Shown here: piece by piece, positions 1-64,000 of the stretch
Layout: each line of letters opens with the position of its first letter
Position numbering within the stretch: position 1 is the first letter of the stretch
Assembly (NCBI RefSeq): GCF_005952805.1
Contig: NZ_CP040709.1
Span: 1,612,001 to 1,676,000, forward strand
Direction of reading: 5' to 3'
DNA length: 64,000 nt
DNA from: Inhella inkyongensis
Lineage (GTDB): Bacteria; Pseudomonadota; Gammaproteobacteria; Burkholderiales; Burkholderiaceae_C
Made by a program: the position numbers and the translations under genes
The notes under the pieces: generated by a model
Databases searched by the model: none
Told to the model about the DNA's origin: nothing
The model's input: the letters and a program-made list of their open reading frames with translations, nothing else

Positions 1-47
1 CCACGCAGATCGGCAAAAACCACGGTGCGTTGCCGAATCTGGGTCAT
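1..47 (-). CDS. Partial gene, start of a possible class III adenylate/guanylate cyclase
   Basis: Only the first 15 codons are present; the gene leaves the window at base 1. The ATG is at 47 and the peptide begins MTQIRQRTVVFADLR. A short polar start followed by a beta strand of the form VVFADLRG is how many class III nucleotide cyclase domains begin, where the aspartate binds the catalytic metal. It lies downstream of rpoD on the same strand, beyond the rpoD terminator, so it probably has its own promoter. With 15 residues the family call is a guess from one motif; what is certain is an open frame with an ATG. Confidence 0.4.
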   Translation of the reverse strand, partial: MTQIRQRTVVFADLR

Positions 48-115
48 CGATCGCTACGGGCCAGGGTTGGAGGGGGGCTCCAGTGTATCGGCGGGAATTA
101 GTCACGCCCGGGCGT

Positions 116-141
116 AAAAAAGCCGGGCGGGGCCCGGCTTC
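116..141 (-). terminator. Intrinsic terminator of rpoD
   Basis: A perfect 8-bp stem (AGCCGGGC at 121-128 with GCCCGGCT at 132-139, 3-nt loop) is followed on the minus strand by a run of six Ts (plus-strand A run 116-121). It lies 25 bases past the rpoD stop codon. Confidence 0.9.
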
Positions 142-165
142 ATGCAACGCGGTTGAGGCGAACGC

Positions 166-2373
<2,208 letters not shown>

Positions 2374-2512
2374 GCAAATCCTTGATGGGGCCGGTGAATG
2401 GGCCTGTTCAGGCCGTGGCTGGCCTGTCCGGCACGTAGGCCGTTCAGCAAACCTTCAATTTTACCCTTGACGAATGGCAGTATGCCGCCATGAGGGGCCA
2501 AATCTGACCGAT

Positions 2513-4432
2513 TCAGGGCTGCCAGCGGGCCGCTGGGCGGCCCAGCAAGGCGCTCAGGTCCTGTCCGGCTTGCGTCATGCGCTCGATCAAGGCTTGCAGG
2601 TCGCTGAGGCTGGCCTGTTCCAGTCCGGCGGCGTCCAGTTCGGCCAGCCGCAGTCCTGCCAATTGCCCCAGGCTGTGGCTCAGGCTGGGCTCACCGAGCA
2701 TCTGCTCGCGCAACTGCGCCCAGGGAGGCGGGCCTTGGTCGGTCACGATGCGGTCCAGCCAGGCCAAGATCTTCGCGTGCGGACTGCGCCGCTGCAGCAG
2801 CAGGTCGTGGGCGCTATGGCTGATCTGCTCCCACCAGGCGGCGTTCAGCAAGAGCAGACGGAGAACCTGATCCTCGGGACTGGCGACCCGGGGCGGCGGG
2901 GGAGGAGGCCCAGCGGGGCGGCGGTTACCGCGTTGCCAACGCTCCCCGCGCTCCCCACGCATCGGCCGCCGCGCGGGTGCTGGCTCGTAATGGGCCTCTT
3001 GGGCGGCTGGGTGGTAGGCCGGGTCGTATCCGGGGTCGGCCTCATTGAATGGGGGCCAGTGTGGCGGCTCGTCGGCGCCATGGCTGGAAGCCTGAGGCGC
3101 GCGCGCACTTCGGGGTGCTGGGCTTTCGCTCCAGCTTTGATCCAACTCGGCGTCACTCAACCGGGCCAGATGGGCAAACTCCCCCAGCATCTGGCGCTTG
3201 AGCAGGCCATCGGGCAGGGCGGTCCAAAGCGGCCGGGCTTGCGCCAGCAGCTTGGCGCGCCCTTCGGGGATGTCGAGCCGGCAACCCTCGCCGGCCACCT
3301 CCAGTAAGTACTGCGATAAGGGCTTGGCGGCCTCGATCTGCGCCTCGAAGGCTGCCATGCCGTGCTCGCGCACGTAAGAGTCCGGATCGTGCTCGGTGGG
3401 CAGGAATAGGAAGCGCACGCTGCGACGCTCGGTCAGGTGCGGCAGTGCTGCCTGCAAAGCCCGACTGGCGGCCCGCCGCCCTGCAGCGTCGCCGTCGAAG
3501 CTGAAGACGATCTGCTCGGTGAAGCGAAACAGCTTGGCCACATGCTCGGCGGTGCAGGCCGTGCCCAGGGTGGCAACGCCCTGGGCCAGGCCGTGCTGCG
3601 CCAGTGCCACCACATCCATATAGCCCTCCACGACCAGGGCATGGCCGGCGCGGCGAATGGCGGTGCGTGCCTCATAGAGGCCATATAACTCCTGCCCCTT
3701 GCTGAAAACCGGTGTCTCGGGCGAATTCAGGTACTTGGGCTCGCCTTGATCCAGGACCCGGCCGCCAAATCCGATGACCGCACCGGCGACATTTCGGATC
3801 GGGAACATGATGCGATCGCGAAAACGGTCGTAACGCCGCGGCGCACCTTGTTCGTCGAGCTTTTCTTCGGACTGAATCAACAGGCCGCAGGTGACCAAAT
3901 CGGGTTCGTCGTATTCGGGGAAACAGCGTGCCAGCGCGCGCCAGCCGGCCGGCGCATAGCCCAGCCCGAAATGTGCGGCGATGCGCCCTGTCAGTCCGCG
4001 CTGTTTCAAATAGGCAATCGCCCGCTCGGAATGCCGCAGTTGGCCGCGGTAATGCTCCATGGCCTGCGCCAGCAATTCCGACAGGCCTTTTTGCTCGACC
4101 TTGGCCTGCGCCGCCTGGGCGCGCTCGGCGGCGCTGCGCCGATCATCGGGCACGTCCAGCCCAACGCGCCGGGCGAGGTCTTGTACCGCTTCGATAAACC
4201 CCAGGCCCAGGTGCTCCATCAAAAAGCGCACGGCATCGCCATGGGCGCCGCAGCCAAAGCAGTGGTAGGTTTGTCGGGCTGGGTTGACGTTGAAACTCGG
4301 GGTTTTCTCGCCATGAAAGGGACATAAGCCCTTTAGATTGCCGCCGGCTTTTTTCAGTTGCACATGGGCACCCACCACCTCGGCGATGTCGAGGCGGCCC
4401 AGCAGTTGTTGCAGGAACTCGGGTGGGATCAC
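2513..4432 (-). CDS. dnaG: DNA primase DnaG
   Basis: Makes RNA primers at the replication fork and docks on the DnaB helicase through its C-terminus. 639 residues, normal length. The N-terminal CHC2 zinc ribbon is clear (CPFH, then CFGCGAHGD, about residues 37-66), followed by the primase core and TOPRIM fold (LVVEGYMDVVAL near 270, FSFDGDAAG near 315, the metal-binding acidic residues). A Pro/Arg-rich linker around 440-515 leads to the helicase-binding helices. The start is GTG at 4432. Together with rpoD this is the tail of the macromolecular synthesis operon, but the usual leading gene rpsU is absent; an H-NS gene with its own terminator lies upstream instead. Confidence 0.97.
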   Translation of the reverse strand: MIPPEFLQQLLGRLDIAEVVGAHVQLKKAGGNLKGLCPFHGEKTPSFNVNPARQTYHCFGCGAHGDAVRFLMEHLGLGFIEAVQDLARRVGLDVPDDRRSAAERAQAAQAKVEQKGLSELLAQAMEHYRGQLRHSERAIAYLKQRGLTGRIAAHFGLGYAPAGWRALARCFPEYDEPDLVTCGLLIQSEEKLDEQGAPRRYDRFRDRIMFPIRNVAGAVIGFGGRVLDQGEPKYLNSPETPVFSKGQELYGLYEARTAIRRAGHALVVEGYMDVVALAQHGLAQGVATLGTACTAEHVAKLFRFTEQIVFSFDGDAAGRRAASRALQAALPHLTERRSVRFLFLPTEHDPDSYVREHGMAAFEAQIEAAKPLSQYLLEVAGEGCRLDIPEGRAKLLAQARPLWTALPDGLLKRQMLGEFAHLARLSDAELDQSWSESPAPRSARAPQASSHGADEPPHWPPFNEADPGYDPAYHPAAQEAHYEPAPARRPMRGERGERWQRGNRRPAGPPPPPPRVASPEDQVLRLLLLNAAWWEQISHSAHDLLLQRRSPHAKILAWLDRIVTDQGPPPWAQLREQMLGEPSLSHSLGQLAGLRLAELDAAGLEQASLSDLQALIERMTQAGQDLSALLGRPAARWQP

Positions 4433-4470
4433 GTCGTCAGTCTAGAGCCTGGGCATCCGGTGCCCGCCCC

Positions 4471-4513
4471 AAAAGCACAACACCCGGCTGGGGCAGGGCC
4501 CAGCCGGGTGTTG
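4471..4513 (-). terminator. Terminator of the H-NS-like gene
   Basis: A perfect 15-bp stem (4478-4492 with 4499-4513, 6-nt loop) follows the H-NS stop codon; on the minus strand it ends in GTGCTTTT. It separates this gene from dnaG. Confidence 0.85.
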
Positions 4514-4534
4514 TAGGGGGCTCTGGCGGAGAGC

Positions 4535-4834
4535 TTAGAGCGCGAAATCGCTCAGCTTGGCGCCGCCGGCCAGGGCAGCCTTGAGCCACTTGGGCTGCAG
4601 ACCACGGCCACTCCAGGTCTCGCCGGTGGCTTGGTTGCGGTACTTGGCGGCCACTTTCGAGGCGGGCTTGGGGCCGCGCGGCGTGCGCATGCTCAGATCG
4701 GCCGGGGTCAGGCCATATTCGCTCATCAGGGCGCGAACCTTGGCGACGGCATCACCGCGCTCGCGGTCCTTGGTCTCGGCGATTTGTTGATCGAGCGCGG
4801 CGCGTTGCGCCATCAATTCCTGCAGAGTTGCCAT
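4535..4834 (-). CDS. H-NS family nucleoid protein
   Basis: Small DNA-binding protein, 99 residues, of the short H-NS family common in Burkholderiales. The N-terminus (LQELMAQRAALDQQIAETKDRERGDAV) is a coiled-coil oligomerization helix. The C-terminal half carries the DNA-binding motif: KYRNQATGETWSGRGLQPKWLKAAL matches the family core Y-N-TGETWSGRGR-P-WL. It probably silences AT-rich DNA and compacts the chromosome. I chose ATG 4834 over the upstream GTG 4843 because AGGTGA sits at the right distance before it. It is a single-gene unit with its own terminator, between dnaG and a binding-protein gene. Which paralogue it is cannot be told from sequence. Confidence 0.93.
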   Translation of the reverse strand: MATLQELMAQRAALDQQIAETKDRERGDAVAKVRALMSEYGLTPADLSMRTPRGPKPASKVAAKYRNQATGETWSGRGLQPKWLKAALAGGAKLSDFAL

Positions 4835-4928
4835 GATTGTCACCTAGATTTGAGTCAAGAAACCGGCCGCCCAGAGGCGACAACTGGGGCAATGATAAAC
4901 AAATCTACGGCCAAGTGAATATCCGTGA

Positions 4929-5966
4929 TTACTTGTAGGCCGCCCGATCGAGCATTTGTTGCACCGCTGCAATATGCGGCGCGATGGTGCCCAGGTGAAT
5001 CGGCTCGCGTTTGAAATCGCCCAAAGCCTGCAATGCCGGGTTGCTGGGGCGCACATTCGTCACCACCGGCCATTCGTTATTGCCATCTGCGAAATAGGCT
5101 TGTGCCGCATCCTCGCTCAGGTATTCGAGAAAGCGCTGCGCCGCCGCCCGATTCTTTGAGTTCTTGGCCATCGCCCCGCCGGCAATGTTCAGATGGGTGC
5201 CTTGATCTGCTTGGTTCGGCATCACCCAGCCCACCTTCTCCATCAGTTCGCGATCCTCGGGTTTGTTGGAGCGCATCAGCCGGGCCAGGTAATAGCTGTT
5301 GGTGAGTGCAATCTGGCATTCACCGCTGGCCACTGCTTTGATTTGATCGGTATCGCCGCCCTTGGGTGCGCGCGCCATATTCCCGACCACTCCCTTGAGC
5401 CAGGTTTCCAGGCGCGCTGCGCCCAGGCGCTCGTGCAGCGACGCGAACAAGGACAGGTTGTAGGGGTGGGAGCCCGAGCGGGTGCAGACCTTGCCTTTGT
5501 GGCGCGGGTCGGCCAGGTCTTCATAGCGGCTGACCGTGGCCTTGTCGACGCTGAGCTTGTTGTAGACCACCATGCGGGCGCGGGTGGACAGACCCCACCA
5601 GGCCACACCGTCAGGCCCTGCTGCTGCGCGGTACTGGGCCGGGATGCGTTGTTCCAGCACGCTGGACTTGAAGGGTTGAAACAGCCCTTCACGCTCGGCC
5701 ATCGTCAGGCGGGCGGCGTCCACCAACAGGATGACATCGGCAGGGCTGGCGGCGCCCTCGGTCTTCAGGCGTTGCAGGATGCCGGCGTCATCCGCCTCGA
5801 TGCGGTTGATCTTGATGCCCGTGGCCTTGGTGAAGTTGGCGTAGAGCGCTTCATCGGTCTGATAGTGGCGGGCCGAGTACAGGTTGAGGACCTGCTCCTG
5901 GGCGCGCAGGCCCGGGGTGGTAAACAGGGCGGTGGCCAGCAGGCTGGCAAGGACGGCGTGACGCAT
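4929..5966 (-). CDS. Periplasmic iron(III)-type ABC substrate-binding protein (FbpA/FutA-like)
   Basis: Secreted binding protein of 345 residues. A signal peptide spans residues 1-22 (MRHAVLASLLATALFTTPGLRA). The mature part begins QVLNLYSARHYQTDEALYANF, matching the FbpA/FutA group of ferric-ion binding proteins (LNVYSARHY start, VDAARL, then GTHLNIAGGAM and EWPVV near the end). The two lobes of a class II binding protein are complete. No permease or ATPase genes are next to it, so it is an orphan binding protein or its transporter lies elsewhere. A near-perfect palindrome overlaps its likely promoter, and yggX, another iron-related gene, lies just upstream. Ferric iron as ligand is family knowledge, not proven here. 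Confidence 0.9.
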   Translation of the reverse strand: MRHAVLASLLATALFTTPGLRAQEQVLNLYSARHYQTDEALYANFTKATGIKINRIEADDAGILQRLKTEGAASPADVILLVDAARLTMAEREGLFQPFKSSVLEQRIPAQYRAAAGPDGVAWWGLSTRARMVVYNKLSVDKATVSRYEDLADPRHKGKVCTRSGSHPYNLSLFASLHERLGAARLETWLKGVVGNMARAPKGGDTDQIKAVASGECQIALTNSYYLARLMRSNKPEDRELMEKVGWVMPNQADQGTHLNIAGGAMAKNSKNRAAAQRFLEYLSEDAAQAYFADGNNEWPVVTNVRPSNPALQALGDFKREPIHLGTIAPHIAAVQQMLDRAAYK

Positions 5967-6005
5967 GAGAACTCCCGCAGAGGGTCAATTCGATGCGGAA
6001 GTGTA

Positions 6006-6040
6006 GCAAACGCGAATTATTCGCGTTTGCGTTTTGTCAA
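6006..6040 (-). promoter_or_regulatory. Candidate operator and promoter of the iron-binding-protein gene
   Basis: An 11-bp perfect inverted repeat (GCAAACGCGAA at 6006-6016, TTCGCGTTTGC at 6020-6030) with an AT-rich 3-bp centre lies 40 bases before the ATG at 5966. Just upstream on the minus strand is a consensus -35 hexamer TTGACA (6040-6035); the palindrome covers the spacer and the expected -10 position, where a bound repressor would block polymerase. No T run follows, so it is not an intrinsic terminator. Fur is a reasonable guess from the gene it serves, but the arms do not match the classic Fur box well. Confidence 0.55.
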
Positions 6041-6072
6041 GGTCTAGGGCTGGAGCCATTGGCTCCGGCTTG

Positions 6073-6226
6073 GCCCGCCGGTTTTTCGACGGCTGCGCTG
6101 TCGCCAAAGAAGAATTGTTGCCGCGCTCCGCGCGTCCAATTTTTCTGGCCTGAACCCCGTTCAGGCCGCCGGCGGGACATAGCCCGCCGGCTTGTCGACG
6201 GCTGCGCCGTCGCCAAAGAAAAATTG
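6073..6226 (-). repeat. Duplicated 3-prime end of yggX
   Basis: The 45 bases at 6182-6226, which encode the [14 protein letters not shown] region near the YggX C-terminus, occur again at 6073-6117 with about 4 mismatches, beyond the yggX stop codon. The second copy still reads QFFFGDSAAVEKPAG in its own frame but is not part of any gene. Between the copies is a palindrome GGCCTGAA-N5-TTCAGGCC (6147-6167) containing the yggX stop codon, and 6050-6070 holds a second small hairpin. Confidence 0.8.
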
Positions 6227-6445
6227 ATCCATCTGCCTCGCCAGGTACTGCCGGGCGCGCTGATCCGCCAGATTCAGCCGGTTCTCATTCACCAGCATGG
6301 TCTGGTGCTTGATCCAGGCGGCCCAGGCTTCTTTGCTGACCTCGTTCCAGATGCGCTGGCCCAGCGGGGTGTGGGCCGGGTAGGGGGGGAAGTCCAGGCC
6401 TTCGGCCTCTTTCTTCAGGTAAGCGCATTGAACGGTGCGGGCCAT
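6161..6445 (-). CDS. yggX: YggX, iron(II)-trafficking / oxidative damage protection protein
   Basis: Small cytoplasmic protein (94 residues) that helps protect or supply iron-sulfur clusters. The sequence fits the family throughout: the near-N-terminal cysteine ([23 protein letters not shown]), [30 protein letters not shown], and the helical end [14 protein letters not shown]. The C-terminal tail ([17 protein letters not shown]) is normal in position, but its coding sequence is duplicated downstream. It lies between argA and the iron-type binding protein on the same strand, which fits an iron or oxidative-stress setting. Confidence 0.95.
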
Positions 6446-6500
6446 GGGGCAACTCCAGAAAACGAAATCGAAACGGGGCGGGACTGTAGCGGCGCGGGGC

Positions 6501-7847
<1,347 letters not shown>

Positions 7848-8008
7848 CGGCCGGACTTTCAGAGGGAAACAGGGGTTTGCGCGGATAGGGCTGGGATTGT
7901 GCGGCAAGGGCGTTGCTGTCACTGGGGCGCTGGGATGCTAGAGAGTCCGCGCGGCGCGGTGCTGTGGCGGGAAGGGTGGCTCCCGACTCGCGGGACAATG
8001 CGCCTGCC

Positions 8009-11000
8009 ATGAATGAAGCCCAACCGAACAGCCGGCGCAACCCGCCGGCTGTTTCCATTGAGCGCAAGCCGCTCCCGCCCATCACTTTCCCAGAGTCCCT
8101 GCCCGTCAGCGCACGGCGCGAGGAGATCGCCGCTGCGCTGTCCGCGCATCAGGTCGTCATCGTTTGCGGCGAGACGGGCTCGGGCAAGACCACCCAACTG
8201 CCCAAGATCGCGCTGGCCTTGGGCCGGGGCAAGGCCAATGGCGGCGGCCTGATCGGCCACACCCAGCCGCGCCGCCTGGCCGCCACCAGCGTGGCCAAAC
8301 GCATCGCCGAGGAGCTGAACTCGCCGCTGGGCCAGGTGGTGGGCTACAAGATTCGCTTCAACGACCGGCTGGAGGCCGGCGCCTCGGTCAAGCTGATGAC
8401 GGACGGCATCCTGCTGGCCGAGACCCAGACCGACCCGCTGCTCAAGCGCTACGACACCCTGATCATTGACGAGGCCCATGAGCGCAGCCTCAACATCGAT
8501 TTCCTGCTCGGCTATCTGAAGCAGATCCTGCCGCGCCGCCCCGATCTGAAGATCGTCGTCACCTCGGCCACCATCGATGCCGAGCGCTTTGCGCGGCATT
8601 TCGAGTCGAAGAACGGCCCGGCGCCGGTGATCCAGGTGTCCGGGCGCCTGTTCCCGGTCGAGCAGCGCTGGCGCCCCTTCGAGGAAAAGAAGGACTACGG
8701 CCTGCCCGATGCGATTCGCGACGCCGTCGATGAGCTCTGGCGCAGCGGCGGCGGCGACTGCCTGGTCTTCCTGCCGGGCGAGCGCGAGATCCGCGAGGTG
8801 GCCGAGAGCCTGCGCGCGCATCACCCGCCCGGGGTGGAGGTGCTGCCGCTGTTCGCGCGCCTCTCGCAACAGGACCAGGACAAGATCTTCCAGCCCCATG
8901 GCGCGCCGCGCATCGTGTTGGCCACCAATGTGGCCGAGACCTCGCTCACCGTGCCCGGCATCCGCTATGTGGTGGACGCCGGCACCGCGCGCGTCAAGCG
9001 CTACAGCTACCGCAACAAGGTCGAGCAGCTGCAGATCGAGGCCATCAGCCAGGCCGCCGCCAACCAGCGCGCCGGCCGCTGCGGCCGGGTGAGCAATGGC
9101 ATTTGCGTGCGCCTCTATGACGAGGCCGACTTCGCGCAGCGCAGCCGCTTCACCGACCCCGAAATCCTGCGTAGCTCGCTGGCCGGGGTGATCCTGCGCA
9201 TGAAGAGCCTCAGGCTCGGCGCGGTGGAGGACTTTCCTTTTCTGGAAGCGCCCCCAGGCAAGGCGATTGCCGATGGCTACCAGCTGTTGGCGGAGCTGGG
9301 CGCGGTGGACGAGGCCAACGAGCTGACCGACATCGGCCGCCAGCTGGCCAAACTGCCGCTGGACCCGCGCGTGGGCCGCATGCTGCTGGCCGCGCGCGAG
9401 GGCGATTGCCTGAACGAGATGCTGGTGATCGCCGCCAGCCTCAGCAGCCAGGACGTGCGCGATCGTCCGCCCGAGCAGCAGCAGGCGGCCGACGCCAAGC
9501 ACAAGCCCTTTGATGACGAGAAGAGCGAGTTCAGTGGCTTGCTCAAACTCTGGAAGTGGCTGGAGACCGCTCGGGGCGGTGAGGGGGAACACAAGCTCAG
9601 CCATCGCAAATACGAGGCGAAGTTGCGCGAGCACTTCATCAACCCGCGCCGCGTGCGCGAGTGGCGCGACATTCACCAGCAGCTGCACACCGTGGTGGCC
9701 GAGCAGGGCTGGCGCCTGAACGGCAGCGAACCCACCTATGAGCAGTTGCACCGCGCGCTGCTGGCCGGCCTGCTGGGCAATATCGGCCTGAAGAGCGAGC
9801 TGGAGGAGTCGTCCGGGGCTTACCTGGGCGCACGCAGCATCAAGTTCTGGCCCTGGCCCGGTGCGCACCTGAGCAAGAAGCCCGGGCGCTGGGTGCTGGC
9901 CGCCGAGTTGGTGGAGACCAGCCGACTCTGGGGACGGGGCCTGGCCAATATCGACCCGCAATGGGTGCTGGCGCAATGCGGCCATTTGCTCAAGACCCAT
10001 TTGAGCGAGCCGCATTGGGAAAAGAAGGCCGGCGAGGTGGTGGCGCTGGAGCGCGGCCTGCTCTACGGCCTGACGCTCTACCAGGGCCGGCGCGTGAACT
10101 TCGGCCGCATCGACCCGGCCAAGGCGCGCGAGATCTTCATTCGCGAGGCGCTGGTCGGCGGCGAGATCGATTCGCAGCTGCCTTTCTTGGCCCACAACGC
10201 CAAGCGCATTGCTGAGGTCGAGAAGCTCGAGCACAAGAGCCGCCGCCAGGACGTGCTGGTGGACGACAGCCTGATCGAGGCCTTCTACGACGCCCAGATC
10301 CCGCCCGAGGTCTGCTCCACCGCCACGCTGGAGAAGTGGTGGCGTCAGGCCAGCAAGGGAAACCCCAGGCTGCTGCATTTCAGCCGCGAAGAGCTGATGC
10401 GCCACGAGGCCGCCGGCATCACCTCGGACGCCTTCCCCAAGATGCTGCGGCTGGGCGGCGTGGACTGCCGCTGCGACTACCTGCACGAGCCCGGCGACGC
10501 CCGCGACGGCCTGACCGTCACGGTGCCGGTGTTTGCGCTGAACCCCGTGGGTGAAGCGGCCTGCGAATGGCTGGTGCCCGGCCTGGTGGAGGCCAAGGTG
10601 CTGGCCCTGATCAAGAGCCTGCCGCAAAAGCCGCGCGCCCGCCTGGCGCCGGTGCCCAGCTTTGTGAGCGAATGGCTGGCCGCCACGCCCTTTGGCGAAG
10701 GCTCGCTGATCGACACCCTGCTGGCGGCGGTCAAGACCAAGACCGGCCTGCCGCTGACGCGTGCGGACTTCAAGTTGGAACTGCTGAGCCCGCATTTGTT
10801 CATGAACCTGCGCGTGGTGGACGAACATGGTCGCCAGCTCGGCATGGGGCGCAATCTGGCCGCGCTTAAGGCCGAGTTCGGCGGCCTGGCGCGCTCCAGC
10901 TTCCAGGCTTTGGCGGCGCTGAAGCTCGCCCCCGCTGCCTCTGACGCCCGCAAAGCCGCCGAGAACGCCAAGGCCGCGCCCAAACCCGCGGCCGCAGCCC

Positions 11001-11866
11001 CTGCGCTGGAGGCCGCCAAGACCTACACCGACTGGAGCTTTGGCGAGCTGCCCGAGTTGCTGGAGGTGAGCAAGGGAGGGCAGAGCCTGATCGGTTTCCC
11101 GGCCTTGATCGACAAGGGGGCGCATGTCGAGATCGAGGTCTTTGACGAGCCCGAGGCCGCGCAGGCCCAGCATCGTCAGGGCCTGCTGCGCCTCTTTGCG
11201 CTGCAGCTCAAGGAGCCGCTCAAGGGCCTGGAGAAAAACCTCGGCCCCGACCTGCAGCGCCTGGGCGTGGCCTATATGGCCCTGGGCACACTCGAAGAAT
11301 TGCGCGCCCAGGTGCTGCACACGGCCCTGGAGCGGGCCTTCGGCGGCGAGCCCCTGCCCAGCACGGCGGCGGCCTTTCAGGCCCGCATGGCCGAGGGCCG
11401 CCCGCGCCTGGTGCTGATCGCCCAGGAGGTGCTGCGCCAGGCCGGCCTGGTGCTGACCGAGCACCAGGCCGCCGCCCGCAAGCTCAAGGACGCCCGTGCA
11501 CCCAAAGAGCTGGCCGAGGACATCCAAGCCCAGCTTGACCGCCTGCTGCCCAAACACTTCCTGCGTCAGACCCCCTGGGCCCAGCTGCAGCACCTGCCGC
11601 GCTACCTGAAGGGCATCCAGCTGCGGCTGGACAAGTGGCGTCAGGACGCGGCACGCGACGCCAAGCTCTTGGCCGAGCTGCGGCCGCTGGAGCAGCGCTG
11701 GCAGCGCCGCGTGGCCGAGCGCCGGGGCAGCCCGGATCCCCGCCTGGACGAGTTCCGCTGGCAGCTCGAGGAGCTGCGCGTGGGCCTGTTTGCCCAGGAG
11801 CTGCGCACGCCGCAGCCGGTGTCGATCAAGCGTCTGGAAAAGGTCTGGCAGCAGATGCAGGGTTGA
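8009..11866 (+). CDS. hrpA: ATP-dependent RNA helicase HrpA
   Basis: DEAH-box RNA helicase of 1285 residues, normal for HrpA (about 1300). Motifs in order: GETGSGKTTQLPK (Walker A, around residue 52-64), TQPRRLAA, DEAHERSLN (motif II), VTSATIDAERF (motif III), NVAETSLTVPGIRYVVD, and QRAGRCGR (motif VI), then the winged-helix/ratchet and the long C-terminal domain specific to HrpA. In E. coli HrpA rescues stalled ribosomes and processes some mRNAs. I chose ATG 8009 (MNEAQPNSRR); an in-frame extension to 7913 reads as divergent promoter DNA. An Ala/Lys-rich linker lies around residue 975-1000. Confidence 0.97.
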   Translation: MNEAQPNSRRNPPAVSIERKPLPPITFPESLPVSARREEIAAALSAHQVVIVCGETGSGKTTQLPKIALALGRGKANGGGLIGHTQPRRLAATSVAKRIAEELNSPLGQVVGYKIRFNDRLEAGASVKLMTDGILLAETQTDPLLKRYDTLIIDEAHERSLNIDFLLGYLKQILPRRPDLKIVVTSATIDAERFARHFESKNGPAPVIQVSGRLFPVEQRWRPFEEKKDYGLPDAIRDAVDELWRSGGGDCLVFLPGEREIREVAESLRAHHPPGVEVLPLFARLSQQDQDKIFQPHGAPRIVLATNVAETSLTVPGIRYVVDAGTARVKRYSYRNKVEQLQIEAISQAAANQRAGRCGRVSNGICVRLYDEADFAQRSRFTDPEILRSSLAGVILRMKSLRLGAVEDFPFLEAPPGKAIADGYQLLAELGAVDEANELTDIGRQLAKLPLDPRVGRMLLAAREGDCLNEMLVIAASLSSQDVRDRPPEQQQAADAKHKPFDDEKSEFSGLLKLWKWLETARGGEGEHKLSHRKYEAKLREHFINPRRVREWRDIHQQLHTVVAEQGWRLNGSEPTYEQLHRALLAGLLGNIGLKSELEESSGAYLGARSIKFWPWPGAHLSKKPGRWVLAAELVETSRLWGRGLANIDPQWVLAQCGHLLKTHLSEPHWEKKAGEVVALERGLLYGLTLYQGRRVNFGRIDPAKAREIFIREALVGGEIDSQLPFLAHNAKRIAEVEKLEHKSRRQDVLVDDSLIEAFYDAQIPPEVCSTATLEKWWRQASKGNPRLLHFSREELMRHEAAGITSDAFPKMLRLGGVDCRCDYLHEPGDARDGLTVTVPVFALNPVGEAACEWLVPGLVEAKVLALIKSLPQKPRARLAPVPSFVSEWLAATPFGEGSLIDTLLAAVKTKTGLPLTRADFKLELLSPHLFMNLRVVDEHGRQLGMGRNLAALKAEFGGLARSSFQALAALKLAPAASDARKAAENAKAAPKPAAAAPALEAAKTYTDWSFGELPELLEVSKGGQSLIGFPALIDKGAHVEIEVFDEPEAAQAQHRQGLLRLFALQLKEPLKGLEKNLGPDLQRLGVAYMALGTLEELRAQVLHTALERAFGGEPLPSTAAAFQARMAEGRPRLVLIAQEVLRQAGLVLTEHQAAARKLKDARAPKELAEDIQAQLDRLLPKHFLRQTPWAQLQHLPRYLKGIQLRLDKWRQDAARDAKLLAELRPLEQRWQRRVAERRGSPDPRLDEFRWQLEELRVGLFAQELRTPQPVSIKRLEKVWQQMQG

Positions 11867-11878
11867 CCCACCCCCGAA

Positions 11879-11906
11879 GCGTCTTCGACGCCTCCCCCTC
11901 AAGGGG
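11879..11906 (+). terminator. Hairpins after hrpA
   Basis: Two small hairpins follow the hrpA stop: GCGTC-TTC-GACGC and CCCC-TCAA-GGGG. There is no T run, so it is weak as an intrinsic terminator. The C-rich sequence looks like a dispersed intergenic repeat, and similar wording (C-rich, then CAAGGGGG, then a CGGC block) occurs after the next gene at 13780-13850. The rest of 11907-12066 shows nothing I can name. Confidence 0.35.
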
Positions 11907-12066
11907 ACGCCACCAGCAGCCCGGCAAAGCCGGTTCTGCGGTGGCACTTGATCGACACCGTCGGGCCGACGAACTGACCGATTCTTGTCTGCGACTGTGA
12001 CTGCAGCAGTGGATAGGCGCTTCTCCGGAGAAGCTTCGCCTTGGCGACCGGGTTTAATGGCGCTTG

Positions 12067-13776
12067 ATGTCGACGGAAAACCGCCCCAGTCCGCCCCCCA
12101 AGATGCTGGGGCCCTTCGAGCTCAAGGCCTTGCTGGGCAAGAGCGAGCGCAGCATGCTTTGGCAGGTGGTGGACAGCCGCAACCGGCAGGATTTGCTGTT
12201 GGCCATTCCGCGCCAGCGCCCCGCCGATCCGCAGGCCTGGCTGCAGGCGGCGCGGCAGGCCTCGCGCATTGAACATCCCGGTTTGGCGGCGCCGGTCGAG
12301 ATCGGCCTCACCGACCCCTGGCCCTATATCGCCTACCCACGCCGCCTGGGGATGACGCTGGGCGAGTGGTTGGCCCGCCATCGCCAGCCCGCACCGCCGG
12401 ATTGCGCGCAGTGGATGGCGCGCGCGCTCGAGGGCCTGGCGGCGGCCCATGACGCCGGTCTGTCGCATGGCGACGTGCAGCCCTTCTTGCTGCTCTTGGC
12501 GGAGGGCGGACAGGCGCATCTGTTGGGCATTGGCCTGCATGGGGCGGCCTGGCAGGCGGATGCCAAGGCGCGCCAGTTGCGCCAGAACGAGTGCCTGGAG
12601 GATGTGCTCTGTCTGGGCCTGCTGCTCAACCGCCTGCTGGGCGGGCGGGCGCCGCTGGAATGCACCGATACCCGCGAGGTGCTGCAACGCTTGGCCCCTT
12701 ACGCACCCCATGGACGCGACATCGTGCGCCTGGGCTGGGAGCAGGCGCATCCGGTGGACGACGCGCTGCGGGCCATCGTCAACCGCGCCACCGCCAGCCA
12801 GCCGGCGCAGCGCTATTTGCAGGCGCGTGCTTTTGCGCGGGCGCTGGAGGGTTGGCGCGAGCACATCCAGAACCCCGAAGGCGGCATGGTGGCCCAGCTG
12901 CTGGACAAGCTGAAGCGCTTTGGCGGCCTGCCGATCACCCGCCCCGAGGCGGTCAAGACCGTGGTGGCCGGCGGGCTGGAGCGCCGCCATGGCGACGAGT
13001 TGGCGGGCTTGGTGCTTCAAGATCTAGCACTCAGCCTGGAGTTGCTGCGCCGGGTGAACCTGGCGCGCCGCCGCGAGGGTGGGGCGCAGCAGCCGGCGGT
13101 GCTGAATGTGGCTCGTGCCATCGCCATGGTCGGTCTGGACGAGTTGGCGCAGGCTGCACAGGCGCTCAAGCCTTGGCCCGGCGTGTTGGCGGCCGAGCGG
13201 GTGGTCAATCTGCGCCTGGCATTGGCGCGAGCGCACAAAGCGGCCGAGGTGGCGCGTGCCCTGGCGCCGGCCGGCTACGACGGTGAGATCCTGCGCTTGG
13301 CCGCGCTGGCGCAAAACCTTGGGCGCCTGCTGCTGCAGTACCACCTGCCCGATGAGGCCGAGCAGATCGAGCGCTTGCAGCAGCCACCAGAGCCCAGCGA
13401 GGACAACCCCCATCCACAGCCCATGAGCGAGCGCTTGGCGGCCTTTGCGGTGCTGGGCTGCGAGCTCGACGACCTGGGTGCAGCCGCCCTGCGCCACTGG
13501 GGCCTGGGCGATGAGTTGCAGAAGATGGCGCGGCGCCCCGAGGTCGACCAGCCCGTCCACCATGCGCAGGGCGATATCGAGACCCTGCGTCTGACCTGCG
13601 CCTTGGCCAATGAGTTGGTGGATTGCCTGGCCGAGACCGATTTGCGGCGGCGCCGCCAACGCATCGAGGGCGTGACGCGCCGCTATGGCCGGGCGCTTGG
13701 GATTGGCGCACGTGAAGTTCAATTGGCGTTGTTCCCCGAGTCCGCGCAGGCGGCCGTGCAGCACACTCTGGCTTGA
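12067..13776 (+). CDS. Pseudokinase-HDOD protein
   Basis: 569 residues. Residues ~15-280 have the layout of a Ser/Thr protein kinase, but the catalytic residues are gone: the glycine loop is LLGKSERSMLW, the ATP-binding Lys position reads LLLAIPRQ, the HRD motif is SHGDVQP (134-139) and there is no DFG. It is therefore predicted to be inactive as a kinase. Residues ~290-540 are an HDOD-like domain, a fold related to HD phosphohydrolases without the metal site, found in signalling proteins. It lies 105 bases before a longer paralogue with an intact kinase, so a regulatory partner role is likely. ATG 12067 is used; a TTG precedes it. The ligand and output are unknown. Confidence 0.82.
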   Translation: MSTENRPSPPPKMLGPFELKALLGKSERSMLWQVVDSRNRQDLLLAIPRQRPADPQAWLQAARQASRIEHPGLAAPVEIGLTDPWPYIAYPRRLGMTLGEWLARHRQPAPPDCAQWMARALEGLAAAHDAGLSHGDVQPFLLLLAEGGQAHLLGIGLHGAAWQADAKARQLRQNECLEDVLCLGLLLNRLLGGRAPLECTDTREVLQRLAPYAPHGRDIVRLGWEQAHPVDDALRAIVNRATASQPAQRYLQARAFARALEGWREHIQNPEGGMVAQLLDKLKRFGGLPITRPEAVKTVVAGGLERRHGDELAGLVLQDLALSLELLRRVNLARRREGGAQQPAVLNVARAIAMVGLDELAQAAQALKPWPGVLAAERVVNLRLALARAHKAAEVARALAPAGYDGEILRLAALAQNLGRLLLQYHLPDEAEQIERLQQPPEPSEDNPHPQPMSERLAAFAVLGCELDDLGAAALRHWGLGDELQKMARRPEVDQPVHHAQGDIETLRLTCALANELVDCLAETDLRRRRQRIEGVTRRYGRALGIGAREVQLALFPESAQAAVQHTLA

Positions 13777-13881
13777 AGATGCCCTCCCCAGTCGCCCTTC
13801 GCTCGCCAACCCACAAGGGGGTGCTCATGGGCATGGGGCGGCCTGGCGCCCACGACTTCCCTGCCGCCCACTGGTACGCCA

Positions 13882-16248
13882 ATGGCCACTGAACTCGGTC
13901 GCTTCAAGCTGATTCGCCGCCTGGGCACGGGGGCGCAGGCCACGGTGTGGCTGGCGCACGATCCGCGCCTTGACCGCGAGGTGGCGCTCAAGGTGCTGAA
14001 CCCCGATGCCACGCCCGACGCGGTGGACGAATGGTTGCGCGAGGGGCGGGCGGTCAGCCGGCTCAACCACCCTGGCATCGTGCCGGTGTTCGAGGCCGAC
14101 CGCATTGATGGCCAACCGGCCCTGGTGTTCGAGTTGGTGCGCGGCGGCACCCTGGCGCAGTTCTACGGCCAAGGCGCCATGCCGCCGCGGGCGGCGGTGG
14201 AGTTGATGGTGCAGGTGCTGGATGCCCTGGCCTATGCGCATGCGGCCGGCGTGGTGCATCGCGATCTCAAGCCCGGCAATGTATTGATTGACGCGCAGCA
14301 GCGCCCGCGCGTCACCGACTTCGGCATCGCCGGTCGCGCCACCGACCGCAGTGAGGCCCGCATCGTCGGCACGCCGGGCTATATCTCGCCCGAGGCCGCG
14401 CGCGGCGAGGCGCCGCAGCCGCGCATGGATGTCTTTGCGGCCGCCGTGATGCTGACCGAGTTGCTCAGCGGCAGCCGCTTGATCCAGGAGCGCGACCCGA
14501 TGCGGGCCTTGCAGCGCGTGCTCCACGAAGACTTGGAGCCGCCGCCGATGTCCAGCCCCGACATCGACGATGCGCTCTTGGGGGTGCTGCAACGCGGCCT
14601 GAGCCGCGACCCGGTCAAGCGCTGGGAGAGTGCCGCCGCTCTGCGCGACGCGCTGACGCAGTGGTTGCACGGCCCCCAGGGCCAGGAGGCGGACGGGCCT
14701 GTCGAAGGTGGGGCGGCGGCGCTGGAATTTTTGCTGCGCCGCATGCGCGCCAAGGCCGACTTCCCCGGTCTGTCGGCCTCCATCGAGCGCATCCAAAAGC
14801 TCACCCAGTCCGAGAACGAGAGCCTGGCGGCCCTGTCCAGCGAAATCCTCAAGGACGTGGCGCTGACCAAGAAGCTGCTGCGCCTGGTCAATACCGTGCA
14901 ATTTCGCCATGCCGGGGGCGGCAGCATCAGCACGGTGTCGCGTGCGGTGGCGCTGATCGGTTTTGGGGGCGTGCGCAATCTGGCGCTTTCGCTGGTGCTG
15001 CTGGAGCGCATGCAGGACCGGGCTCACGCGGCCCAGCTCAAGACCGAGTTCCTGCGCGGCCTGTTGGCCGGCAGTCTGGCGCGTGAGCTCAGCGGCAACA
15101 GTCGCGAGGGCGAGGAGCTGTTTCTGGCCGCGCTGTTCCAGAACCTGGGTCGGCTGCTCACCGAGTTCTACTTCCCGGAAGAAGCCAGCCAGGTGCGGCG
15201 CCAGGTGCGCGAGGCCCAGGGCACGCAGGCTCCGGTCAGCGAGGCCACCGCTTCGGCCCGCGCGCTGGGCATCAGCTACGAGGAGTTGGGCGTGGCCGTG
15301 GCCAAGCGCTGGGGCCTGCCCGAGGGACTGACCAGCGTGATGCGTCGCCCCAGTGGCGAGGCACCGGCGCGCGCTGTCGAGCAGCCAGTGGACCGTCAGC
15401 GCTGGGTGGCGCGTGCCGCCAATGACGCCGCCGATGTGGTGCTGGCCAGTGAGCCCGAGCTCAGCGCAGCGCGCCTGCGGCAATTGGGCGACCGCTATGC
15501 CAAGGCCTTGCGTGTGGGCGGCGAGGCCTTTGCCAACGCCTGCGAAACCGCCAAGAGCAAGCTCGCCCACTTGGCCGAGGCCATGGAGTTGCGGGTGGAT
15601 CGGCAGTCGCCCGCGCAGCGCCTGATCACGGTGGCCAGCGAGCCCGCGGGCGATGAGCTCGATACCCTGGTGATGCAGGCCACCGTGCTGGATAGCGAAC
15701 TGCCCACCCGCGCCCGCGAGCAGGCCGCCCAGCAACTCGCCGCCGGCATCCAGGACATCACCGACGCCATGGTCGAGGCCAACGACCTGGGGGCGGTGCT
15801 GCGCATGATCCTGGAGACCATCTACCGCTCGCTGGGCCTGCGCCGCGTGTTGTTTGCGCTGCGCGAGGCGCGCAGCGAGTGCCTGGTGGGGCGCTTCGGC
15901 ATGGGCGAGGGCGCCGAGACCCTGGCGCCGCAGTTCAAGGTGGCGCTCAAGCCCGCGCCTGGGCAGGCCCCCGATCTCTTCGCGGCGGTGTGCCTGAAGG
16001 GGGTGGACACCCTGATCAGCGACGCCACCCAGCCCAATATCGCGCAGCGCCTGCCGGCTTGGTGGCGCAGCGGATTCCAGTCGGGCAGCTTCCTGATCCT
16101 GCCGCTGTCGCTCAAAGGGGCACCCTTTGCACTGATCTATGCCGATGCCGCCAAGCCAGGCGCTATCCAGCTCGACGAGAAAGAACTCTCGCTGCTGCGC
16201 ACCCTGCGCAACCAGGCGGTGATGGCCTTTCGGCAGTCCGGCGGCTGA
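13882..16248 (+). CDS. Serine/threonine protein kinase with HDOD and GAF domains
   Basis: 788 residues, no transmembrane segment seen. The kinase domain is complete: glycine loop GTGAQATVW (15-23), Lys37 in VALKVL, HRDLKPGNV (126-134), DFG (146-148), GTPGYISPE (163-171). After a short linker, ~250-450 is an HDOD domain (DFPGLSASIERIQKL, then LSSEILKDVALTKKLLRLVN and ALIGFGGVRNLALSL). Residues ~590-780 look like a GAF sensory domain. It probably phosphorylates a cytoplasmic target in response to a small-molecule or redox signal; no target is visible nearby. The upstream pseudokinase shares the kinase-HDOD order and almost certainly arose by duplication. A truncated repeat element begins about 20 bases past its stop codon. 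Confidence 0.92.
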   Translation: MATELGRFKLIRRLGTGAQATVWLAHDPRLDREVALKVLNPDATPDAVDEWLREGRAVSRLNHPGIVPVFEADRIDGQPALVFELVRGGTLAQFYGQGAMPPRAAVELMVQVLDALAYAHAAGVVHRDLKPGNVLIDAQQRPRVTDFGIAGRATDRSEARIVGTPGYISPEAARGEAPQPRMDVFAAAVMLTELLSGSRLIQERDPMRALQRVLHEDLEPPPMSSPDIDDALLGVLQRGLSRDPVKRWESAAALRDALTQWLHGPQGQEADGPVEGGAAALEFLLRRMRAKADFPGLSASIERIQKLTQSENESLAALSSEILKDVALTKKLLRLVNTVQFRHAGGGSISTVSRAVALIGFGGVRNLALSLVLLERMQDRAHAAQLKTEFLRGLLAGSLARELSGNSREGEELFLAALFQNLGRLLTEFYFPEEASQVRRQVREAQGTQAPVSEATASARALGISYEELGVAVAKRWGLPEGLTSVMRRPSGEAPARAVEQPVDRQRWVARAANDAADVVLASEPELSAARLRQLGDRYAKALRVGGEAFANACETAKSKLAHLAEAMELRVDRQSPAQRLITVASEPAGDELDTLVMQATVLDSELPTRAREQAAQQLAAGIQDITDAMVEANDLGAVLRMILETIYRSLGLRRVLFALREARSECLVGRFGMGEGAETLAPQFKVALKPAPGQAPDLFAAVCLKGVDTLISDATQPNIAQRLPAWWRSGFQSGSFLILPLSLKGAPFALIYADAAKPGAIQLDEKELSLLRTLRNQAVMAFRQSGG

Positions 16249-16265
16249 TTTCGTCGGGCGGCTTA

Positions 16266-16495
16266 GGCCCTTTCCCTTCGGGTTGCCACCCGACAAGGGC
16301 GCCCACTTTGTTGCGAAGCTCGCAGGGGCTTTGTGTGGACAGCTTGGGCCCTGAGGGCCCGAGCTGCCTCACAAAGAGCAGGGTCTTCGGCCCTGCGCGG
16401 CCTGCCAGGCGTGAGCCTCAGCTTCACTTCGCGCCGCGTTGGCGCCCTTTCTGGATGGCCACGTGCTGGCCTTCATTAGTGTGAACAGGCCCTAG
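16266..16495. repeat. Family-2 MITE-like element, copy A, left end missing
   Basis: This stretch matches the complete copy at 43749-44022 over two blocks: CCCTTTCCC-TTCGGGTTGCCACC with the following AAGGGCGCCCACTTTGTTGC block, and the final 70 bases ending in the terminal repeat TTAGTGTGAACAGGCCCTAG (16476-16495). The left terminal repeat is absent. Between the blocks it carries an insert with a nested hairpin, CTTTGTG...CACAAAG enclosing AGCTTGGGCCC-TGA-GGGCCCGAGCT (about 16329-16379). Its right end runs into the LysR gene and supplies that gene's stop codon. Confidence 0.85.
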
Positions 16496-17398
16496 TTCGG
16501 CGATCAGATAGTCCATCAGCACCCGCACGCGCAGCGGCAGGTGCCGATTGGCCGGGTAGAGCAGCGAAAAGGGGCGGCTGCAGCCACCAAAGGGTTTGAG
16601 CAACTCCACCAACTCACCGCTCTCCAGCTGGCGCTGCACCAGGAAGCGATAGGTCTGGGCGAGGCCCGCGCCGGACAAGGCCAAGGTGATGGGGGCCAGG
16701 ATGTCATCGCTGACGCGCAGCGCGCCCTGGGTTGGCCACTCCAAGGTGCTGCCGGCTTCGGAATGAAAGGCCCAGGCCACCGTCTGGCCGCTGCGGGGCA
16801 GGCGGAACTGAATGCATTCGTGCTCGCCCAGGTCCTCGGGACGCACAGGGACTGATCGCCCCCTCAGGTACTGCGGCGCCGCCACCACCACCAGCTCGGC
16901 GTCTTCCAGGCGGCGCGCCACCAGGCCGGAGTCGGGGGGTGTGCGCCCGCGCACGGCCAGATCGAAGCCTTCGTCGATCAGGTCCACATTGCGGTTGCTC
17001 AGATGCAGCTCCAGTTCAATCTGCGGGAATCGGCGCCGGAACTCCGGCAACGTCGGCAGTACGCGGAAATGACCGTAGGAGGTCGGAAGGCTCAGCCGCA
17101 CCAGGCCCCGGGCCTCGGTCTGCGCGCCGCTGAGTTCGGCCTCGGCCTCGGCCAGCAGGCCCAGGGCCTGACTGACCTGCTCGAAATAGCCTTGCCCCGC
17201 CGGCGTCAGGCGCACTGAGCGGGTGGTGCGCTGCAGCAGGCGAACGCCCAGGCGTTCTTCCAGACGGGCCACGGCCCGGCTCACTGCGGCCGGGGTCAAA
17301 CCCGCGCTGCGCGCCGCGCCGGAAAAGCTCTGCTGCTGCGCGGTGAGGCAGAACAGCTCGATGGCACCCAGGCGGGGATCGTCGTAGTCACGGCTCAT
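16424..17398 (-). CDS. LysR-type transcriptional regulator with an element-derived tail
   Basis: 324 residues. The N-terminal winged HTH (IELFCLTAQQQSFSGAARSAGLTPAAVSRAVARLEERLGVRLLQRTTR) and the LysR substrate-binding fold (HLSNRNVDLIDEGFDLAVRG) are intact, of the CrgA/DmlR-like group. It is divergent from the GST operon with 102 bp between start codons, so it probably controls that operon. The last 23 residues (from GPVHTNEGQ to the end) are encoded by the right end of repeat element copy A, which also provides the stop. The normal protein would end near LMDYLIAEL. Whether the tail affects function is unknown; the core looks complete. Confidence 0.93.
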   Translation of the reverse strand: MSRDYDDPRLGAIELFCLTAQQQSFSGAARSAGLTPAAVSRAVARLEERLGVRLLQRTTRSVRLTPAGQGYFEQVSQALGLLAEAEAELSGAQTEARGLVRLSLPTSYGHFRVLPTLPEFRRRFPQIELELHLSNRNVDLIDEGFDLAVRGRTPPDSGLVARRLEDAELVVVAAPQYLRGRSVPVRPEDLGEHECIQFRLPRSGQTVAWAFHSEAGSTLEWPTQGALRVSDDILAPITLALSGAGLAQTYRFLVQRQLESGELVELLKPFGGCSRPFSLLYPANRHLPLRVRVLMDYLIAELGPVHTNEGQHVAIQKGRQRGAK

Positions 17399-17428
17399 TG
17401 ATGAAATTACGGAATAAATGATTCAATG
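17396..17428. promoter_or_regulatory. Candidate LysR operator between the LysR gene and the GST operon
   Basis: The gap is AT-rich against a GC-rich background. CATTGA (17396-17401) and TCAATG (17423-17428) form an inverted repeat overlapping the LysR start codon, as expected for an autoregulatory LysR box. The arms are short, so this is a suggestion. Confidence 0.4.
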
Positions 17429-17500
17429 GCTGGCTAGTTTATTGATTTAAAAGCAGTCAATAGCATGAAGGCCTTCTGTCATCGCTCAAGGAGGAGCCTC

Positions 17501-18109
17501 ATGAAGTTGTATTACTCACCCGCCGCCTGTTCCCTGGCCTCGCACATCGTGTTGCGCGAAACCGGGCAGGACTTTGAACTGATCAAGGTGGACACCCAGA
17601 CCCACCGCACCGCCAGTGGCGCCGACTACTTCGGCATCAATCCCAAGGGCCAGGTGCCCTTGTTGGAGCTGGAGGACGGCCAGCGCCTGAGCGAGGGGCC
17701 GGTGATTGCGCAGTACATCGCGGATCGCAAGGGCGCGAGGGACTTGATGCCCGAACCCGGCAGCCTGGCGCGTTACCGCGTGCAGGAATGGCAGAACTAC
17801 ATCAGCACCGAGCTGCACAAGTCCTTCACGCCGCTGTTCAACCCCGAGCTCGACGCCAAGGCCAAGACCACCCTGCGTGCTGTGTTGAACAAGAAGCTGG
17901 CCTGGCTGGATGGCCAGATGCAAGGGCGGCGCTTCCTCACCGGCGAGGCCTTCACCGCAGCGGATGCCTATCTCTTCGTGGTCTTGGGCTGGGCTCAGTA
18001 TGTGGATGTGGACCTGCAGCCCTTTGCCGGCCTGTTGAACTTCCGCACCCGGGTGGCGCAGCGTCCTGCCGTGCGCGCCGCCCTGCAGGCCGAAGGCCTG
18101 CTGCAGTAA
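17501..18109 (+). CDS. Glutathione S-transferase (beta class)
   Basis: 202 residues. The N-terminal thioredoxin fold starts MKLYYSPAACSLASHIVLRETG, with the beta-class cysteine (Cys10) that binds glutathione, then GQVPLLELEDG (cis-proline) and the Glu-Gly/Ser site near EGPVIAQYIAD. The all-helical C-terminal domain follows (FLTGEAFTAADAYLFVVLGWA). It conjugates or transfers glutathione to electrophiles. ATG 17501 is preceded by AAGGAGG, clearly better than the upstream ATG at 17465. First gene of an operon with a tautomerase, an NTF2-like protein and a DsbA-like protein. Confidence 0.95.
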   Translation: MKLYYSPAACSLASHIVLRETGQDFELIKVDTQTHRTASGADYFGINPKGQVPLLELEDGQRLSEGPVIAQYIADRKGARDLMPEPGSLARYRVQEWQNYISTELHKSFTPLFNPELDAKAKTTLRAVLNKKLAWLDGQMQGRRFLTGEAFTAADAYLFVVLGWAQYVDVDLQPFAGLLNFRTRVAQRPAVRAALQAEGLLQ

Positions 18110-18121
18110 GGGGGTCTGGCC

Positions 18122-18343
18122 ATGCCCTATGTGTTGATCCAGGTGACGCGCGAAGGGGTGAGCGCGGCGCAGAAGCGAGCCCTCATCGAGGGCACCACCC
18201 GCCTGCTGGTGGAGGTGCTGGACAAGGACCCGGCCACCACCTTTGTCGTCATCGACGAAGTGGATACCGACAACTGGGGCGTGGCCGGCGAGACGGTGAC
18301 GGCGCGGCGCGCCCGCGCCGCCAGCCAGCGGGAGGCGACATGA
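18122..18343 (+). CDS. 4-oxalocrotonate tautomerase family protein
   Basis: 73 residues starting MPYVLIQVTREGVSAAQKRALIEGTTRLLVEVLDKDP, with the catalytic Pro as the first residue after Met removal, followed by the family beta-alpha-beta core and FVVIDEVDTDNWGVAG. Members catalyse keto-enol tautomerization of 2-oxo acids or have drifted functions. It lies 12 bases after the GST gene and overlaps the next gene by an ATGA, so the genes are co-translated. The substrate is unknown. Confidence 0.9.
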   Translation: MPYVLIQVTREGVSAAQKRALIEGTTRLLVEVLDKDPATTFVVIDEVDTDNWGVAGETVTARRARAASQREAT

Positions 18344-18735
18344 ACGAGGCCGGCCCCGCTGAGCAGGAGATCCGCGCGCTGCTGCGGCGCTATCTCGATG
18401 GCCTCTACCACTGCGATGTGGGCCTGCTGAGTGAGGTGTTGCACCCGCGGGCGCTGTACGCCACGGCGGTGCCCGAGCCGGCCCTGATCTGGGACATGCC
18501 GAGCTATTTCGCGGTGGTGGCGCAGCGCGATCCCCCTGCCCGGCGCGGTGAGCCTCGCGATGATGAGTTGCTGCGCCTGAGCCTGATCGGGCCTGGCACG
18601 GCCCTGGCCGAACTGCGCTGCCGCATGGGCGGCAAGCATTACCACGATCTGCTCAGCCTGTGCCGCTTGGACGGGCGCTGGTGGATTCTTTCCAAGGTGT
18701 TTCACTATGAACTCGACGATGCAGGCCGGGCTTGA
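18340..18735 (+). CDS. NTF2-like / putative lumazine-binding family protein
   Basis: 131 residues. The pattern EQEIRALLRRYLDGLYHCDVGLLSEVLHPRALYA, then a central sheet and DLLSLCRLDGRWWILSKVFHYEL, fits the small SnoaL/NTF2-like cone fold (Lumazine_bd_2 type), usually a ligand-binding or hydrolytic domain. The ATG at 18340 overlaps the tautomerase stop, with GGAGG upstream. The last 29 bases overlap the DsbA-like gene. Specific function unknown. Confidence 0.8.
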   Translation: MNEAGPAEQEIRALLRRYLDGLYHCDVGLLSEVLHPRALYATAVPEPALIWDMPSYFAVVAQRDPPARRGEPRDDELLRLSLIGPGTALAELRCRMGGKHYHDLLSLCRLDGRWWILSKVFHYELDDAGRA

Positions 18736-19378
18736 GCGCCTGATCCTGGTGGCCGACCCGATGTGCAGCTGGTGCTATGGGTTTGCACCGTCCCTGCAGG
18801 CCTTCCTGGCGCAAGCGCCCGAAATCGAACTGGACTTGGTGCTGGGGGGCCTGCGCCCTGACCCCGGCGAGCTCCTGACGGCCGAGGGCATCGCCTTTCG
18901 CCTCGGCCATTGGCGGCGTGTGCAGGCCCTGAGCGGGTTGCCCTTCAACCCGAAGGCGCTGCGCGAGGGCATGCGTTACAGCACCGAGCCCATCAGCCGG
19001 GCGGTGGTGCTGGCGCGCGAGCAACTGCCAGGCCAGGGCGCGCGCCAGCTGGCGGTTTTTCACGCGCTGCAGCGCGGTTTCTACGAGCAGGGCCTGGACA
19101 CCACTGCACCGGAGGTCTTGGCCGAATTGCTGTCCCAGGCCCTGGCCGAGCAGGGTGTGAACTTGGACGCGGCGAGCGCGCTGCAGGCCCTGCAGAGCCC
19201 CCCCTTGGCCCGACGCACGCGGGAGGACTTTGAGCGGGCTCGATCTCTGCACGTGAACAGCTTCCCGACCCTGCTGCGCCAGCATGGGGTGCATGCGGCG
19301 CAGCCCCTGCATGCGGGCTATGCCAGCGCAGCGCAGTTGCGCGAGTTGTGGCTTGCAGGGGTAGCGCACCCGTCCTGA
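18707..19378 (+). CDS. DsbA-family thiol oxidoreductase (cytoplasmic, CSWC)
   Basis: 223 residues without a signal peptide. The thioredoxin-type motif is MCSWCYGFAPSLQAF near residue 20, followed by the helical insert of the DsbA/FrnE-like group and SFPTLLRQHGVH (the cis-Pro strand) near the end. It is close to proteins annotated as DsbA family or 2-hydroxychromene isomerase-like. As a cytoplasmic protein beside a GST it probably handles a glutathione- or thiol-linked substrate. The start overlaps the previous gene by 29 bases; an in-frame ATG at 18719 is an alternative. Confidence 0.88.
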   Translation: MNSTMQAGLERLILVADPMCSWCYGFAPSLQAFLAQAPEIELDLVLGGLRPDPGELLTAEGIAFRLGHWRRVQALSGLPFNPKALREGMRYSTEPISRAVVLAREQLPGQGARQLAVFHALQRGFYEQGLDTTAPEVLAELLSQALAEQGVNLDAASALQALQSPPLARRTREDFERARSLHVNSFPTLLRQHGVHAAQPLHAGYASAAQLRELWLAGVAHPS

Positions 19379-19408
19379 TGGGCGGGGCCCGAGGCCCGGC
19401 CTGACGCT

Positions 19409-20704
19409 TCAGCGCGGTGTTGCTGCGGCGGACGAGGCCTCAGCCCAGGCCCGCTCCAGCATGCGGGCGTCGGCTGCTTGCGGGGCTGCCGCCACGGCCT
19501 GGGCCAGCCAGGCCTGGGCAGCGGCCACTCGCCCGGCCCGCAGATGGGCGCGGGCGCAGGCGGCCAGGCCATGGGCACGCAGTGCCGCGGGCAGCTGCGG
19601 CAGCAGGCTTTGCAGTTCTTGTAGGGCTTGTTCCGGATTGCCGGCTTCGGCCAGGGCGATGGCGTGTCCCAGTTGCGGCGCGGCGCTCGGGTCCAGGGTG
19701 CGCAGCAGGCTGTAGTAGCGCACGATGGCGGGCCAATCGGTGCGTGCGTAGTTGGGCGCCCGGGCGTGCTCGGCGGCAATGCCCGCCAGCAGATGCCAAC
19801 GGCTCAGGCGCTCACCGCGCTGCGAGGCTTGCAGATGGGCCATGCCGCGCGCGATCAGGCCGGCGTCCCAGCGCTCGCGCGCTTGGCCGGCCAGGGGCAC
19901 GAAGTCGCCGTTCGCGTCCACACGCCCGCTCAGGCGGGCCCCATGCAGCAACAACAGGGCTGCCAGGGCATCGCTCTCGGGCGCCGCCGTGGCCGCATGG
20001 GCGCACAGCGCGCGGGCCAGGCGGATGGCCTCCCAACAGGGCTGCAGGGCCAGCTCACGCGGAGGTAGATCGTCCGCCAGTCCGCTGCGCCCTGCTGCCT
20101 GCTGGCCTTGATGAAACATCAGCGCCAGCACATGAAGGACGGCCTCAATTCGTTCCGGCAGTTCGGCGCCGGCGGGAATGCGAAGCGGGGCTTGCGCTGC
20201 CAGCGTCTCGCGGGCCCGTGCAAGCCGTTGGGCCAGGGCGGCCGGGGTGCTGAAGAACAGCGGCGCCAGCTGCTCCAGTGTCAGCCCAGCCAGGGCCCGC
20301 AGGGCCAGCAGGACCTGGGTGGCCAAGGGCAATGCAGGGTGGCAGGCGCCAAACAGCAGGGCCAGCTCCTCGTCCAGTAGTTCGCCCTGCAGGCGCTCGG
20401 TGCTGAGGACGGGGGGGCCGAGGGTGTCGAGGACGGATGCCTCCTCCACCGGCTGCAGCCGGCGGGTGAGTCGCAGTTCGTCGATCAAATGCCGTTGCGC
20501 CACCCGGTAGAGCCAGGCCGCCGGTTGAGCGGGCAGGCCATCGCGGGCCCAGTGCTCTAGGGCCTTGAGACAGGCGGCCTGGAGGGCCTCCTCGGCCAAC
20601 TCCAGGCGGTCCAGCCCCAGGCCGCGCAGCAGCAGGGCCAGCAAGCGCCGGCGCTGCAGCAGCAGATCGCTCAGAGCACGTCGATGCGGCGCATCTCGAT
20701 CCAC
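19409..20704 (-). CDS. ECF42-type RNA polymerase sigma factor with C-terminal TPR-like domain
   Basis: About 431 residues from GTG 20704, which has GGAAGG 6 bases upstream; a GTG at 20728 is the other option. The N-terminal third holds sigma region 2 (LELAEEALQAACLKALEHW, AAWLYRVAQRHLIDELR) and region 4. The rest is the long DUF6596/TPR-like helical domain (DLPPRELALQPCWEAIRLAR, ARTDWPAIVRYYSLL, PQLGHAIALAEAGNPEQALQEL) typical of ECF42. These sigma factors have no anti-sigma factor; they are paired with a YCII/DGPF protein, and one lies directly upstream, overlapping it. Confidence 0.93.
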   Translation of the reverse strand: MDRDAPHRRALSDLLLQRRRLLALLLRGLGLDRLELAEEALQAACLKALEHWARDGLPAQPAAWLYRVAQRHLIDELRLTRRLQPVEEASVLDTLGPPVLSTERLQGELLDEELALLFGACHPALPLATQVLLALRALAGLTLEQLAPLFFSTPAALAQRLARARETLAAQAPLRIPAGAELPERIEAVLHVLALMFHQGQQAAGRSGLADDLPPRELALQPCWEAIRLARALCAHAATAAPESDALAALLLLHGARLSGRVDANGDFVPLAGQARERWDAGLIARGMAHLQASQRGERLSRWHLLAGIAAEHARAPNYARTDWPAIVRYYSLLRTLDPSAAPQLGHAIALAEAGNPEQALQELQSLLPQLPAALRAHGLAACARAHLRAGRVAAAQAWLAQAVAAAPQAADARMLERAWAEASSAAATPR

Positions 20705-21021
20705 TGCCGGCCTTCCAGATGCGGGCACTCGCGCGCCAGGGTCTCGGCCTGGGCGTCGTTCTCGGCCTTGATCAGGTAGAAGCCGCCGATCACGTCATGG
20801 GCCTCGGCGTAGGGGCCATCGCTGACCAGCACCTGCGTGCCCTGGCGCCGCAACTGGCGGCCACCGTCGTCGCTGAGTTTTTCACCGCCGGCCAGCAGGC
20901 CGCGTTCGGCCAGAGACTGGGCCCAGGCCTGATGGCGCCGCACGATGTCTTGCATCTGGGCCGGGCTGAGTTCGGCGTAGTCCGCCGGGGTTTCGTGCAA
21001 GAGCAGCAGATAGGTGTGCAT
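20671..21021 (-). CDS. YCII/DGPF-domain protein, partner of the ECF sigma factor
   Basis: 116 residues starting MHTYLLLLHETPADYAELSPAQMQDIVRRHQAWAQSL and carrying the family signature VSDGPYAEAHDVIGGFYLIKAEN (DGPF in most members). YCII-like domains form dimeric alpha-beta barrels with a possible His-Asp active site. The gene order YCII then ECF42 sigma with overlapping ends is the standard arrangement; its mechanism of sigma control is not established. The ATG is at 21021. Confidence 0.92.
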   Translation of the reverse strand: MHTYLLLLHETPADYAELSPAQMQDIVRRHQAWAQSLAERGLLAGGEKLSDDGGRQLRRQGTQVLVSDGPYAEAHDVIGGFYLIKAENDAQAETLARECPHLEGRQWIEMRRIDVL

Positions 21022-21137
21022 GGTCCGTCTCGGTTGGCGGCGGCCACGGGATTGTGGGTTCGCCTGGGACCATGACGGATGGGGTGCCTGCCGCATGACG
21101 GCTCCCCATCTCAGGAGAAACACGGAGCCCCCGCCGC

Positions 21138-22325
21138 TTACCGGCTCGCCAGACGAATCAGGCCATCGTTCAGCGCCCGGGTGACCCAGTCGGGCGTCGC
21201 CGCATCGGTGCCGAAGGTATTGGTCAGCGCGAAGTGGGCGCGCTGGCCATCCTGGCGCAGGATGACCGCCCCCATGAAGCCGCTCGCGGCGCCGGCATGG
21301 ACCAGATAGGGCCGGCCGTTCAAGGCGCCGCCCTGCCAGCCCAGCGCGTAGTCGCTGAAGCGCAGCGTGCGCAAGGTCTGCACATAGAAGGCGGGCAGGG
21401 CGTGGGCCTTGCCCTGCAGGGCGCGTTGGTGTTCGGCCAGCCACAGGCCGTACTCGGCGGGCGTGAGCCAGACATCGCCGGAGGGCTTGATCGCGTCCAC
21501 CCAGGGTTGCATCTCGGCCCCAAAGCCGCTGAAGGGTTGCAGGCGGCTGGGGTGCTCCCCTTCATGCCCCTGAACGGTGCTAGAGGCCGGCTGCCACAGC
21601 GGATGCAGGTTCATGGGCGCCAGAAATTGGCGCATCAGGGTCTCGAAGTCTTGCCCGGTGGCGGCTTCCAGCATCGCGCCGACCAGGGTGTAGCCGGCGT
21701 TCGAATAGACGAAGTCCTGGCCGGGTTGGCCGGCCGGCGGCAGGCTCAGGGTCCAGCGCGCCAGAACGCGGCGGCGGCCCGCTTCAGTCTGCGGCAAGGG
21801 CTCAGTTTGCGTCGCCAGGAATTGGGCAAATGCCGCGATATCGGCCGCACCGTCCAGCGCCACCAGGCCGGCGCGGTGGTTCAGCAACTGGGCCAGGGTG
21901 ATCTGGGCATAGGCGGGATGCATGCCGGTGGCCAGCTCGGGCAGCAGTTCGGCGGGCTTGCTGTCCCAGCGCAGGCGGCCCTTTTCCACCCAATGGGCGG
22001 CCAGCGCAGCGGTCATCGATTTGCTCATCGAGGCCAGGTGGAAGGCCTCGTCACCTTGCATCGCAGCGCCCTGGGGCTTGCGCAGGCCGGCGGTGCCCAG
22101 ATAGAGCTTGGCGGCGGACTCGGCCTGCGTGGCGAACACCGCGCCCACCAGCCCGGTGCGCACCGCTGTTTCGGCCTCGGTGCGGGCGGCCTGGGTTTCG
22201 GTCAGTAGCTGCGGGTCGCGAATCTCATCGCGCTGGGTGTCCACGCCGCCGCCGCAGGCGCTTAGCAAAGCCAGCAAGGAGAGGGTGAACAGGGCGCGGC
22301 GGGGCAGGGAGAGGTCGGCAGGCAT
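21138..22325 (-). CDS. Serine hydrolase of the beta-lactamase / class C family, lipoprotein
   Basis: 395 residues. The N-terminus is a lipoprotein signal ending LSAC (Cys near residue 24), followed by GGG. The catalytic SxxK motif is SMSK (around residue 100), the second motif is YSN in FVYSNAGYTL, and HAGAASGF near the end takes the place of KTG. This set fits serine hydrolases related to class C beta-lactamases and DD-peptidases or esterases (family S12); actual beta-lactamase activity cannot be inferred. It is anchored in the outer or inner membrane facing the periplasm. The left inverted element starts 66 bases upstream of its ATG, so its promoter is squeezed between the two. Confidence 0.9.
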   Translation of the reverse strand: MPADLSLPRRALFTLSLLALLSACGGGVDTQRDEIRDPQLLTETQAARTEAETAVRTGLVGAVFATQAESAAKLYLGTAGLRKPQGAAMQGDEAFHLASMSKSMTAALAAHWVEKGRLRWDSKPAELLPELATGMHPAYAQITLAQLLNHRAGLVALDGAADIAAFAQFLATQTEPLPQTEAGRRRVLARWTLSLPPAGQPGQDFVYSNAGYTLVGAMLEAATGQDFETLMRQFLAPMNLHPLWQPASSTVQGHEGEHPSRLQPFSGFGAEMQPWVDAIKPSGDVWLTPAEYGLWLAEHQRALQGKAHALPAFYVQTLRTLRFSDYALGWQGGALNGRPYLVHAGAASGFMGAVILRQDGQRAHFALTNTFGTDAATPDWVTRALNDGLIRLASR

Positions 22326-22390
22326 GGATGGAAGTCAAGACGGGTCAGGAAGGCCCGCATTCTTGAAATCCGACCCTTAAGAATCTCTAA

Positions 22391-22734
22391 AGGAGGGTCT
22401 GCAAAACCCCCTGCGCCCGCGCCAAGACTTTTCGGGATGAGGGCCAAGGCGCGAGCCGCCGCTCAGGCTGGTGGCCTGAGCAAGGCTTGCAACGCCGGCC
22501 ATCGCCCGAAAAGTCTTTGGCCCGCAAGGGCTTGCGAGATAACCGGCCGTCTCGGTCGTTGGCGCGCTCGGCAGTCGGTCAGAGAGTCCGACCTTCGCGC
22601 GCCGCCGGCGCGCAAAAGCGCCGGCGCTCGGGTAGGCACAAACAGTCCGCTGGACTGTTTGTGTCCGACCTCGCTCTACGATCCGGCCGGTTCTCTCGCA
22701 AACGCGGGCTGCACGGGGTTTTGCAGACCCTCCT
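22391..22734. mobile_element. Family-1 MITE-like element, copy 1 (344 bp)
   Basis: The ends are a 20-bp perfect terminal inverted repeat, AGGAGGGTCTGCAAAACCCC at 22391-22410 and its complement at 22715-22734. Inside are nested inverted repeats: CCAAGACTTTTCGGG with CCCGAAAAGTCTTTGG, and GCGAGATAACCGGCCG with CGGCCGGTTCTCTCGC. It matches copy 2 (24778-25050) in the opposite orientation over its whole length, except for an extra 70-bp module at 22605-22674 holding a perfect 12-bp stem (CACAAACAGTCC-GCT-GGACTGTTTGTG). It has no transposase and no credible gene. Its right end touches the sensor kinase stop codon. It occupies most of the 408-bp gap between the hydrolase and the kinase. Confidence 0.88.
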
Positions 22735-24107
22735 CAAAGATCGATCTGGAAGCGGAGGCCTCGCCCCGCCAGTCCGGTCCCCAGCTGTAGCTGCGCCCCC
22801 AGGCGCTGCAGGGCCTGACGCACGATGGACAGGCCCAGGCCGCTGCCCGAGGCTTCGGTCTGCTGGGCCTGCGGACCGCGCCAGAAGCGCTCGAACATGG
22901 CCTCGCGATGCTCGGGCGCGACGCCGGGGCCGTCGTCGGCCACCGCCAGCCAGGGGCGGCCTTTGAGGTGCCCGTCATGGTGCAGACCGATTTGCAGCTC
23001 GACCTGGCGGGCGCCATAGCGAATCGCGTTGTCCAGCAGGTTGTGCAGCAGGCTTTGCAGGGCCTGGCGCTCGCCGTGCCAGGGCAGGTTCTTCAGCTCT
23101 GGCGGGCCCTGAAGGGCCAGCTCGACGCCGCGTGCGCGCGCCTCGCGGTGCGCTTGCCGCAGGGCTTGAGCCGCCAATTCGGCCAGGTCCAGGGCTTCGG
23201 GCTGCGCCGGCCGCTCCTGATCCAGACGGGCCATGTCCAACAGCTGTTGAGAGAGGTGGGCGGTGCGCGCCAGGCCACTTTGCAGGGCCTGGGCAGCCTG
23301 GGCGCGACCGGCCTCATCGCCGCTGTGCAGCAGCACATGGGCCTGCGCACCCAGGGCCGCCAGCGGCGTGCGCAACTCGTGCGCGGCGTCGTGCACAAAA
23401 GCGCGCTCGCGCGCCAGCTGTTCGCGCAGCCGCGCCAGCAGGGCGTCAAAGGCCGCGCCCAAGGGTTGCAGCTCCGCGTAGCGCAGGTCCAGGTTCAATG
23501 CTGCCAGCTCGCGGCGGGTATCCAGCGCCGCAATGCGCGCCGTGAAGCGGCGCAGCGGGCCCAGGCCCGTGCGCACCGCCAGCCAGAGTGTGAGCAGCAA
23601 CACCGGCAGGGCAATCAGCAGCGAGACCAGGATCTGCTCCAGGACCCACTGCAGCAAGACGGCATCGGGCACCTGTTGATCCAGCACCAGCACCTGCCAG
23701 CGGCCCGCGGTCGCATTCAGCGCGGTGTAGCGGTGCGGGCCAATCTCCACACGACTCAGGCCCAGGGCGGGCTGGACGGCAAGCGGCGTCAGGTTGGACA
23801 GGTTGGACCAGAGCGGGCGCCCCTGCGCATCGGACAGGCGGATGCCCGCCGTGCCGAAGGCATAGCCACTTTCCTCGCGCAGGCGCCGGAGCTCGCGGGC
23901 AAAGCCCTGCACCACGGCGCGGGCGCTGTTTTCATCCTGGACCCCTTCCAGGCTCGCCACCATCAGCCGGCCCAAGTGGTGGGCCACCGACTGCTCGGTC
24001 AATTGCGCCCGCGCGGTCCAGAAATTCCAGGCCACCAAGAGCACCGCAACCAGGGCATAGGCCACCAGCAGCGCGCCGATCAGGCGGCGGCCAAGGCTGG
24101 GTTTCAT
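22734..24107 (-). CDS. Sensor histidine kinase, QseC/TctE-like
   Basis: 457 residues. Membrane segment 1 is at ~10-28 (LIGALLVAYALVAVLLVAWNF) and segment 2 at ~160-180 (LVSLLIALPVLLLTLWLAV), with a periplasmic sensor between. The H box is VHDAAHELRTPLAALGAQ, the N box LLHNLLDNAIRYGA, followed by DDGPGV, FERFWRG and GSGLGLSIVRQAL. Its ATG overlaps the response regulator stop (ATGA), so the two are translated as a pair. Its stop codon TGA lies at the edge of repeat copy 1, with only two bases separate. The signal is unknown. Confidence 0.95.
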   Translation of the reverse strand: MKPSLGRRLIGALLVAYALVAVLLVAWNFWTARAQLTEQSVAHHLGRLMVASLEGVQDENSARAVVQGFARELRRLREESGYAFGTAGIRLSDAQGRPLWSNLSNLTPLAVQPALGLSRVEIGPHRYTALNATAGRWQVLVLDQQVPDAVLLQWVLEQILVSLLIALPVLLLTLWLAVRTGLGPLRRFTARIAALDTRRELAALNLDLRYAELQPLGAAFDALLARLREQLARERAFVHDAAHELRTPLAALGAQAHVLLHSGDEAGRAQAAQALQSGLARTAHLSQQLLDMARLDQERPAQPEALDLAELAAQALRQAHREARARGVELALQGPPELKNLPWHGERQALQSLLHNLLDNAIRYGARQVELQIGLHHDGHLKGRPWLAVADDGPGVAPEHREAMFERFWRGPQAQQTEASGSGLGLSIVRQALQRLGAQLQLGTGLAGRGLRFQIDL

Positions 24108-24763
24108 ATCGACTCCAACCAGTAACCCACGCCACGCAAGGTGCCCACCCGCTCGGGCCCGATCTTGCGGCGCAGATTGCTCAGGTGCACCTGCAGCGCC
24201 CCGGTGTCCAGCGCCTCGCCCAGGGGTTCTAGGCGCTGCGCCAACGTGGCCTTGTCCACCACCTCGCCACCGCCTTCGGCCAGGGCCAGCAGCAGTTGGA
24301 ATTCGCGCGGTGTCAGGTCGAGAAGCTGGCCGCTCAACTGCGCCTGCATGCGGCGCGGCAACACCGTCAAAGCGCCGAACTGCCAGGCCTCCCCAGCTTG
24401 GGCCGCCGTGCGCCGCAGCACCGCGCGCAGGCGGGCCAGCAGTTCGGGGATCTCGAAGGGTTTGACCAGGTAGTCATCGGCCCCGGCATCCAGCCCGTCG
24501 AGCCGCTCGTCCAGCGCGCCGCGCGCGGTGATCAAAAGGATGGGGGTGCGGCTCTGCGCGGCGCGCCAACGGCGCAGCAGGTCCAGCCCGCTGCCGTCGG
24601 GCAGGCCCAGATCCAGCAGCATCGCGCTGCAGGCCGGATCATCCAGAAGCGGCGGTGCATCGGCCGCGCGGCGCAGCCATTGCACGCTGAAGGACTCCAG
24701 GCGCAACGCGCTCAAAAGGGCCTGACCCAGGTCGAGGTCGTCTTCGATCAGCAGGATGTGCAT
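24104..24763 (-). CDS. OmpR-family response regulator, QseB/TctD-like
   Basis: 219 residues. Receiver domain MHILLIEDDLDLGQALLSAL with acidic pocket DD, phospho-acceptor Asp51 (LLDLGLPDGSG), Thr in LLITARG and Lys in LVKPFEIPELLARL; then a winged helix (LTPREFQLLLALAEGGGEVVDKATL, LRRKIGPERVGTLRGVGYWLE). It pairs with the downstream kinase. ATG 24763 is the true start, although the frame stays open upstream into repeat copy 2. That element ends only 14 bases before this start codon, so the operon promoter is either inside the element or beyond it. Confidence 0.96.
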   Translation of the reverse strand: MHILLIEDDLDLGQALLSALRLESFSVQWLRRAADAPPLLDDPACSAMLLDLGLPDGSGLDLLRRWRAAQSRTPILLITARGALDERLDGLDAGADDYLVKPFEIPELLARLRAVLRRTAAQAGEAWQFGALTVLPRRMQAQLSGQLLDLTPREFQLLLALAEGGGEVVDKATLAQRLEPLGEALDTGALQVHLSNLRRKIGPERVGTLRGVGYWLESI

Positions 24764-24777
24764 GGGCCGGCAGTCTA

Positions 24778-25050
24778 GGGAGGGTCTGCAAAACCCCGTG
24801 CAGCCCGCGTTTGCGAGAGAACCGGCCGGATCGTAGACGGCGCGCGAAGGTCGGACTGGCTGTCCGACAGCCGAGCGCGCCAACGACCGAGACGGCCGGT
24901 TATCTCGCAAACCCTTCGGGCCAAAGACTTTTCGGGCGATGGCCGGTGTTGCGATCCTTGCTCAGGCCACCAGCCTGAGCGGCGGCTCGCGCCTTGGCCC
25001 TCATCCCGAAAAGTCTTGGCGAGGGCGCAGGGGGTTTTGCAGACCCCCCC
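24778..25050. mobile_element. Family-1 MITE-like element, copy 2 (273 bp)
   Basis: Terminal inverted repeats GGGTCTGCAAAACCCC (24782-24797) and GGGGTTTTGCAGACCC (25031-25046), extended by a few imperfect bases on each side. Read on the minus strand it is nearly identical to copy 1 read on the plus strand, apart from the 70-bp module missing here. It lies between the response regulator start (24763) and the SRP RNA terminator (25061), so it sits directly in the upstream region of the two-component operon. Confidence 0.88.
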
Positions 25051-25060
25051 TGGCACCAAA

Positions 25061-25088
25061 GAAAAACGGCTGCCACTGGCAGCCGCTT
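25061..25088 (-). terminator. Terminator of the SRP RNA gene
   Basis: An 8-bp perfect stem CGGCTGCC-ACT-GGCAGCCG (25067-25085) followed on the minus strand by TTTTT (25066-25062). It lies about 15 bases past the predicted RNA 3-prime end. Confidence 0.9.
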
Positions 25089-25100
25089 CTTGAATGGGTG

Positions 25101-25192
25101 ACGAGCCTTACCTCGGCACTGGTTGCAACGCTAAGGGCTGCTTGGTTCCCCACCTGACCCGATTGGGCGCGCTCCCATGCGAGGGGGCCCGT
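25101..25192 (-). ncRNA. ffs: Signal recognition particle RNA (4.5S type)
   Basis: On the minus strand the conserved SRP core is present: GGTCAGGTGGGGAACCAAGC followed by AGCC (25159-25136). It has the asymmetric-loop bases, the GGAA tetraloop and AAGCAGCC; compared with E. coli the tetraloop-closing CC/GG pairs are exchanged to GG/CC, a compensatory change. The ends pair as GGGCC with GGCUC and CCUCG with CGAGG, giving a hairpin of about 90 nt. A -10 hexamer TAGAAT (25206-25201) lies just before the predicted 5-prime end and a strong terminator follows. The RNA binds Ffh to target membrane proteins. End positions are good to a few bases. Confidence 0.9.
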
Positions 25193-25235
25193 CGACGCGC
25201 ATTCTATGCGCAGACCGCATAGGCCCCTTGGAGGC

Positions 25236-26246
25236 TCACTGCGGCTTGAAGCGCCAGACCTGCTTGGACTCGGTGCCCACGGCGTCCGAGGCGCCGGTGA
25301 AGCCGCCCATCACATAGATGGAATCGCCACTGGCCACGGCCGCCAGCCCGTGGGCGGCAAAGGGCATGGCGGGCAGGCTCTGCCAGCTGCGGGTGCTGGG
25401 GTCCCAGCGCTCCACCGCGTTGCTGACCGTGCGCGCGGCCGTTTCGCCGCCGAAGGTGTAGAGCTGGCCGCCCAGGGTGGCGGCGGCCAGACTGCCGCGG
25501 GCGGTGGGCATGGGGCTCTCGGCGCTCCAGCTGTTGCTGGCCGGGCTGTAGCAGTCCAGCAGGTTGAGGGGCTGCTGGTCGGTGGCACGGATGCCGGGCG
25601 AACGCCCGCCAGCCACGCACAGACGGCCATCGACCGCCGCAGCGGCTGCCGCGTTGCGGGCGCTGGGCAGGGGCGCCAGGCTGGTCCAGGTCTGGGACGT
25701 CAGGTCGTAGGCTGCGTGCGTGGCCACCGAGGCGCTGGCGCTGTTGTTCAGGTTCCAGCCGCCCATCAGGTGCAGGCGGCCGCCGAGTTCGGCCGCTGCG
25801 GCCGCGAAACGACGCTCCGGCAAGGCCGTGCCACTGCTCCAACTGTTGCTGGTGGCGTCATAGATCTGGAAGGCGTTGCTGGCCTCGCCGCCCAGGGCAT
25901 AGGCTTTGCCGGCCACGCCGAGCACCGCCAGGTTGTCGCTGCCGCGCGGCATGGCCGGCCCGGCGCGCCAGGTGTTGGTGGCCAGGTCGTAGAGGAAGCT
26001 GGTGTTGCGGGTGTCGTAGCCACCAGCGGCGACCAACTGGGTGCCCGTGCCCGTGCTCACCGCGGCCACGCCGAACTTGGCCAGGCCCTCGGGCAGATCG
26101 GCCAGACGGGTCCAGCCGGCGGGGGCTGGTGTTGGGGTGGGGGTTGGCGTGGGTGCCGGGGTTTCCGCGACGGAGTCACCGCCACCGCCACAAGCGGCCA
26201 ACAGGGTGAGAGAAGCCAGCAACATCGCGCCAGATTGGTTTTTCAT
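25236..26246 (-). CDS. Kelch-repeat beta-propeller lipoprotein
   Basis: 336 residues. A signal peptide ends in the lipobox LLAAC, followed by GGGG and a Pro-Thr repeat linker (TPAPTPTPTPTPAPAG). The rest is a run of about six Kelch motifs, each with a double glycine and a distal Trp (VAAGGYDT...NTWRAG, YALGGEAS...NSWSSG, LMGGWN...TWTSL, CVAGGRS...NSWSAE, TFGGET...RSWQSL, VMGGFTG). This makes a closed surface-exposed propeller. Binding partner unknown. The start ATG 26246 is chosen because the signal peptide begins there. The SRP RNA promoter starts immediately after its stop codon. The upstream gap to the regulator (26247-26382) has two small hairpins and no clear promoter. Confidence 0.88.
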   Translation of the reverse strand: MKNQSGAMLLASLTLLAACGGGGDSVAETPAPTPTPTPTPAPAGWTRLADLPEGLAKFGVAAVSTGTGTQLVAAGGYDTRNTSFLYDLATNTWRAGPAMPRGSDNLAVLGVAGKAYALGGEASNAFQIYDATSNSWSSGTALPERRFAAAAAELGGRLHLMGGWNLNNSASASVATHAAYDLTSQTWTSLAPLPSARNAAAAAAVDGRLCVAGGRSPGIRATDQQPLNLLDCYSPASNSWSAESPMPTARGSLAAATLGGQLYTFGGETAARTVSNAVERWDPSTRSWQSLPAMPFAAHGLAAVASGDSIYVMGGFTGASDAVGTESKQVWRFKPQ

Positions 26247-26382
26247 GAGGGGCTGAGGAAGGGGCTTCAGCCCCTCCGGAATGGCGCACCCGATTGGTGC
26301 GCCACCATTGGCGGACTTTGCCGCCAGATCGCCCATCAAGACGGCCTACAGTTCTGATCCAAAAAATATTTCTGCTTATGAA

Positions 26383-28560
26383 TCAAGGGCTTGGGCTGAC
26401 CATCAGGTCGCCATGGGCGGCGTCGTTTTGCTCCACCCAAGCCCCCTGTGGGCTCAGGCTGAAGCTGGCGAACTCGGGGAAACTGCCCAGGGGGTGATGG
26501 CTCTTGAGCTGTGGCGGAGCGCCAGGGCGGGTCCAGAGATCGAAGCGCTCATCGGTTCCGCGTGTCAGGGTCAAAACGCCCTGCGGGTGCAGTTCCCAGT
26601 GGAGCAGGGTTTGCCCGGACTGGGTCAGTGGCCAGACGGTCGGTGTGCCGGCTTGTTGGCCGCTTGGTAGGGGCCAGACCTGCAGGTTTTGACCCCGTGC
26701 GTCCAGGTAGTGCAGCCCGCGCGCATTCCAGGCCAGGCGGCCGCCGGGCAGGCCGGCGGGCGCTGCGTCGACCGGGCGCATGTCAGCGGGCTGCAGATCG
26801 GCGTTCAGTTGCAGGCGCCAGGGCTGCCAGGGCCCGCCGCCGCGAGACCTCAGAAAAGCCAGGCTGCGCCCATCGGGGGACCAGCCCGGCGTGCCCAGTT
26901 GCGCCTCGCCCTGCCACAGCGTGCGCAAGGCCTTGGCCTGGGTGTCCATCAGGCACAACGCCAGCGCACGCTGGCTGCCGCAACTGCCCACAAAGGCCAG
27001 ATGCCGGCCCTCGGGCGACCAGACTGGCCGGCCGATTTGGCCTTCCAGCCGCAGGGCCTCGCGCAGAGCGCCGTCCGCCGAGCGCAGCCACAGCTGGGCA
27101 TGGTCGCCGTCACGCGCCACAAAGGCCAGCAACTGGCGCCCGACATGAAAGGCTGGCAAACGCCGGGAGGCCAGCGCCTGCTCCAGGCGCAGCGGGGCAC
27201 GGCCTTCTCGGTCCAGGGGCAATTCGCCCAGGCTCACATGGGCGCGCATCAGTGCATGCACCAGCCGCCCGTCGCGGCTGCGCTGCGGCGCACTCCCGTC
27301 CAGACCCAGGGGCCGCAGGCTGCCGTCCGCACGCTGCCAGCGCAGCAGGGTGCGCTGGCCCTGGCGGGTGGTGGAGAGGATCAGGTCCTGGCCATTGGCG
27401 GCAAAGCTCAGGCCATGAAGGCTGTCCATTTGCAGTCGGGTCAGGCGCCTGGGTTCACCCACGGCCCGACCGTCGCGCCAACTCAGTTCATACAGATCTC
27501 GGCTGCCGTCCTGCGGGTCTTGGCGCACAAAGGCCAGGCGCTGCCCGTCGGGAGACCAAGCCGGTTGATGGTCCCCCTGTGCGCTGTTGGGGGCCTGGGT
27601 CAGGCGCTGCGGTGGGCCGCCTTCGGCCGGCATGGCGTACAGCCCGGGCTCAGACGCGCCCGCAAAGACCAGCCAACGGCCATCGTCCGACCAAGCCAGG
27701 GCCGGGGTGAAGAGCGGGGCGCATGCCGCCAAGTCTTGGCGCTGTCCGCTGTGCAAGTCCACCACCCAGAGCCGGCAGGATTGGCGGCCGCGCCGGGCCA
27801 GGTAGGCGATGCGCCGCCCATCGGCCGACCAGGCCAGTGCCGTCACATCGCCTTGCGCGCCGCCCACGGCGCGCGGAGTGGCGCTGCGGTCTGCAGCGTC
27901 ACGCACATAGAGCTCGGCGTCGCCTTGGCCTTGCCACCAGGCAAAGGCCAGTTGCCGGCCATCGGGCGAGAGCGCGCCCAGAAATTCCACACCCGGGTAC
28001 TGCGTCAGACTCTGGGCGGCGGGCAGGGCCGGCGGGGCGGGCGGTGGCGCGGCGGGTTTTCGCTGCGCCATCCACACGAACAAGGCGACCAGCGTGATCA
28101 GACCCAAGCCCAGTCCCAGGCTCAGCACCCAGCCCAACACAACGCGGCGGGGCCGACCGGCGGCCTTTGAAGCAGGGGCCACCGATTCGGCGTCCCGGGC
28201 CGGCGCCGCAGCCGGCGCCTCAAGCACCTGCACCGGCGCGATCAGCCGGTAGCCCTTCTTCGGGATGGTTTCGAGGTAGCGCGGCTGCTCGGGGTCGTCG
28301 CCCAGCGCCTGGCGGATGGCCCAGATGGCGTTGTTGATGGCTTGCGGGGCGACGAACTCATTGCCATCCCACAGCCGCGCCTCCAGGGTCTCGCGCGTGA
28401 CCACCTGGCCTGGAGTCTCGGCCAGCAGCGCCAGCAGGGCCATGGCCTTGTGGCGCAGGGCCTGAGGGGGCTGGCCCTCACGCCAGAGGCGGTTGGCGCT
28501 GACGTCGACCGTCCACTCGCCGATGCGCAGCAAGGGCGGGTGAGCGGCGGAGGCGTTCAA
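26383..28560 (-). CDS. CadC/ToxR-like membrane regulator with a TolB-type propeller
   Basis: 725 residues. The N-terminal OmpR-type winged helix (residues ~10-110: LWREGQPPQALRHKAMALLALLAETPGQVV, LETIPKKGYRLIAPV) is cytoplasmic. One transmembrane helix follows (~140-165, VVLGWVLSLGLGLGLITLVALFVWM). The periplasmic part is a WD40/TolB-like beta propeller with repeated LSPDGRQLAFAW, WSPDGQRLAFV and WSPEGRHLAFVG units. Such one-component regulators sense a periplasmic cue and bind DNA while anchored in the membrane. Translation starts at a TTG whose TG overlaps the TGA stop of the preceding PurM-like gene, so it is coupled to it. Target genes are unknown; the Kelch lipoprotein is the nearest candidate. 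Confidence 0.88.
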   Translation of the reverse strand: MNASAAHPPLLRIGEWTVDVSANRLWREGQPPQALRHKAMALLALLAETPGQVVTRETLEARLWDGNEFVAPQAINNAIWAIRQALGDDPEQPRYLETIPKKGYRLIAPVQVLEAPAAAPARDAESVAPASKAAGRPRRVVLGWVLSLGLGLGLITLVALFVWMAQRKPAAPPPAPPALPAAQSLTQYPGVEFLGALSPDGRQLAFAWWQGQGDAELYVRDAADRSATPRAVGGAQGDVTALAWSADGRRIAYLARRGRQSCRLWVVDLHSGQRQDLAACAPLFTPALAWSDDGRWLVFAGASEPGLYAMPAEGGPPQRLTQAPNSAQGDHQPAWSPDGQRLAFVRQDPQDGSRDLYELSWRDGRAVGEPRRLTRLQMDSLHGLSFAANGQDLILSTTRQGQRTLLRWQRADGSLRPLGLDGSAPQRSRDGRLVHALMRAHVSLGELPLDREGRAPLRLEQALASRRLPAFHVGRQLLAFVARDGDHAQLWLRSADGALREALRLEGQIGRPVWSPEGRHLAFVGSCGSQRALALCLMDTQAKALRTLWQGEAQLGTPGWSPDGRSLAFLRSRGGGPWQPWRLQLNADLQPADMRPVDAAPAGLPGGRLAWNARGLHYLDARGQNLQVWPLPSGQQAGTPTVWPLTQSGQTLLHWELHPQGVLTLTRGTDERFDLWTRPGAPPQLKSHHPLGSFPEFASFSLSPQGAWVEQNDAAHGDLMVSPSP

Positions 28561-29678
28561 CGCAGTTGCAGATCGGCGTCCGAGAACTCGATGCCCAGCG
28601 GCTCGATCAGCAGGCGTTTGGCCCCGGCTTCGACCTGACCGGCATGCCAGGCCTGCACGCCGCAGCCCTGGGCCACGCGCACCACCTCGGCGGCCTGCTC
28701 GGGCGGCACGAAGAGCGCGAAGCCCGCGCCCATGTTCAGCGTGGAATAGGCCTCGCGGTCGTCCAGATGGCAGTGCTTCTGCATGAAGCGCAGCACCTCG
28801 GGCACCGGCGGCACGGTGTGGATGCGGTAGGTCAGCTCGCCGGGATGGCGCAGCAGCTTGCGCCAGCCGTGGCCGGTGATGTTGGCGCTGTAGTGCACCG
28901 TCAGGCCGCTCTTGTAGAGCGCCTCGGTAACGGGCGAGTACAGCGGCGTGGGCGCCAGCAGCGCCGCGCCATAGCTCAGCCCATCGGCAATCTCGGTCAG
29001 ATAGCCGTTCTCCAGCCGCTCGGCCAGCTTGCGTGCCAGGCTCAGGCCGTTGGCGTGGATGCCGCTGGCGGCCAGCAGCACGATGGCGTCGCCCGGGGCC
29101 AGCTGATCACCCACCGACAGGCGACTCTTGGGGTTGACGATGCCGGTGCACGACGCCGCCAGATCGATGCGGTCGTTCTCGACGATACCGGCCAGGGCCG
29201 GGGTTTCGCCGCCGCCCCAGGCCACGCCGCAGGTCTCGCAGGCGGCCTTCCAGCCGGCCACCAGGGCCTGGGCGCGCTGGGCATTGCCGAACCAGTCGGA
29301 GCCGCCGGCCGCCCAATAGGCCTGAACCACCAGGGGCGTGGCGCCCACGGTGATCAGGTCGTTCACCGCCATGGCGATGGTGTCCTGGGCGATGGCGCCA
29401 TAGAAGCTCTGGCCCGTCAGGCGTGCCATTTCATCGGCCACCAGGGTCTTGGTGCCCAGGCATTCGACGATCGAGGCCAGATAGAACGGCCCCACATCCA
29501 CCACATAGGCCGACTCGCCGCGCGAGGCCTTAACCTCGCTGAAACCGTGGCCGGTGAGCTGGCTGGCGGTGCTGGCGGCGGCGCGCTGGGCGCTGACCTT
29601 GAGGGGGTCGATCAGGTCGTAATTGACGCCGGCCTGATCGTAGGTGAGAGGGGTGCTGGGGTGGGTGGGCGTGCTCAT
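28557..29678 (-). CDS. PurM-like (AIR synthase-related) protein
   Basis: 373 residues of the PurM/ThiL/SelD ATP-binding superfamily. It keeps the family landmarks: TYDQAGVNYDLIDPLK at the start, WGGGETPALAGIV, AASGIHANGLSLARKL, NITGHGWRKLLRH and YSTLNMGAGFALFV. It differs from the usual PurM (phosphoribosylformylglycinamidine cyclo-ligase): GGFGALF is replaced by SRGESAYVVDVG, and there is no GGxAEMP. It may be an alternative AIR synthetase or a paralogue acting on another N-ribosyl substrate. It is co-transcribed with the regulator that overlaps its stop codon. I leave out a gene symbol because the divergence makes the reaction uncertain. Confidence 0.8.
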   Translation of the reverse strand: MSTPTHPSTPLTYDQAGVNYDLIDPLKVSAQRAAASTASQLTGHGFSEVKASRGESAYVVDVGPFYLASIVECLGTKTLVADEMARLTGQSFYGAIAQDTIAMAVNDLITVGATPLVVQAYWAAGGSDWFGNAQRAQALVAGWKAACETCGVAWGGGETPALAGIVENDRIDLAASCTGIVNPKSRLSVGDQLAPGDAIVLLAASGIHANGLSLARKLAERLENGYLTEIADGLSYGAALLAPTPLYSPVTEALYKSGLTVHYSANITGHGWRKLLRHPGELTYRIHTVPPVPEVLRFMQKHCHLDDREAYSTLNMGAGFALFVPPEQAAEVVRVAQGCGVQAWHAGQVEAGAKRLLIEPLGIEFSDADLQLR

Positions 29679-29740
29679 GGGCGCGCATTCTCTCAGGGTG
29701 CCGCAATCCATCGGTCAGCCCCGCGGGCGAAACCCAGGGT

Positions 29741-29974
29741 TCAGCGACCGAAGGGGAAGGTCGAGCGCACCGTGGGACGCTTGGTTTTCTTGTCGCGGGC
29801 CTGCCAAAGCTTGAAGGCGGAGGGGGTCAGTTCGCGCCGCATCAGTTGCTGCAGCGCTCCTGGGCCGACGCCGTAGTCGAGGCGGATACGGTCATAGGGA
29901 GGCGGGTCGACCCAGGCGGCGGCGACCACGCGCTGGATGTCTTCGGGGCTGAGACGGGGAACAGGTTTTGCCAT
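29741..29974 (-). CDS. TIGR03643/DUF2805 family small protein
   Basis: 77 residues: LSPEDIQRVVAAAWVDPPPYDRIRLDYGVGPGALQQLMRRELTPSAFKLWQARDKK. The pattern of an HTH-like helical core with RI-DYG--E--V--LMR--L-P-SFK-WR matches a conserved uncharacterized family. Basic and small, so nucleic-acid binding is possible, but nothing else can be inferred. It lies between the PurM-like gene and the RisS-type kinase, all on the minus strand. Confidence 0.8.
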   Translation of the reverse strand: MAKPVPRLSPEDIQRVVAAAWVDPPPYDRIRLDYGVGPGALQQLMRRELTPSAFKLWQARDKKTKRPTVRSTFPFGR

Positions 29975-30030
29975 GCGCGAATTCTCCGCTGCCCCGCTGC
30001 GCGGCGGAGCGAGGCGGGAGAGACCGTTCT

Positions 30031-31350
30031 CTATTCAGCGCGCAGCAGCCGCAGTCGGCTCACCAATCCGCCACTTTCAGCGTTCAGGATCTCTAGCGTG
30101 GCGCCCATGCGCGCCAGGGATTTTTCGACGATCGCCAGGCCCAGTCCCGAGCCGCTGGCCGCCGTGCGCGCGGTGTTGCCGCGGAAGAAGGGTTTGGTCA
30201 GCTCGCTCAGGATGGCGGGTGAGACGCCCGGGCCATGGTCGCGCACGGTCAGGATGACCTCGTCGCCCTTGGCCGTGGCCATCACGTCCACGCGTGCCGG
30301 TTGATCCTTTTGGTGGCCGTAGCGGCGCGCGTTCTCAAACAGGTTTTGCAGCACGCGCGAGAGCTCGGTGGGGTCGCCTTTGACCTTGAGGCTGGGCAAA
30401 ACGCGGATGCGAAAGCGAATCTGCGAGGGGTCGCGAAAGCTGGCGGCCTCGCGCTCCACTGCCTCGATCAGGCTCAGGCTCTGCGTCTGCAGTTCGCCCG
30501 GGCGGGCGTAGTCCATGAATTTGCCGATCACGGCATCGAGCTGGTCGATGTCCTGCGCCATGGCGTTGCGGGCTTCTTCGTCGTGTACGCTCATCTCGGC
30601 CTCGAGGCGCAGGCGGGCCAGGGGGGTGCGCAAGTCGTGCGAGATGCCGGCCATCATCACGGCACGGTCCTGTTCCAGCTTGGCCAGCACCCGCGCCATG
30701 CGGTTGAAGCCGCGGTTGACCTCGCGGATCTCGTTGGTCAGGGTGTGCTCGTCCAGGCGCGAGTCGTACTCGCCCTCTTTGATGCGGTGGGTGGCGATGG
30801 ACAGCGCGCGCAGGGGGCGGTTGATCAGGCCGGCGATCAGGGCCGAGCCCAGCAGGGTGCCGGCCAGAACGATCAGCAACCACCAGGCTTTTGAGATCCC
30901 CAGATGCGCTTGAGGCTCTTCGGCGCGCAGCCAGAAGGCGTCGCGGCCGGCCATAAAGCGCACCCACAGGCCGCCCTGACCGTTGACGCTGCGGGCCACG
31001 AAGGTGTCTTGCCCCAGGCGTTGCTGCAGGGCCAGGGCCACCTGGCGGGCGAAGGGGTCTTGGTCATAGGTGCGCCAGTCGTCGCGCAGTTCGGCCACTT
31101 GCACGCGGATGCTGGCGTCGCGGCCCAAGGACTTGATCAGAACCAGTCGCTGGATGGGCTCGACCTGGCTGAGCGCGGTGCGCGCCAGCACCACCATGTC
31201 CCCCAATTGCTGGGCGGCCTGCAGCGCGCGTGGTTCCGACTCCAGGGCGCGAAACGCCACCTGCCAAGCCACGCCTGTGCCGGCCAGCAACAGGGCCAAC
31301 CAGGCAAAGGTGCGCCAAAAGAGGTTGAACCCGAGCAGGCGACGCAGCAT
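30031..31350 (-). CDS. Sensor histidine kinase, EnvZ/RisS type
   Basis: 439 residues. Two membrane helices (~14-32 and ~155-175) flank a periplasmic domain; a HAMP region (LINRPLRALSIATHRIKEGEY) follows, then the H box MAGISHDLRTPLARLRLEAEM, N box LQNLFENARRYGHQ, and ATP lid DHGPGVS and GSGLGLAIVEKSL. It pairs with the OmpR-type regulator whose stop lies 20 bases upstream. EnvZ/RisS systems respond to osmolarity and to acid or intracellular stress in betaproteobacteria. Confidence 0.95.
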   Translation of the reverse strand: MLRRLLGFNLFWRTFAWLALLLAGTGVAWQVAFRALESEPRALQAAQQLGDMVVLARTALSQVEPIQRLVLIKSLGRDASIRVQVAELRDDWRTYDQDPFARQVALALQQRLGQDTFVARSVNGQGGLWVRFMAGRDAFWLRAEEPQAHLGISKAWWLLIVLAGTLLGSALIAGLINRPLRALSIATHRIKEGEYDSRLDEHTLTNEIREVNRGFNRMARVLAKLEQDRAVMMAGISHDLRTPLARLRLEAEMSVHDEEARNAMAQDIDQLDAVIGKFMDYARPGELQTQSLSLIEAVEREAASFRDPSQIRFRIRVLPSLKVKGDPTELSRVLQNLFENARRYGHQKDQPARVDVMATAKGDEVILTVRDHGPGVSPAILSELTKPFFRGNTARTAASGSGLGLAIVEKSLARMGATLEILNAESGGLVSRLRLLRAE

Positions 31351-31370
31351 TCAGTCAGCCGTGTAGGTCT

Positions 31371-32111
31371 TCAGGCCGCTGGCGCGTCATCGGGCACAAA
31401 CACATAGCCCAGACCCCAGACGGTCTGGATGTAGCGCGGCTTGGCCGGATCGGGCTCGATCATCTTGCGCAGACGCGAGATCTGCACATCCAGGCTGCGG
31501 TCAAAGGGTTCGAAATCGCGGCCACGGGTCAGCTGGGCCAGCTTGTCGCGGCTGAGGGGCTGGCGCGGGTGGCGCACCAGGGCCTTGAGCATGGCGAACT
31601 CGCCGGTGGTGAGCGGCTGCTCCACCCCTTCCTTGCTCAGGCGGCGCAGACCGAGGTCGAACTCATAGGGGCCGAACATCACGCGTTCGGCGGTGCCCGA
31701 GGGCGCGCCGGGCATCTCCGGCGCCGGGGCACGGCGTAGCACGGCATTGATGCGGGCCAGCAGTTCGCGTGGGTTGAAGGGCTTGCCCAAGTAGTCGTCG
31801 GCGCCGACCTCCAGGCCGACGATGCGATCCACGTCCTCGCCCTTGGCAGTCAGCATCACGATCGGCGTGCGATTGCCCTGGGCGCGCAGGCGACGACAGA
31901 TGGAGAGGCCGTCTTCGCCGGGCATCATCAGGTCCAGCACGATCAGATCCAGGTTCTCGCGCGACATCAGGCGCGCCAGCGCCTGGCCGTCTTCGGCGGG
32001 CAGCACCTCAAAGCCTTCCTGGCTCAGGTAGCGGCGCAGCAGGTCGCGGATTCGAGCATCGTCGTCGACGACGGCAATCCGTTGGGGGCGGGTGTTCGGG
32101 GCGTGGGACAT
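31371..32111 (-). CDS. ompR: Response regulator OmpR/RisA
   Basis: 246 residues. Receiver domain with VVDDDARIRDLLRRYL, phospho-acceptor Asp in IVLDLMMPGEDGL, Thr in MLTAKGEDVD and Lys in LGKPFNPRELLARI; then an OmpR winged helix (LTTGEFAMLKALVRHPRQPLSRDKL, LDVQISRLRKMIEPDP, YIQTVWGLGYVF). Strong match to OmpR throughout. Operon with the RisS/EnvZ kinase. The 139 bases upstream, shared with bdhA's 3-prime end, show no distinctive operator. Confidence 0.96.
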   Translation of the reverse strand: MSHAPNTRPQRIAVVDDDARIRDLLRRYLSQEGFEVLPAEDGQALARLMSRENLDLIVLDLMMPGEDGLSICRRLRAQGNRTPIVMLTAKGEDVDRIVGLEVGADDYLGKPFNPRELLARINAVLRRAPAPEMPGAPSGTAERVMFGPYEFDLGLRRLSKEGVEQPLTTGEFAMLKALVRHPRQPLSRDKLAQLTRGRDFEPFDRSLDVQISRLRKMIEPDPAKPRYIQTVWGLGYVFVPDDAPAA

Positions 32112-32250
32112 CGGTTCACTCCAGCTGCCCCTGAAAGTCCGGGGCCGGTAACGATTGTCCTGCCCTTGGCAGGGCGTTGTTACAAATTCGGCCGCTCCAG
32201 GGCTCTGAGCTCAGGGCTCGGTTACCAATGCACACAAGCCCGGTGCCGTA

Positions 32251-33021
32251 TCACTGGGCGGTCCAGCCGCCGTCCATGCCCCAGGCCTGGCCACGCACAT
32301 TGCCGGCCGCCGGGCTGCACAGAAACTGCGCCAGGGCTCCCAGTTCCTCTGGGGTGGTGAAGGCGAGTGAGGGTTGCTTCTCGGCCAACAGGCGGCGGCT
32401 GGCTTCGGCGTTGTCCACCCCGTCGGCGAGTGCGCGGGCATCGACCTGGCGCTGCACCAGGGGGGTCAGCACCCAGCCCGGGCAGATGGCGTTGCAGGTC
32501 ACGCCGGTGGTGGCGGTTTCCAGGGCCACGGCCTTGGTCAGCCCGATCAGGCCGTGCTTGGCGGCCACGTAGGCACTCTTGTTGACCGAGGCCACCTGCC
32601 CATGCACCGAGGCCACATTGATGATGCGGCCCCAGCCTTGGGCCAGCATGCCGGGCAAGGCGGCGCGGATGCTGTGAAAGGCGCTGGACAGATTGATGGC
32701 CAGGATGGCGTCCCAACGTTCGGGCGGAAAGTCTTGAATCGGCGCGACGTGCTGAATGCCGGCGTTGTTGACCAGGATGTCGCAAGCGCCAAACCGGGCC
32801 TCGGTGGCCTGCACCAGGTCCGCCACCTCGTCCGGACGGGACATGTCGGCGCCGTGGTAATCCACCTCGATCTCCAAACCCTCGAACTGGGCGCGGGCGG
32901 CCTCAACATCGCCAAAGCCATTGAGCATCACATTGGCGCCTTGGCGAGCCAGGCTCAGGGCCAGGCCCAGGCCGATGCCACTGGTGGAGCCCGTGATCAG
33001 GGCGGTTTTGCCGTTCAACAT
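32251..33021 (-). CDS. bdhA: 3-hydroxybutyrate dehydrogenase BdhA
   Basis: Oxidizes 3-hydroxybutyrate, the product of PHB breakdown, to acetoacetate with NAD. 256 residues, an SDR enzyme with TGSTSGIGLGLAL (nucleotide motif), NNAGIQHVAPIQDFP (typical of 3-hydroxybutyrate dehydrogenase), catalytic Ser in NVASVHG, YVAAKHG (Tyr-Lys), and AICPGWVLTPLVQRQ. The end VRGQAWGMDGGWTAQ also fits the family. It fits with phaR in the window: the cell makes polyhydroxyalkanoate. It is divergent from the alpha/beta hydrolase. Confidence 0.95.
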   Translation of the reverse strand: MLNGKTALITGSTSGIGLGLALSLARQGANVMLNGFGDVEAARAQFEGLEIEVDYHGADMSRPDEVADLVQATEARFGACDILVNNAGIQHVAPIQDFPPERWDAILAINLSSAFHSIRAALPGMLAQGWGRIINVASVHGQVASVNKSAYVAAKHGLIGLTKAVALETATTGVTCNAICPGWVLTPLVQRQVDARALADGVDNAEASRRLLAEKQPSLAFTTPEELGALAQFLCSPAAGNVRGQAWGMDGGWTAQ

Positions 33022-33066
33022 CGCGCGGTGTCCCTTAGGATCTTTGAAAGAACCCGAGGATAGCCA

Positions 33067-33933
33067 ATGACATCACCGCGCCTGCACCACCTCCAGGCCC
33101 TGAGCCCCGGTGGGCTGCACCGCATCGCCTACCGGGAGTGGGGGGCGGCGGACAACCCCAGGGTCGTGGTCTGTGTGCACGGTCTCACCCGCCAATCCTG
33201 CGATTTCGATGCACTGGCGCGCCGGCTGGCACCCGAGTTTCGCGTGATTTGCCCGGATGTCGTGGGGCGTGGCGATTCCGGCTGGCTGGCCAACCCGCTG
33301 CACTACGGCATCCCGCAGTACGTGGCGGACATGGTGAGCCTGGTGGCACGCCTGGATGTGGAGCAGGTGGATTGGGTGGGTACCTCAATGGGCGGCCTGA
33401 TCGGCCTGGGGCTGGCCGCCTTGCCCGGCAGCCCGGTGCGGCGCCTGGTGCTCAACGACGTCGGCCCGAGCCTGGAGTGGCAGGCCTTGCAGCGCATTGG
33501 CGCCTATCTGGGCCAGGCGATGGTTTTTGACTCGGTGGAAGAGGGCGCCGCGCAATTGCGCAGCATCTCTCAGGGCTTTGGGACTTTCAGTGAAGCCGAA
33601 TGGCTGGCGTTGTCGCGACCGATGTTCCGGGCTAGCGAGCAAGGGGTGCGTCTGCACTACGACCCGGCCATCGGTCAGGCTTTTCGCGCGCTGACGCCCG
33701 AGTTGGCGGCAGCCGGCGAAGCGCAGCTGTGGGCGGCATGGGCGGCGCTGAGCCAGCCGGTGTTGGTGCTGCGCGGTGCGCAGAGTGATTTGCTCAGTGC
33801 CGAAACAGCGGCCCGCATGATCCAGACCGGGGCCCAGGCCCAGTTGCTCACACTCCCCGAGGTGGGCCACGCCCCGATGTTGGATCGAGCCGAACAACAA
33901 GACCCCGTGATCGAGTTTCTGCGTCAACCGTGA
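33067..33933 (+). CDS. Alpha/beta hydrolase
   Basis: 288 residues of the alpha/beta hydrolase fold: oxyanion-region CVHGLTRQSCDFD, nucleophile elbow GTSMGGLIGLGLAAL (Ser), acid in VLVLRGAQSDLL and histidine in LPEVGHAPML. Substrate unknown; close relatives are annotated as esterases or lipases. Its TGA overlaps the GTG of relA, so the two are translationally coupled. Confidence 0.9.
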   Translation: MTSPRLHHLQALSPGGLHRIAYREWGAADNPRVVVCVHGLTRQSCDFDALARRLAPEFRVICPDVVGRGDSGWLANPLHYGIPQYVADMVSLVARLDVEQVDWVGTSMGGLIGLGLAALPGSPVRRLVLNDVGPSLEWQALQRIGAYLGQAMVFDSVEEGAAQLRSISQGFGTFSEAEWLALSRPMFRASEQGVRLHYDPAIGQAFRALTPELAAAGEAQLWAAWAALSQPVLVLRGAQSDLLSAETAARMIQTGAQAQLLTLPEVGHAPMLDRAEQQDPVIEFLRQP

Positions 33934-36203
33934 AGACTGCCCCTGCCGACCCGCAACGCGCCGCCATCGTCGCGCTGCTGCACGACGAACCCGCCGCGCA
34001 GGACCTGCCCAAGCGTTTGCCCGGGGCTGAACCCCAACGCGCCGCCCCTGTCCTGGATGTCCTGAACCGAGCGCGCGCCTTTGCCGAACCTCTGCTGGCG
34101 GGGCGCTTGTTGGATACGGGCGAGGACCAACTCAGCCATGCCGATGGGGTGGCCGCCATCCTGGCCGGCATCGGGGCCTCGCCGGGCATCCAGGCTGCGG
34201 CCTATCTGGTGTACGCCAGCGAACACCTGAGTGATCCCATCGAGGTGACCGCCAAGGCCTTTGGGGCTGGCTATGCCGAGTTGGTGGAGCACACCCGCAA
34301 GCTGGTGCGCATCCAGCGCGCTGCGCGTGCTGCGCAACTGGAGGCCGAGGCCGCACAGCAGCAGCTGGAGCGGGTGCGCAAGATGCTGTTGGCCTTCAGC
34401 AAAGACTTGCGCGTGGTGCTGCTGCGCCTGGCCTCGCGCTTACAGACCCTGCGTTGGTACGCCTTGGTCAAGCAACCCTGCCGCGTGGATGTGGCCCTGG
34501 AGGCGCGCCAGGTCTTTGCGCCCCTGGCCAACCGGCTGGGCATTTGGCAGATCAAGTGGGAATTGGAAGACCTGGCCTTCCGCTTTCTGGAGCCCGAGCG
34601 CTATCACGCCTTGGCGCGCGCGCTGCACGAAAAGCGCCTGGAGCGCGAACTGCGCGTGCACCAGGCGCGTTCGCAGTTGATGGCCGAACTGCAGCGCCTG
34701 GGCGTGACCGGCGAGGTGCAGGGTCGGCCCAAACACCTCTACAGCATCTGGAAAAAGATGCAGGGCAAGGGCCTCACGCTGGACCGGGTGTTCGACCTGC
34801 GCGCTTTGCGTGTCATCGTGGACAGCGCGGACGAGTGTTACGCGGTGCTGGCGCGCCTGCACGAGGTGTACCTGCCGGTCGAGGGTGAGTTCGATGACTA
34901 CATCGCGCGCCCCAAGGCCAATGGGTATCAAAGCCTGCACACCGTGCTGCGCGGTAGTGATGGCCAGACCATGGAGGTCCAGATTCGTACCCGTGCCATG
35001 CACGAGCACGCAGAGCATGGGGTGGCTGCGCACTGGGCCTACAAGGAGGCGGGCGCCAAAGGCTACGGTGGCCAGGCGGTGGCCGGCGAGCAGGAGGCCA
35101 GCGTGCGCGAGGCACGCAAGGCCGTGCTGCGCCAGCTGCTGGCATGGGAACGCGACCTGGTTGAGAGTCAGGGCTCGGCCGAGCAAGCAGGTGAGGAAGC
35201 GCGCATCTTCGTCTTCACGCCGCAGGCGGCGGTGGTGGAGCTGTGCGCCGGTGCCACGCCCATCGACTTTGCCTACCAGCTCCACACCGAGTTGGGTCAC
35301 CGAATCCGTGGCGCCAAGGTCGATGGCCAACTGGTGCCCCTCAATACGCCTTTGCAGAGCGGTCAGACCGTGGAGGTCATGGGCGGTAAGGAGCGCGGCC
35401 CATCGTTGGATTGGCTCAACGCCGAGCTGGGCTTTTTGGCCTCGGCGCGATCGCGTGCCAAGGTGCGCGCCTGGTTCAACGCCCTGGCCTCGGAAGAGAC
35501 CGTGGCGCGCGGCCGCGAGTTGGTGGAAAAGCTGCTGGCGCGCGAGGGGCGTACGGCCATCAAACATGATGAGTTGGCCGCGCGCTTGGGCTTCAAGAGC
35601 GCTGAGCAATTGTTCGAGGTGGTGGGCAAGGATGAGTTTTCGCTCAAGCCCATCGAACAACTGCTGCGCCCAGCCGAAGCGGAGCAGCAGCCCAGCGACG
35701 ACGAGATGGCAGCGCGCCAACATGTGCGGCCCGCCAGCCCCGAGACCAAGCGGGGTGGCGTGCTGGTGGTGGGGGTGGACTCCCTGCTCACCAGTTTGGC
35801 GCGCTGCTGCCGCCCGGCGCCGCCCGATGCCATTCGCGGCTTCGTCACGCGCGGCAAGGGCGTGGCCATTCACCGCGCCGATTGCAGCAATCTGCGCGAC
35901 AGCCTGAGCCGCGCGCCCGAGCGCGAGATCGACGTGACCTGGGGCAACACCCAGGGGCGGCAGTACCCGGTGGACCTGAGCGTCGAGGCAGAGGATCGCC
36001 CCGGGGTGCTGCGCGATGTGCTCGAAGTGTTTTCCAAGCTGAAGCTGCGCGTCAGTGAGGCCAAGACCCAAAGCCAGCGCGGCAGCCGCCCAGACACGCA
36101 GTGGATGGCCTTCACCATCGAAGTGGGCAGTGCTGAGGCATTGCGCGAGGCGCTGCGCAGCGTGGCGCAGGTGCCTGGCGTGCGCGCCGCGCGTAGGCGT
36201 TGA
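33930..36203 (+). CDS. relA: (p)ppGpp synthetase RelA
   Basis: 757 residues, ribosome-linked stringent-response synthetase. The N-terminal HD domain is degenerate ([14 protein letters not shown] where SpoT has an HDTVED motif), so hydrolysis is not expected. The synthetase domain has [50 protein letters not shown] and [25 protein letters not shown]. A TGS domain ([32 protein letters not shown]) and a C-terminal ACT domain ([24 protein letters not shown]) follow. The GTG start overlaps the hydrolase stop. The tRNA-Val promoter overlaps its stop codon. Confidence 0.96.
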   Translation: [757 protein letters not shown]

Positions 36204-36229
36204 CGAAATCAAAAAATCTCGTGTATAGT
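36200..36229 (+). promoter_or_regulatory. Promoter of tRNA-Val
   Basis: A -35 hexamer TTGACG (36200-36205) and a -10 TATAGT (36224-36229) with 18-bp spacing lie just before the tRNA. The -35 overlaps the relA stop codon. Confidence 0.75.
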
Positions 36230-36287
36230 CGCGGGCTCTTGTGGTGAGGGGCTGAAGAAATTCAGTTCGCGACGCAAGAGAGACCCC

Positions 36288-36364
36288 AGGCGCGTAGCTC
36301 AGCTGGTTAGAGCACCACCTTGACATGGTGGGGGTCGTTGGTTCGAGTCCAATCGCGCCTACCA
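36288..36364 (+). tRNA. tRNA-Val (anticodon GAC)
   Basis: 77 nt cloverleaf with encoded CCA. Acceptor arm AGGCGCG pairs with CGCGCCT; D arm GCTCAGCTGGTTAGAGC; anticodon stem CCACC/GGTGG with loop TTGACAT, anticodon GAC; T arm with GGTTCGAGTCC. A promoter precedes it and a strong terminator follows, so it is a single-tRNA unit. Confidence 0.95.
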
Positions 36365-36370
36365 ATTCGC

Positions 36371-36405
36371 AAAGCCCGTGAATCGCAAGATTCACGGGCT
36401 TTTTG
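36371..36405 (+). terminator. Terminator of tRNA-Val
   Basis: A 12-bp perfect stem (AAGCCCGTGAAT at 36372-36383 and ATTCACGGGCTT at 36390-36401) with a 6-nt loop and a run of Ts (TTTTT). The stretch 36406-36540 up to the porin gene has only a small 7-bp hairpin at 36489-36511 and no clear promoter. Confidence 0.92.
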
Positions 36406-36540
36406 CTTGGGGTTTGCACGCTGATCGTGGTCGGAGGGCAACGGCGTTCTCCCAAAGTCTGGGTCACCAAGGCAGGATCGGGCTGGAGCCGCAATGCAGG
36501 CCGTATTGCGGTGATTCCCTCACTGAAATGGAGATTCGCC

Positions 36541-37746
36541 GTGACAAAGCGCCATTTGATTGCATTGGCTGCCAGCTTGGCAGCGGCTGGGCCCGCCTTG
36601 GCGGAGTCGAGCATGTTCAGCTTTTCCGGGTTCGGCACAGCCGGATTGGCCAAAACCAATAATGACCGGGCCGAATATGCGATGCCGGGTCAGTTGAGTG
36701 GCGCTGACGATTCGGTGGAGGGAAGTGTCGACACCAAACTTGGCCTCCAACTGACGGCCAAGTTCAATCCGATGTTCTCTGCCACGGCCCAGTTGCTGAC
36801 CAAATACAACGGCAAGGGCAATTGGGAGCCCAATGCGGAGTGGGCTTACTTCAAGGCGCAGTTCTCACCGAACTGGGCGTTGCGGGTGGGGCGCATGGGC
36901 CTGCCGGCCTTTGCGGTGTCGGACTTCCGCGATGTGGGCTATTCCAACCTCTGGGTGCGCCCGCCGCTGGATGTTTACGGCCAAGTTTCACTGAGTAACT
37001 TTGAGGGCGCCGATATCACCTATCGCACTCAGATGCTCGGCGCCAATGTGACCGCTCAGGCCTTTGCGGGCCGTATGCGCACGACCTTTCGCCAGATCAA
37101 GCTGGATGGTGATGACAGCTTTGGTTTCAATCTGACGGCGGAGTACGACAACGGGCTCACGATCCGATTGGGTCATCTGGAATCGGACCTGACGGTGCAT
37201 TTCGGCAGCCTCGATGCGTTGGTTGCAGGGCTTCGTACCGCCAGCGCGCAAGTGCCGCAGGCCGCCTCGGTCGCTGACCAAATCAGTGCCAAAGGCAAAC
37301 TGGGAACATTTTCAGGCGTGGGACTGAGCTACGACCAGGACAACTGGATCTTGAGCGCTGAATACACATGGCGCCGCACAGAAACCTATATCTCCAACAC
37401 CACGGGTTGGTATGCCTCGGCGGGATATCGGGTGGGCAACTTCACCCCTTATGTGGTCGCCTCAGAGCTCAAGCTGGACAGCCCCCATGTGAAGAACACG
37501 TTGCCCGTCACCAATGTGCCGAGCTTGGAGGCGCTGCGCCTCGGGGTCAACGGGGTCCTGGCCGGTCAGAATGTCGCCCAAAAGACCAGTGCCGTGGGCG
37601 TGCGCTGGGATGCCTATCGAAACACGGCGGTGAAGGCTCAGTTGGAACGCATTCGCCCACAGGGTGGCAATGGCCTTTTCGTGAACGTCAAGCCCGGCTT
37701 CAGCGGCGCCACGGTGCTCAGCCTGACCGTTGATTTCGTCTTCTAA
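36541..37746 (+). CDS. Outer membrane porin-like protein
   Basis: 401 residues from GTG 36541, preceded by GGAG. A signal peptide ends at LAAAGPALA. The mature protein is rich in alternating, aromatic-girdled strands and ends with the outer-membrane signature VLSLTVDFVF (terminal Phe). It has features of betaproteobacterial porins such as FSFSGFGTAGL at the start. The partner gene 10 bases downstream encodes a phosphate-binding-like protein, so a role in anion uptake is possible but not shown. The ATG at 36528 is out of frame with this gene. Confidence 0.85.
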   Translation: MTKRHLIALAASLAAAGPALAESSMFSFSGFGTAGLAKTNNDRAEYAMPGQLSGADDSVEGSVDTKLGLQLTAKFNPMFSATAQLLTKYNGKGNWEPNAEWAYFKAQFSPNWALRVGRMGLPAFAVSDFRDVGYSNLWVRPPLDVYGQVSLSNFEGADITYRTQMLGANVTAQAFAGRMRTTFRQIKLDGDDSFGFNLTAEYDNGLTIRLGHLESDLTVHFGSLDALVAGLRTASAQVPQAASVADQISAKGKLGTFSGVGLSYDQDNWILSAEYTWRRTETYISNTTGWYASAGYRVGNFTPYVVASELKLDSPHVKNTLPVTNVPSLEALRLGVNGVLAGQNVAQKTSAVGVRWDAYRNTAVKAQLERIRPQGGNGLFVNVKPGFSGATVLSLTVDFVF

Positions 37747-37756
37747 GGAGGCACTC

Positions 37757-38188
37757 ATGAACGCAACAAAATTGGTGCGCATCCTGGCCTCGCTTGGATT
37801 GGCCCTTTCGGCCTTTGCGGTCCAGGCCCAGGTGGTCGTGGTGGTCGGGGCCAAGAGTCCGACAGGGAATATGACGGCGGACCAGGTCAGTGCGCTCTTC
37901 CTGGGCAAGAGCAATGCCTTGCCTTCAGGAGCCGCGGCGGCGCTGGTGGATCAGCCCGAGGCCAGTCCGGTCTATGAGCAGTTTTATTCCAAAGTGGCCG
38001 GCAAGACCACGGCCCAGGTGAAGGCGGCCTGGTCGCGCTTGACGTTTTCCGGCAAGGCCACGCCGCCCAATCGCTTGGCGTCCAGCGCCGATGTGAAGAA
38101 GTTCGTGGCGGGCAATCCGGATGCGATTGGCTATATCGAGAAGTCTGCGGTGGATGCCAGCGTCAAGGTGATCTTGAGCGCCGACTGA
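37757..38188 (+). CDS. Short PstS-like phosphate-binding-type periplasmic protein
   Basis: 143 residues with a signal peptide ending SAFAVQA. The mature part begins QVVVVVGAKSPTGNMTADQVSALFLGKSNALPSG and ends GNPDAIGYIEKSAVDASVKVIL, a pattern seen in single-domain members of the phosphate ABC transporter binding-protein family. It is only about half the length of PstS, so it is probably not a full binding protein; such small proteins often sit beside porins or histidine kinases. ATG 37757 follows AAGGAGG. Confidence 0.85.
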   Translation: MNATKLVRILASLGLALSAFAVQAQVVVVVGAKSPTGNMTADQVSALFLGKSNALPSGAAAALVDQPEASPVYEQFYSKVAGKTTAQVKAAWSRLTFSGKATPPNRLASSADVKKFVAGNPDAIGYIEKSAVDASVKVILSAD

Positions 38189-38200
38189 GGCCCTCCTGGG

Positions 38201-38236
38201 TGCGCCGCTCCTTGGCCAGGGCGAAGGAGCGGCGCA
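38201..38236. terminator. Bidirectional terminator between convergent genes
   Basis: A 13-bp perfect stem (38201-38213 with 38224-38236, 10-nt loop) in the 53-bp gap between the porin operon and the convergent methyltransferase gene. No T run, so it may act as a folded 3-prime end for both transcripts. Confidence 0.65.
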
Positions 38237-38241
38237 GCTGC

Positions 38242-38970
38242 TTACAGCGGCTTGCGCACCACGGCGTTCACCAGCGTTTCTTCGCGTTGACCGGGTTCGG
38301 GAACTTTGCGGCCAAAAAATTCGAAGGCCCCAAGGTCGCTGCGGCTCCACCACAGATAGGGCGTGCTCACGCGCTCCGGGCGCACCTCAAAGCCGGCGGC
38401 TCGCAGCATCTGCAGGTATTCGGGGGCTGTGCGCTGCACGTCCATGGGGTGGGCGAATAAATAGCGGATCACCCAACTGTGGATATAGGCCCGGCAGCTC
38501 TCGGCCAACATCAGATGGCCACCCGGCTTGAGCACGCGCATCATCTCGGCCAGCGCGGCCTCCTGATCCACGATGTGATGCAGGGTTTGGTGACACAGGA
38601 TCAGGTCCACCGAGGCGTCCGGCAAGGGCAGGCGTTCGGCGTGCGCGTTGTGCAGCTGCAGGGGTACCGGGCAGGCGCGCGCATTGGCCGCGCTGCGCTT
38701 TTCGAAGTCGGGGTCGGGGTCGGCCGCATGAATCAACGTGGGTTTGAAGCGGGCCGCCAATTCCAGCAGCGAATGCCCCCGTCCGGTTCCCAGGTCAAGG
38801 ACCACGCCCCCTTGGGGCAAATCGGGTGCCAGCCCTTGCAGGTCATTGAGCGCGCGCGCCAACACATGGACCCGCCAAGTGGCGGTGGAGAGGAACCACA
38901 AACCGAAGCGTGTCTCGGGAACAAAGGCCAGGCGCGAGCGCTCTAGGTTCAGGGGCGTGGGGGATTTCAT
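38242..38970 (-). CDS. SAM-dependent class I methyltransferase
   Basis: 242 residues with the SAM-binding core VVLDLGTGRGHSLLELAARF (motif I), AADPDPDF, DLILCHQTLHHIVDQEAALAEMMRVLKPGGHLMLAE, of the Methyltransf_11 / UbiE-like group. No substrate motif. It lies convergent to the porin operon and divergent from phaR. Confidence 0.9.
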   Translation of the reverse strand: MKSPTPLNLERSRLAFVPETRFGLWFLSTATWRVHVLARALNDLQGLAPDLPQGGVVLDLGTGRGHSLLELAARFKPTLIHAADPDPDFEKRSAANARACPVPLQLHNAHAERLPLPDASVDLILCHQTLHHIVDQEAALAEMMRVLKPGGHLMLAESCRAYIHSWVIRYLFAHPMDVQRTAPEYLQMLRAAGFEVRPERVSTPYLWWSRSDLGAFEFFGRKVPEPGQREETLVNAVVRKPL

Positions 38971-39105
38971 GAGGTCGAAGCGGCAGGGCCTCAGGGCCGA
39001 GCGGAAAAAATGGCTGGCATCCTACGTGCTGCCCACGGCCCTCCCCGGGGGGGCGCCCTCAGGCAGTCCCTAAAATCGCGCCCTATTCATCTGCTAGGAA
39101 ATCCC

Positions 39106-39678
39106 ATGGTCACTCGGCGCCGCGCTGCCGCATCTGACGAGGCTGCGCCGCGGGGCGACGGCCCGGCCGGTCCGCGCATCCTCAAGAAATACCCGAATCG
39201 CCGGCTCTATGACACGCAGACCAGCGCTTATGTGACCTTGCACGACGTCAAGGCCATGGTGCTGGCCGGTCAGAGTTTTGAGGTGCGTGACAACAAGACC
39301 GGCGAGGACCTGACCCGCGCCATCCTGTTGCAGATCATCCTGGAGGAGGAGACGGCCGGGGTGCCGATGTTCTCCACGCCCATGCTGGAGCAGATCATTC
39401 GCTTTTACGGTCAGGCTATGCAGGGGGTGCTGCAGGACTACTTGGCCAAGAACCTGCAGACCTTTACCGAGATGCAGGCGCGTTTCACCGAACACAGCGG
39501 TGGCGTCGGCCTGACGCCGGAGCTCTGGGGCCAGTTCATGCAGGGCCAGGCGCCCATGATGCAAGGCCTGGTGGGTTCCTACATGGAGCAAAGCAAGAAC
39601 CTGTTCGTGCAGATGCAGGAACAGATGGCCAAGGGAGCCTTGTTCCCTGGCATGCCTGGATTTGGAAAGAACAAGTGA
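39106..39678 (+). CDS. phaR: Polyhydroxyalkanoate synthesis repressor PhaR
   Basis: 190 residues. The N-terminal PHB_acc_N DNA-binding domain is plain ([36 protein letters not shown]), followed by the PHB granule-binding part ([25 protein letters not shown]). PhaR represses phasin genes and lets go when it binds PHB granules. ATG 39106 follows AGGAA. It overlaps rimO by one base (TGATG). Confidence 0.95.
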
Positions 39679-41057
39679 TGACTGACGTTGTGAATGCCGC
39701 GACCACGCCCAAGGTGGGCTTCGTTTCGCTCGGCTGCCCGAAGGCCTTGACCGATAGCGAACTGATCCTGACGCAGCTGAGTGCTGAAGGGTATGAAACC
39801 AGCAAGACCTTCGCCGGCGCGGACCTGGTGATCGTCAACACCTGCGGCTTTATCGACGATGCGGTCAAGGAAAGCCTGGACACCATTGGAGAAGCCCTGG
39901 CTGAGAACGGCAAGGTCATCGTCACCGGCTGTCTGGGGGCCAAGCAGGCGGCTGACGGGGCCAATCTGGTGCAGCAGATCCACCCCAAGGTGCTGGCCGT
40001 GACCGGTCCGCACGCCACCCAGGAGGTGATGGATGCGGTGCACCTCCATCTGCCCAAGCCGCACGATCCCTTCATGGATCTGGTGCCGGCCGCCGGCATC
40101 AAGCTCACGCCCAAGCACTACGCCTATCTGAAGATCAGCGAGGGCTGCAACCATCGCTGCAGCTTTTGCATCATCCCGAGCATGCGTGGCGACCTGGTCA
40201 GCCGCCCGGTGGGCGATGTACTGAAGGAGGCCAAGGCCTTGTTCGAAGGGGGCTTGAAGGAGTTGTTGGTCGTCAGCCAGGACACTTCGGCCTATGGCGT
40301 GGACGTCAAGTATCGGACCGGTTTCTTCGACGGCCGCCCGGTCAAGACCCGCATGCTCGACCTGGTGCGCGAGCTGGGCGAATTGGCCAAGCCCTATGGC
40401 GCTTGGGTGCGTCTGCACTACGTCTATCCCTACCCGCATGTGGATGAGTTGCTGCCCCTGATGAACGAAGGCCTGGTGCTGCCGTATCTGGACGTGCCGT
40501 TCCAGCACTCGCACCCGGACATGCTCAAGCGCATGAAGCGCCCGGCCAGTGGCGAGAAGAATCTGGAGCGTCTGCTGCGCTGGCGCGAAGCTTGCCCCGA
40601 TCTGGTGGTGCGCTCGACCTTCATTGCCGGCTTCCCCGGCGAGACGGAAGAGGAGTTCGAGCACCTTTTGAACTTCGTGCGCGAGGCCGGCATCGACCGC
40701 GCGGGCTGTTTTGCTTATTCGCCCGTAGAGGGCGCCAGTGCCAATCAGTTGCCGGATCAATTGCCCGACGCGCTGCGTGAGGAGCGCCGTGCGCGCTTCA
40801 TGGCGGTGGCTGAAGGCGTGTCGGTTGAGCGTCTGCAGCGCCGCGTCGGCCAGACCTTGCAAGTGCTGGTGGATAGCGCTCCGGCCTTGGGCCGCAAGGG
40901 TGGGGTGGGGCGCTCGTATGCCGATGCGCCCGAGATCGATGGCACCGTGCGACTGCTGCCGCCCGAGAAGGCCAGCAAGACCCTGAAGGTGGGCGAATTC
41001 ACCCGCGCGCGGGTGGTGGCGGCCGAGGGCCACGACTTGATCGCCCAACCGATCTGA
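39678..41057 (+). CDS. rimO: Ribosomal protein S12 methylthiotransferase RimO
   Basis: Adds a methylthio group to Asp88 of ribosomal protein S12 using radical SAM chemistry. 459 residues: UPF0004 domain ([43 protein letters not shown], three Fe-S cysteines), radical SAM core [19 protein letters not shown] (Cys-X3-Cys-X2-Cys), RLHYVYPYP, and a C-terminal TRAM domain. The start ATG overlaps the phaR stop. Confidence 0.97.
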
Positions 41058-41061
41058 GGCC

Positions 41062-42231
41062 ATGAGCGATCGCAAGACTGCGGCTGAACTGATCCATCAC
41101 CCTTATCAGCCGCCGGCGGGCTTTGCCGCACCGGTGCAAGCGGTACACAAGGCCAGCTCGATCTTCTTCAAGGATGTGGCCGAGTTGCAGCGCGTGCGCT
41201 GGGCCGATCGCGATGCCTATACCTATGGGCTGCATGGCACGCCCACCACCTTCGCGCTGGAGGCCCGGCTGGCCAGCCTTGAAGGGGCGAATCATGTGCT
41301 GTTGGCTCCCAGCGGGCTGGCGGCGCTGAATCTGGTCAATCAGGCCTTCCTGAAGTGCGGCGATCAGCTGCTGCTGCCCGACAACGTTTACGGCCCCAGC
41401 CGCAATGCGGCGCGCCACGAATTGGCGAACTGGGGCATCACGCACGCAATCTACGACCCGCTCGATCCGGCCGATCTGGCCGCCAAGCTCAGCCCTGCCA
41501 CGCGCCTGGTCTGGCTGGAGGCTGCGGGATCGGTGACGCTGGAGTTCCCGGACCTCACTGGTCTCATCGCCGCCGTGCGTGCCAACGCACCGCAGGCCTT
41601 GATCGCGCTGGACCACACCTGGGGTGCAGGCCTTGCCTTTGCCCCTTTTGAGCTGGGGGTGGACCTGACGATCCATGCGCTGACCAAATACCCCAGCGGC
41701 GGCGGCGATGTGTTGATGGGCTCGGTGGGCGTGCGAGATCGTGGCCTGTACGAGCAGCTCGCCGCCGCTCATGGCCGCAGTGGCCTGGGTGTGGGGGCCA
41801 ATGATGTGGAGTTGGTGTTGCGCGGTCTGGCCACGCTGCCGCTGCGCTACGCCGCTCAAGATGCCGCCGCGCGACGTGTGGCCGCATGGGCGCAAACGCA
41901 GACTGCCGTGGCTCAAGTGCTCCATCCGGCCCTGCCGGGCTCGCCCGGTCATGAATACTGGGCCCGCCACTGCACGGCGGCGGCCGGCTTGCTGACCTTG
42001 CGTTTTCAGCCCGAATGGAACCGGGCGCGTGTCGAAGCCATGGCTGACGCGCTCAAAGTTTTCAAGCTGGCTTGGAGCTGGGGTGGTCCGGTCTCATTGG
42101 CCGTGCCCTATGAACTAGCGCACATTCGCAGCCTGCACCGAAATAGTGGCACGGTGTTGCGATTGGCCATTGGCCTGGAAGAGCCGGAGGTCTTGATCGC
42201 CGACCTGGAGCAGGCGCTGGAGTCGGTGTGA
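41062..42231 (+). CDS. metC: Cystathionine beta-lyase MetC-like PLP enzyme
   Basis: 389 residues of the Cys/Met metabolism PLP enzyme family. Landmarks: YTYGLHGTPTTFALEARLASLEGA, APSGLAALNLVNQAF, IALDHTWGAGLAF, and the PLP lysine in LTIHALTKYPSGGGDVLMGSV. It cleaves cystathionine to homocysteine, or acts on a related sulfur amino acid. The Lys context KYPSGGGD differs slightly from the common KYIGGHSD, which fits the MetC branch. Its TGA is followed by a short GGGCA tandem run and the smpB repeats. Confidence 0.9.
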   Translation: MSDRKTAAELIHHPYQPPAGFAAPVQAVHKASSIFFKDVAELQRVRWADRDAYTYGLHGTPTTFALEARLASLEGANHVLLAPSGLAALNLVNQAFLKCGDQLLLPDNVYGPSRNAARHELANWGITHAIYDPLDPADLAAKLSPATRLVWLEAAGSVTLEFPDLTGLIAAVRANAPQALIALDHTWGAGLAFAPFELGVDLTIHALTKYPSGGGDVLMGSVGVRDRGLYEQLAAAHGRSGLGVGANDVELVLRGLATLPLRYAAQDAAARRVAAWAQTQTAVAQVLHPALPGSPGHEYWARHCTAAAGLLTLRFQPEWNRARVEAMADALKVFKLAWSWGGPVSLAVPYELAHIRSLHRNSGTVLRLAIGLEEPEVLIADLEQALESV

Positions 42232-42238
42232 GAGGGTA

Positions 42239-42262
42239 AAGGGCAGGGCAGGGCAGGGCAGG
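42239..42262. repeat. GGGCA tandem tract
   Basis: A run of 4 to 5 copies of the pentamer GGGCA lies between metC and the smpB repeats. Short tandem tract of unknown role; it could expand or contract. Confidence 0.75.
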
Positions 42263-42511
42263 CCTGCTCACTCAGCTCTTTGATGAGACCTTGTGCCTCA
42301 TCAGCTGGCCCTTTTGCCTGCGGCGAAAAGCGCAACTCGCTCCGCTCGTGCCTTCGTTAGCAGGCTAACTCAGCCCTTTGATGAGACTTTGTGTCTCATC
42401 AATTGCCCTTTTTGCCTGCGGCGAAAAGGGCAACTCGCTCCGCTCGTGTCTTCGTTGGCAGGCTAACTCAGCCCTTTGATGAGACTTTGTGTCTCATCAA
42501 TTGCCCTTTTT
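42261..42511. repeat. Triplicated 3-prime end of smpB with palindromes
   Basis: Two full units of about 100 bp (42261-42362 and 42363-42460) and a third partial one (42461-42511). The third lies inside smpB and encodes its last codons; the others duplicate that tail past the stop. Each unit holds GATGAGAC-N5-GTCTCATC, and the unit boundary forms a second hairpin, TTGCCCTTTT with AAAAAGGGCAA. The copy nearest metC has diverged most. No spacer structure or cas gene is present, so it is not a CRISPR array. Confidence 0.9.
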
Positions 42512-42926
42512 CCCGCTCCCAATCCCGCTTCTTCTCGGTCTCGCGCTTGTCGTGCAGGGCCTTGCCCTTGCCCAGGGCGAACTGGCATTTCACCCGGCCG
42601 CCCTTGAAGTGCAGGTCCAAGGGTACCAAGGTGTAGCCCTTCTGCTCGGTCTTGCCGATCAGTCGACGGATCTCCTGCTTGGCGAGCAGCAGCTTCTTGG
42701 TGCGCTGAGCCTCCGGGCGCACATGGGTGCTGGCGCTGCCCAGCGGGTTGATCTGGCAGCCGATCAGGAACAGTTCGCCGTCTTTCACCACCACATAGGA
42801 GCCGGTCAGTTGGACCTGGCCCGCGCGGATGGCTTTGACCTCCCAGCCTTCGAGCACCATGCCGGCCTCGTACTCCTCTTCGAGGTGGTATTCAAATCGG
42901 GCGCGGCGGTTTTCAACGATGCTCAT
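42468..42926 (-). CDS. smpB: SsrA-binding protein SmpB
   Basis: Partner of tmRNA in trans-translation, rescuing stalled ribosomes. 152 residues. Family core [61 protein letters not shown], and the C-terminal basic helix [21 protein letters not shown] that enters the ribosome. The last nine residues (MRHKVSSKG) are coded inside the repeat. ATG 42926. Confidence 0.95.
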
Positions 42927-42969
42927 TGGACAGACTCAAAAGCAAAACGCCCCGGGCTCAGGGCGTTTC

Positions 42970-42988
42970 TAGAATGGCGCCCATTCTA
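42970..42988. promoter_or_regulatory. Perfect palindrome over the ratA start
   Basis: TAGAATGG-CGC-CCATTCTA, an 8-bp perfect inverted repeat ending on the A of the ratA ATG. As DNA it could be an operator, since TAGAAT could be a -10; as RNA it would trap the start region. A second stem, AAACGCCC with GGGCGTTT, lies at 42944-42968. Confidence 0.5.
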
Positions 42989-43449
42989 TGAAACCCGTCA
43001 AAAAGTCCGTTCTGCTTTGGTACAGCCCGCGCGAGATGTACGAGCTCGTCACCGGCATTGAGCGCTACCCCGAGTTCCTGCCCTGGTGCGAACGCGCCGA
43101 GGTCTTGGAGCGCCGCGAGGATGGCGTGACCGCCCGCCTGGAGTTGGCCTTCGCCGGCGTGCGCTCCAGCTTCACGACGCGCAATGTCCATCATGACGGT
43201 CAGCGCGTGCGGGTGGAGTTGGTGGATGGCCCCTTCACGCATCTGGATGGTGACTGGGTGTTCAAGCCTTTGGCCCGCCCGGGTGCGGCGCCCGGCGAGG
43301 TAAATGCCTGCAAGGTGGAGTTCGAACTCAGCTATGCCTTTGCGCGTGGCGGGTTGGAGACTGTGCTGAGCCCTGTTTTTGACAAGGTGGCCGGCACCCT
43401 GGTGGATCGCTTTGTCGAGCGCGCCGAGGCGGTCTATGGCCGGCGCTGA
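42988..43449 (+). CDS. ratA: RatA-family START-domain protein (Coq10-like)
   Basis: 153 residues with the START/SRPBCC fold: VLLWYSPREMYELVTGIERYPEFLPWCERAEVLER, LAFAGVRSSFTTRNVH, LVDGPFTHLDGDWVFKPL and FSYAFARGGLETVLSPVFDKVAGTLVDRFVERA. The family includes Coq10, a ubiquinone chaperone, and E. coli RatA, first reported as a ribosome anti-association toxin. A ubiquinone-related role is more likely here. It lies divergent to smpB and overlaps rnfH, the usual order in this group. Confidence 0.9.
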   Translation: MKPVKKSVLLWYSPREMYELVTGIERYPEFLPWCERAEVLERREDGVTARLELAFAGVRSSFTTRNVHHDGQRVRVELVDGPFTHLDGDWVFKPLARPGAAPGEVNACKVEFELSYAFARGGLETVLSPVFDKVAGTLVDRFVERAEAVYGRR

Positions 43450-43747
43450 GATGCTGCAGATTGAACTCTGCTGGAGCCCTGCCGCGCAGCGGCTGGAGTT
43501 GCAGGTACTCAGCCTGCCGCCTGGCAGTTTGGTGCGGGACGCACTGGCCGCGCTGCCGGCCGACTTGCTGTGGGAGCGGGTCGGCGTCTGGGGACACAAA
43601 GTGGAACTCGAGGATGCTCTGACCCATGGCGATCGGGTGGAGGTCTATCGCGGCCTGACCGTGGACCCGATGGAGGCCAGGCGGCGGCGCCTGGCCGTTC
43701 AGGGGCGGCCGCGCGCCTCGCGGCATCGCCCTCAGCGCAAACCTTGA
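43436..43747 (+). CDS. rnfH: RnfH family protein
   Basis: 103 residues: IELCWSPAAQRLELQVLSLPPGSLVRDALAALPADL, VWGHKVELEDALTHGDRVEVYRGLTVDPMEARRRR. This is the ubiquitin-like RnfH fold with the family ending DPKE-RRRR. Function is unknown apart from its link to electron-transport genes in some organisms. ATG 43436 has GAGG upstream; an internal ATG at 43451 is an alternative. It overlaps ratA by 14 bases. The MITE-like element starts one base after its stop codon. Confidence 0.9.
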   Translation: MAGAEMLQIELCWSPAAQRLELQVLSLPPGSLVRDALAALPADLLWERVGVWGHKVELEDALTHGDRVEVYRGLTVDPMEARRRRLAVQGRPRASRHRPQRKP

Positions 43748-43748
43748 A

Positions 43749-44022
43749 CTAGGGCCTGTTCACACTAAGCGAGGCCACGCGAAAGGGTCTGGCCGGCTGG
43801 CAACCTAGGCGCGCGGCGCTGCCCAGGCTGGCCGCCTGGGCGAGCCGGGCAACGACGGATGGCGGCCGGCCAGACCCTTTCCCTCCGGGTTGCCACCAGA
43901 AAAGGGCGCCCACTTTGTTGCGAAGCTCGCTGGGGCAATGAGCCCCAGCATCCCTTCGCGCCGCGTTGGCGCCCTTTCTGGGTGGCAACGCGCTGGCCTC
44001 CATTAGTGTGAACAGGCCCTAG
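43749..44022. mobile_element. Family-2 MITE-like element, copy B, complete (274 bp)
   Basis: Terminal inverted repeat CTAGGGCCTGTTCACACTAA at 43749-43768 and its complement (TTAGTGTGAACAGGCCCTAG) at 44003-44022. The ends carry CTAG, which suggests a target-site rule such as YTAR used by IS5-like transposases, but no transposase is present. It fills the gap between rnfH and the DUF4124 gene, and its last bases provide the stop codon of the latter. Internal stems include GGGCGCC/GGCGCCC. Copy A at 16266-16495 shares the right two-thirds. Confidence 0.9.
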
Positions 44023-44534
44023 CGGCACTCGCTGGCAATGACCGTTTTGGCGCGAGCGATGGCCGCTGCACGGGCGGCATCGTCCATGACACCGCGCTCG
44101 CCCTTCTCATCCACATGGGCCAAGCGCACGCCGGACTCCAAGGTCGCCAGCTGTTGGCGCGCCTGCTTGCAGTTTTCGGCGCGCGTGGCGGCGTTCTGGG
44201 CCTCGATGGCCTTGTTCTTCTCGTCCACTTCCTTGGTGCGGCGTGCGGCTTCCTCGGCCTGGCGCCTGGCTGCGGCCGCGCTGGCGGCGTTGGCCGGGGC
44301 ACTGGCGGCCGGGGCCGAGGCCTGGGGCTGACCGAAGGGCACCAACTGAACGGGTTTGCGGGCATTGGCCGGGCGCGCCAGGATGTCCTTCTCGGGCGTG
44401 CCCTGCGGCGGCGGCCGGTCGCTGTACTGCACATTGCCCTGGGCGTCGCGCCACTTCCACTGGCCCTGGGCCTGGGCCGTGGTGGCCAGCAACAGGGTCA
44501 GACCCAGCAGACAGAAGATGCGATGTACAGCCAT
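44019..44534 (-). CDS. DUF4124 domain lipoprotein-like secreted protein
   Basis: 171 residues. Signal peptide MAVHRIFCLLGLTLLLATTAQA, then QGQWKWRDAQGNVQYSDRPPPQGTPEKDIL, the DUF4124 core found beside many betaproteobacterial periplasmic proteins, followed by an Ala/Pro-rich stretch and a long coiled coil (RRQAEEAARRTKEVDEKNKAIEAQNAATRAENCKQ). Function unknown, probably envelope-associated. Its TAG stop codon is supplied by the end of the MITE-like element, so its C-terminus ends exactly at the element. ATG 44534. Confidence 0.85.
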   Translation of the reverse strand: MAVHRIFCLLGLTLLLATTAQAQGQWKWRDAQGNVQYSDRPPPQGTPEKDILARPANARKPVQLVPFGQPQASAPAASAPANAASAAAARRQAEEAARRTKEVDEKNKAIEAQNAATRAENCKQARQQLATLESGVRLAHVDEKGERGVMDDAARAAAIARAKTVIASECR

Positions 44535-44621
44535 GATGGTCGGAAGCGGGGATTCAGTGCGATCAGTGTAGGCCGCAGAACCCGGAAGTCCCTGCGTGAA
44601 TGGGACTCCATTAGGGCTTTC

Positions 44622-46120
<1,499 letters not shown>

Positions 46121-46137
46121 GACCGAAGTGAGCGAAT

Positions 46138-46170
46138 GAGGCGGGGTGCTGGCCCCGCCTCGTTGTTTCT
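46138..46170 (+). terminator. Terminator after guaB
   Basis: A 9-bp perfect GC stem (GAGGCGGGG with CCCCGCCTC, 6-nt loop) followed by GTTGTTTCT. It would lower read-through from guaB into the MFS gene and guaA. Confidence 0.8.
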
Positions 46171-46195
46171 GACTCTCTCCAGCCCGGGCGGATCG

Positions 46196-47434
46196 ATGCG
46201 TGACTCCAAGGCCAGCATGGCCTTCATCTTTGCCACGGTGCTGATCGACATGATCAGCATCGGCCTGATCATTCCGGTGCTTCCGGTGATTGCGGGCAGC
46301 TTCAGCCAGACGCAGGCCGAGCATGCCCAGGCCTACCTCTGGGTGGCCGGCGCCTTTGGGCTGGCCAACTTCTTGGCTTCGCCGGTGCTCGGGGCCTTGT
46401 CGGATCAGCATGGTCGGCGCCCGGTGCTGCTCTTGGGCTTCACCGGCTTGGCGCTGAGCTTTTTCGTCACCGCCAGCGCCACCGCGCTGTGGATGTTGGT
46501 GGCGGTGCGCCTGGTCAGCGGGGCCATGCAGGCCAATATCTCGGTGGCCAATGCCTATGTGGCCGACATCACGCCGCCAGCCGACCGGGCCAAGCGTTTT
46601 GGCCTGCTGGGCGCGGCCTTTGGCATCGGCTTTGTGCTGGGCCCGGCCACGGGCGGGGTGCTGGGTGCCATCGATTTGCGGCTGCCGTTCTGGGTGGCCG
46701 GTGGCATGGCGCTTTTGAATCTGGCCTATGGCTATTTCGTGTTGCCGGAGTCCTTGCCGCTGGACAAGCGGCGCCGCTTTGACTGGCGCAGCGCCAATCC
46801 GGTCAGCAGCCTCAAGAAGCTCACCGAGCTCAAGGGCGTGGGTGTGCTGGTGGCGGTGATCGCGTTGTCCTCGCTGGCGCAGTTCATCCTGCATTCCAGC
46901 TGGGTGCTGTTCACCTCCTTCAAGTTCGGCTGGGGGCCGCGTGAGAACGGCTGGTCGCTGTTCGCGGTCGGTCTGATGTCGGTAATCGTGCAGGGCGGTC
47001 TGCTGCCGCGCATGCTCAAGCGCTTTGCCACGCCGCGTCTGGTGGTGCTGGCGCTGGCATCCAGCGCGCTGACCTATCTGGGTTGGGCCCTGGTGCCCGA
47101 AGGTTGGATGCTGGTGGCCTTGATCGTGATGAACGTCTTTGGTTACGCCGCCACGGCCTCGATCCAGAGCATCATTTCCAACAGCGTGGATGCCACCCGG
47201 CAAGGCAGCACCATGGGGGCCGTGGCCTCACTGAACAGCCTGATGGTGGTGCTGGGCACCTTGATCGGCCCCTCCATCCTGACCCTCGTGGCCCATCTGC
47301 CGCGTGGCGACTGGCGCATTGGCGCGCCCTTCCTGCTGTGCGCCGCGCTGCAGGCCCTGGCTCTCTTTTTTGCGCTGGCTTACCAGCGCCAACACCATTC
47401 CCAAGCTGCTCCTCAGGTGAACTCCCATGCATGA
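46196..47434 (+). CDS. TCR/Tet-type MFS transporter
   Basis: 412 residues, 12 hydrophobic segments. Start region [27 protein letters not shown] and motif [18 protein letters not shown] are typical of the 12-TM drug:proton antiporter group (TetA-like); [19 protein letters not shown] is motif C. Drug or metabolite export is likely; substrate unknown. ATG 46196 is preferred over 46136, which lies inside the terminator stem. It overlaps guaA by 8 bases. A transporter between guaB and guaA is unusual. Confidence 0.9.
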
Positions 47435-49058
47435 CAAGGTCCTGATCCTCGATTTCGGCTCCCAAGTCACCCAGTTGATCGCGCGCCGCGTGCGCGAGGC
47501 CCAGGTGTATTCCGAGATCCACCCGAACGACGTCAGCGACGAGTTCATTCGCGAGTTCAACCCCAAGGCCATCATCCTCAGCGGCAGCCATGCCAGCACC
47601 TACGAGGATCATGAGCTGCGCGCGCCGGCCCAGGTCTGGGCCCAGGGCGTGCCCGTGCTGGGCATCTGCTACGGCATGCAGACCATGGCGGTGCAGCTCG
47701 GTGGCACGGTGAGCTGGAGTGATACACGCGAATTTGGCTACGCCGAGGTACGCGCGCACGGCCACACCCAGCTGCTCTCTGGGATTGAGGACTTCGCCAC
47801 GGCTGAGGGCCACGGCATGCTCAAGGTGTGGATGAGCCATGGCGACAAGGTCACCGCGCTGCCGCCGGGCTTCAAGCTGATGGCCAGCACCCCGAGCTGC
47901 CCGATTGCCGGCATGGCCGACGAGGTGCGGCGCTTCTACGCCGTGCAGTTCCACCCGGAGGTCACCCACACCGTGCAGGGCGAGGCCCTGCTGCGTCGCT
48001 TTGTGCGCGACATCGCGGGTTGCAAGGGCGATTGGCAGATGGGCGGCTACATCGACGAGGCCGTGGCCAAGATCCGCGAGCAGGTGGGCGACGAGGAAGT
48101 GATCCTGGGCCTGTCTGGCGGTGTTGATTCTTCGGTGGCCGCCGCGTTGATTCACCGCGCCATTGGCGACCAGCTGACCTGCGTCTTTGTCGATCACGGT
48201 TTGCTGCGCCTGAACGAGGGCGATGCGGTGATGGAGATGTTCGCCGGCAAGCTGCACGCCCGCGTGATCCGCGTGGACGCCAGCGAACTTTTCCTGGGCG
48301 AACTGGCCGGCGTGACCGATCCCGAGCAGAAGCGCAAGATCATCGGCCGCTTGTTCGTGGACGTCTTCAAGGCCGAGGCTGCCAAGCTCAAGGCGGGCAC
48401 TGAGGGGCACAAAGGCGAGAACGGGAGTCGCGCCGTCAAAGGCGCGACGTTCCTGGCCCAGGGCACCATCTACCCCGATGTGGTGGAGAGCGGCGGGACC
48501 AAGACCAAGAAGGCCACCACCATCAAGAGCCACCACAACGTGGGCGGCCTGCCCGAGCAGCTGGGATTGAAGCTCCTGGAGCCGCTGCGCGAGCTGTTCA
48601 AGGACGAAGTGCGCGCCCTGGGCGTGGCCCTGGGCCTGCCGCACGACATGGTCTATCGCCACCCCTTCCCGGGTCCGGGCCTGGGTGTGCGCATCCTGGG
48701 CGAGGTGAAAAAGGAATATGCCGACCTGCTGCGCCGCGCCGACGCGATCTTCATCGAAGAGCTGCGCAACACCATCGACCCGGCGACGGGCAAGAGCTGG
48801 TACGAGCTGACCAGCCAGGCCTTCACGGTCTTCCTGCCGGTCAAGAGCGTGGGCGTGATGGGCGATGGCCGCACCTATGACTACGTGGTGGCCCTGCGCG
48901 CCGTGCAGACCAGCGACTTCATGACGGCCGACTGGGCGGAGTTGCCCTACGCCATGCTCAAGCGCACCTCGGGCCGCATCATCAACGAGGTGCGCGGCAT
49001 CAACCGCGTGACCTACGACGTCAGCAGCAAGCCGCCCGCGACGATCGAATGGGAGTGA
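47427..49058 (+). CDS. guaA: GMP synthase (glutamine-hydrolysing) GuaA
   Basis: Converts XMP to GMP with glutamine and ATP. 543 residues: class I glutamine amidotransferase ([10 protein letters not shown] with catalytic Cys, then FHPEV with His) at 1-200, ATP pyrophosphatase [16 protein letters not shown] (around 225-240) and the GMP synthase C-terminal dimer domain ([27 protein letters not shown]). ATG 47427, overlapping the MFS gene. Its stop is followed directly by the tandem repeats at 49057. Confidence 0.98.
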
Positions 49059-49276
49059 TGTGGACGATCAAGGGCCCTGTGGGCCCTTGATCGCCTCATC
49101 ACTCGGAGGCGCCTGCAAGCGCCGACGTGGGGCAGATGTGGACAGCTGACCGTCCTGAGGACGGTCAGCTGCCTCATCACTCCGAGTGGCCTGCAAGCCG
49201 GGAGGTGGGGCAGATGTGGACGATCAAGGGCCCTGAGGGCCTTGATCGCCTCATCACTCGGAGGCGCCTGCAAGGG
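49057..49276. repeat. Triplicated 78-bp unit: binding-protein gene tail plus palindrome
   Basis: Units at 49057-49134, 49135-49212 and 49213-49276 (partial). Read on the minus strand each unit is CTTGCAGGC..GAGTGATGAGGC, then a palindrome, then GTCCACATCTGCCCCAC. The third unit overlaps the binding-protein stop codon and its last residues (LAGASE). The palindromes are GATCAAGGGCCC-TGT-GGGCCCTTGATC, AGCTGACCGTCC-TGA-GGACGGTCAGCT and a shorter form of the first. The middle unit keeps the frame but has different arms on both sides, so pairing is preserved. Confidence 0.92.
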
Positions 49277-49997
49277 CCGCGTCGAACACCCGCTGAATCT
49301 CAATCTTGGCCAGGCCCTGATTGAACAGTGCGCGCCAGCGTTGACCCTGGGCGTTGCGCTGGAAGTAGACGTAGAGCGGCTTCTCTTCCAGCAGCCGGGC
49401 TTCATCGAAGACCAGCTCGTGGCGGTGTGCCGCCAATTCCTTGTGCATCAGGGCGTTGAACACCGCCTGATCCACCACGGCGGCCTGCACACGTCCAAAC
49501 ACCAGTTTGCGCAGATTGACCTCGTCGCTGACGGCCGCCTCGGTCTTCAGCCGCCCGTCCTTCATGCGTTGATCGAATTCGGCGGTGTTCACAAAGCCGC
49601 GCACTACGCCCAGTCGTAGCTCGCGCAAATCATCGAGCCGGCGCCAGCGCAGCGCCTGGTCCGGACGCCTCGCGAAGCCGACCCGGCTGGCCCCGATTGG
49701 GGCTGAGCGCAGGCCCTTGGCATCGCGCTCGGCGCTCTGGTAAGCCGGGAAGTAGCCGGCCAAGCCGCTCCTGTGGCTGCCGTCTTCCACGGCCCGGGCC
49801 CAGGGCAGGTACTCGAAGCGGACCTCCCTGCCCACGGCCTTGAAGGCGGCGCGCACCACGGCCGCGCTCCCCCCCTCTTGCGGCAGGGTGGCGCCGATGT
49901 AAGGTGGCCACTCCAAGGTGGCGATGACGGCGGTCTCGGCGCGGCTCGGGCTGTGCCAGCACAGCAGCGCGAACAGCAGGGCAAGGCGCAGCAGCAT
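49254..49997 (-). CDS. Periplasmic family 3 substrate-binding protein
   Basis: 247 residues. Signal peptide ends PSRA; the mature protein runs ETAVIATLEWPPYIGATLPQEGGSAAVVRAAFKAVGREVRFEYLPWARAV, the SBP_bac_3 pattern of polar amino-acid binding proteins, and continues LGVVRGFVNTAEFDQRM. No ABC permease genes adjoin, so it may be an orphan sensor-type binding protein. Its last six codons and stop lie inside the repeat unit, with extra copies of this tail past the stop. Confidence 0.9.
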   Translation of the reverse strand: MLLRLALLFALLCWHSPSRAETAVIATLEWPPYIGATLPQEGGSAAVVRAAFKAVGREVRFEYLPWARAVEDGSHRSGLAGYFPAYQSAERDAKGLRSAPIGASRVGFARRPDQALRWRRLDDLRELRLGVVRGFVNTAEFDQRMKDGRLKTEAAVSDEVNLRKLVFGRVQAAVVDQAVFNALMHKELAAHRHELVFDEARLLEEKPLYVYFQRNAQGQRWRALFNQGLAKIEIQRVFDAALAGASE

Positions 49998-50062
49998 GAA
50001 TGCAGGAATGGGGCGGGTGCAGGGGCGCTAGTTTGTCAGCACACCCGGCGCGATGCCGTCAT

Positions 50063-51286
50063 TCACCCCGGATTCGTGGGCTCAAACAGGGGGGCGGTCA
50101 CGGGTTTGGGGGCCGCGCCGCGCAGTTCAGGGCTGGGTCCAGTGGCCCTAGAGCTCACCGGGGCCAGCCCGGCTGCGCGCACGCCCATCAGCCGAAGGCG
50201 CAGGCTGAGGTCGACCCGTTTGAGGCATAGGCCTGCGGCATGGCGGATCTCGGCCAGCTCTTGCACGCCGCGCGCCAGCGTTTGGTCCCGTGTCACGGTC
50301 TTGAAGCCCTCGAAGCGCAGCTTGATGCCGATGGTCCGCGCCACCAGGCCCTTGCGTGCGAGGTCACGGGCCAGCGCCTCACACAGGGCGGTGAGGATGC
50401 GGCCCAGTTCGGCCTTGTCCCGCACCGCGTGCAGATCGCGCTCGAAGGTGGTCTCGTGGCTGATCGATACCGCCTCGCTATGCGTCTGTACCGGGCGTTC
50501 ATCCAGGCCGTGGGCCGATTGGTGCAGCCACAGGCCATAGGCCTTGCCAAAGCGCTGCACCAGCCAGGCGGGGTCGCAGGCGGCCAACTCGCCGATGGTC
50601 TGCACGCCCAGGTCCTCCAGGCGCTGCGCGGCCTTGGGGCCCACGCCATTGATGGCGCGGGCGGGCAGGGGCCAGATGCGCAGCGTGAGGTCTTCAGGGC
50701 GGATCAGGGTCAGGCCGTCGGGCTTGTCCAGATCGCTGGCGATCTTGGCCAACAGCTTGTTGGGAGCCAGGCCGATCGAGCAGCTCAAGCGCGTGGCGGC
50801 GCGCACGTTGTTCTTGATGTCTTGTGCGAGCTGTTTGAGACCGCCCAGTGGGTCGTGCGCCACCCCTTCACGCTGCGCGGCCAGCTCGCTCAGGTCGATG
50901 TAGATCTCGTCGATGCCGCGGTCTTCGATCACCGGTGCGATCTCGCGCACAGCGGCCTTGAAGGCGCGGGAAGCCGCGCGGTAGGCCTCGAAGTCCACCG
51001 GCAACAGCACACAGTCGGGCGCCAGGGCGGCGGCCTTCATCAGACCCAGGCCCGAGCGCACGCCGTAAGCCCGTGCCGCATAGGTGGCGGTGGTGATCAC
51101 GCCACGACCGGTGTAGTCACGCAGGCGGGCGAACTGCAGCCGGCCATCGGCGCCCGGGCGGGGCTGGTGTTCGCGGCGTCCGCCTATCACCACCGGCTGG
51201 CCCTTGAGCTCCGGATAGCGCAGCAGCTCGACAGATGCGTAGAACGCATCCATGTCGAGGTGGGCAATCCAGCGCGGGGCGCTCAA
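50063..51286 (-). CDS. dinB: DNA polymerase IV (Y-family) DinB
   Basis: Error-prone translesion polymerase. 407 residues: palm motif [14 protein letters not shown], catalytic [34 protein letters not shown], finger-thumb helices, and a little-finger domain. It starts at TTG 51286 overlapping the argH stop. Between VVIGG and the [14 protein letters not shown] motif there is an insert of about 20 residues ([20 protein letters not shown]) compared with the usual protein. The final ~25 residues are Ala/Pro-rich and do not show a canonical clamp-binding motif that I can see. Confidence 0.93.
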
Positions 51287-52698
51287 TCCGGTTTGTCGTC
51301 CTGAAGCCGGGCGCGATGGCGCGCGATCTGGGCGCGCACCTGTTCAGGTGCGGTGCCGCCCAAGCCCCTGCGGCTGGCCACCGAACCTTCGAGCGAGAGT
51401 GGTCCAAAGACATCAGAGCCAATGCGCGCATCGATGCCCTGCAGTTGTTCGAGGCTCAACCCCGCCAGCTCCAGCCCCTGTTCGCTGGCCACCCGCACCG
51501 CATGGGCCACGATCTCGTGCGCATCGCGGAACGGGATGCCCTTCTCGCGCACCAGGTAGTCGGCCAGATCGGTGGCGGTGGCGTGGCCCTTAAGCGCAGC
51601 CGCGCGCAGGCTCTGCGGCTTGGCCTGCAGCCCGGCCAGCATCTCGACAAAGATGCGCAGGGTGTCGCGCAGGGTGTCCACGGTGTCGAACAGCGGCTCT
51701 TTGTCTTCCTGGTTGTCCTTGTTGTAGGCCAGGGGCTGGCCCTTCATCAGGGTCAGCAAGGCCATCAGATGGCCATAGACGCGGCCCGTCTTGCCGCGCG
51801 CCAGCTCGGGCACATCGGGGTTTTTCTTCTGCGGCATGATCGATGAGCCGGTGCAGAAGCGGTCGGGCAGGGTGATGAAGGCGAAGCTCTGGCTCATCCA
51901 CAGCACCAGCTCTTCCGACAGGCGCGAGATGTGCATCATGGCCAGCGCCGCCGCGTGGGTGAACTCGATGGCGAAGTCGCGGTCGCTCACGGCGTCCAGG
52001 CTGTTTTGGCACACGCCCTCCATGCCCAGGGTGCGCGCCACGCGCTCGCGGTCCAGCGGGTAGGGCGTTCCCGCCAGTGCGGCCGCGCCCAGGGGCAGGC
52101 GGTTAGCGCGGCGGCGGCAATCCACCAGACGTTCGGCGTCGCGCGCAAACATCTCCACATAAGCCAGCAGGTGGTGACCAAAGCTCACCGGCTGGGCCAC
52201 TTGCAGATGGGTGAAGCCCGGGCCGATCACATCGACATGGGCTTCGGCGCGTTCCACCAGCACCCGCTGCAGCTGCGACAGCAGCTGCAGCAGGCCGTCG
52301 ATCTCGCCGCGCAGCCACAGGCGCACATCCGTCGCCACTTGGTCATTGCGGCTGCGGCCGGTGTGCAGGCGCTTGCCCGCCAGCCCAACCAGTTCGGTGA
52401 GGCGGGCCTCGATATTGAGGTGCACGTCTTCCAACTCCAGCTTCCAGACGAACTGGCCGGACTCGATTTCGTGACGAATGGTTTCCATGCCGCGCTGGAT
52501 CGCAGCCCAGTCCTCGGCGCTGATCAGGCCCTGCGCCTGCAGCATCTCGGCGTGCGCCAAGCTGCCTTGCAAGTCGGCCTGCCATAGGCGTTGATCGAAT
52601 CCCACGCTGGCGGTGTAGCGCTGAACCAGTTCGCTCATGGGCTCGGCAAACAGCGCCGACCACGCTTGGGCCTTGTTGGCCAGGGGGTTGGAAGACAT
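51283..52698 (-). CDS. argH: Argininosuccinate lyase ArgH
   Basis: Last step of arginine synthesis: argininosuccinate to arginine and fumarate. 471 residues with the fumarase/aspartase signature [16 protein letters not shown] and [17 protein letters not shown]. Its stop overlaps the dinB start (TTGA). It is divergent from algZ, the same order as in Pseudomonas aeruginosa (argH next to fimS/algZ). Confidence 0.98.
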
Positions 52699-52743
52699 CG
52701 GGCAGGGGACTCAGAGTGAACTAGGATTTTAGGGACGCCCTCC

Positions 52744-53778
52744 ATGACCGCTCCCGAATCCAGCCTTCCCAATTCGCACAGCGCCGCGCCGCCTTTGCCC
52801 GCGGTGTTTGAGCTTTGCCATGCCGGCGTGGTGCTGCGGGCCTTGTTGGGCGTGCAGGGCGTGCTGGCCCTGATGCTGGCGCTGCAATATGACCGTCCGG
52901 AGCGCTGGTGGCAGCAGCTCTTGGAAGCCAGCGCCGTCAGCGTGCCGGCCTTGCTGGGCTGGTTGTTGGTGGTCTGTGGGCTGAAGCTGCAACTGGCCGT
53001 CTGGCCCATGCTGCGGGTGCGGCTGGCGTTGCTCAGCCTGGGTGCCTTTTGTGCCTGGATGCCGTGGTGGCTGGGAGCGCAAATGCAAGCCATGCTGGAT
53101 CAGCAGCCCGCCAGCCCCTGGCGCGGGGTGGTGATCGCAGTGGCCGGTGCCACGGCAGCCGCCTTCTTGCTGCAGTGGATCCTGCTGCGTGCCCGGGCGC
53201 AGACGCCGCAGGGCATGCAGGCGCGCTGGGTGGAGTTGCAGTCGCGCATCCGCCCGCACTTTCTTTTCAACACCCTGAACACGGCGGTGGCCTTGGTACG
53301 GGTGGAACCCCGCCAGGCCGAGCGCGTGCTCGAAGATCTGGGCGAGCTTTTCCAGGCCGCGCTCAGTGCGCCCGATTGGGTTAGCACGGTGGGCGAAGAG
53401 ATTGGCCTGGCGCGTCGCTATCTGGACATTGAACAATTGCGCTTTGGTGAGCGCTTGCGGCTCCAGTGGCAGCTGGACCCGGCCTGCGACCATGCCCGCC
53501 TGCCGCCCCTGCTGCTGCAGCCCCTGGTGGAAAACGCCGTGCGCTATGGCGTTGAGCCCAATGAGGGCGGGGGCGAAGTGCTGGTGCGCACTCGCCGGCA
53601 GGGCGGCATGGTGGAACTGGTGGTGCGCAACAGCCTGGGTGCCGCTGCAGCCGGTGGGCACGGGCTGGCACTGAACAATGTGCGCGAACGATTGAATCTG
53701 CTGCACGACCTGGATTGCCGCTTCGAGCTGGAGCCTGAGCCTGAGCGCTTTACCGTGCGCATCACCTTGCCCCTTTGA
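52744..53778 (+). CDS. algZ: LytS/AlgZ-type sensor histidine kinase
   Basis: 344 residues. Four hydrophobic segments at 30-160 (the AlgZ-type membrane domain), then the His_kinase domain: SRIRPHFLFNTLNTAVALVRVEP (the phosphorylated His), LLLQPLVENAVRYGVEP (N box) and a GHGLALNNVRERLNLLH. It pairs with the following LytTR regulator. In relatives this pair controls envelope, pili or alginate genes. Confidence 0.93.
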   Translation: MTAPESSLPNSHSAAPPLPAVFELCHAGVVLRALLGVQGVLALMLALQYDRPERWWQQLLEASAVSVPALLGWLLVVCGLKLQLAVWPMLRVRLALLSLGAFCAWMPWWLGAQMQAMLDQQPASPWRGVVIAVAGATAAAFLLQWILLRARAQTPQGMQARWVELQSRIRPHFLFNTLNTAVALVRVEPRQAERVLEDLGELFQAALSAPDWVSTVGEEIGLARRYLDIEQLRFGERLRLQWQLDPACDHARLPPLLLQPLVENAVRYGVEPNEGGGEVLVRTRRQGGMVELVVRNSLGAAAAGGHGLALNNVRERLNLLHDLDCRFELEPEPERFTVRITLPL

Positions 53779-53791
53779 ACTTGCTTGCCCC

Positions 53792-54610
53792 ATGCTGACC
53801 CAAGCCCCGATGAAGGTATTGATCGTCGATGACGAGCCGCTAGCCCGTGCACGGCTCAAGGCCCTGTTGCAGGAGTGCCGCGACCCGCATGCCGAGGTGA
53901 TGGCGGATGTGGGCACCGCCTCGGCCGCCCAGGCCTGGCTGCGTGAACATGCCTGTGACCTGGTGCTGCTGGATGTCCAGATGCCCGGCCCAGACGGCTT
54001 GATGCTGGCCGACAGTTTGCGCAACCGATCCGGCGGCGTGCCTGCACCCCTGGTGGTGTTTGTGACCGCCCATGCTCGGCATGCGCTGGAGGCCTTCGAG
54101 TTGGACGCCGTGGACTATCTGACGAAGCCCTTGCGGCTGGAGCGCCTGCAGGCCACCCTGCAGCGTGTGGCCCAGCGCCTGCGCGAACGCGAAGCGGCAC
54201 AGAGTGCCGAGCCGGCGCAGGAAGGCGAGGTGCTGAGCATCTTCGAGCGTGGCCGTGTGGTGCGGGTGCCCTTGAGCGAGGTGCTCTATATGAAGGCCGA
54301 GCTCAAGTATCTGACCGTGCGCACCGCCCAGCAGCGCTATGTGATGGACGGTACTCTGGGCGATTGGGAGCAGCGCCTGGCGGGCCGCTTTTTGCGCGTG
54401 CACCGCAATGCGCTGGTGGCCAAGGCCGCCGTACGCGAGCTGGATCGCCATGGGCTGGAGAGCGAAGCCCAGGGCACCGACTTCGCGGCCCTGGATGCCG
54501 AAGGCAACGAGAGCTGGGCCGTGCGGATTGCCGTCGTCAACGAGTGGTTGACGGTGTCGCGCCGTCAGTTGGGCGCGGTGCGCGAGGCCCTGAAGGCGCA
54601 GGCCGGCTGA
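53792..54610 (+). CDS. algR: LytTR response regulator AlgR-like
   Basis: 272 residues. Receiver domain (MKVLIVDDEPLARARLKALLQE, phospho-acceptor Asp in DLVLLDVQMPGPDGLML, DAVDYLTKPLRLERL), then a LytTR DNA-binding domain (VLYMKAELKYLTVRTAQQRYVMDGTL, RFLRVHRNALVAKAAV). Start at ATG 53792 or 53810. The next gene is normally hemC in this gene order, but here a cassette of three unusual genes follows. Confidence 0.93.
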   Translation: MLTQAPMKVLIVDDEPLARARLKALLQECRDPHAEVMADVGTASAAQAWLREHACDLVLLDVQMPGPDGLMLADSLRNRSGGVPAPLVVFVTAHARHALEAFELDAVDYLTKPLRLERLQATLQRVAQRLREREAAQSAEPAQEGEVLSIFERGRVVRVPLSEVLYMKAELKYLTVRTAQQRYVMDGTLGDWEQRLAGRFLRVHRNALVAKAAVRELDRHGLESEAQGTDFAALDAEGNESWAVRIAVVNEWLTVSRRQLGAVREALKAQAG

Positions 54611-54710
54611 GCTCCTATGCAAAACCCTGGCAGCGGCGCCAGGTGATTGGAGTAGGCTAGCCCCGCGCCCAGGGCTGGCCCTGCGCGGCGCGCCGTTGCG
54701 AGGGGTGGAC

Positions 54711-56447
54711 ATGGCGGTCGATCAGGAGCTTGATCAGGCGGTTGAGGACACGGCCACTTGGCAGTCGCAGGGCGCCGTGCTGGTGTTGGAGGCCGACATC
54801 CGCCACGCTGCGCCGCCCCTGAAGGTGCAGCTGCAGATGCAGCGCGCGGCCGAGCTGTTGCAGCAGCTGCTTGACTCGCCCCCCAAGGTCCTGGAGCTTC
54901 CGGCCAACGAGTATCAGCTTGGACTCACCGCGCAGCCTGGCCAGGCCTTGATTGAGGCCGCGCAGCGTTTGGGTCAGGCCTTGCACCCCGATTCCGACCT
55001 GCGATTTCGCATCGGTGTGGCGGGCGTGCACGATGCCCGCTCGCCCAAACCCGAGGAGCTGCGGCGTGCCCATATGGCCGCTGATGCCGCAGGGGTCGGG
55101 CGGATCGGTCTTGAGGCCGAGGTATTGGATGGACACCCGCGCGATTGGAGCCTGGGCAGTGTCGATTTGGGTCGCCTGGCCGAGGGGCTCAATTTGCGTG
55201 TGTTTGCGCTGCCGCTGCAGGCGCCTGCCCCTGCACCCAGCTGCGCGCCATCCTTGCAGGGCGTATTGGCGGTGTTGCCGCCACAGATCGGCGGGCTGGA
55301 TTCGCGGCGCGCCTTGGTGGGCGCGTTGGTGGCCGATCTGCTCTATGTGGCGCTGTCGCGTTCGGCCCTGCTGCGGGTGTTGTCGCCCGACAGCACGCAG
55401 CGTCTGCGCGACGGCCGCAGCGCCGTGCAGGATGCCTTTGACGCCCTGGGTGCCAGTCATGTACTGAGCGGGCGCGGCAGCCTGGGCGTGGGAGGAGCCT
55501 TGAACGTCGACTTGCAGCTGAGTGCGCGCGGCTCGGCCCAGCCCTGCTGGAGCGAGCGCCTGCAGTTGCATGTGGAAGACCTGCTGCTGGGTGAATGCGA
55601 GCCCCTGAGCCGCGCTGCGGCCCATGTGCATGCGGTGTTGGCCAATGCCTCGTTAGAACCCAGTCGCGGCGCCCAATGGGGCGAGCTGGCGCATTTCCAA
55701 CTGTTGAGTGCGGCCTCGCAGTGGATGCATCGACTGTCGCCGGATGCCTTGGACCGTTCACGGATGTTGCTGGATGCCCTGCTGCAACGGCAGATTGACG
55801 CCGCCATGGTCTGGGCTTGGTCGGCGAAGTGGCACGTCATGGCTTGTGTTCAGGGGTATCAGCCCGTAGCCCACGCAGCGCTGCGAGCGCAGCAGGACTG
55901 CGAACGGGCGCTGGCCCTGGATCCGCATTGCGCCTTGGCTCTGACCCTGCGAGGTTATGTGGCCAATATGGTGGGCGAAGACTTGGCAGCGGCAGCACGA
56001 TGGCAGGCACTGGCGCTGGCCGCCAACCCTAGTGAGGCACTGGGGTGGTTGTTTGGTGCTTTGCAGTCAGTTTTTGAAGGTGAACTGGCGCTGGCGCGCG
56101 AACGCGTCACTGTGGCATTGGCCCTGTCGCCTTTGGATCCCTGGCGCTACCTATTCCTGGACATCGCTGCCCATGTGCGCCTGGCCTCGGGACATGTCGA
56201 TGAGGCGCTGGATTTGGTGCAGCAGGCGTTGCAGTTGCGCGCCCAGCATGCACCCTCACTGGCCAATCTGGTGCTGGCTTTGGGCCTGCTGGGGCGTTTG
56301 GATGAAGCCGGCGATGCCGCGCGTCGTCTGTTGCGCCTGTGGCCGCAATACAGCGTGGCACGATTTCAAGCGGCCTATCCGGGCCGTGATTGCGGGCATA
56401 TGCAGGCTTTCGTGGGCGCCTTGCGTGCCGCAGGGTTGCCGGAGTGA
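54711..56447 (+). CDS. Degenerate cyclase-TolB-TPR signalling protein of unknown role
   Basis: 578 residues, no signal peptide or clear membrane segment. Residues 1-165 follow the layout of a class III nucleotide cyclase domain (LRFRIGVAGVHDARSPKPEELRRAHMAADAAG, then SVDLGRLAEGLNLRVFAL) without the metal-binding aspartates, so it is probably inactive. Residues ~175-320 resemble the TolB N-terminal-like domain that often follows such cyclases (LQGVLAVLPPQIGG, GALVADLLYVALSRSALLRVLS). Residues ~330-570 form TPR repeats (CERALALDPHCALALTLRGYVANM, ALQLRAQHAPSLANLVLALGLLGRLDEA). It may be a scaffold that binds partner proteins. ATG 54711 has GAGGGG before it. First gene of a three-gene cassette. 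Confidence 0.7.
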   Translation: MAVDQELDQAVEDTATWQSQGAVLVLEADIRHAAPPLKVQLQMQRAAELLQQLLDSPPKVLELPANEYQLGLTAQPGQALIEAAQRLGQALHPDSDLRFRIGVAGVHDARSPKPEELRRAHMAADAAGVGRIGLEAEVLDGHPRDWSLGSVDLGRLAEGLNLRVFALPLQAPAPAPSCAPSLQGVLAVLPPQIGGLDSRRALVGALVADLLYVALSRSALLRVLSPDSTQRLRDGRSAVQDAFDALGASHVLSGRGSLGVGGALNVDLQLSARGSAQPCWSERLQLHVEDLLLGECEPLSRAAAHVHAVLANASLEPSRGAQWGELAHFQLLSAASQWMHRLSPDALDRSRMLLDALLQRQIDAAMVWAWSAKWHVMACVQGYQPVAHAALRAQQDCERALALDPHCALALTLRGYVANMVGEDLAAAARWQALALAANPSEALGWLFGALQSVFEGELALARERVTVALALSPLDPWRYLFLDIAAHVRLASGHVDEALDLVQQALQLRAQHAPSLANLVLALGLLGRLDEAGDAARRLLRLWPQYSVARFQAAYPGRDCGHMQAFVGALRAAGLPE

Positions 56448-56485
56448 AGGGCAGCGGTCGCTGACCGCACGAAGAGGAGGCATCG

Positions 56486-57595
56486 ATGTCTGAATCTGGA
56501 GCTTTGCAAAGCCTGGCCAGCCTTTGGCCCAGGGCCAGTTTGTGGCCCAGGGCCAGCTTATGGCCGCGCGCCAGCCTTTGGCCGCGCGCTAGCCTTTGGC
56601 CTCGTGATGCCGAAGGCTCGGGCGCGAGCATCGACCTCGCCGCGTTGCGCGGCAGTCTGGTGCAGGATCTGGGGCAGGGGCCACGCAGCGTCGAGGTGCC
56701 CCTGGTTGGCACTGCCAATCTGATGCAGTGGGCGGGTTCGGCGCGCGCCCAGTCCTTGCTGCTCGAATCCCTGGGCGGGCTGCGCGTGCGCAGCGACGAG
56801 AAGCTGGGTTGTGCCTGGGTCGAGCGCCTGGTCGAAGTTGCTGGTCGATTGGAGTGGCGGTCGCTGTGCAAACTCTATCGCCCACCGCAGGCCTATTTCC
56901 GCGCCCAGATCGCGCTGGTCGATGCCCAGCTGCCATTGCGCGAGAGCCGGGCCTATGAACTGCAGGCCCAGGCCGACGCCGCCATCGAGTATTTCTTTGC
57001 CCTGCTGCAGTGGGGCCCCGGGCAGCGCCCGCATTCTCAGGAATTCCTGGCCCTGGCCCTGGCGCAACTGCAGTCTGTTCAGATGCGTCTGAAGCAAATG
57101 CTGGCCTGCCCGCGCCCGCATCGCTTGCAGCCGCGGCTGATCCCGTTTCTCGATGTGCCCGGGCATGGCAGCCTGCCCAGTGGCCATGGGGGGGAATCAC
57201 ATCTGGTGGCGGCCCTGCTGGGGCATTGGTTGGGCCTGTCCGGTGCTCGGCCCGAAGAACAAGCCATGCTGGAGCGATTGGCATTGCGCATTGCCGAGAA
57301 CCGGGTGGTGGCGGGCCTGCATTACCCGATCGACAACGTGGCTGGGCGCCTGCTGGGCGAGACCCTGTTTCGCCATTGGCTGGCGGTGTTGGAGCGCCAG
57401 CCTGTGCAGCAAACCCGCTTCGGCAGCGAAGGGGATTGGCAGGCTGAGCTGGCGCAGCCCGAGCAAGGGGCACCGCAGGAGGGCCAGTCGCCCCTGGCCC
57501 ATAGGCTCTGTGCGGTCGAGTCCGATTCCGTGCCAGCCAACCCCATGCCCGACCATGCCGAGCTCTGGCGTCTGGCCTGCGCTGAATGGCGATGA
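56486..57595 (+). CDS. PAP2-type phosphatase (vanadium haloperoxidase-related) with WPRASL repeats
   Basis: 369 residues. The phosphatase signature is complete: KQMLACPRP (K203-X6-R210-P211), PSGHG (231-235) with the catalytic His, and NRVVAGLHYPID (N272-R273...H279-X3-D283), where the usual Ser is Asn. Such enzymes remove phosphate from lipids or small phosphate esters, or act as haloperoxidases. The N-terminus has five perfect ASLWPR hexamers (residues 11-40). No signal peptide and no membrane helices are seen, so it is likely cytoplasmic, unlike most PAP2 proteins. ATG 56486 follows AGGAGG. It overlaps the next gene by an ATGA. Confidence 0.82.
   Translation: MSESGALQSLASLWPRASLWPRASLWPRASLWPRASLWPRDAEGSGASIDLAALRGSLVQDLGQGPRSVEVPLVGTANLMQWAGSARAQSLLLESLGGLRVRSDEKLGCAWVERLVEVAGRLEWRSLCKLYRPPQAYFRAQIALVDAQLPLRESRAYELQAQADAAIEYFFALLQWGPGQRPHSQEFLALALAQLQSVQMRLKQMLACPRPHRLQPRLIPFLDVPGHGSLPSGHGGESHLVAALLGHWLGLSGARPEEQAMLERLALRIAENRVVAGLHYPIDNVAGRLLGETLFRHWLAVLERQPVQQTRFGSEGDWQAELAQPEQGAPQEGQSPLAHRLCAVESDSVPANPMPDHAELWRLACAEWR
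56516..56605 (+). repeat. Five 18-bp repeats coding ASLWPR
   Basis: Five in-frame units of 18 bp at the start of the PAP2-type gene, each coding Ala-Ser-Leu-Trp-Pro-Arg. The DNA units differ by several silent bases, so the repeat is kept at the protein level rather than being a fresh slippage product. Confidence 0.92.
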
Positions 57596-59454
57596 GTCGC
57601 CCTCAATGGCTGGCGCCCCAAGAAGCGCGCCCCGGCGACCCCTATCTGCAGTGGGCTCAGGCCTGTGAGTGGACAGGGCTGAGTTTGGGGCCGGGAACGC
57701 ATTTGAGCTTCCTGGTGCGCCGGCGCTCGGGCGACAACTGGGCGCAGCTGCAAAAAAGCCTGCCCAGTGCTGCGCGCCTGCGCCCACCCGCGAAGCAGGG
57801 CGCCCTGCACGCGAGCCTGGATTGCCCGGTGGGGGACCTGCCCGCCGTGATGGCGCAGTTCGAGTGGGTGGAGCTGGCGCAGCCCCTGCAGCCCTATGCG
57901 CCGCAGGCCTTGCCTGCTTTCAATGAGGCGGCTCCAGACCTGGTGATCGGCGTGATCGACCAAGGCGGCGCGCCGCTGCAGCGCTGTTTTGGCGATCCGG
58001 ATCGGCCCGGCCAGACACGGTTGCGATCCTTCTGGGATCAGTCCGAGGCACCGACCGGCGCTGACTGGCGTGCGGCGCCTGCAGGCTATGGCCGGGTGCT
58101 GGATGGTGAAACCCTGAATCGCCTTTATGCGCAGAGCCCCGACGCGCGTAGCGAGTTGAATTGCTACCGAGAACTCGGGCTGATGGATCTGGTCGAGGCC
58201 GCCACGGCCGGCCGCCCCGACCATGCCACCCATGTGCTCGATACCCTGGCCGGGCTGCCGGCGCCAATGCCGGCTGCGGCGGCGGCCAAGCCCGCCCGGT
58301 TGGATCACGCCGCCCGGGCTGCCCTGGTGCTGGTTTCGGTGCCGGCCACGCCGGCGCGACAGAGCACCGGCACGGCGTCGCTGGCGCAGCTGTTGGACGC
58401 GATGGAATTCGTGTTGCAGCAGGCCCAGGCCCTGGCGCCCAGAGCCCCGGTGCTGATCAATCTGAGCCTGGGGGTGCAGGCCGGTCCGCATGACGGGACG
58501 ATGGCCATTGAGCGGGCCATCGACGACATGATGCGCATGCATCCCCAACTGCTGGTGCTGATGGCGGCCGGCAATCGCAGCGCGCAGGCCATGAATGCCA
58601 GCGGCCGCCTGAGCTCGCAGCACAGCGTTGAGGCGCCGGCCCGGCTGGCTTGGCGGCTGCAGCCCCAGGATCCCAGCGACAGCTTTCTGGAGCTGTGGTG
58701 GCGCGCCCCCAGCCGAGAGGCCGCCCAGGCCCTGCGCTGGCGCGTCTGCCCGCCGGGGTCCGAGCCTTCGGCCTGGTTGGCGCCGGGCCAGGTGCAGACC
58801 TGGGCCGCTGGCAGCCGACCCCTGGCGTGCGCCTGGGCCGAGCCCGGCTTGGGCCTGCGCGGCCGGGCGCTGCTGGCCTTGGCGCCGGTGCTGGGTGCGC
58901 GCGGCGGCGTACCGGCGGGCCCGTGGTGGATCGAACTGGCGCTGGCTGGCTCCAGCGCTGAGTTGCGACTTGATGCCTGGGTGCAGGGCGACCAGCCGCG
59001 GCTGCATCTTGGGGCGCCGGTGCAGTCCTATCTGGAGGCCGCCATCGGCCTGGGCCTGGAGGCCGGCGGCAGCCTGAATGCTCTGGCCACTGGCGGACTG
59101 CCGCTGGTGGTGGGTGCGGCCACGGCCGATGAGGGACGGCCCAGCGTTTACGCGGCGCGCAGCCCACACGCGGCCGAAGTTCAGGCCCTGGGTGCGGCTG
59201 ATGAATCGGTCTTCGCGCCAGGTCTGCTGGCCGCTGGGCCGCTGTCAGGCCAATGGATGCGCATGGCGGGCTCCAGCGTGGCCACCCCGGTGGTGGCGCG
59301 GCATTGGGCCAATGCCTTGGCCGAAGGGTTGCGTTTGCCGGTGCGCAATGCGGCGGCTTGGCGCCACGGCCAGCGCGCGCATGGAAACTCCGGGGTTTGG
59401 CGCCCGGGTCGGCCCAGCGGACTTGAAGGGCTGCTTGGCGCCTCGGCTTCCTGA
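57592..59454 (+). CDS. Subtilisin-like serine protease (S8)
   Basis: 620 residues. The S8 triad is in order: Asp123 in VIGVIDQGG, His211 in DHATHV, Asn328 in AAGN (oxyanion), Ser562 in GSSVATPVVA. About 230 residues lie between the Asn and Ser sites, longer than in secreted subtilisins. There is no signal peptide or obvious propeptide, so it may act inside the cell on a specific protein. The ATG overlaps the PAP2 stop (ATGA), so the two are co-translated. The substrate is unknown. Confidence 0.85.
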   Translation: MSRPQWLAPQEARPGDPYLQWAQACEWTGLSLGPGTHLSFLVRRRSGDNWAQLQKSLPSAARLRPPAKQGALHASLDCPVGDLPAVMAQFEWVELAQPLQPYAPQALPAFNEAAPDLVIGVIDQGGAPLQRCFGDPDRPGQTRLRSFWDQSEAPTGADWRAAPAGYGRVLDGETLNRLYAQSPDARSELNCYRELGLMDLVEAATAGRPDHATHVLDTLAGLPAPMPAAAAAKPARLDHAARAALVLVSVPATPARQSTGTASLAQLLDAMEFVLQQAQALAPRAPVLINLSLGVQAGPHDGTMAIERAIDDMMRMHPQLLVLMAAGNRSAQAMNASGRLSSQHSVEAPARLAWRLQPQDPSDSFLELWWRAPSREAAQALRWRVCPPGSEPSAWLAPGQVQTWAAGSRPLACAWAEPGLGLRGRALLALAPVLGARGGVPAGPWWIELALAGSSAELRLDAWVQGDQPRLHLGAPVQSYLEAAIGLGLEAGGSLNALATGGLPLVVGAATADEGRPSVYAARSPHAAEVQALGAADESVFAPGLLAAGPLSGQWMRMAGSSVATPVVARHWANALAEGLRLPVRNAAAWRHGQRAHGNSGVWRPGRPSGLEGLLGASAS

Positions 59455-59466
59455 GGTCTTGAGTCC

Positions 59467-59898
59467 ATGCGCATTGGTGAATTGGCGGCCGCGGCCGCCA
59501 CCGGGGCTGACACCATCCGGTTCTACGAACGCGAGGGTCTGATGGCGGCCCCTCCACGCAGCGCCGCCAATTACCGCCGCTACGGCCCGGAGCATCTGCA
59601 GCGCCTGCGCTTGATTCGCCATGCCCGCTCGCTCGGGCTGTCGTTGGACGAGGTGCGTGCGCTGCTGAGGGCTTTGGACCAGCCCGCCAGCCATCATGTA
59701 GATGCCTTGGTGGACCAGCACCTGGCCCATGTGCGCGCGCGCATCCAGGAGCTGCAGGCGCTGGAGCAAAGTCTGCTGGCGCTACGCACCCAGTGCGAGG
59801 GTGGCAGGGATGCCTGCGGCATCCTGGCCGGCCTGCAGCGTGCCGCCACCGAATCCGGCGGAGTGCCGGGGCCGGTGGTGGATGGCTTGCATCCTTAG
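59467..59898 (+). CDS. MerR-family regulator (CadR/PbrR-like)
   Basis: 143 residues: MRIGELAAAAATGADTIRFYEREGLM (HTH), SANYRRYGPEHLQRLRLIRHARSLGLSLDEVRALL, a dimerization helix, and a C-terminal metal loop CEGGRDACGIL. This fits the Cd/Pb-responsive MerR group with the C-terminal Cys pair, but the first metal-binding cysteine expected at about residue 77 is replaced (PASHHVDALVD, with two His). Metal response therefore needs checking. No heavy-metal pump lies next to it. Its stop overlaps the 3-prime end of the M56 gene by 4 bases. Confidence 0.88.
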   Translation: MRIGELAAAAATGADTIRFYEREGLMAAPPRSAANYRRYGPEHLQRLRLIRHARSLGLSLDEVRALLRALDQPASHHVDALVDQHLAHVRARIQELQALEQSLLALRTQCEGGRDACGILAGLQRAATESGGVPGPVVDGLHP

Positions 59899-61433
59899 GG
59901 TGTGATGCGGCGGGGCGTCAATTCGATGCGCACCAGGCGGGGATCCTCGGGGCTGTTGAACTCCAGGGTGGCGCGTTGTCCGTTCTTGGCGATCAGGCGC
60001 GGCTTCATGCTGCGGCCGTTGATGCTCCCTTCAAACGCCAGGCCGACGCCATCGCCCGAATAGGCCTGGGCCTTCAGTTGGCCGAGCAGGTCAAATTGCG
60101 GCCCGCCCAGCGTGAGCGTCTGCGCCTCGCCAAGCTGCAGCTTGATCTCAGCCTGAGCGGCCTGTTTGTCGTCCACAAATGCGACCAGGCTCAGCGCCAC
60201 GCTGCCGCGTTGGTCGGGGTCCAGGATCGGTGCCGGTGCGGCGCGATGGATGGCCAGGACGAGCTTTCGGCTGCGTTCATTGGGGTTGTCAATGGCCAGT
60301 TGAAGCGGCTGACCCAGCTGCACGATTCCTTCGCCTTCTGACGATGTGTTGGTGGGGAAGCCCAGATTCAGATGCGCCTGGACGCGGTGGCTGTCCTTGG
60401 CCTGCGCCTGGGCCTTCAGCGTGACGAGCAGAGGCTGGCTGTCGTCGAAGGCCTTGAGGCGGACCGATGCGCCGGTCTTGGGGTCAATGGACAGCACTTG
60501 CTGGTCCAGCCGGCGGTCACCGGCCCAGGTTTCCAGCACGAACTGCGGCGCGGCGGCGGACTGCGTCTTGGCGGGCTCCGCCGGAGCACCCCGTTGCGGG
60601 CTCATGGCCCAAGCCGCGCCGCCCAGGAGCAGGGCGCTGAGCAGGGCGATCCAGGGGCGGGCGACACGGGCTTGCTGGGACTTGAGCATGCGAATCCTTT
60701 CGATCAGGGGATGGGGGGCGAAGGCGCTGAAGGGCAGGGCATCCAGACCGGGCTGGGCCTTGGCCAGCGCTCGCAGATAGCGGCCGGTTTGGTCGGGATG
60801 CCGTCGCAAGACCTGGGCATCGGCGGCCAGCTCTTGGTCGCCGCGAAGGCGGTGCAGTGCCCACCAGGCCAAGGGGTTGAACCATTGGCTCAGCCACCAC
60901 AGGGTTGCCAGCAGGTTCCAGAGGTTGTCGGCCCGCTGGGCATGCACGCGTTCGTGGGCCAGGATCAAGCGACGCTCTGCCGGTTCAAAGCGATGGCGAA
61001 AGTCGGCCGGCAGCCAGAGCCGGGCACGCCACAAACCCACCCAGGCGGGGCTATGGCCGGCCGGCAGGCGACGCTGGCGCAGTTGGCGCGCGAAGCGTGC
61101 ATGGCGCGTCAACAGCAGCAGCGCGAACGCCGCAACACCGGTGGCCCATAGTGGCAGCCAGGGCATACCTGCTGCCGGGGTGGCGGTCAGCCACGCGCGC
61201 GGCGCCGCGCTCAGCTCATCCACACGCAGCACCAGCAGGGGCTCGGCAGGTGCCTGCGGCATGTCGGGGAGTAGAGGGGCCAGTGCCACGACGGCCAAGA
61301 CCAGCGGCAGCGAACCCCATGCGCCATAAAGCGCCGCCGGACCACCGAGGCGCAGCAGGAGGGGGCGCATCAGCGCCAGGGCCAGCACCGTGGCACTCGA
61401 GGCCAACGTCAACAGGGTGAGCGTGTCACTCAT
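59895..61433 (-). CDS. M56 family membrane metalloprotease (BlaR1-like)
   Basis: 512 residues. Membrane segments at the N-terminus (SATVLALALMRPLLLRL, LPLVLAVVALAPLL, ATGVAAFALLLLTRH), then the zinc motif RLILAHERVHAQRADN (HExxH type) and WLSQWFNPLAWWALHRLRGDQELAADA, typical of BlaR1/MecR1. The following helix LLSALLLGGAAWAM crosses the membrane again, and the periplasmic C-terminus (about 220 residues) is a beta-rich region without the penicillin-binding sensor of BlaR1. It may sense another ligand and degrade BlaI. Starts at ATG 61433, overlapping the blaI stop. Confidence 0.88.
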   Translation of the reverse strand: MSDTLTLLTLASSATVLALALMRPLLLRLGGPAALYGAWGSLPLVLAVVALAPLLPDMPQAPAEPLLVLRVDELSAAPRAWLTATPAAGMPWLPLWATGVAAFALLLLTRHARFARQLRQRRLPAGHSPAWVGLWRARLWLPADFRHRFEPAERRLILAHERVHAQRADNLWNLLATLWWLSQWFNPLAWWALHRLRGDQELAADAQVLRRHPDQTGRYLRALAKAQPGLDALPFSAFAPHPLIERIRMLKSQQARVARPWIALLSALLLGGAAWAMSPQRGAPAEPAKTQSAAAPQFVLETWAGDRRLDQQVLSIDPKTGASVRLKAFDDSQPLLVTLKAQAQAKDSHRVQAHLNLGFPTNTSSEGEGIVQLGQPLQLAIDNPNERSRKLVLAIHRAAPAPILDPDQRGSVALSLVAFVDDKQAAQAEIKLQLGEAQTLTLGGPQFDLLGQLKAQAYSGDGVGLAFEGSINGRSMKPRLIAKNGQRATLEFNSPEDPRLVRIELTPRRITP

Positions 61434-61797
61434 GGTCTTGCTGATCCAAGAGTTTGCGCAAGGCCGCGCGATCGGCCGCGCTGAGCTTGCGCTGGCTGCT
61501 GAACTGCGCCACCAGGGGTGCGAGCTGGCCGCCAAACAGGCGATCGAGCAAGCTGATGCTCTGGCTGCCTACCCAGTCCTCGCGCGCCAGCAAAGGGCGG
61601 TAAAGGTAGCGTCGGCCGTCCTTGTCGGCGGCGATGGCACCCTTGTTGAGCAGGCGGTTGAGCAGGGTTTTGATGGTGGCGAGCTGCCAATCCTGCTGGC
61701 CCGCCAGGGCGGCGGCGATGTCGTCGGCCGACTGCGGTGCGCGCTGCCACAGCAGCTCCATCACCTGGGCTTCGGCCTCACTGATGCTGGGTTTCAT
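61426..61797 (-). CDS. BlaI/MecI-family repressor
   Basis: 123 residues with the winged HTH of the family (ISEAEAQVMELLWQRAPQSADDIAAALAGQQDWQLATIKTLLNRLLNKGAIAADKDGRRYLYRPLL). It represses its own operon and is cleaved by the M56 protease. Two operator-like dyads lie just upstream. No beta-lactamase gene is next to it, so the real target is unclear; the serine hydrolase at 21-22 kb is far away. Confidence 0.93.
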   Translation of the reverse strand: MKPSISEAEAQVMELLWQRAPQSADDIAAALAGQQDWQLATIKTLLNRLLNKGAIAADKDGRRYLYRPLLAREDWVGSQSISLLDRLFGGQLAPLVAQFSSQRKLSAADRAALRKLLDQQDHE

Positions 61798-61800
61798 AGT

Positions 61801-61843
61801 TCGATTACTTGTGTAAACGATTGAAGTTTACGTATGTAATCGA
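61801..61843 (-). promoter_or_regulatory. BlaI-type operator
   Basis: Two dyads of the form TTAC-N4-GTAA, at 61805-61816 and 61828-61839, lie 8 and 31 bases upstream of the blaI ATG. Together they form a larger inverted repeat (TCGATTAC...GTAATCGA). This matches the spaced dyads of BlaI/MecI/CopY operators. Confidence 0.75.
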
Positions 61844-61859
61844 TGGGGCGCTTACGGGA

Positions 61860-63776
61860 TTACCCCTGCTGCAGTGCGCGGGCGATGGCGCCGCGCTTGA
61901 CCGTGGGTTTCGGGACCCGGATCTCCTCGAACCAGCGCCGCGTGTCCCAGTCCAGCCCCACGCCGTGCATGAAGTTGTAGAGCGCGCGCTTCAGGCCCAG
62001 GCCCAGGCGGTCGTGGTCCGTCCCCGTGGGGTCGATGAAACCGATGTCGTTCTTGGAGAAATTCCCGGCCGGCAGCGGGATGAGTTGCACGCCGAACTGC
62101 TCGGGGTTTTGGCCCACGGGCGAGTGCACGGTGCAGGCAAAGCGGTGGAAGAAGCCGCTGTGGATGCAGCCTTCCTCGAAGAGCTGGCGCACGTATTCAA
62201 GCGCGTCCACCGTGTCCTGTGCGGTCTGGGTGGGAAAGCCATACATCAGGTAGGCGTGGACCAGCACGCCCTGGTCGGCGAAGGCCTTGGTCACGCGCGC
62301 CACCTGCTCGACGCTGACACCCTTGTTCATGAGCTTGAGCAGCCGGTCCGAGGCCACCTCCAGCCCGCCGCTGATGGCGATGCAGCCACTCTCGGCCAGG
62401 CGCTCCGCCAGGGCGGGGGTGAAGGTCTTCTCGAAGCGCACATTGCCCCACCAGCTGATGGAAAGCCGGCGGCGCACGATCTCGTCGGCCAGGGCCTTCA
62501 GCACCTTCGGAGGCGCCGCTTCGTCCACGAAGTGAAAGCCGGTCTGGCCGGTCTCGGCCACGATGGCCTCGATGCGATCCGCCAGCACCTCGGCGGTGGT
62601 GGCCTCGTAGCGGCCGATGTAGTCCAGGCCCACGTCGCAAAAGCTGCACTTCTTCCAGTAGCAGCCCAGGGCCACGGTCAGCTTGTTCCAGCGCCCGTCG
62701 CTCCACAGCCGGTGCATGGGGTTGAGCATGTCCAAGAGGCTCAGGTACTGGTTCAGCGGCAGGCCTTCCCAGGTGGGGGTTCCCACCTCGTCGAAGGGCA
62801 CCTCGGCTTCGCCCAAGCCCGCGATGTAGCGCACCGCGCCCTCTTCGCGCAGGAAGCTGCGCACCAGCCGGCTCTTGCTCCGCTTTCCCTGCAGATGCTC
62901 GATCAAGGCCAGCAGCACGCGCTCGCCGGCATCCAGGGTCACGAAGTCAAAGAAGTCGAACACGCGCGGCTCGGCCAGCTCGCGCAGCTCGGTGTTCACA
63001 TAACCGCCGCCCAGCGCGATGGGCAGCTTTGGGTGGGCGCGCTTGAGTGCCTGGGCCATGCGAAAGGCACCGTACACCGAACCTGGGAAGGGGCAGGAGA
63101 TCAGCACCAGCTGCGGGTCCTTATCGGCCACGGCCGCCAAGGCCAGCTGTTCCAGCATCTGGTCGACGACCGTGGCGGGCGCGGCCAGGGCCTGCGCCAG
63201 GGGCTCGAAGCTGGGCTGGCTCATGGCCAGGCTCTCGGCGTAGCGCACGAACTCGAAGCGCGGGTCCAAGGCCTCGCGCACCGCGTCGGCCAAATCGTTC
63301 AGGAAGAGGGTGGCCAGATGGCGGGCGCGGTCCTGCGCGCCCAGCGTGCCAAAGGCCCAGGACAGCGGATCGGGCTCGTCCTCCTGGCCTGGGATGCCCA
63401 CATCCACCGGCGCGAAGCGCGGCCCCTCGGGCAGGTAGGCGCGGCCGTTGATGCGGTGCGCCAGCGTGGGGTCGCGGCCCTGCAAAAAGGCCAGCACCCG
63501 GGGCGTGACCTGGGCGATGCGATCGGCTTCAACCAAATGGAACTGCAGCGCCGGGCCGGGATTGGGAACCCGGGCCGCCGCCTCACGCAGTGCGGTCAGG
63601 CCTTCGGTGCTGAAGAGGCGCAGCACCAGGCCCAGGGCCAGATCGGCTTGGCTGGCGTCCACCCCCTGGCGGCGCAGAAAGCCGGTCAGGTAGGCGGTGG
63701 CGGGGTAGGGGGTGTTGAGCTGCGTCATCGGCGGGATGAGCGACAGCACGCGGAATCCGGGCGTCATGCCCGGCAT
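61860..63776 (-). CDS. B12-binding radical SAM protein with CX4CX2C cluster motif
   Basis: 638 residues. The N-terminal half looks like a cobalamin-binding region (VLSLIPPMTQLNTPYPATAYLTGFLRRQG; LVLISCPFPGSVYGAFRMAQALKRAHPKLPIALGGGYVNTELREL). The radical SAM part has the cluster motif CYWKKCSFCDV, in which the first two cysteines are four residues apart instead of three, followed by GFHFVDEAAPP and IAISGGLEVASDRLLKLMNKG. Its substrate is unknown. The start is ATG 63776; ATG 63767 is possible. It is 24 bases downstream on the strand of an incomplete gene. Confidence 0.88.
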   Translation of the reverse strand: MPGMTPGFRVLSLIPPMTQLNTPYPATAYLTGFLRRQGVDASQADLALGLVLRLFSTEGLTALREAAARVPNPGPALQFHLVEADRIAQVTPRVLAFLQGRDPTLAHRINGRAYLPEGPRFAPVDVGIPGQEDEPDPLSWAFGTLGAQDRARHLATLFLNDLADAVREALDPRFEFVRYAESLAMSQPSFEPLAQALAAPATVVDQMLEQLALAAVADKDPQLVLISCPFPGSVYGAFRMAQALKRAHPKLPIALGGGYVNTELRELAEPRVFDFFDFVTLDAGERVLLALIEHLQGKRSKSRLVRSFLREEGAVRYIAGLGEAEVPFDEVGTPTWEGLPLNQYLSLLDMLNPMHRLWSDGRWNKLTVALGCYWKKCSFCDVGLDYIGRYEATTAEVLADRIEAIVAETGQTGFHFVDEAAPPKVLKALADEIVRRRLSISWWGNVRFEKTFTPALAERLAESGCIAISGGLEVASDRLLKLMNKGVSVEQVARVTKAFADQGVLVHAYLMYGFPTQTAQDTVDALEYVRQLFEEGCIHSGFFHRFACTVHSPVGQNPEQFGVQLIPLPAGNFSKNDIGFIDPTGTDHDRLGLGLKRALYNFMHGVGLDWDTRRWFEEIRVPKPTVKRGAIARALQQG

Positions 63777-63783
63777 TGTCCCG

Positions 63784-64000
63784 TCAGAGATCCTTGCGCA
63801 TCAGCCATTGGTGCAGGGGCGTGCGCTCAAAGCCGCAGCGCAGCAGGGCCTCGCCGCCCAAATCGGGGCGCTGCAACTCGCCGACCTGGATGGGCTGCGC
63901 ACCTTGCCGCGGCAGCCAGGCCCGCAGCAGGGCCTCGGCGTCTTGCTGGCCCGGCGAGCGGTCGACCAGCGAGCGGATCTGCCAGGGCTTGTCGCCGCCG
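63784..64000 (-). CDS. C-terminal part of an unknown gene, possibly GNAT-type
   Basis: About 71 codons before the TGA at 63786-63784; the start is outside the window. The ending GGEALLRCGFERTPLHQWLMRKDL resembles the last strand of many GNAT acetyltransferases (A-GF----PL--W-MRK), but the active core is missing. It is upstream of the radical SAM gene on the same strand, with an 8-bp gap, and may be in one operon. Confidence 0.55.
   Translation of the reverse strand, partial: GGDKPWQIRSLVDRSPGQQDAEALLRAWLPRQGAQPIQVGELQRPDLGGEALLRCGFERTPLHQWLMRKDL

Follow-up and report, generated by a model that had tools for sequence, protein, structure and literature searches.

A three-gene cassette of a TPR protein (G1), a soluble PAP2 enzyme (G2) and an S8 subtilase (G3) is conserved in the family of Inhella inkyongensis and in many alphaproteobacteria and is not a coincidence of neighboring genes; it looks like an undescribed switch. 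The genes are co-conserved, the active sites of G2 and G3 are intact, and G2 carries a tail, predicted to be disordered, whose repeat is under selection. Because both enzymes are intact and no account of the trio turned up, it is a tractable target for a new signaling or effector pathway. The tail is an exact peptide kept under selection while its DNA is de-repeated and its unit is swapped wholesale across lineages; a role for repeated peptides in cells as addresses, handles or signals thereby becomes directly testable.

The cassette and its three proteins

In the window, the 64,000-nucleotide stretch of the I. inkyongensis genome analyzed here, three forward-strand ORFs lie where a sequence-only reading had placed them: G1 at 54,711-56,447 (578 aa; assigned from Pfam, alignment and model), G2 at 56,486-57,595 (369 aa; Pfam PAP2 and motifs) and G3 at 57,592-59,454 (620 aa; Pfam Peptidase_S8 and triad). 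The G2 stop and the G3 start share the ATGA seen in that reading; G3 has an alternative start at 57,586. On the same strand, Pfam identifies a histidine kinase and a LytTR response regulator upstream (52,744..54,610) and a MerR-family regulator 12 bp after G3 (59,467..59,898). The kinase has no relative among other trio contexts, the LytTR regulator has only receiver-level relatives, at 3 loci of the other contexts examined, and the MerR-family regulator has one in a single other context (L038).

Of 52 same-family contexts examined, 42 hold all three genes side by side, as do 78 of the 80 alphaproteobacterial loci that a G2 search brought up; coincidental neighbors are ruled out. Scattering in relatives, named earlier as grounds for dismissing the cassette, was looked for and did not occur, a few S8-less loci aside. 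Across these 120 loci (42 same-family plus 78 alphaproteobacterial), gene order is fixed, and in 118 the three genes all point the same way; the G1, G2 and G3 distances between loci correlate with one another at 0.89-0.95 (114 loci). Of 143 relatives, 63 were not kept for the analyzed set. A class-wide draw of 369 genomes yielded only 5 at E ≤ 1e-15, including 2 known beforehand, and the spread beyond the family comes from other searches. The spread is patchy, with some copies on large plasmids; the hosts include many soil and sea bacteria. Five loci (L075-L078, L082) hold G1 and G2 without a nearby S8 gene, and four of them also lack the G2 tail, which L075 keeps. S8 relatives in Rhizobium (L093, L096, L098) stand in other contexts, with no PAP2 protein annotated or among the ORFs tried. 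The earlier suggestion of an undescribed system thus holds as far as a genuine conserved trio is concerned, one that joins a TPR protein to a PAP2 enzyme and an S8 protease, both intact; the three-gene system is probably undescribed, a search of the open-access literature in PMC having found no description of it.

G2 matches Pfam PAP2 (E 3.2e-9) and contains the superfamily pattern K-x6-RP ... PSGH ... (S/N)R-x5-H-x3-D as K203-x6-R210-P211, PSGH (231-234) and N272-R273-x5-H279-x3-D283; all three motifs are present at 117 of 120 loci (pattern match, PSAH allowed). It is a soluble PAP2 hydrolase, possibly haloperoxidase-like. G3 matches Pfam Peptidase_S8 (E 1.4e-8) and has all its catalytic residues, D123, H211 and S562, as well as the oxyanion N328, which a long insert separates from S562; among 113 aligned sequences the triad reads D in 110 (E in 3), H in 113 and S in 113. 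CspB-type germination proteases (9sj6, 4i0w) are the closest solved relatives of the G3 profile. By eye rather than by a predictor, neither G2, whose N-terminus is the peptide repeat, nor G3 has a hydrophobic signal-like N-terminus, in keeping with the soluble enzyme and cytoplasmic protease proposed from the sequence.

G1 is more plastic: unlike the near-invariant active sites of G2 and G3, its front domain is not conserved. Pfam returns weak matches for the window copy, mostly to TPR (best E 7.7e-4). By our reading of the model and the alignment, a class III cyclase domain in degenerate form (residues 17-170 or so) is followed by a TolB/CadC-like middle (about 184-295) and a TPR superhelix (about 328-573). 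The degenerate cyclase described earlier is corroborated by its homologs: Guanylate_cyc is found by Pfam in 18 of 27, and many beta relatives retain in the alignment the GDG and NxAAR motifs missing from the window copy. The label of a cyclase-like scaffold fits the window G1 and does not extend to the alphaproteobacterial proteins, in which the cyclase slot looks like a winged-helix domain. The TolB-like part is suggested by our alignment reading and by the periplasmic domain of CadC, a weak hit in structural comparison (rank 38, E 2.8e-5).

The tandem peptide tail of G2

The "unusual repeat" noticed in the window G2 is real: (ASLWPR)x5 occupies residues 11-40 (56,516..56,605, forward strand), with pLDDT below 50, i.e., predicted disorder. 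What had been passed over is its conservation: an N-terminal perfect tandem peptide tract is present in G2 at 114 of 120 loci, compared with 1 of 244 called genes from random regions. The tails use 43 different units (e.g., SLWPRA, GGF, TGT, QGD) with periods of 2-9, the majority being GGX in which a single residue is hydrophobic or aromatic. The unit is replaced wholesale from lineage to lineage, and units within one tail are identical. Two loci with the full trio, L048 and L072, have no recognizable tail.

Selection acts on the repeat as a peptide, because the amino acids repeat exactly and the codons behind them are mixed beyond shuffle expectation. Synonymous codons change from unit to unit in the window tract; over all tails, 1977 of 2750 degenerate codon pairs in adjacent units differ, against 1794 ± 20.5 in shuffles and above every one of 500 shuffles, which rules out a DNA slippage artefact as the origin of the repeat. 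Seven tracts with near-uniform codons (fraction below 0.2; L037, L039, L040, L069, L073, L171, L180) look recently expanded. Annotation may have hidden the tail: the one public record checked, P0035, starts partway into the tail encoded at its locus, L114, and many other records appear to start near where a tail would end.

A possible switch and its alternatives

We tentatively favor, at well short of even confidence, an intracellular switch in which a TPR-tethered PAP2 enzyme is released or destroyed by the protease. G1 would be the sensor and regulator, a TPR superhelix with an exchangeable N-terminal output (cyclase, winged-helix-like or degenerate), and G2 the enzyme, a soluble PAP2 hydrolase with a long unstructured tail of exact repeats. 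The tail could serve as a multivalent handle by which the G1 TPR domain would hold G2 parked; upon a signal, G3 might cut the tail or G1, and G2 would be freed or destroyed all at once, in whichever direction the cut acts. The substrate, the stimulus and the role of such a switch we can only infer. Counter to this switch, the TPR signal described below is modest and not concentrated in the groove, L048 and L072 are tail-less and L075 is S8-less. A related proposal, possible though doubtful, is that the tail acts as a barcode at the protein level: the identity of units within a tail, rather than their sequence, would be selected, and a cognate TPR domain would read the tail. Each lineage would then hold a private enzyme-sensor pair, units would turn over in concert, codon scrambling would stop the DNA from slipping, and the module would possess a previously unknown insulated, evolvable address for signaling or effector functions.

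Changes of unit coincide with substitutions in the G1 TPR domain (mean z 0.60 vs. a null of 0.25 ± 0.13; matched or exceeded in 3 of 400 null runs), a modest signal from an exploratory test of five groups; no coincidence is seen with substitutions in G3 or the G2 core (119/400 and 64/400 null runs as high, respectively). The TPR domain is the strongest group within the alphas (26/300) and within the betas (4/300), yet every group is raised in the latter (4-31/300); G3 stands at 291/300 in alphas and 24/300 in betas. In partial Mantel tests on four sets, three show a tie of the unit to the G2 core no weaker than that to G1; with G3, r is 0.028 (all, 46/500), -0.002 (alpha), -0.040 (alpha GGX) and -0.116 (beta), a signal that the gappier G3 alignment may weaken. 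Contact through the concave TPR groove was looked for and not seen: 7 of 87 columns in the concave A helices have z > 2, compared with 13 of 100 in the B helices (Mann-Whitney p 0.52), whereas direct binding in the groove should concentrate the signal in the A helices. Matching of the TPR domain to the tail is suggested.

These patterns bear unequally on other uses of the tail. That the repeat polymerizes or condenses G2 in a silk-like or polyglycine-II-like manner, with G1 and G3 as regulators, is rather unlikely: GGX with a hydrophobic or aromatic residue is indeed the commonest tail, exact repeats allow register shifts and the Collagen model matches 2 of 28 G2s, but TSD, SHS, HAA, ANT, QGD and SLWPRA, at periods of 2-9, share no fiber geometry known to us, and assembly offers no reason for TPR co-variation. 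Such co-variation, the adjoining subtilase gene, and units that are identical within a protein and turn over across lineages would suit a multi-copy precursor, cut by G3 into identical peptides that the TPR domain would read in the manner of RRNPP receptors, with DNA binding (alphas) or a cyclase (betas) as the output; this is improbable, since small-residue units of 2-3 residues (SM, GGA, GGV) hold little information and the conserved PAP2 active site is left unexplained. In 9 beta contexts an MFS permease (Pfam MFS_1, Acatn; AmpG-like by our reading) lies no more than 3 kb from the cassette, which would speak for such a peptide signal, but eight of the nine are relatives at about 68-70% identity and are more simply read as shared synteny. 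The least probable use is an array of G3 cleavage sites, one per unit, with many cuts giving all-or-none release. Subtilisins usually prefer a hydrophobic P1 residue, many units end in one and the tail is predicted to be disordered, but the unit should then track G3, and its identity hardly does so by either test.

An antiphage module, in which sensing activates G3 and G3 in turn activates G2 as a toxic hydrolase, is likewise unlikely, although patchy spread and plasmid copies would fit. The immunity link drawn earlier is not supported. At E ≤ 0.1, PADLOC gives the window copies of the three proteins nothing beyond a weak, S8-only match to IetS (E 0.003). Up to 7 of 27 G1 proteins weakly match the Pycsar cyclase (PycC) model, which mainly indicates a class III cyclase. 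Matches beside the trio are nominally more numerous, including PycTIR, TIR and PycC models (best 1.2e-14) and one type IIG-like protein: 15 defense-model families (1-3 of 108 proteins each) vs. 8 in random regions (1-2 of 108 each), a small difference without statistics, several of the 15 being a single protein. The comparison took 108 proteins per set, out of 239 and 208 eligible ones from our own simple gene caller, and no clear defense-island enrichment emerges. Recurrent beta neighbors are PAS-LuxR regulators, cNMP-binding proteins and the MFS permease. A phage or prophage gene was rejected as an origin: the window G2 matches no phage record, and a G2 profile (A5) finds one weak relative among 73 candidate stretches of viral contigs.

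Comparison with known systems

In peptidase-containing NTP-dependent conflict systems, peptidases, cNMP cyclases and S8 domains recur, according to parts of their description (eLife 2020, PMC7159879); its main text uses "pap2" 0 times, and those parts present no such repeat tail. Many beta G1s share with Pycsar a cyclase domain of class III, with weak PycC matches, but the window cyclase is degenerate and without a PADLOC match, and the alphas show none. Pycsar consists of PycC and an adjacent cNMP-binding effector (TIR or TM); here there is no cNMP effector, G2 and G3 being PAP2 and S8 proteins, and cNMP-binding genes adjoin some beta loci only. IetAS defense combines an S8 protease with an AAA ATPase. 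G3 and IetS are both S8, but their match spans only 56 residues (E 0.003), and no AAA ATPase is found in the cassette or among the four recurrent neighbors given to Pfam.

RRNPP regulators are TPR peptide receptors that read Phr-type peptides from a small secreted propeptide. G1 resembles them in its TPR domain and, in alphas, a probable DNA-binding output, and differs in the TolB-like middle domain; the repeats are carried by the PAP2 enzyme, and among the called genes, all of 80 aa or more, no separate secreted propeptide is seen. G2 shares motif residues and core fold with class A acid phosphatases and the PAP2 superfamily (7f17, PhoC, PhoN), vanadium haloperoxidases being more distant relatives. 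Class A acid phosphatases are secreted and have a signal peptide, whereas G2 has no signal-like N-terminus on inspection, a tandem-peptide tail and conserved gene partners. Csp subtilases carry a jelly roll insert. G3 shares with the CspB type the triad and a long insert between Asn and Ser, and finds its best matches there (9sj6, 4i0w); its hosts are proteobacteria, which we take not to be spore formers, and it is constantly accompanied by a TPR protein and a PAP2 enzyme.

A three-gene set that travels together

The sequence-only reading placed three adjoining plus-strand genes at 54711-59454, encoding a TPR protein (G1, 54711-56447), a PAP2 protein (G2, 56486-57595) and an S8 subtilase (G3, 57592-59454), with an ATGA overlap joining G2 to G3; both the placement and the overlap hold, and the trio is found side by side in other genomes. 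G3 is single-copy in its own genome (one contig, 4.08 Mb), where its sole match is itself. Of 299 same-family genomes searched with G2, 81 have matches at E <= 1e-3, many of the matches being generic PAP2 proteins; 51 contexts (47 strong and 4 weak G2 matches) and the window make up the beta set, labelled after its named close relatives (Inhella, Paucibacter and other Burkholderiales), and 42 of these 52 contexts hold G1, G2 and G3 together, each above 100 bits in its own profile. The ten incomplete contexts are the weak matches (L079-L082, the last with G1 and G2 present and no S8 gene), two truncated at contig ends (L058, L064), and L075-L078, in which G1 and G2 are present and S8 was not found. 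A closer G2 alignment, run against named genomes, yielded the alpha set, the best 80 of 143 relatives, all alphaproteobacteria by record titles; 78 of the 80 carry the complete trio, a figure that gauges linkage, not frequency, because the set was picked by likeness to cassette G2s.

Beyond the family, plasmids of Paraburkholderia, Microvirga, Bosea and Pontibrevibacter carry the trio, with G1 reversed relative to the other two genes in Pontibrevibacter, and on a Caballeronia plasmid an S8 match is adjoined by a repeat-tailed ORF and a G1-like ORF. Two more distant loci of the window's class (L088, L089) encode a dipeptide-repeat PAP2 protein near a TPR protein, and the G3 profile has no match there. 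All three genes share one orientation in 118 of the 120 complete loci, G1 being divergent in L180 and L181, and median gaps are 23 bp for G1-G2 and 1 bp for G2-G3 (first possible start). Pairwise distances of G1, G2 and G3 correlate at 0.925, 0.887 and 0.948 across the 114 tailed loci; thus, the trio travels together. One alphaproteobacterial contig (L182:5779-16675) has two trios facing each other, their tails different.

The N-terminal repeat of the PAP2 protein

G2 begins with a perfect tandem peptide tract in 114 of the 120 loci, starting at about residue 5 in most G2s (some called ORFs begin further upstream); in the window, residues 1-50 are disordered in the predicted structure. Up to rotation there are 43 distinct units, mostly GGX in the alphas (X = F, L, I, V, T, Q among others), with non-GGX units including SLWPRA (window), SGGY, TGT, QGD, NGA, SHS, HAA, TSD and GGHSAGI. 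A perfect tract is missing from six loci: L038 and L070, whose repeats are imperfect; L048; L072; L074, with broken genes; and L166, in which the tract is out of frame and G1 is split. When the first 150 residues were screened with a nearly identical detector, tracts appeared in 1/244 called genes from 38 random regions, 4/250 G1/G3 ORFs, 6/530 beta-context neighbour genes (five lysine-alanine-proline rich) and 1/595 alpha neighbours, this last being the second G2 copy of L182.

At L055:10515-12593 and L057:10049-12472, a G1 ORF (RGPM x4.5) and a G3 ORF (LH x17), as called, also start with repeats, which may be upstream extensions. The public record P0035 begins partway through the repeat tail that its own gene encodes (L114:7896-9032), and many further G2 records start close to where the tail would end. 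Three imperfect WERRKSRF copies open the record P0018, which is a distant class A acid phosphatase.

In perfect tracts, to which the codon test was confined so that amino-acid differences are excluded by construction, 1977 of 2750 degenerate codon pairs of adjacent units differ while the peptide is exact; 500 codon shuffles within each repeat column gave 1794 +/- 20.5 differing pairs, with a maximum of 1856. Synonymous change has accumulated to this extent with no change of amino acid; therefore, the peptide repeat is selected for and the DNA repeat against. The unit changes 64 times on a tree of 114 leaves, where 200 shuffles gave a mean of 84.9 and a minimum of 79: the unit turns over quickly, yet it is inherited.

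Conserved enzymes, a variable TPR protein and their neighbours

Pfam identifies the window's G2 as a PAP2 protein and G3 as an S8 subtilase, and matches TPRs weakly in G1. All three PAP2 motif blocks are present in G2 of 117/120 loci, and the G3 triad and oxyanion Asn are near-invariant (D 110 plus E 3, H 113, N 114, S 113, in up to 114 sequences). G1 consists of an output module followed by a TolB/CadC-like region and TPRs; structure matches of the window's model (mean pLDDT 86) are to TPR superhelices, with a weak one to the CadC periplasmic domain. Many beta loci have a class III cyclase as output module (Pfam match in 18/27), degenerate in the window, L032, L033, L034 and L072, and in our reading of the sequence that of the alphas looks like a winged-helix/SARP domain; in the two alpha G1s submitted to it (L099, L100) Pfam finds nothing but TPRs, and in the distant L088 it finds BTAD. 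Both enzymes are thus kept intact, whereas the G1 output module is not fixed. G3 relatives on plasmids of Rhizobium indicum (L093) and Rhizobium sp. TH2 (L096) have no annotated PAP2 and lie among kinases, PP2C and an SduA-domain protein, or else a CHAT-domain protein; they may represent another S8-based cassette.

Near the trio, a PAS-LuxR regulator gene recurs in 20 beta loci (BLAST; L042-L082, e.g., L062:6239-7051) and a cNMP-binding gene, probably Crp/Fnr-like, in at least seven by direct BLAST; a looser cluster of 14 loci includes one FAD/Fe-S oxidoreductase. In loci such as L049 and L062, these genes lie past the G3 3' end in convergent orientation, and in loci such as L059 and L067 they are found upstream of G1. 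An MFS permease, AmpG-like in our reading, lies 0.2-2.9 kb from the trio in nine beta contexts (L059:2559-4247 and relatives in eight others). All three neighbours may reflect shared synteny. Neither the kinase/LytTR pair nor the MerR gene flanking the window's trio recurs as such in the other contexts. A BlaR1-like M56 peptidase and BlaI-like repressor pair, ordinary by Pfam, adjoins the window's trio (59895-61797).

A possible TPR-tail switch and its alternatives

Partial Mantel tests (r, with permutations as high out of 500) gave 0.047 (21), 0.066 (1) and 0.028 (46) for G1, G2 and G3 over all loci; 0.054 (26), 0.072 (2) and -0.002 (272) in alphas; 0.139 (0), 0.035 (45) and -0.040 (469) in alpha GGX loci; and 0.139 (0), 0.141 (1) and -0.116 (496) in betas. 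The unit is thus associated with G1 and G2, not G3, whose gappier alignment makes distances noisier and may weaken its signal. Substitutions coinciding with unit changes are raised in G1 TPR columns (0.60 vs null 0.25 +/- 0.13, 3/400; 23 columns above z 2 vs 8.1) and not clearly in the N-terminal domain (50/400), TolB (50/400), G2 core (64/400) or G3 (119/400). TPR columns rank top in alphas alone (26/300; other groups 194-291) and in betas alone (4/300; others close, 10-31). Inside the TPR, the concave A helices show no concentration of the signal. We take these associations as suggestive, short of proof.

For a trio with intact active sites and a selected tail predicted to be disordered, we propose that the G1 TPR would hold G2 through the repeat tail, and that cutting by G3 would end this held state; we infer both contact and cut, as well as the direction of the switch, its substrate and its signal. 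Alternatively, the tail could be a peptide precursor, an assembly tail or an array of protease sites, or the trio as a whole an antiphage effector. At E <= 1e-10, PADLOC hits fall into 15 families among 108 trio neighbours and 8 among 108 random-region proteins, six of the 15 being a single type IIG-like protein beside L055.

Searches of an open-access library found no description of the trio or its tail, and on that scope their novelty is provisional. Among known proteins, the G2 PAP2 core is nearest to class A acid phosphatases, by structure match and profile search, and the closest solved relatives of G3 are CspB-type proteases.
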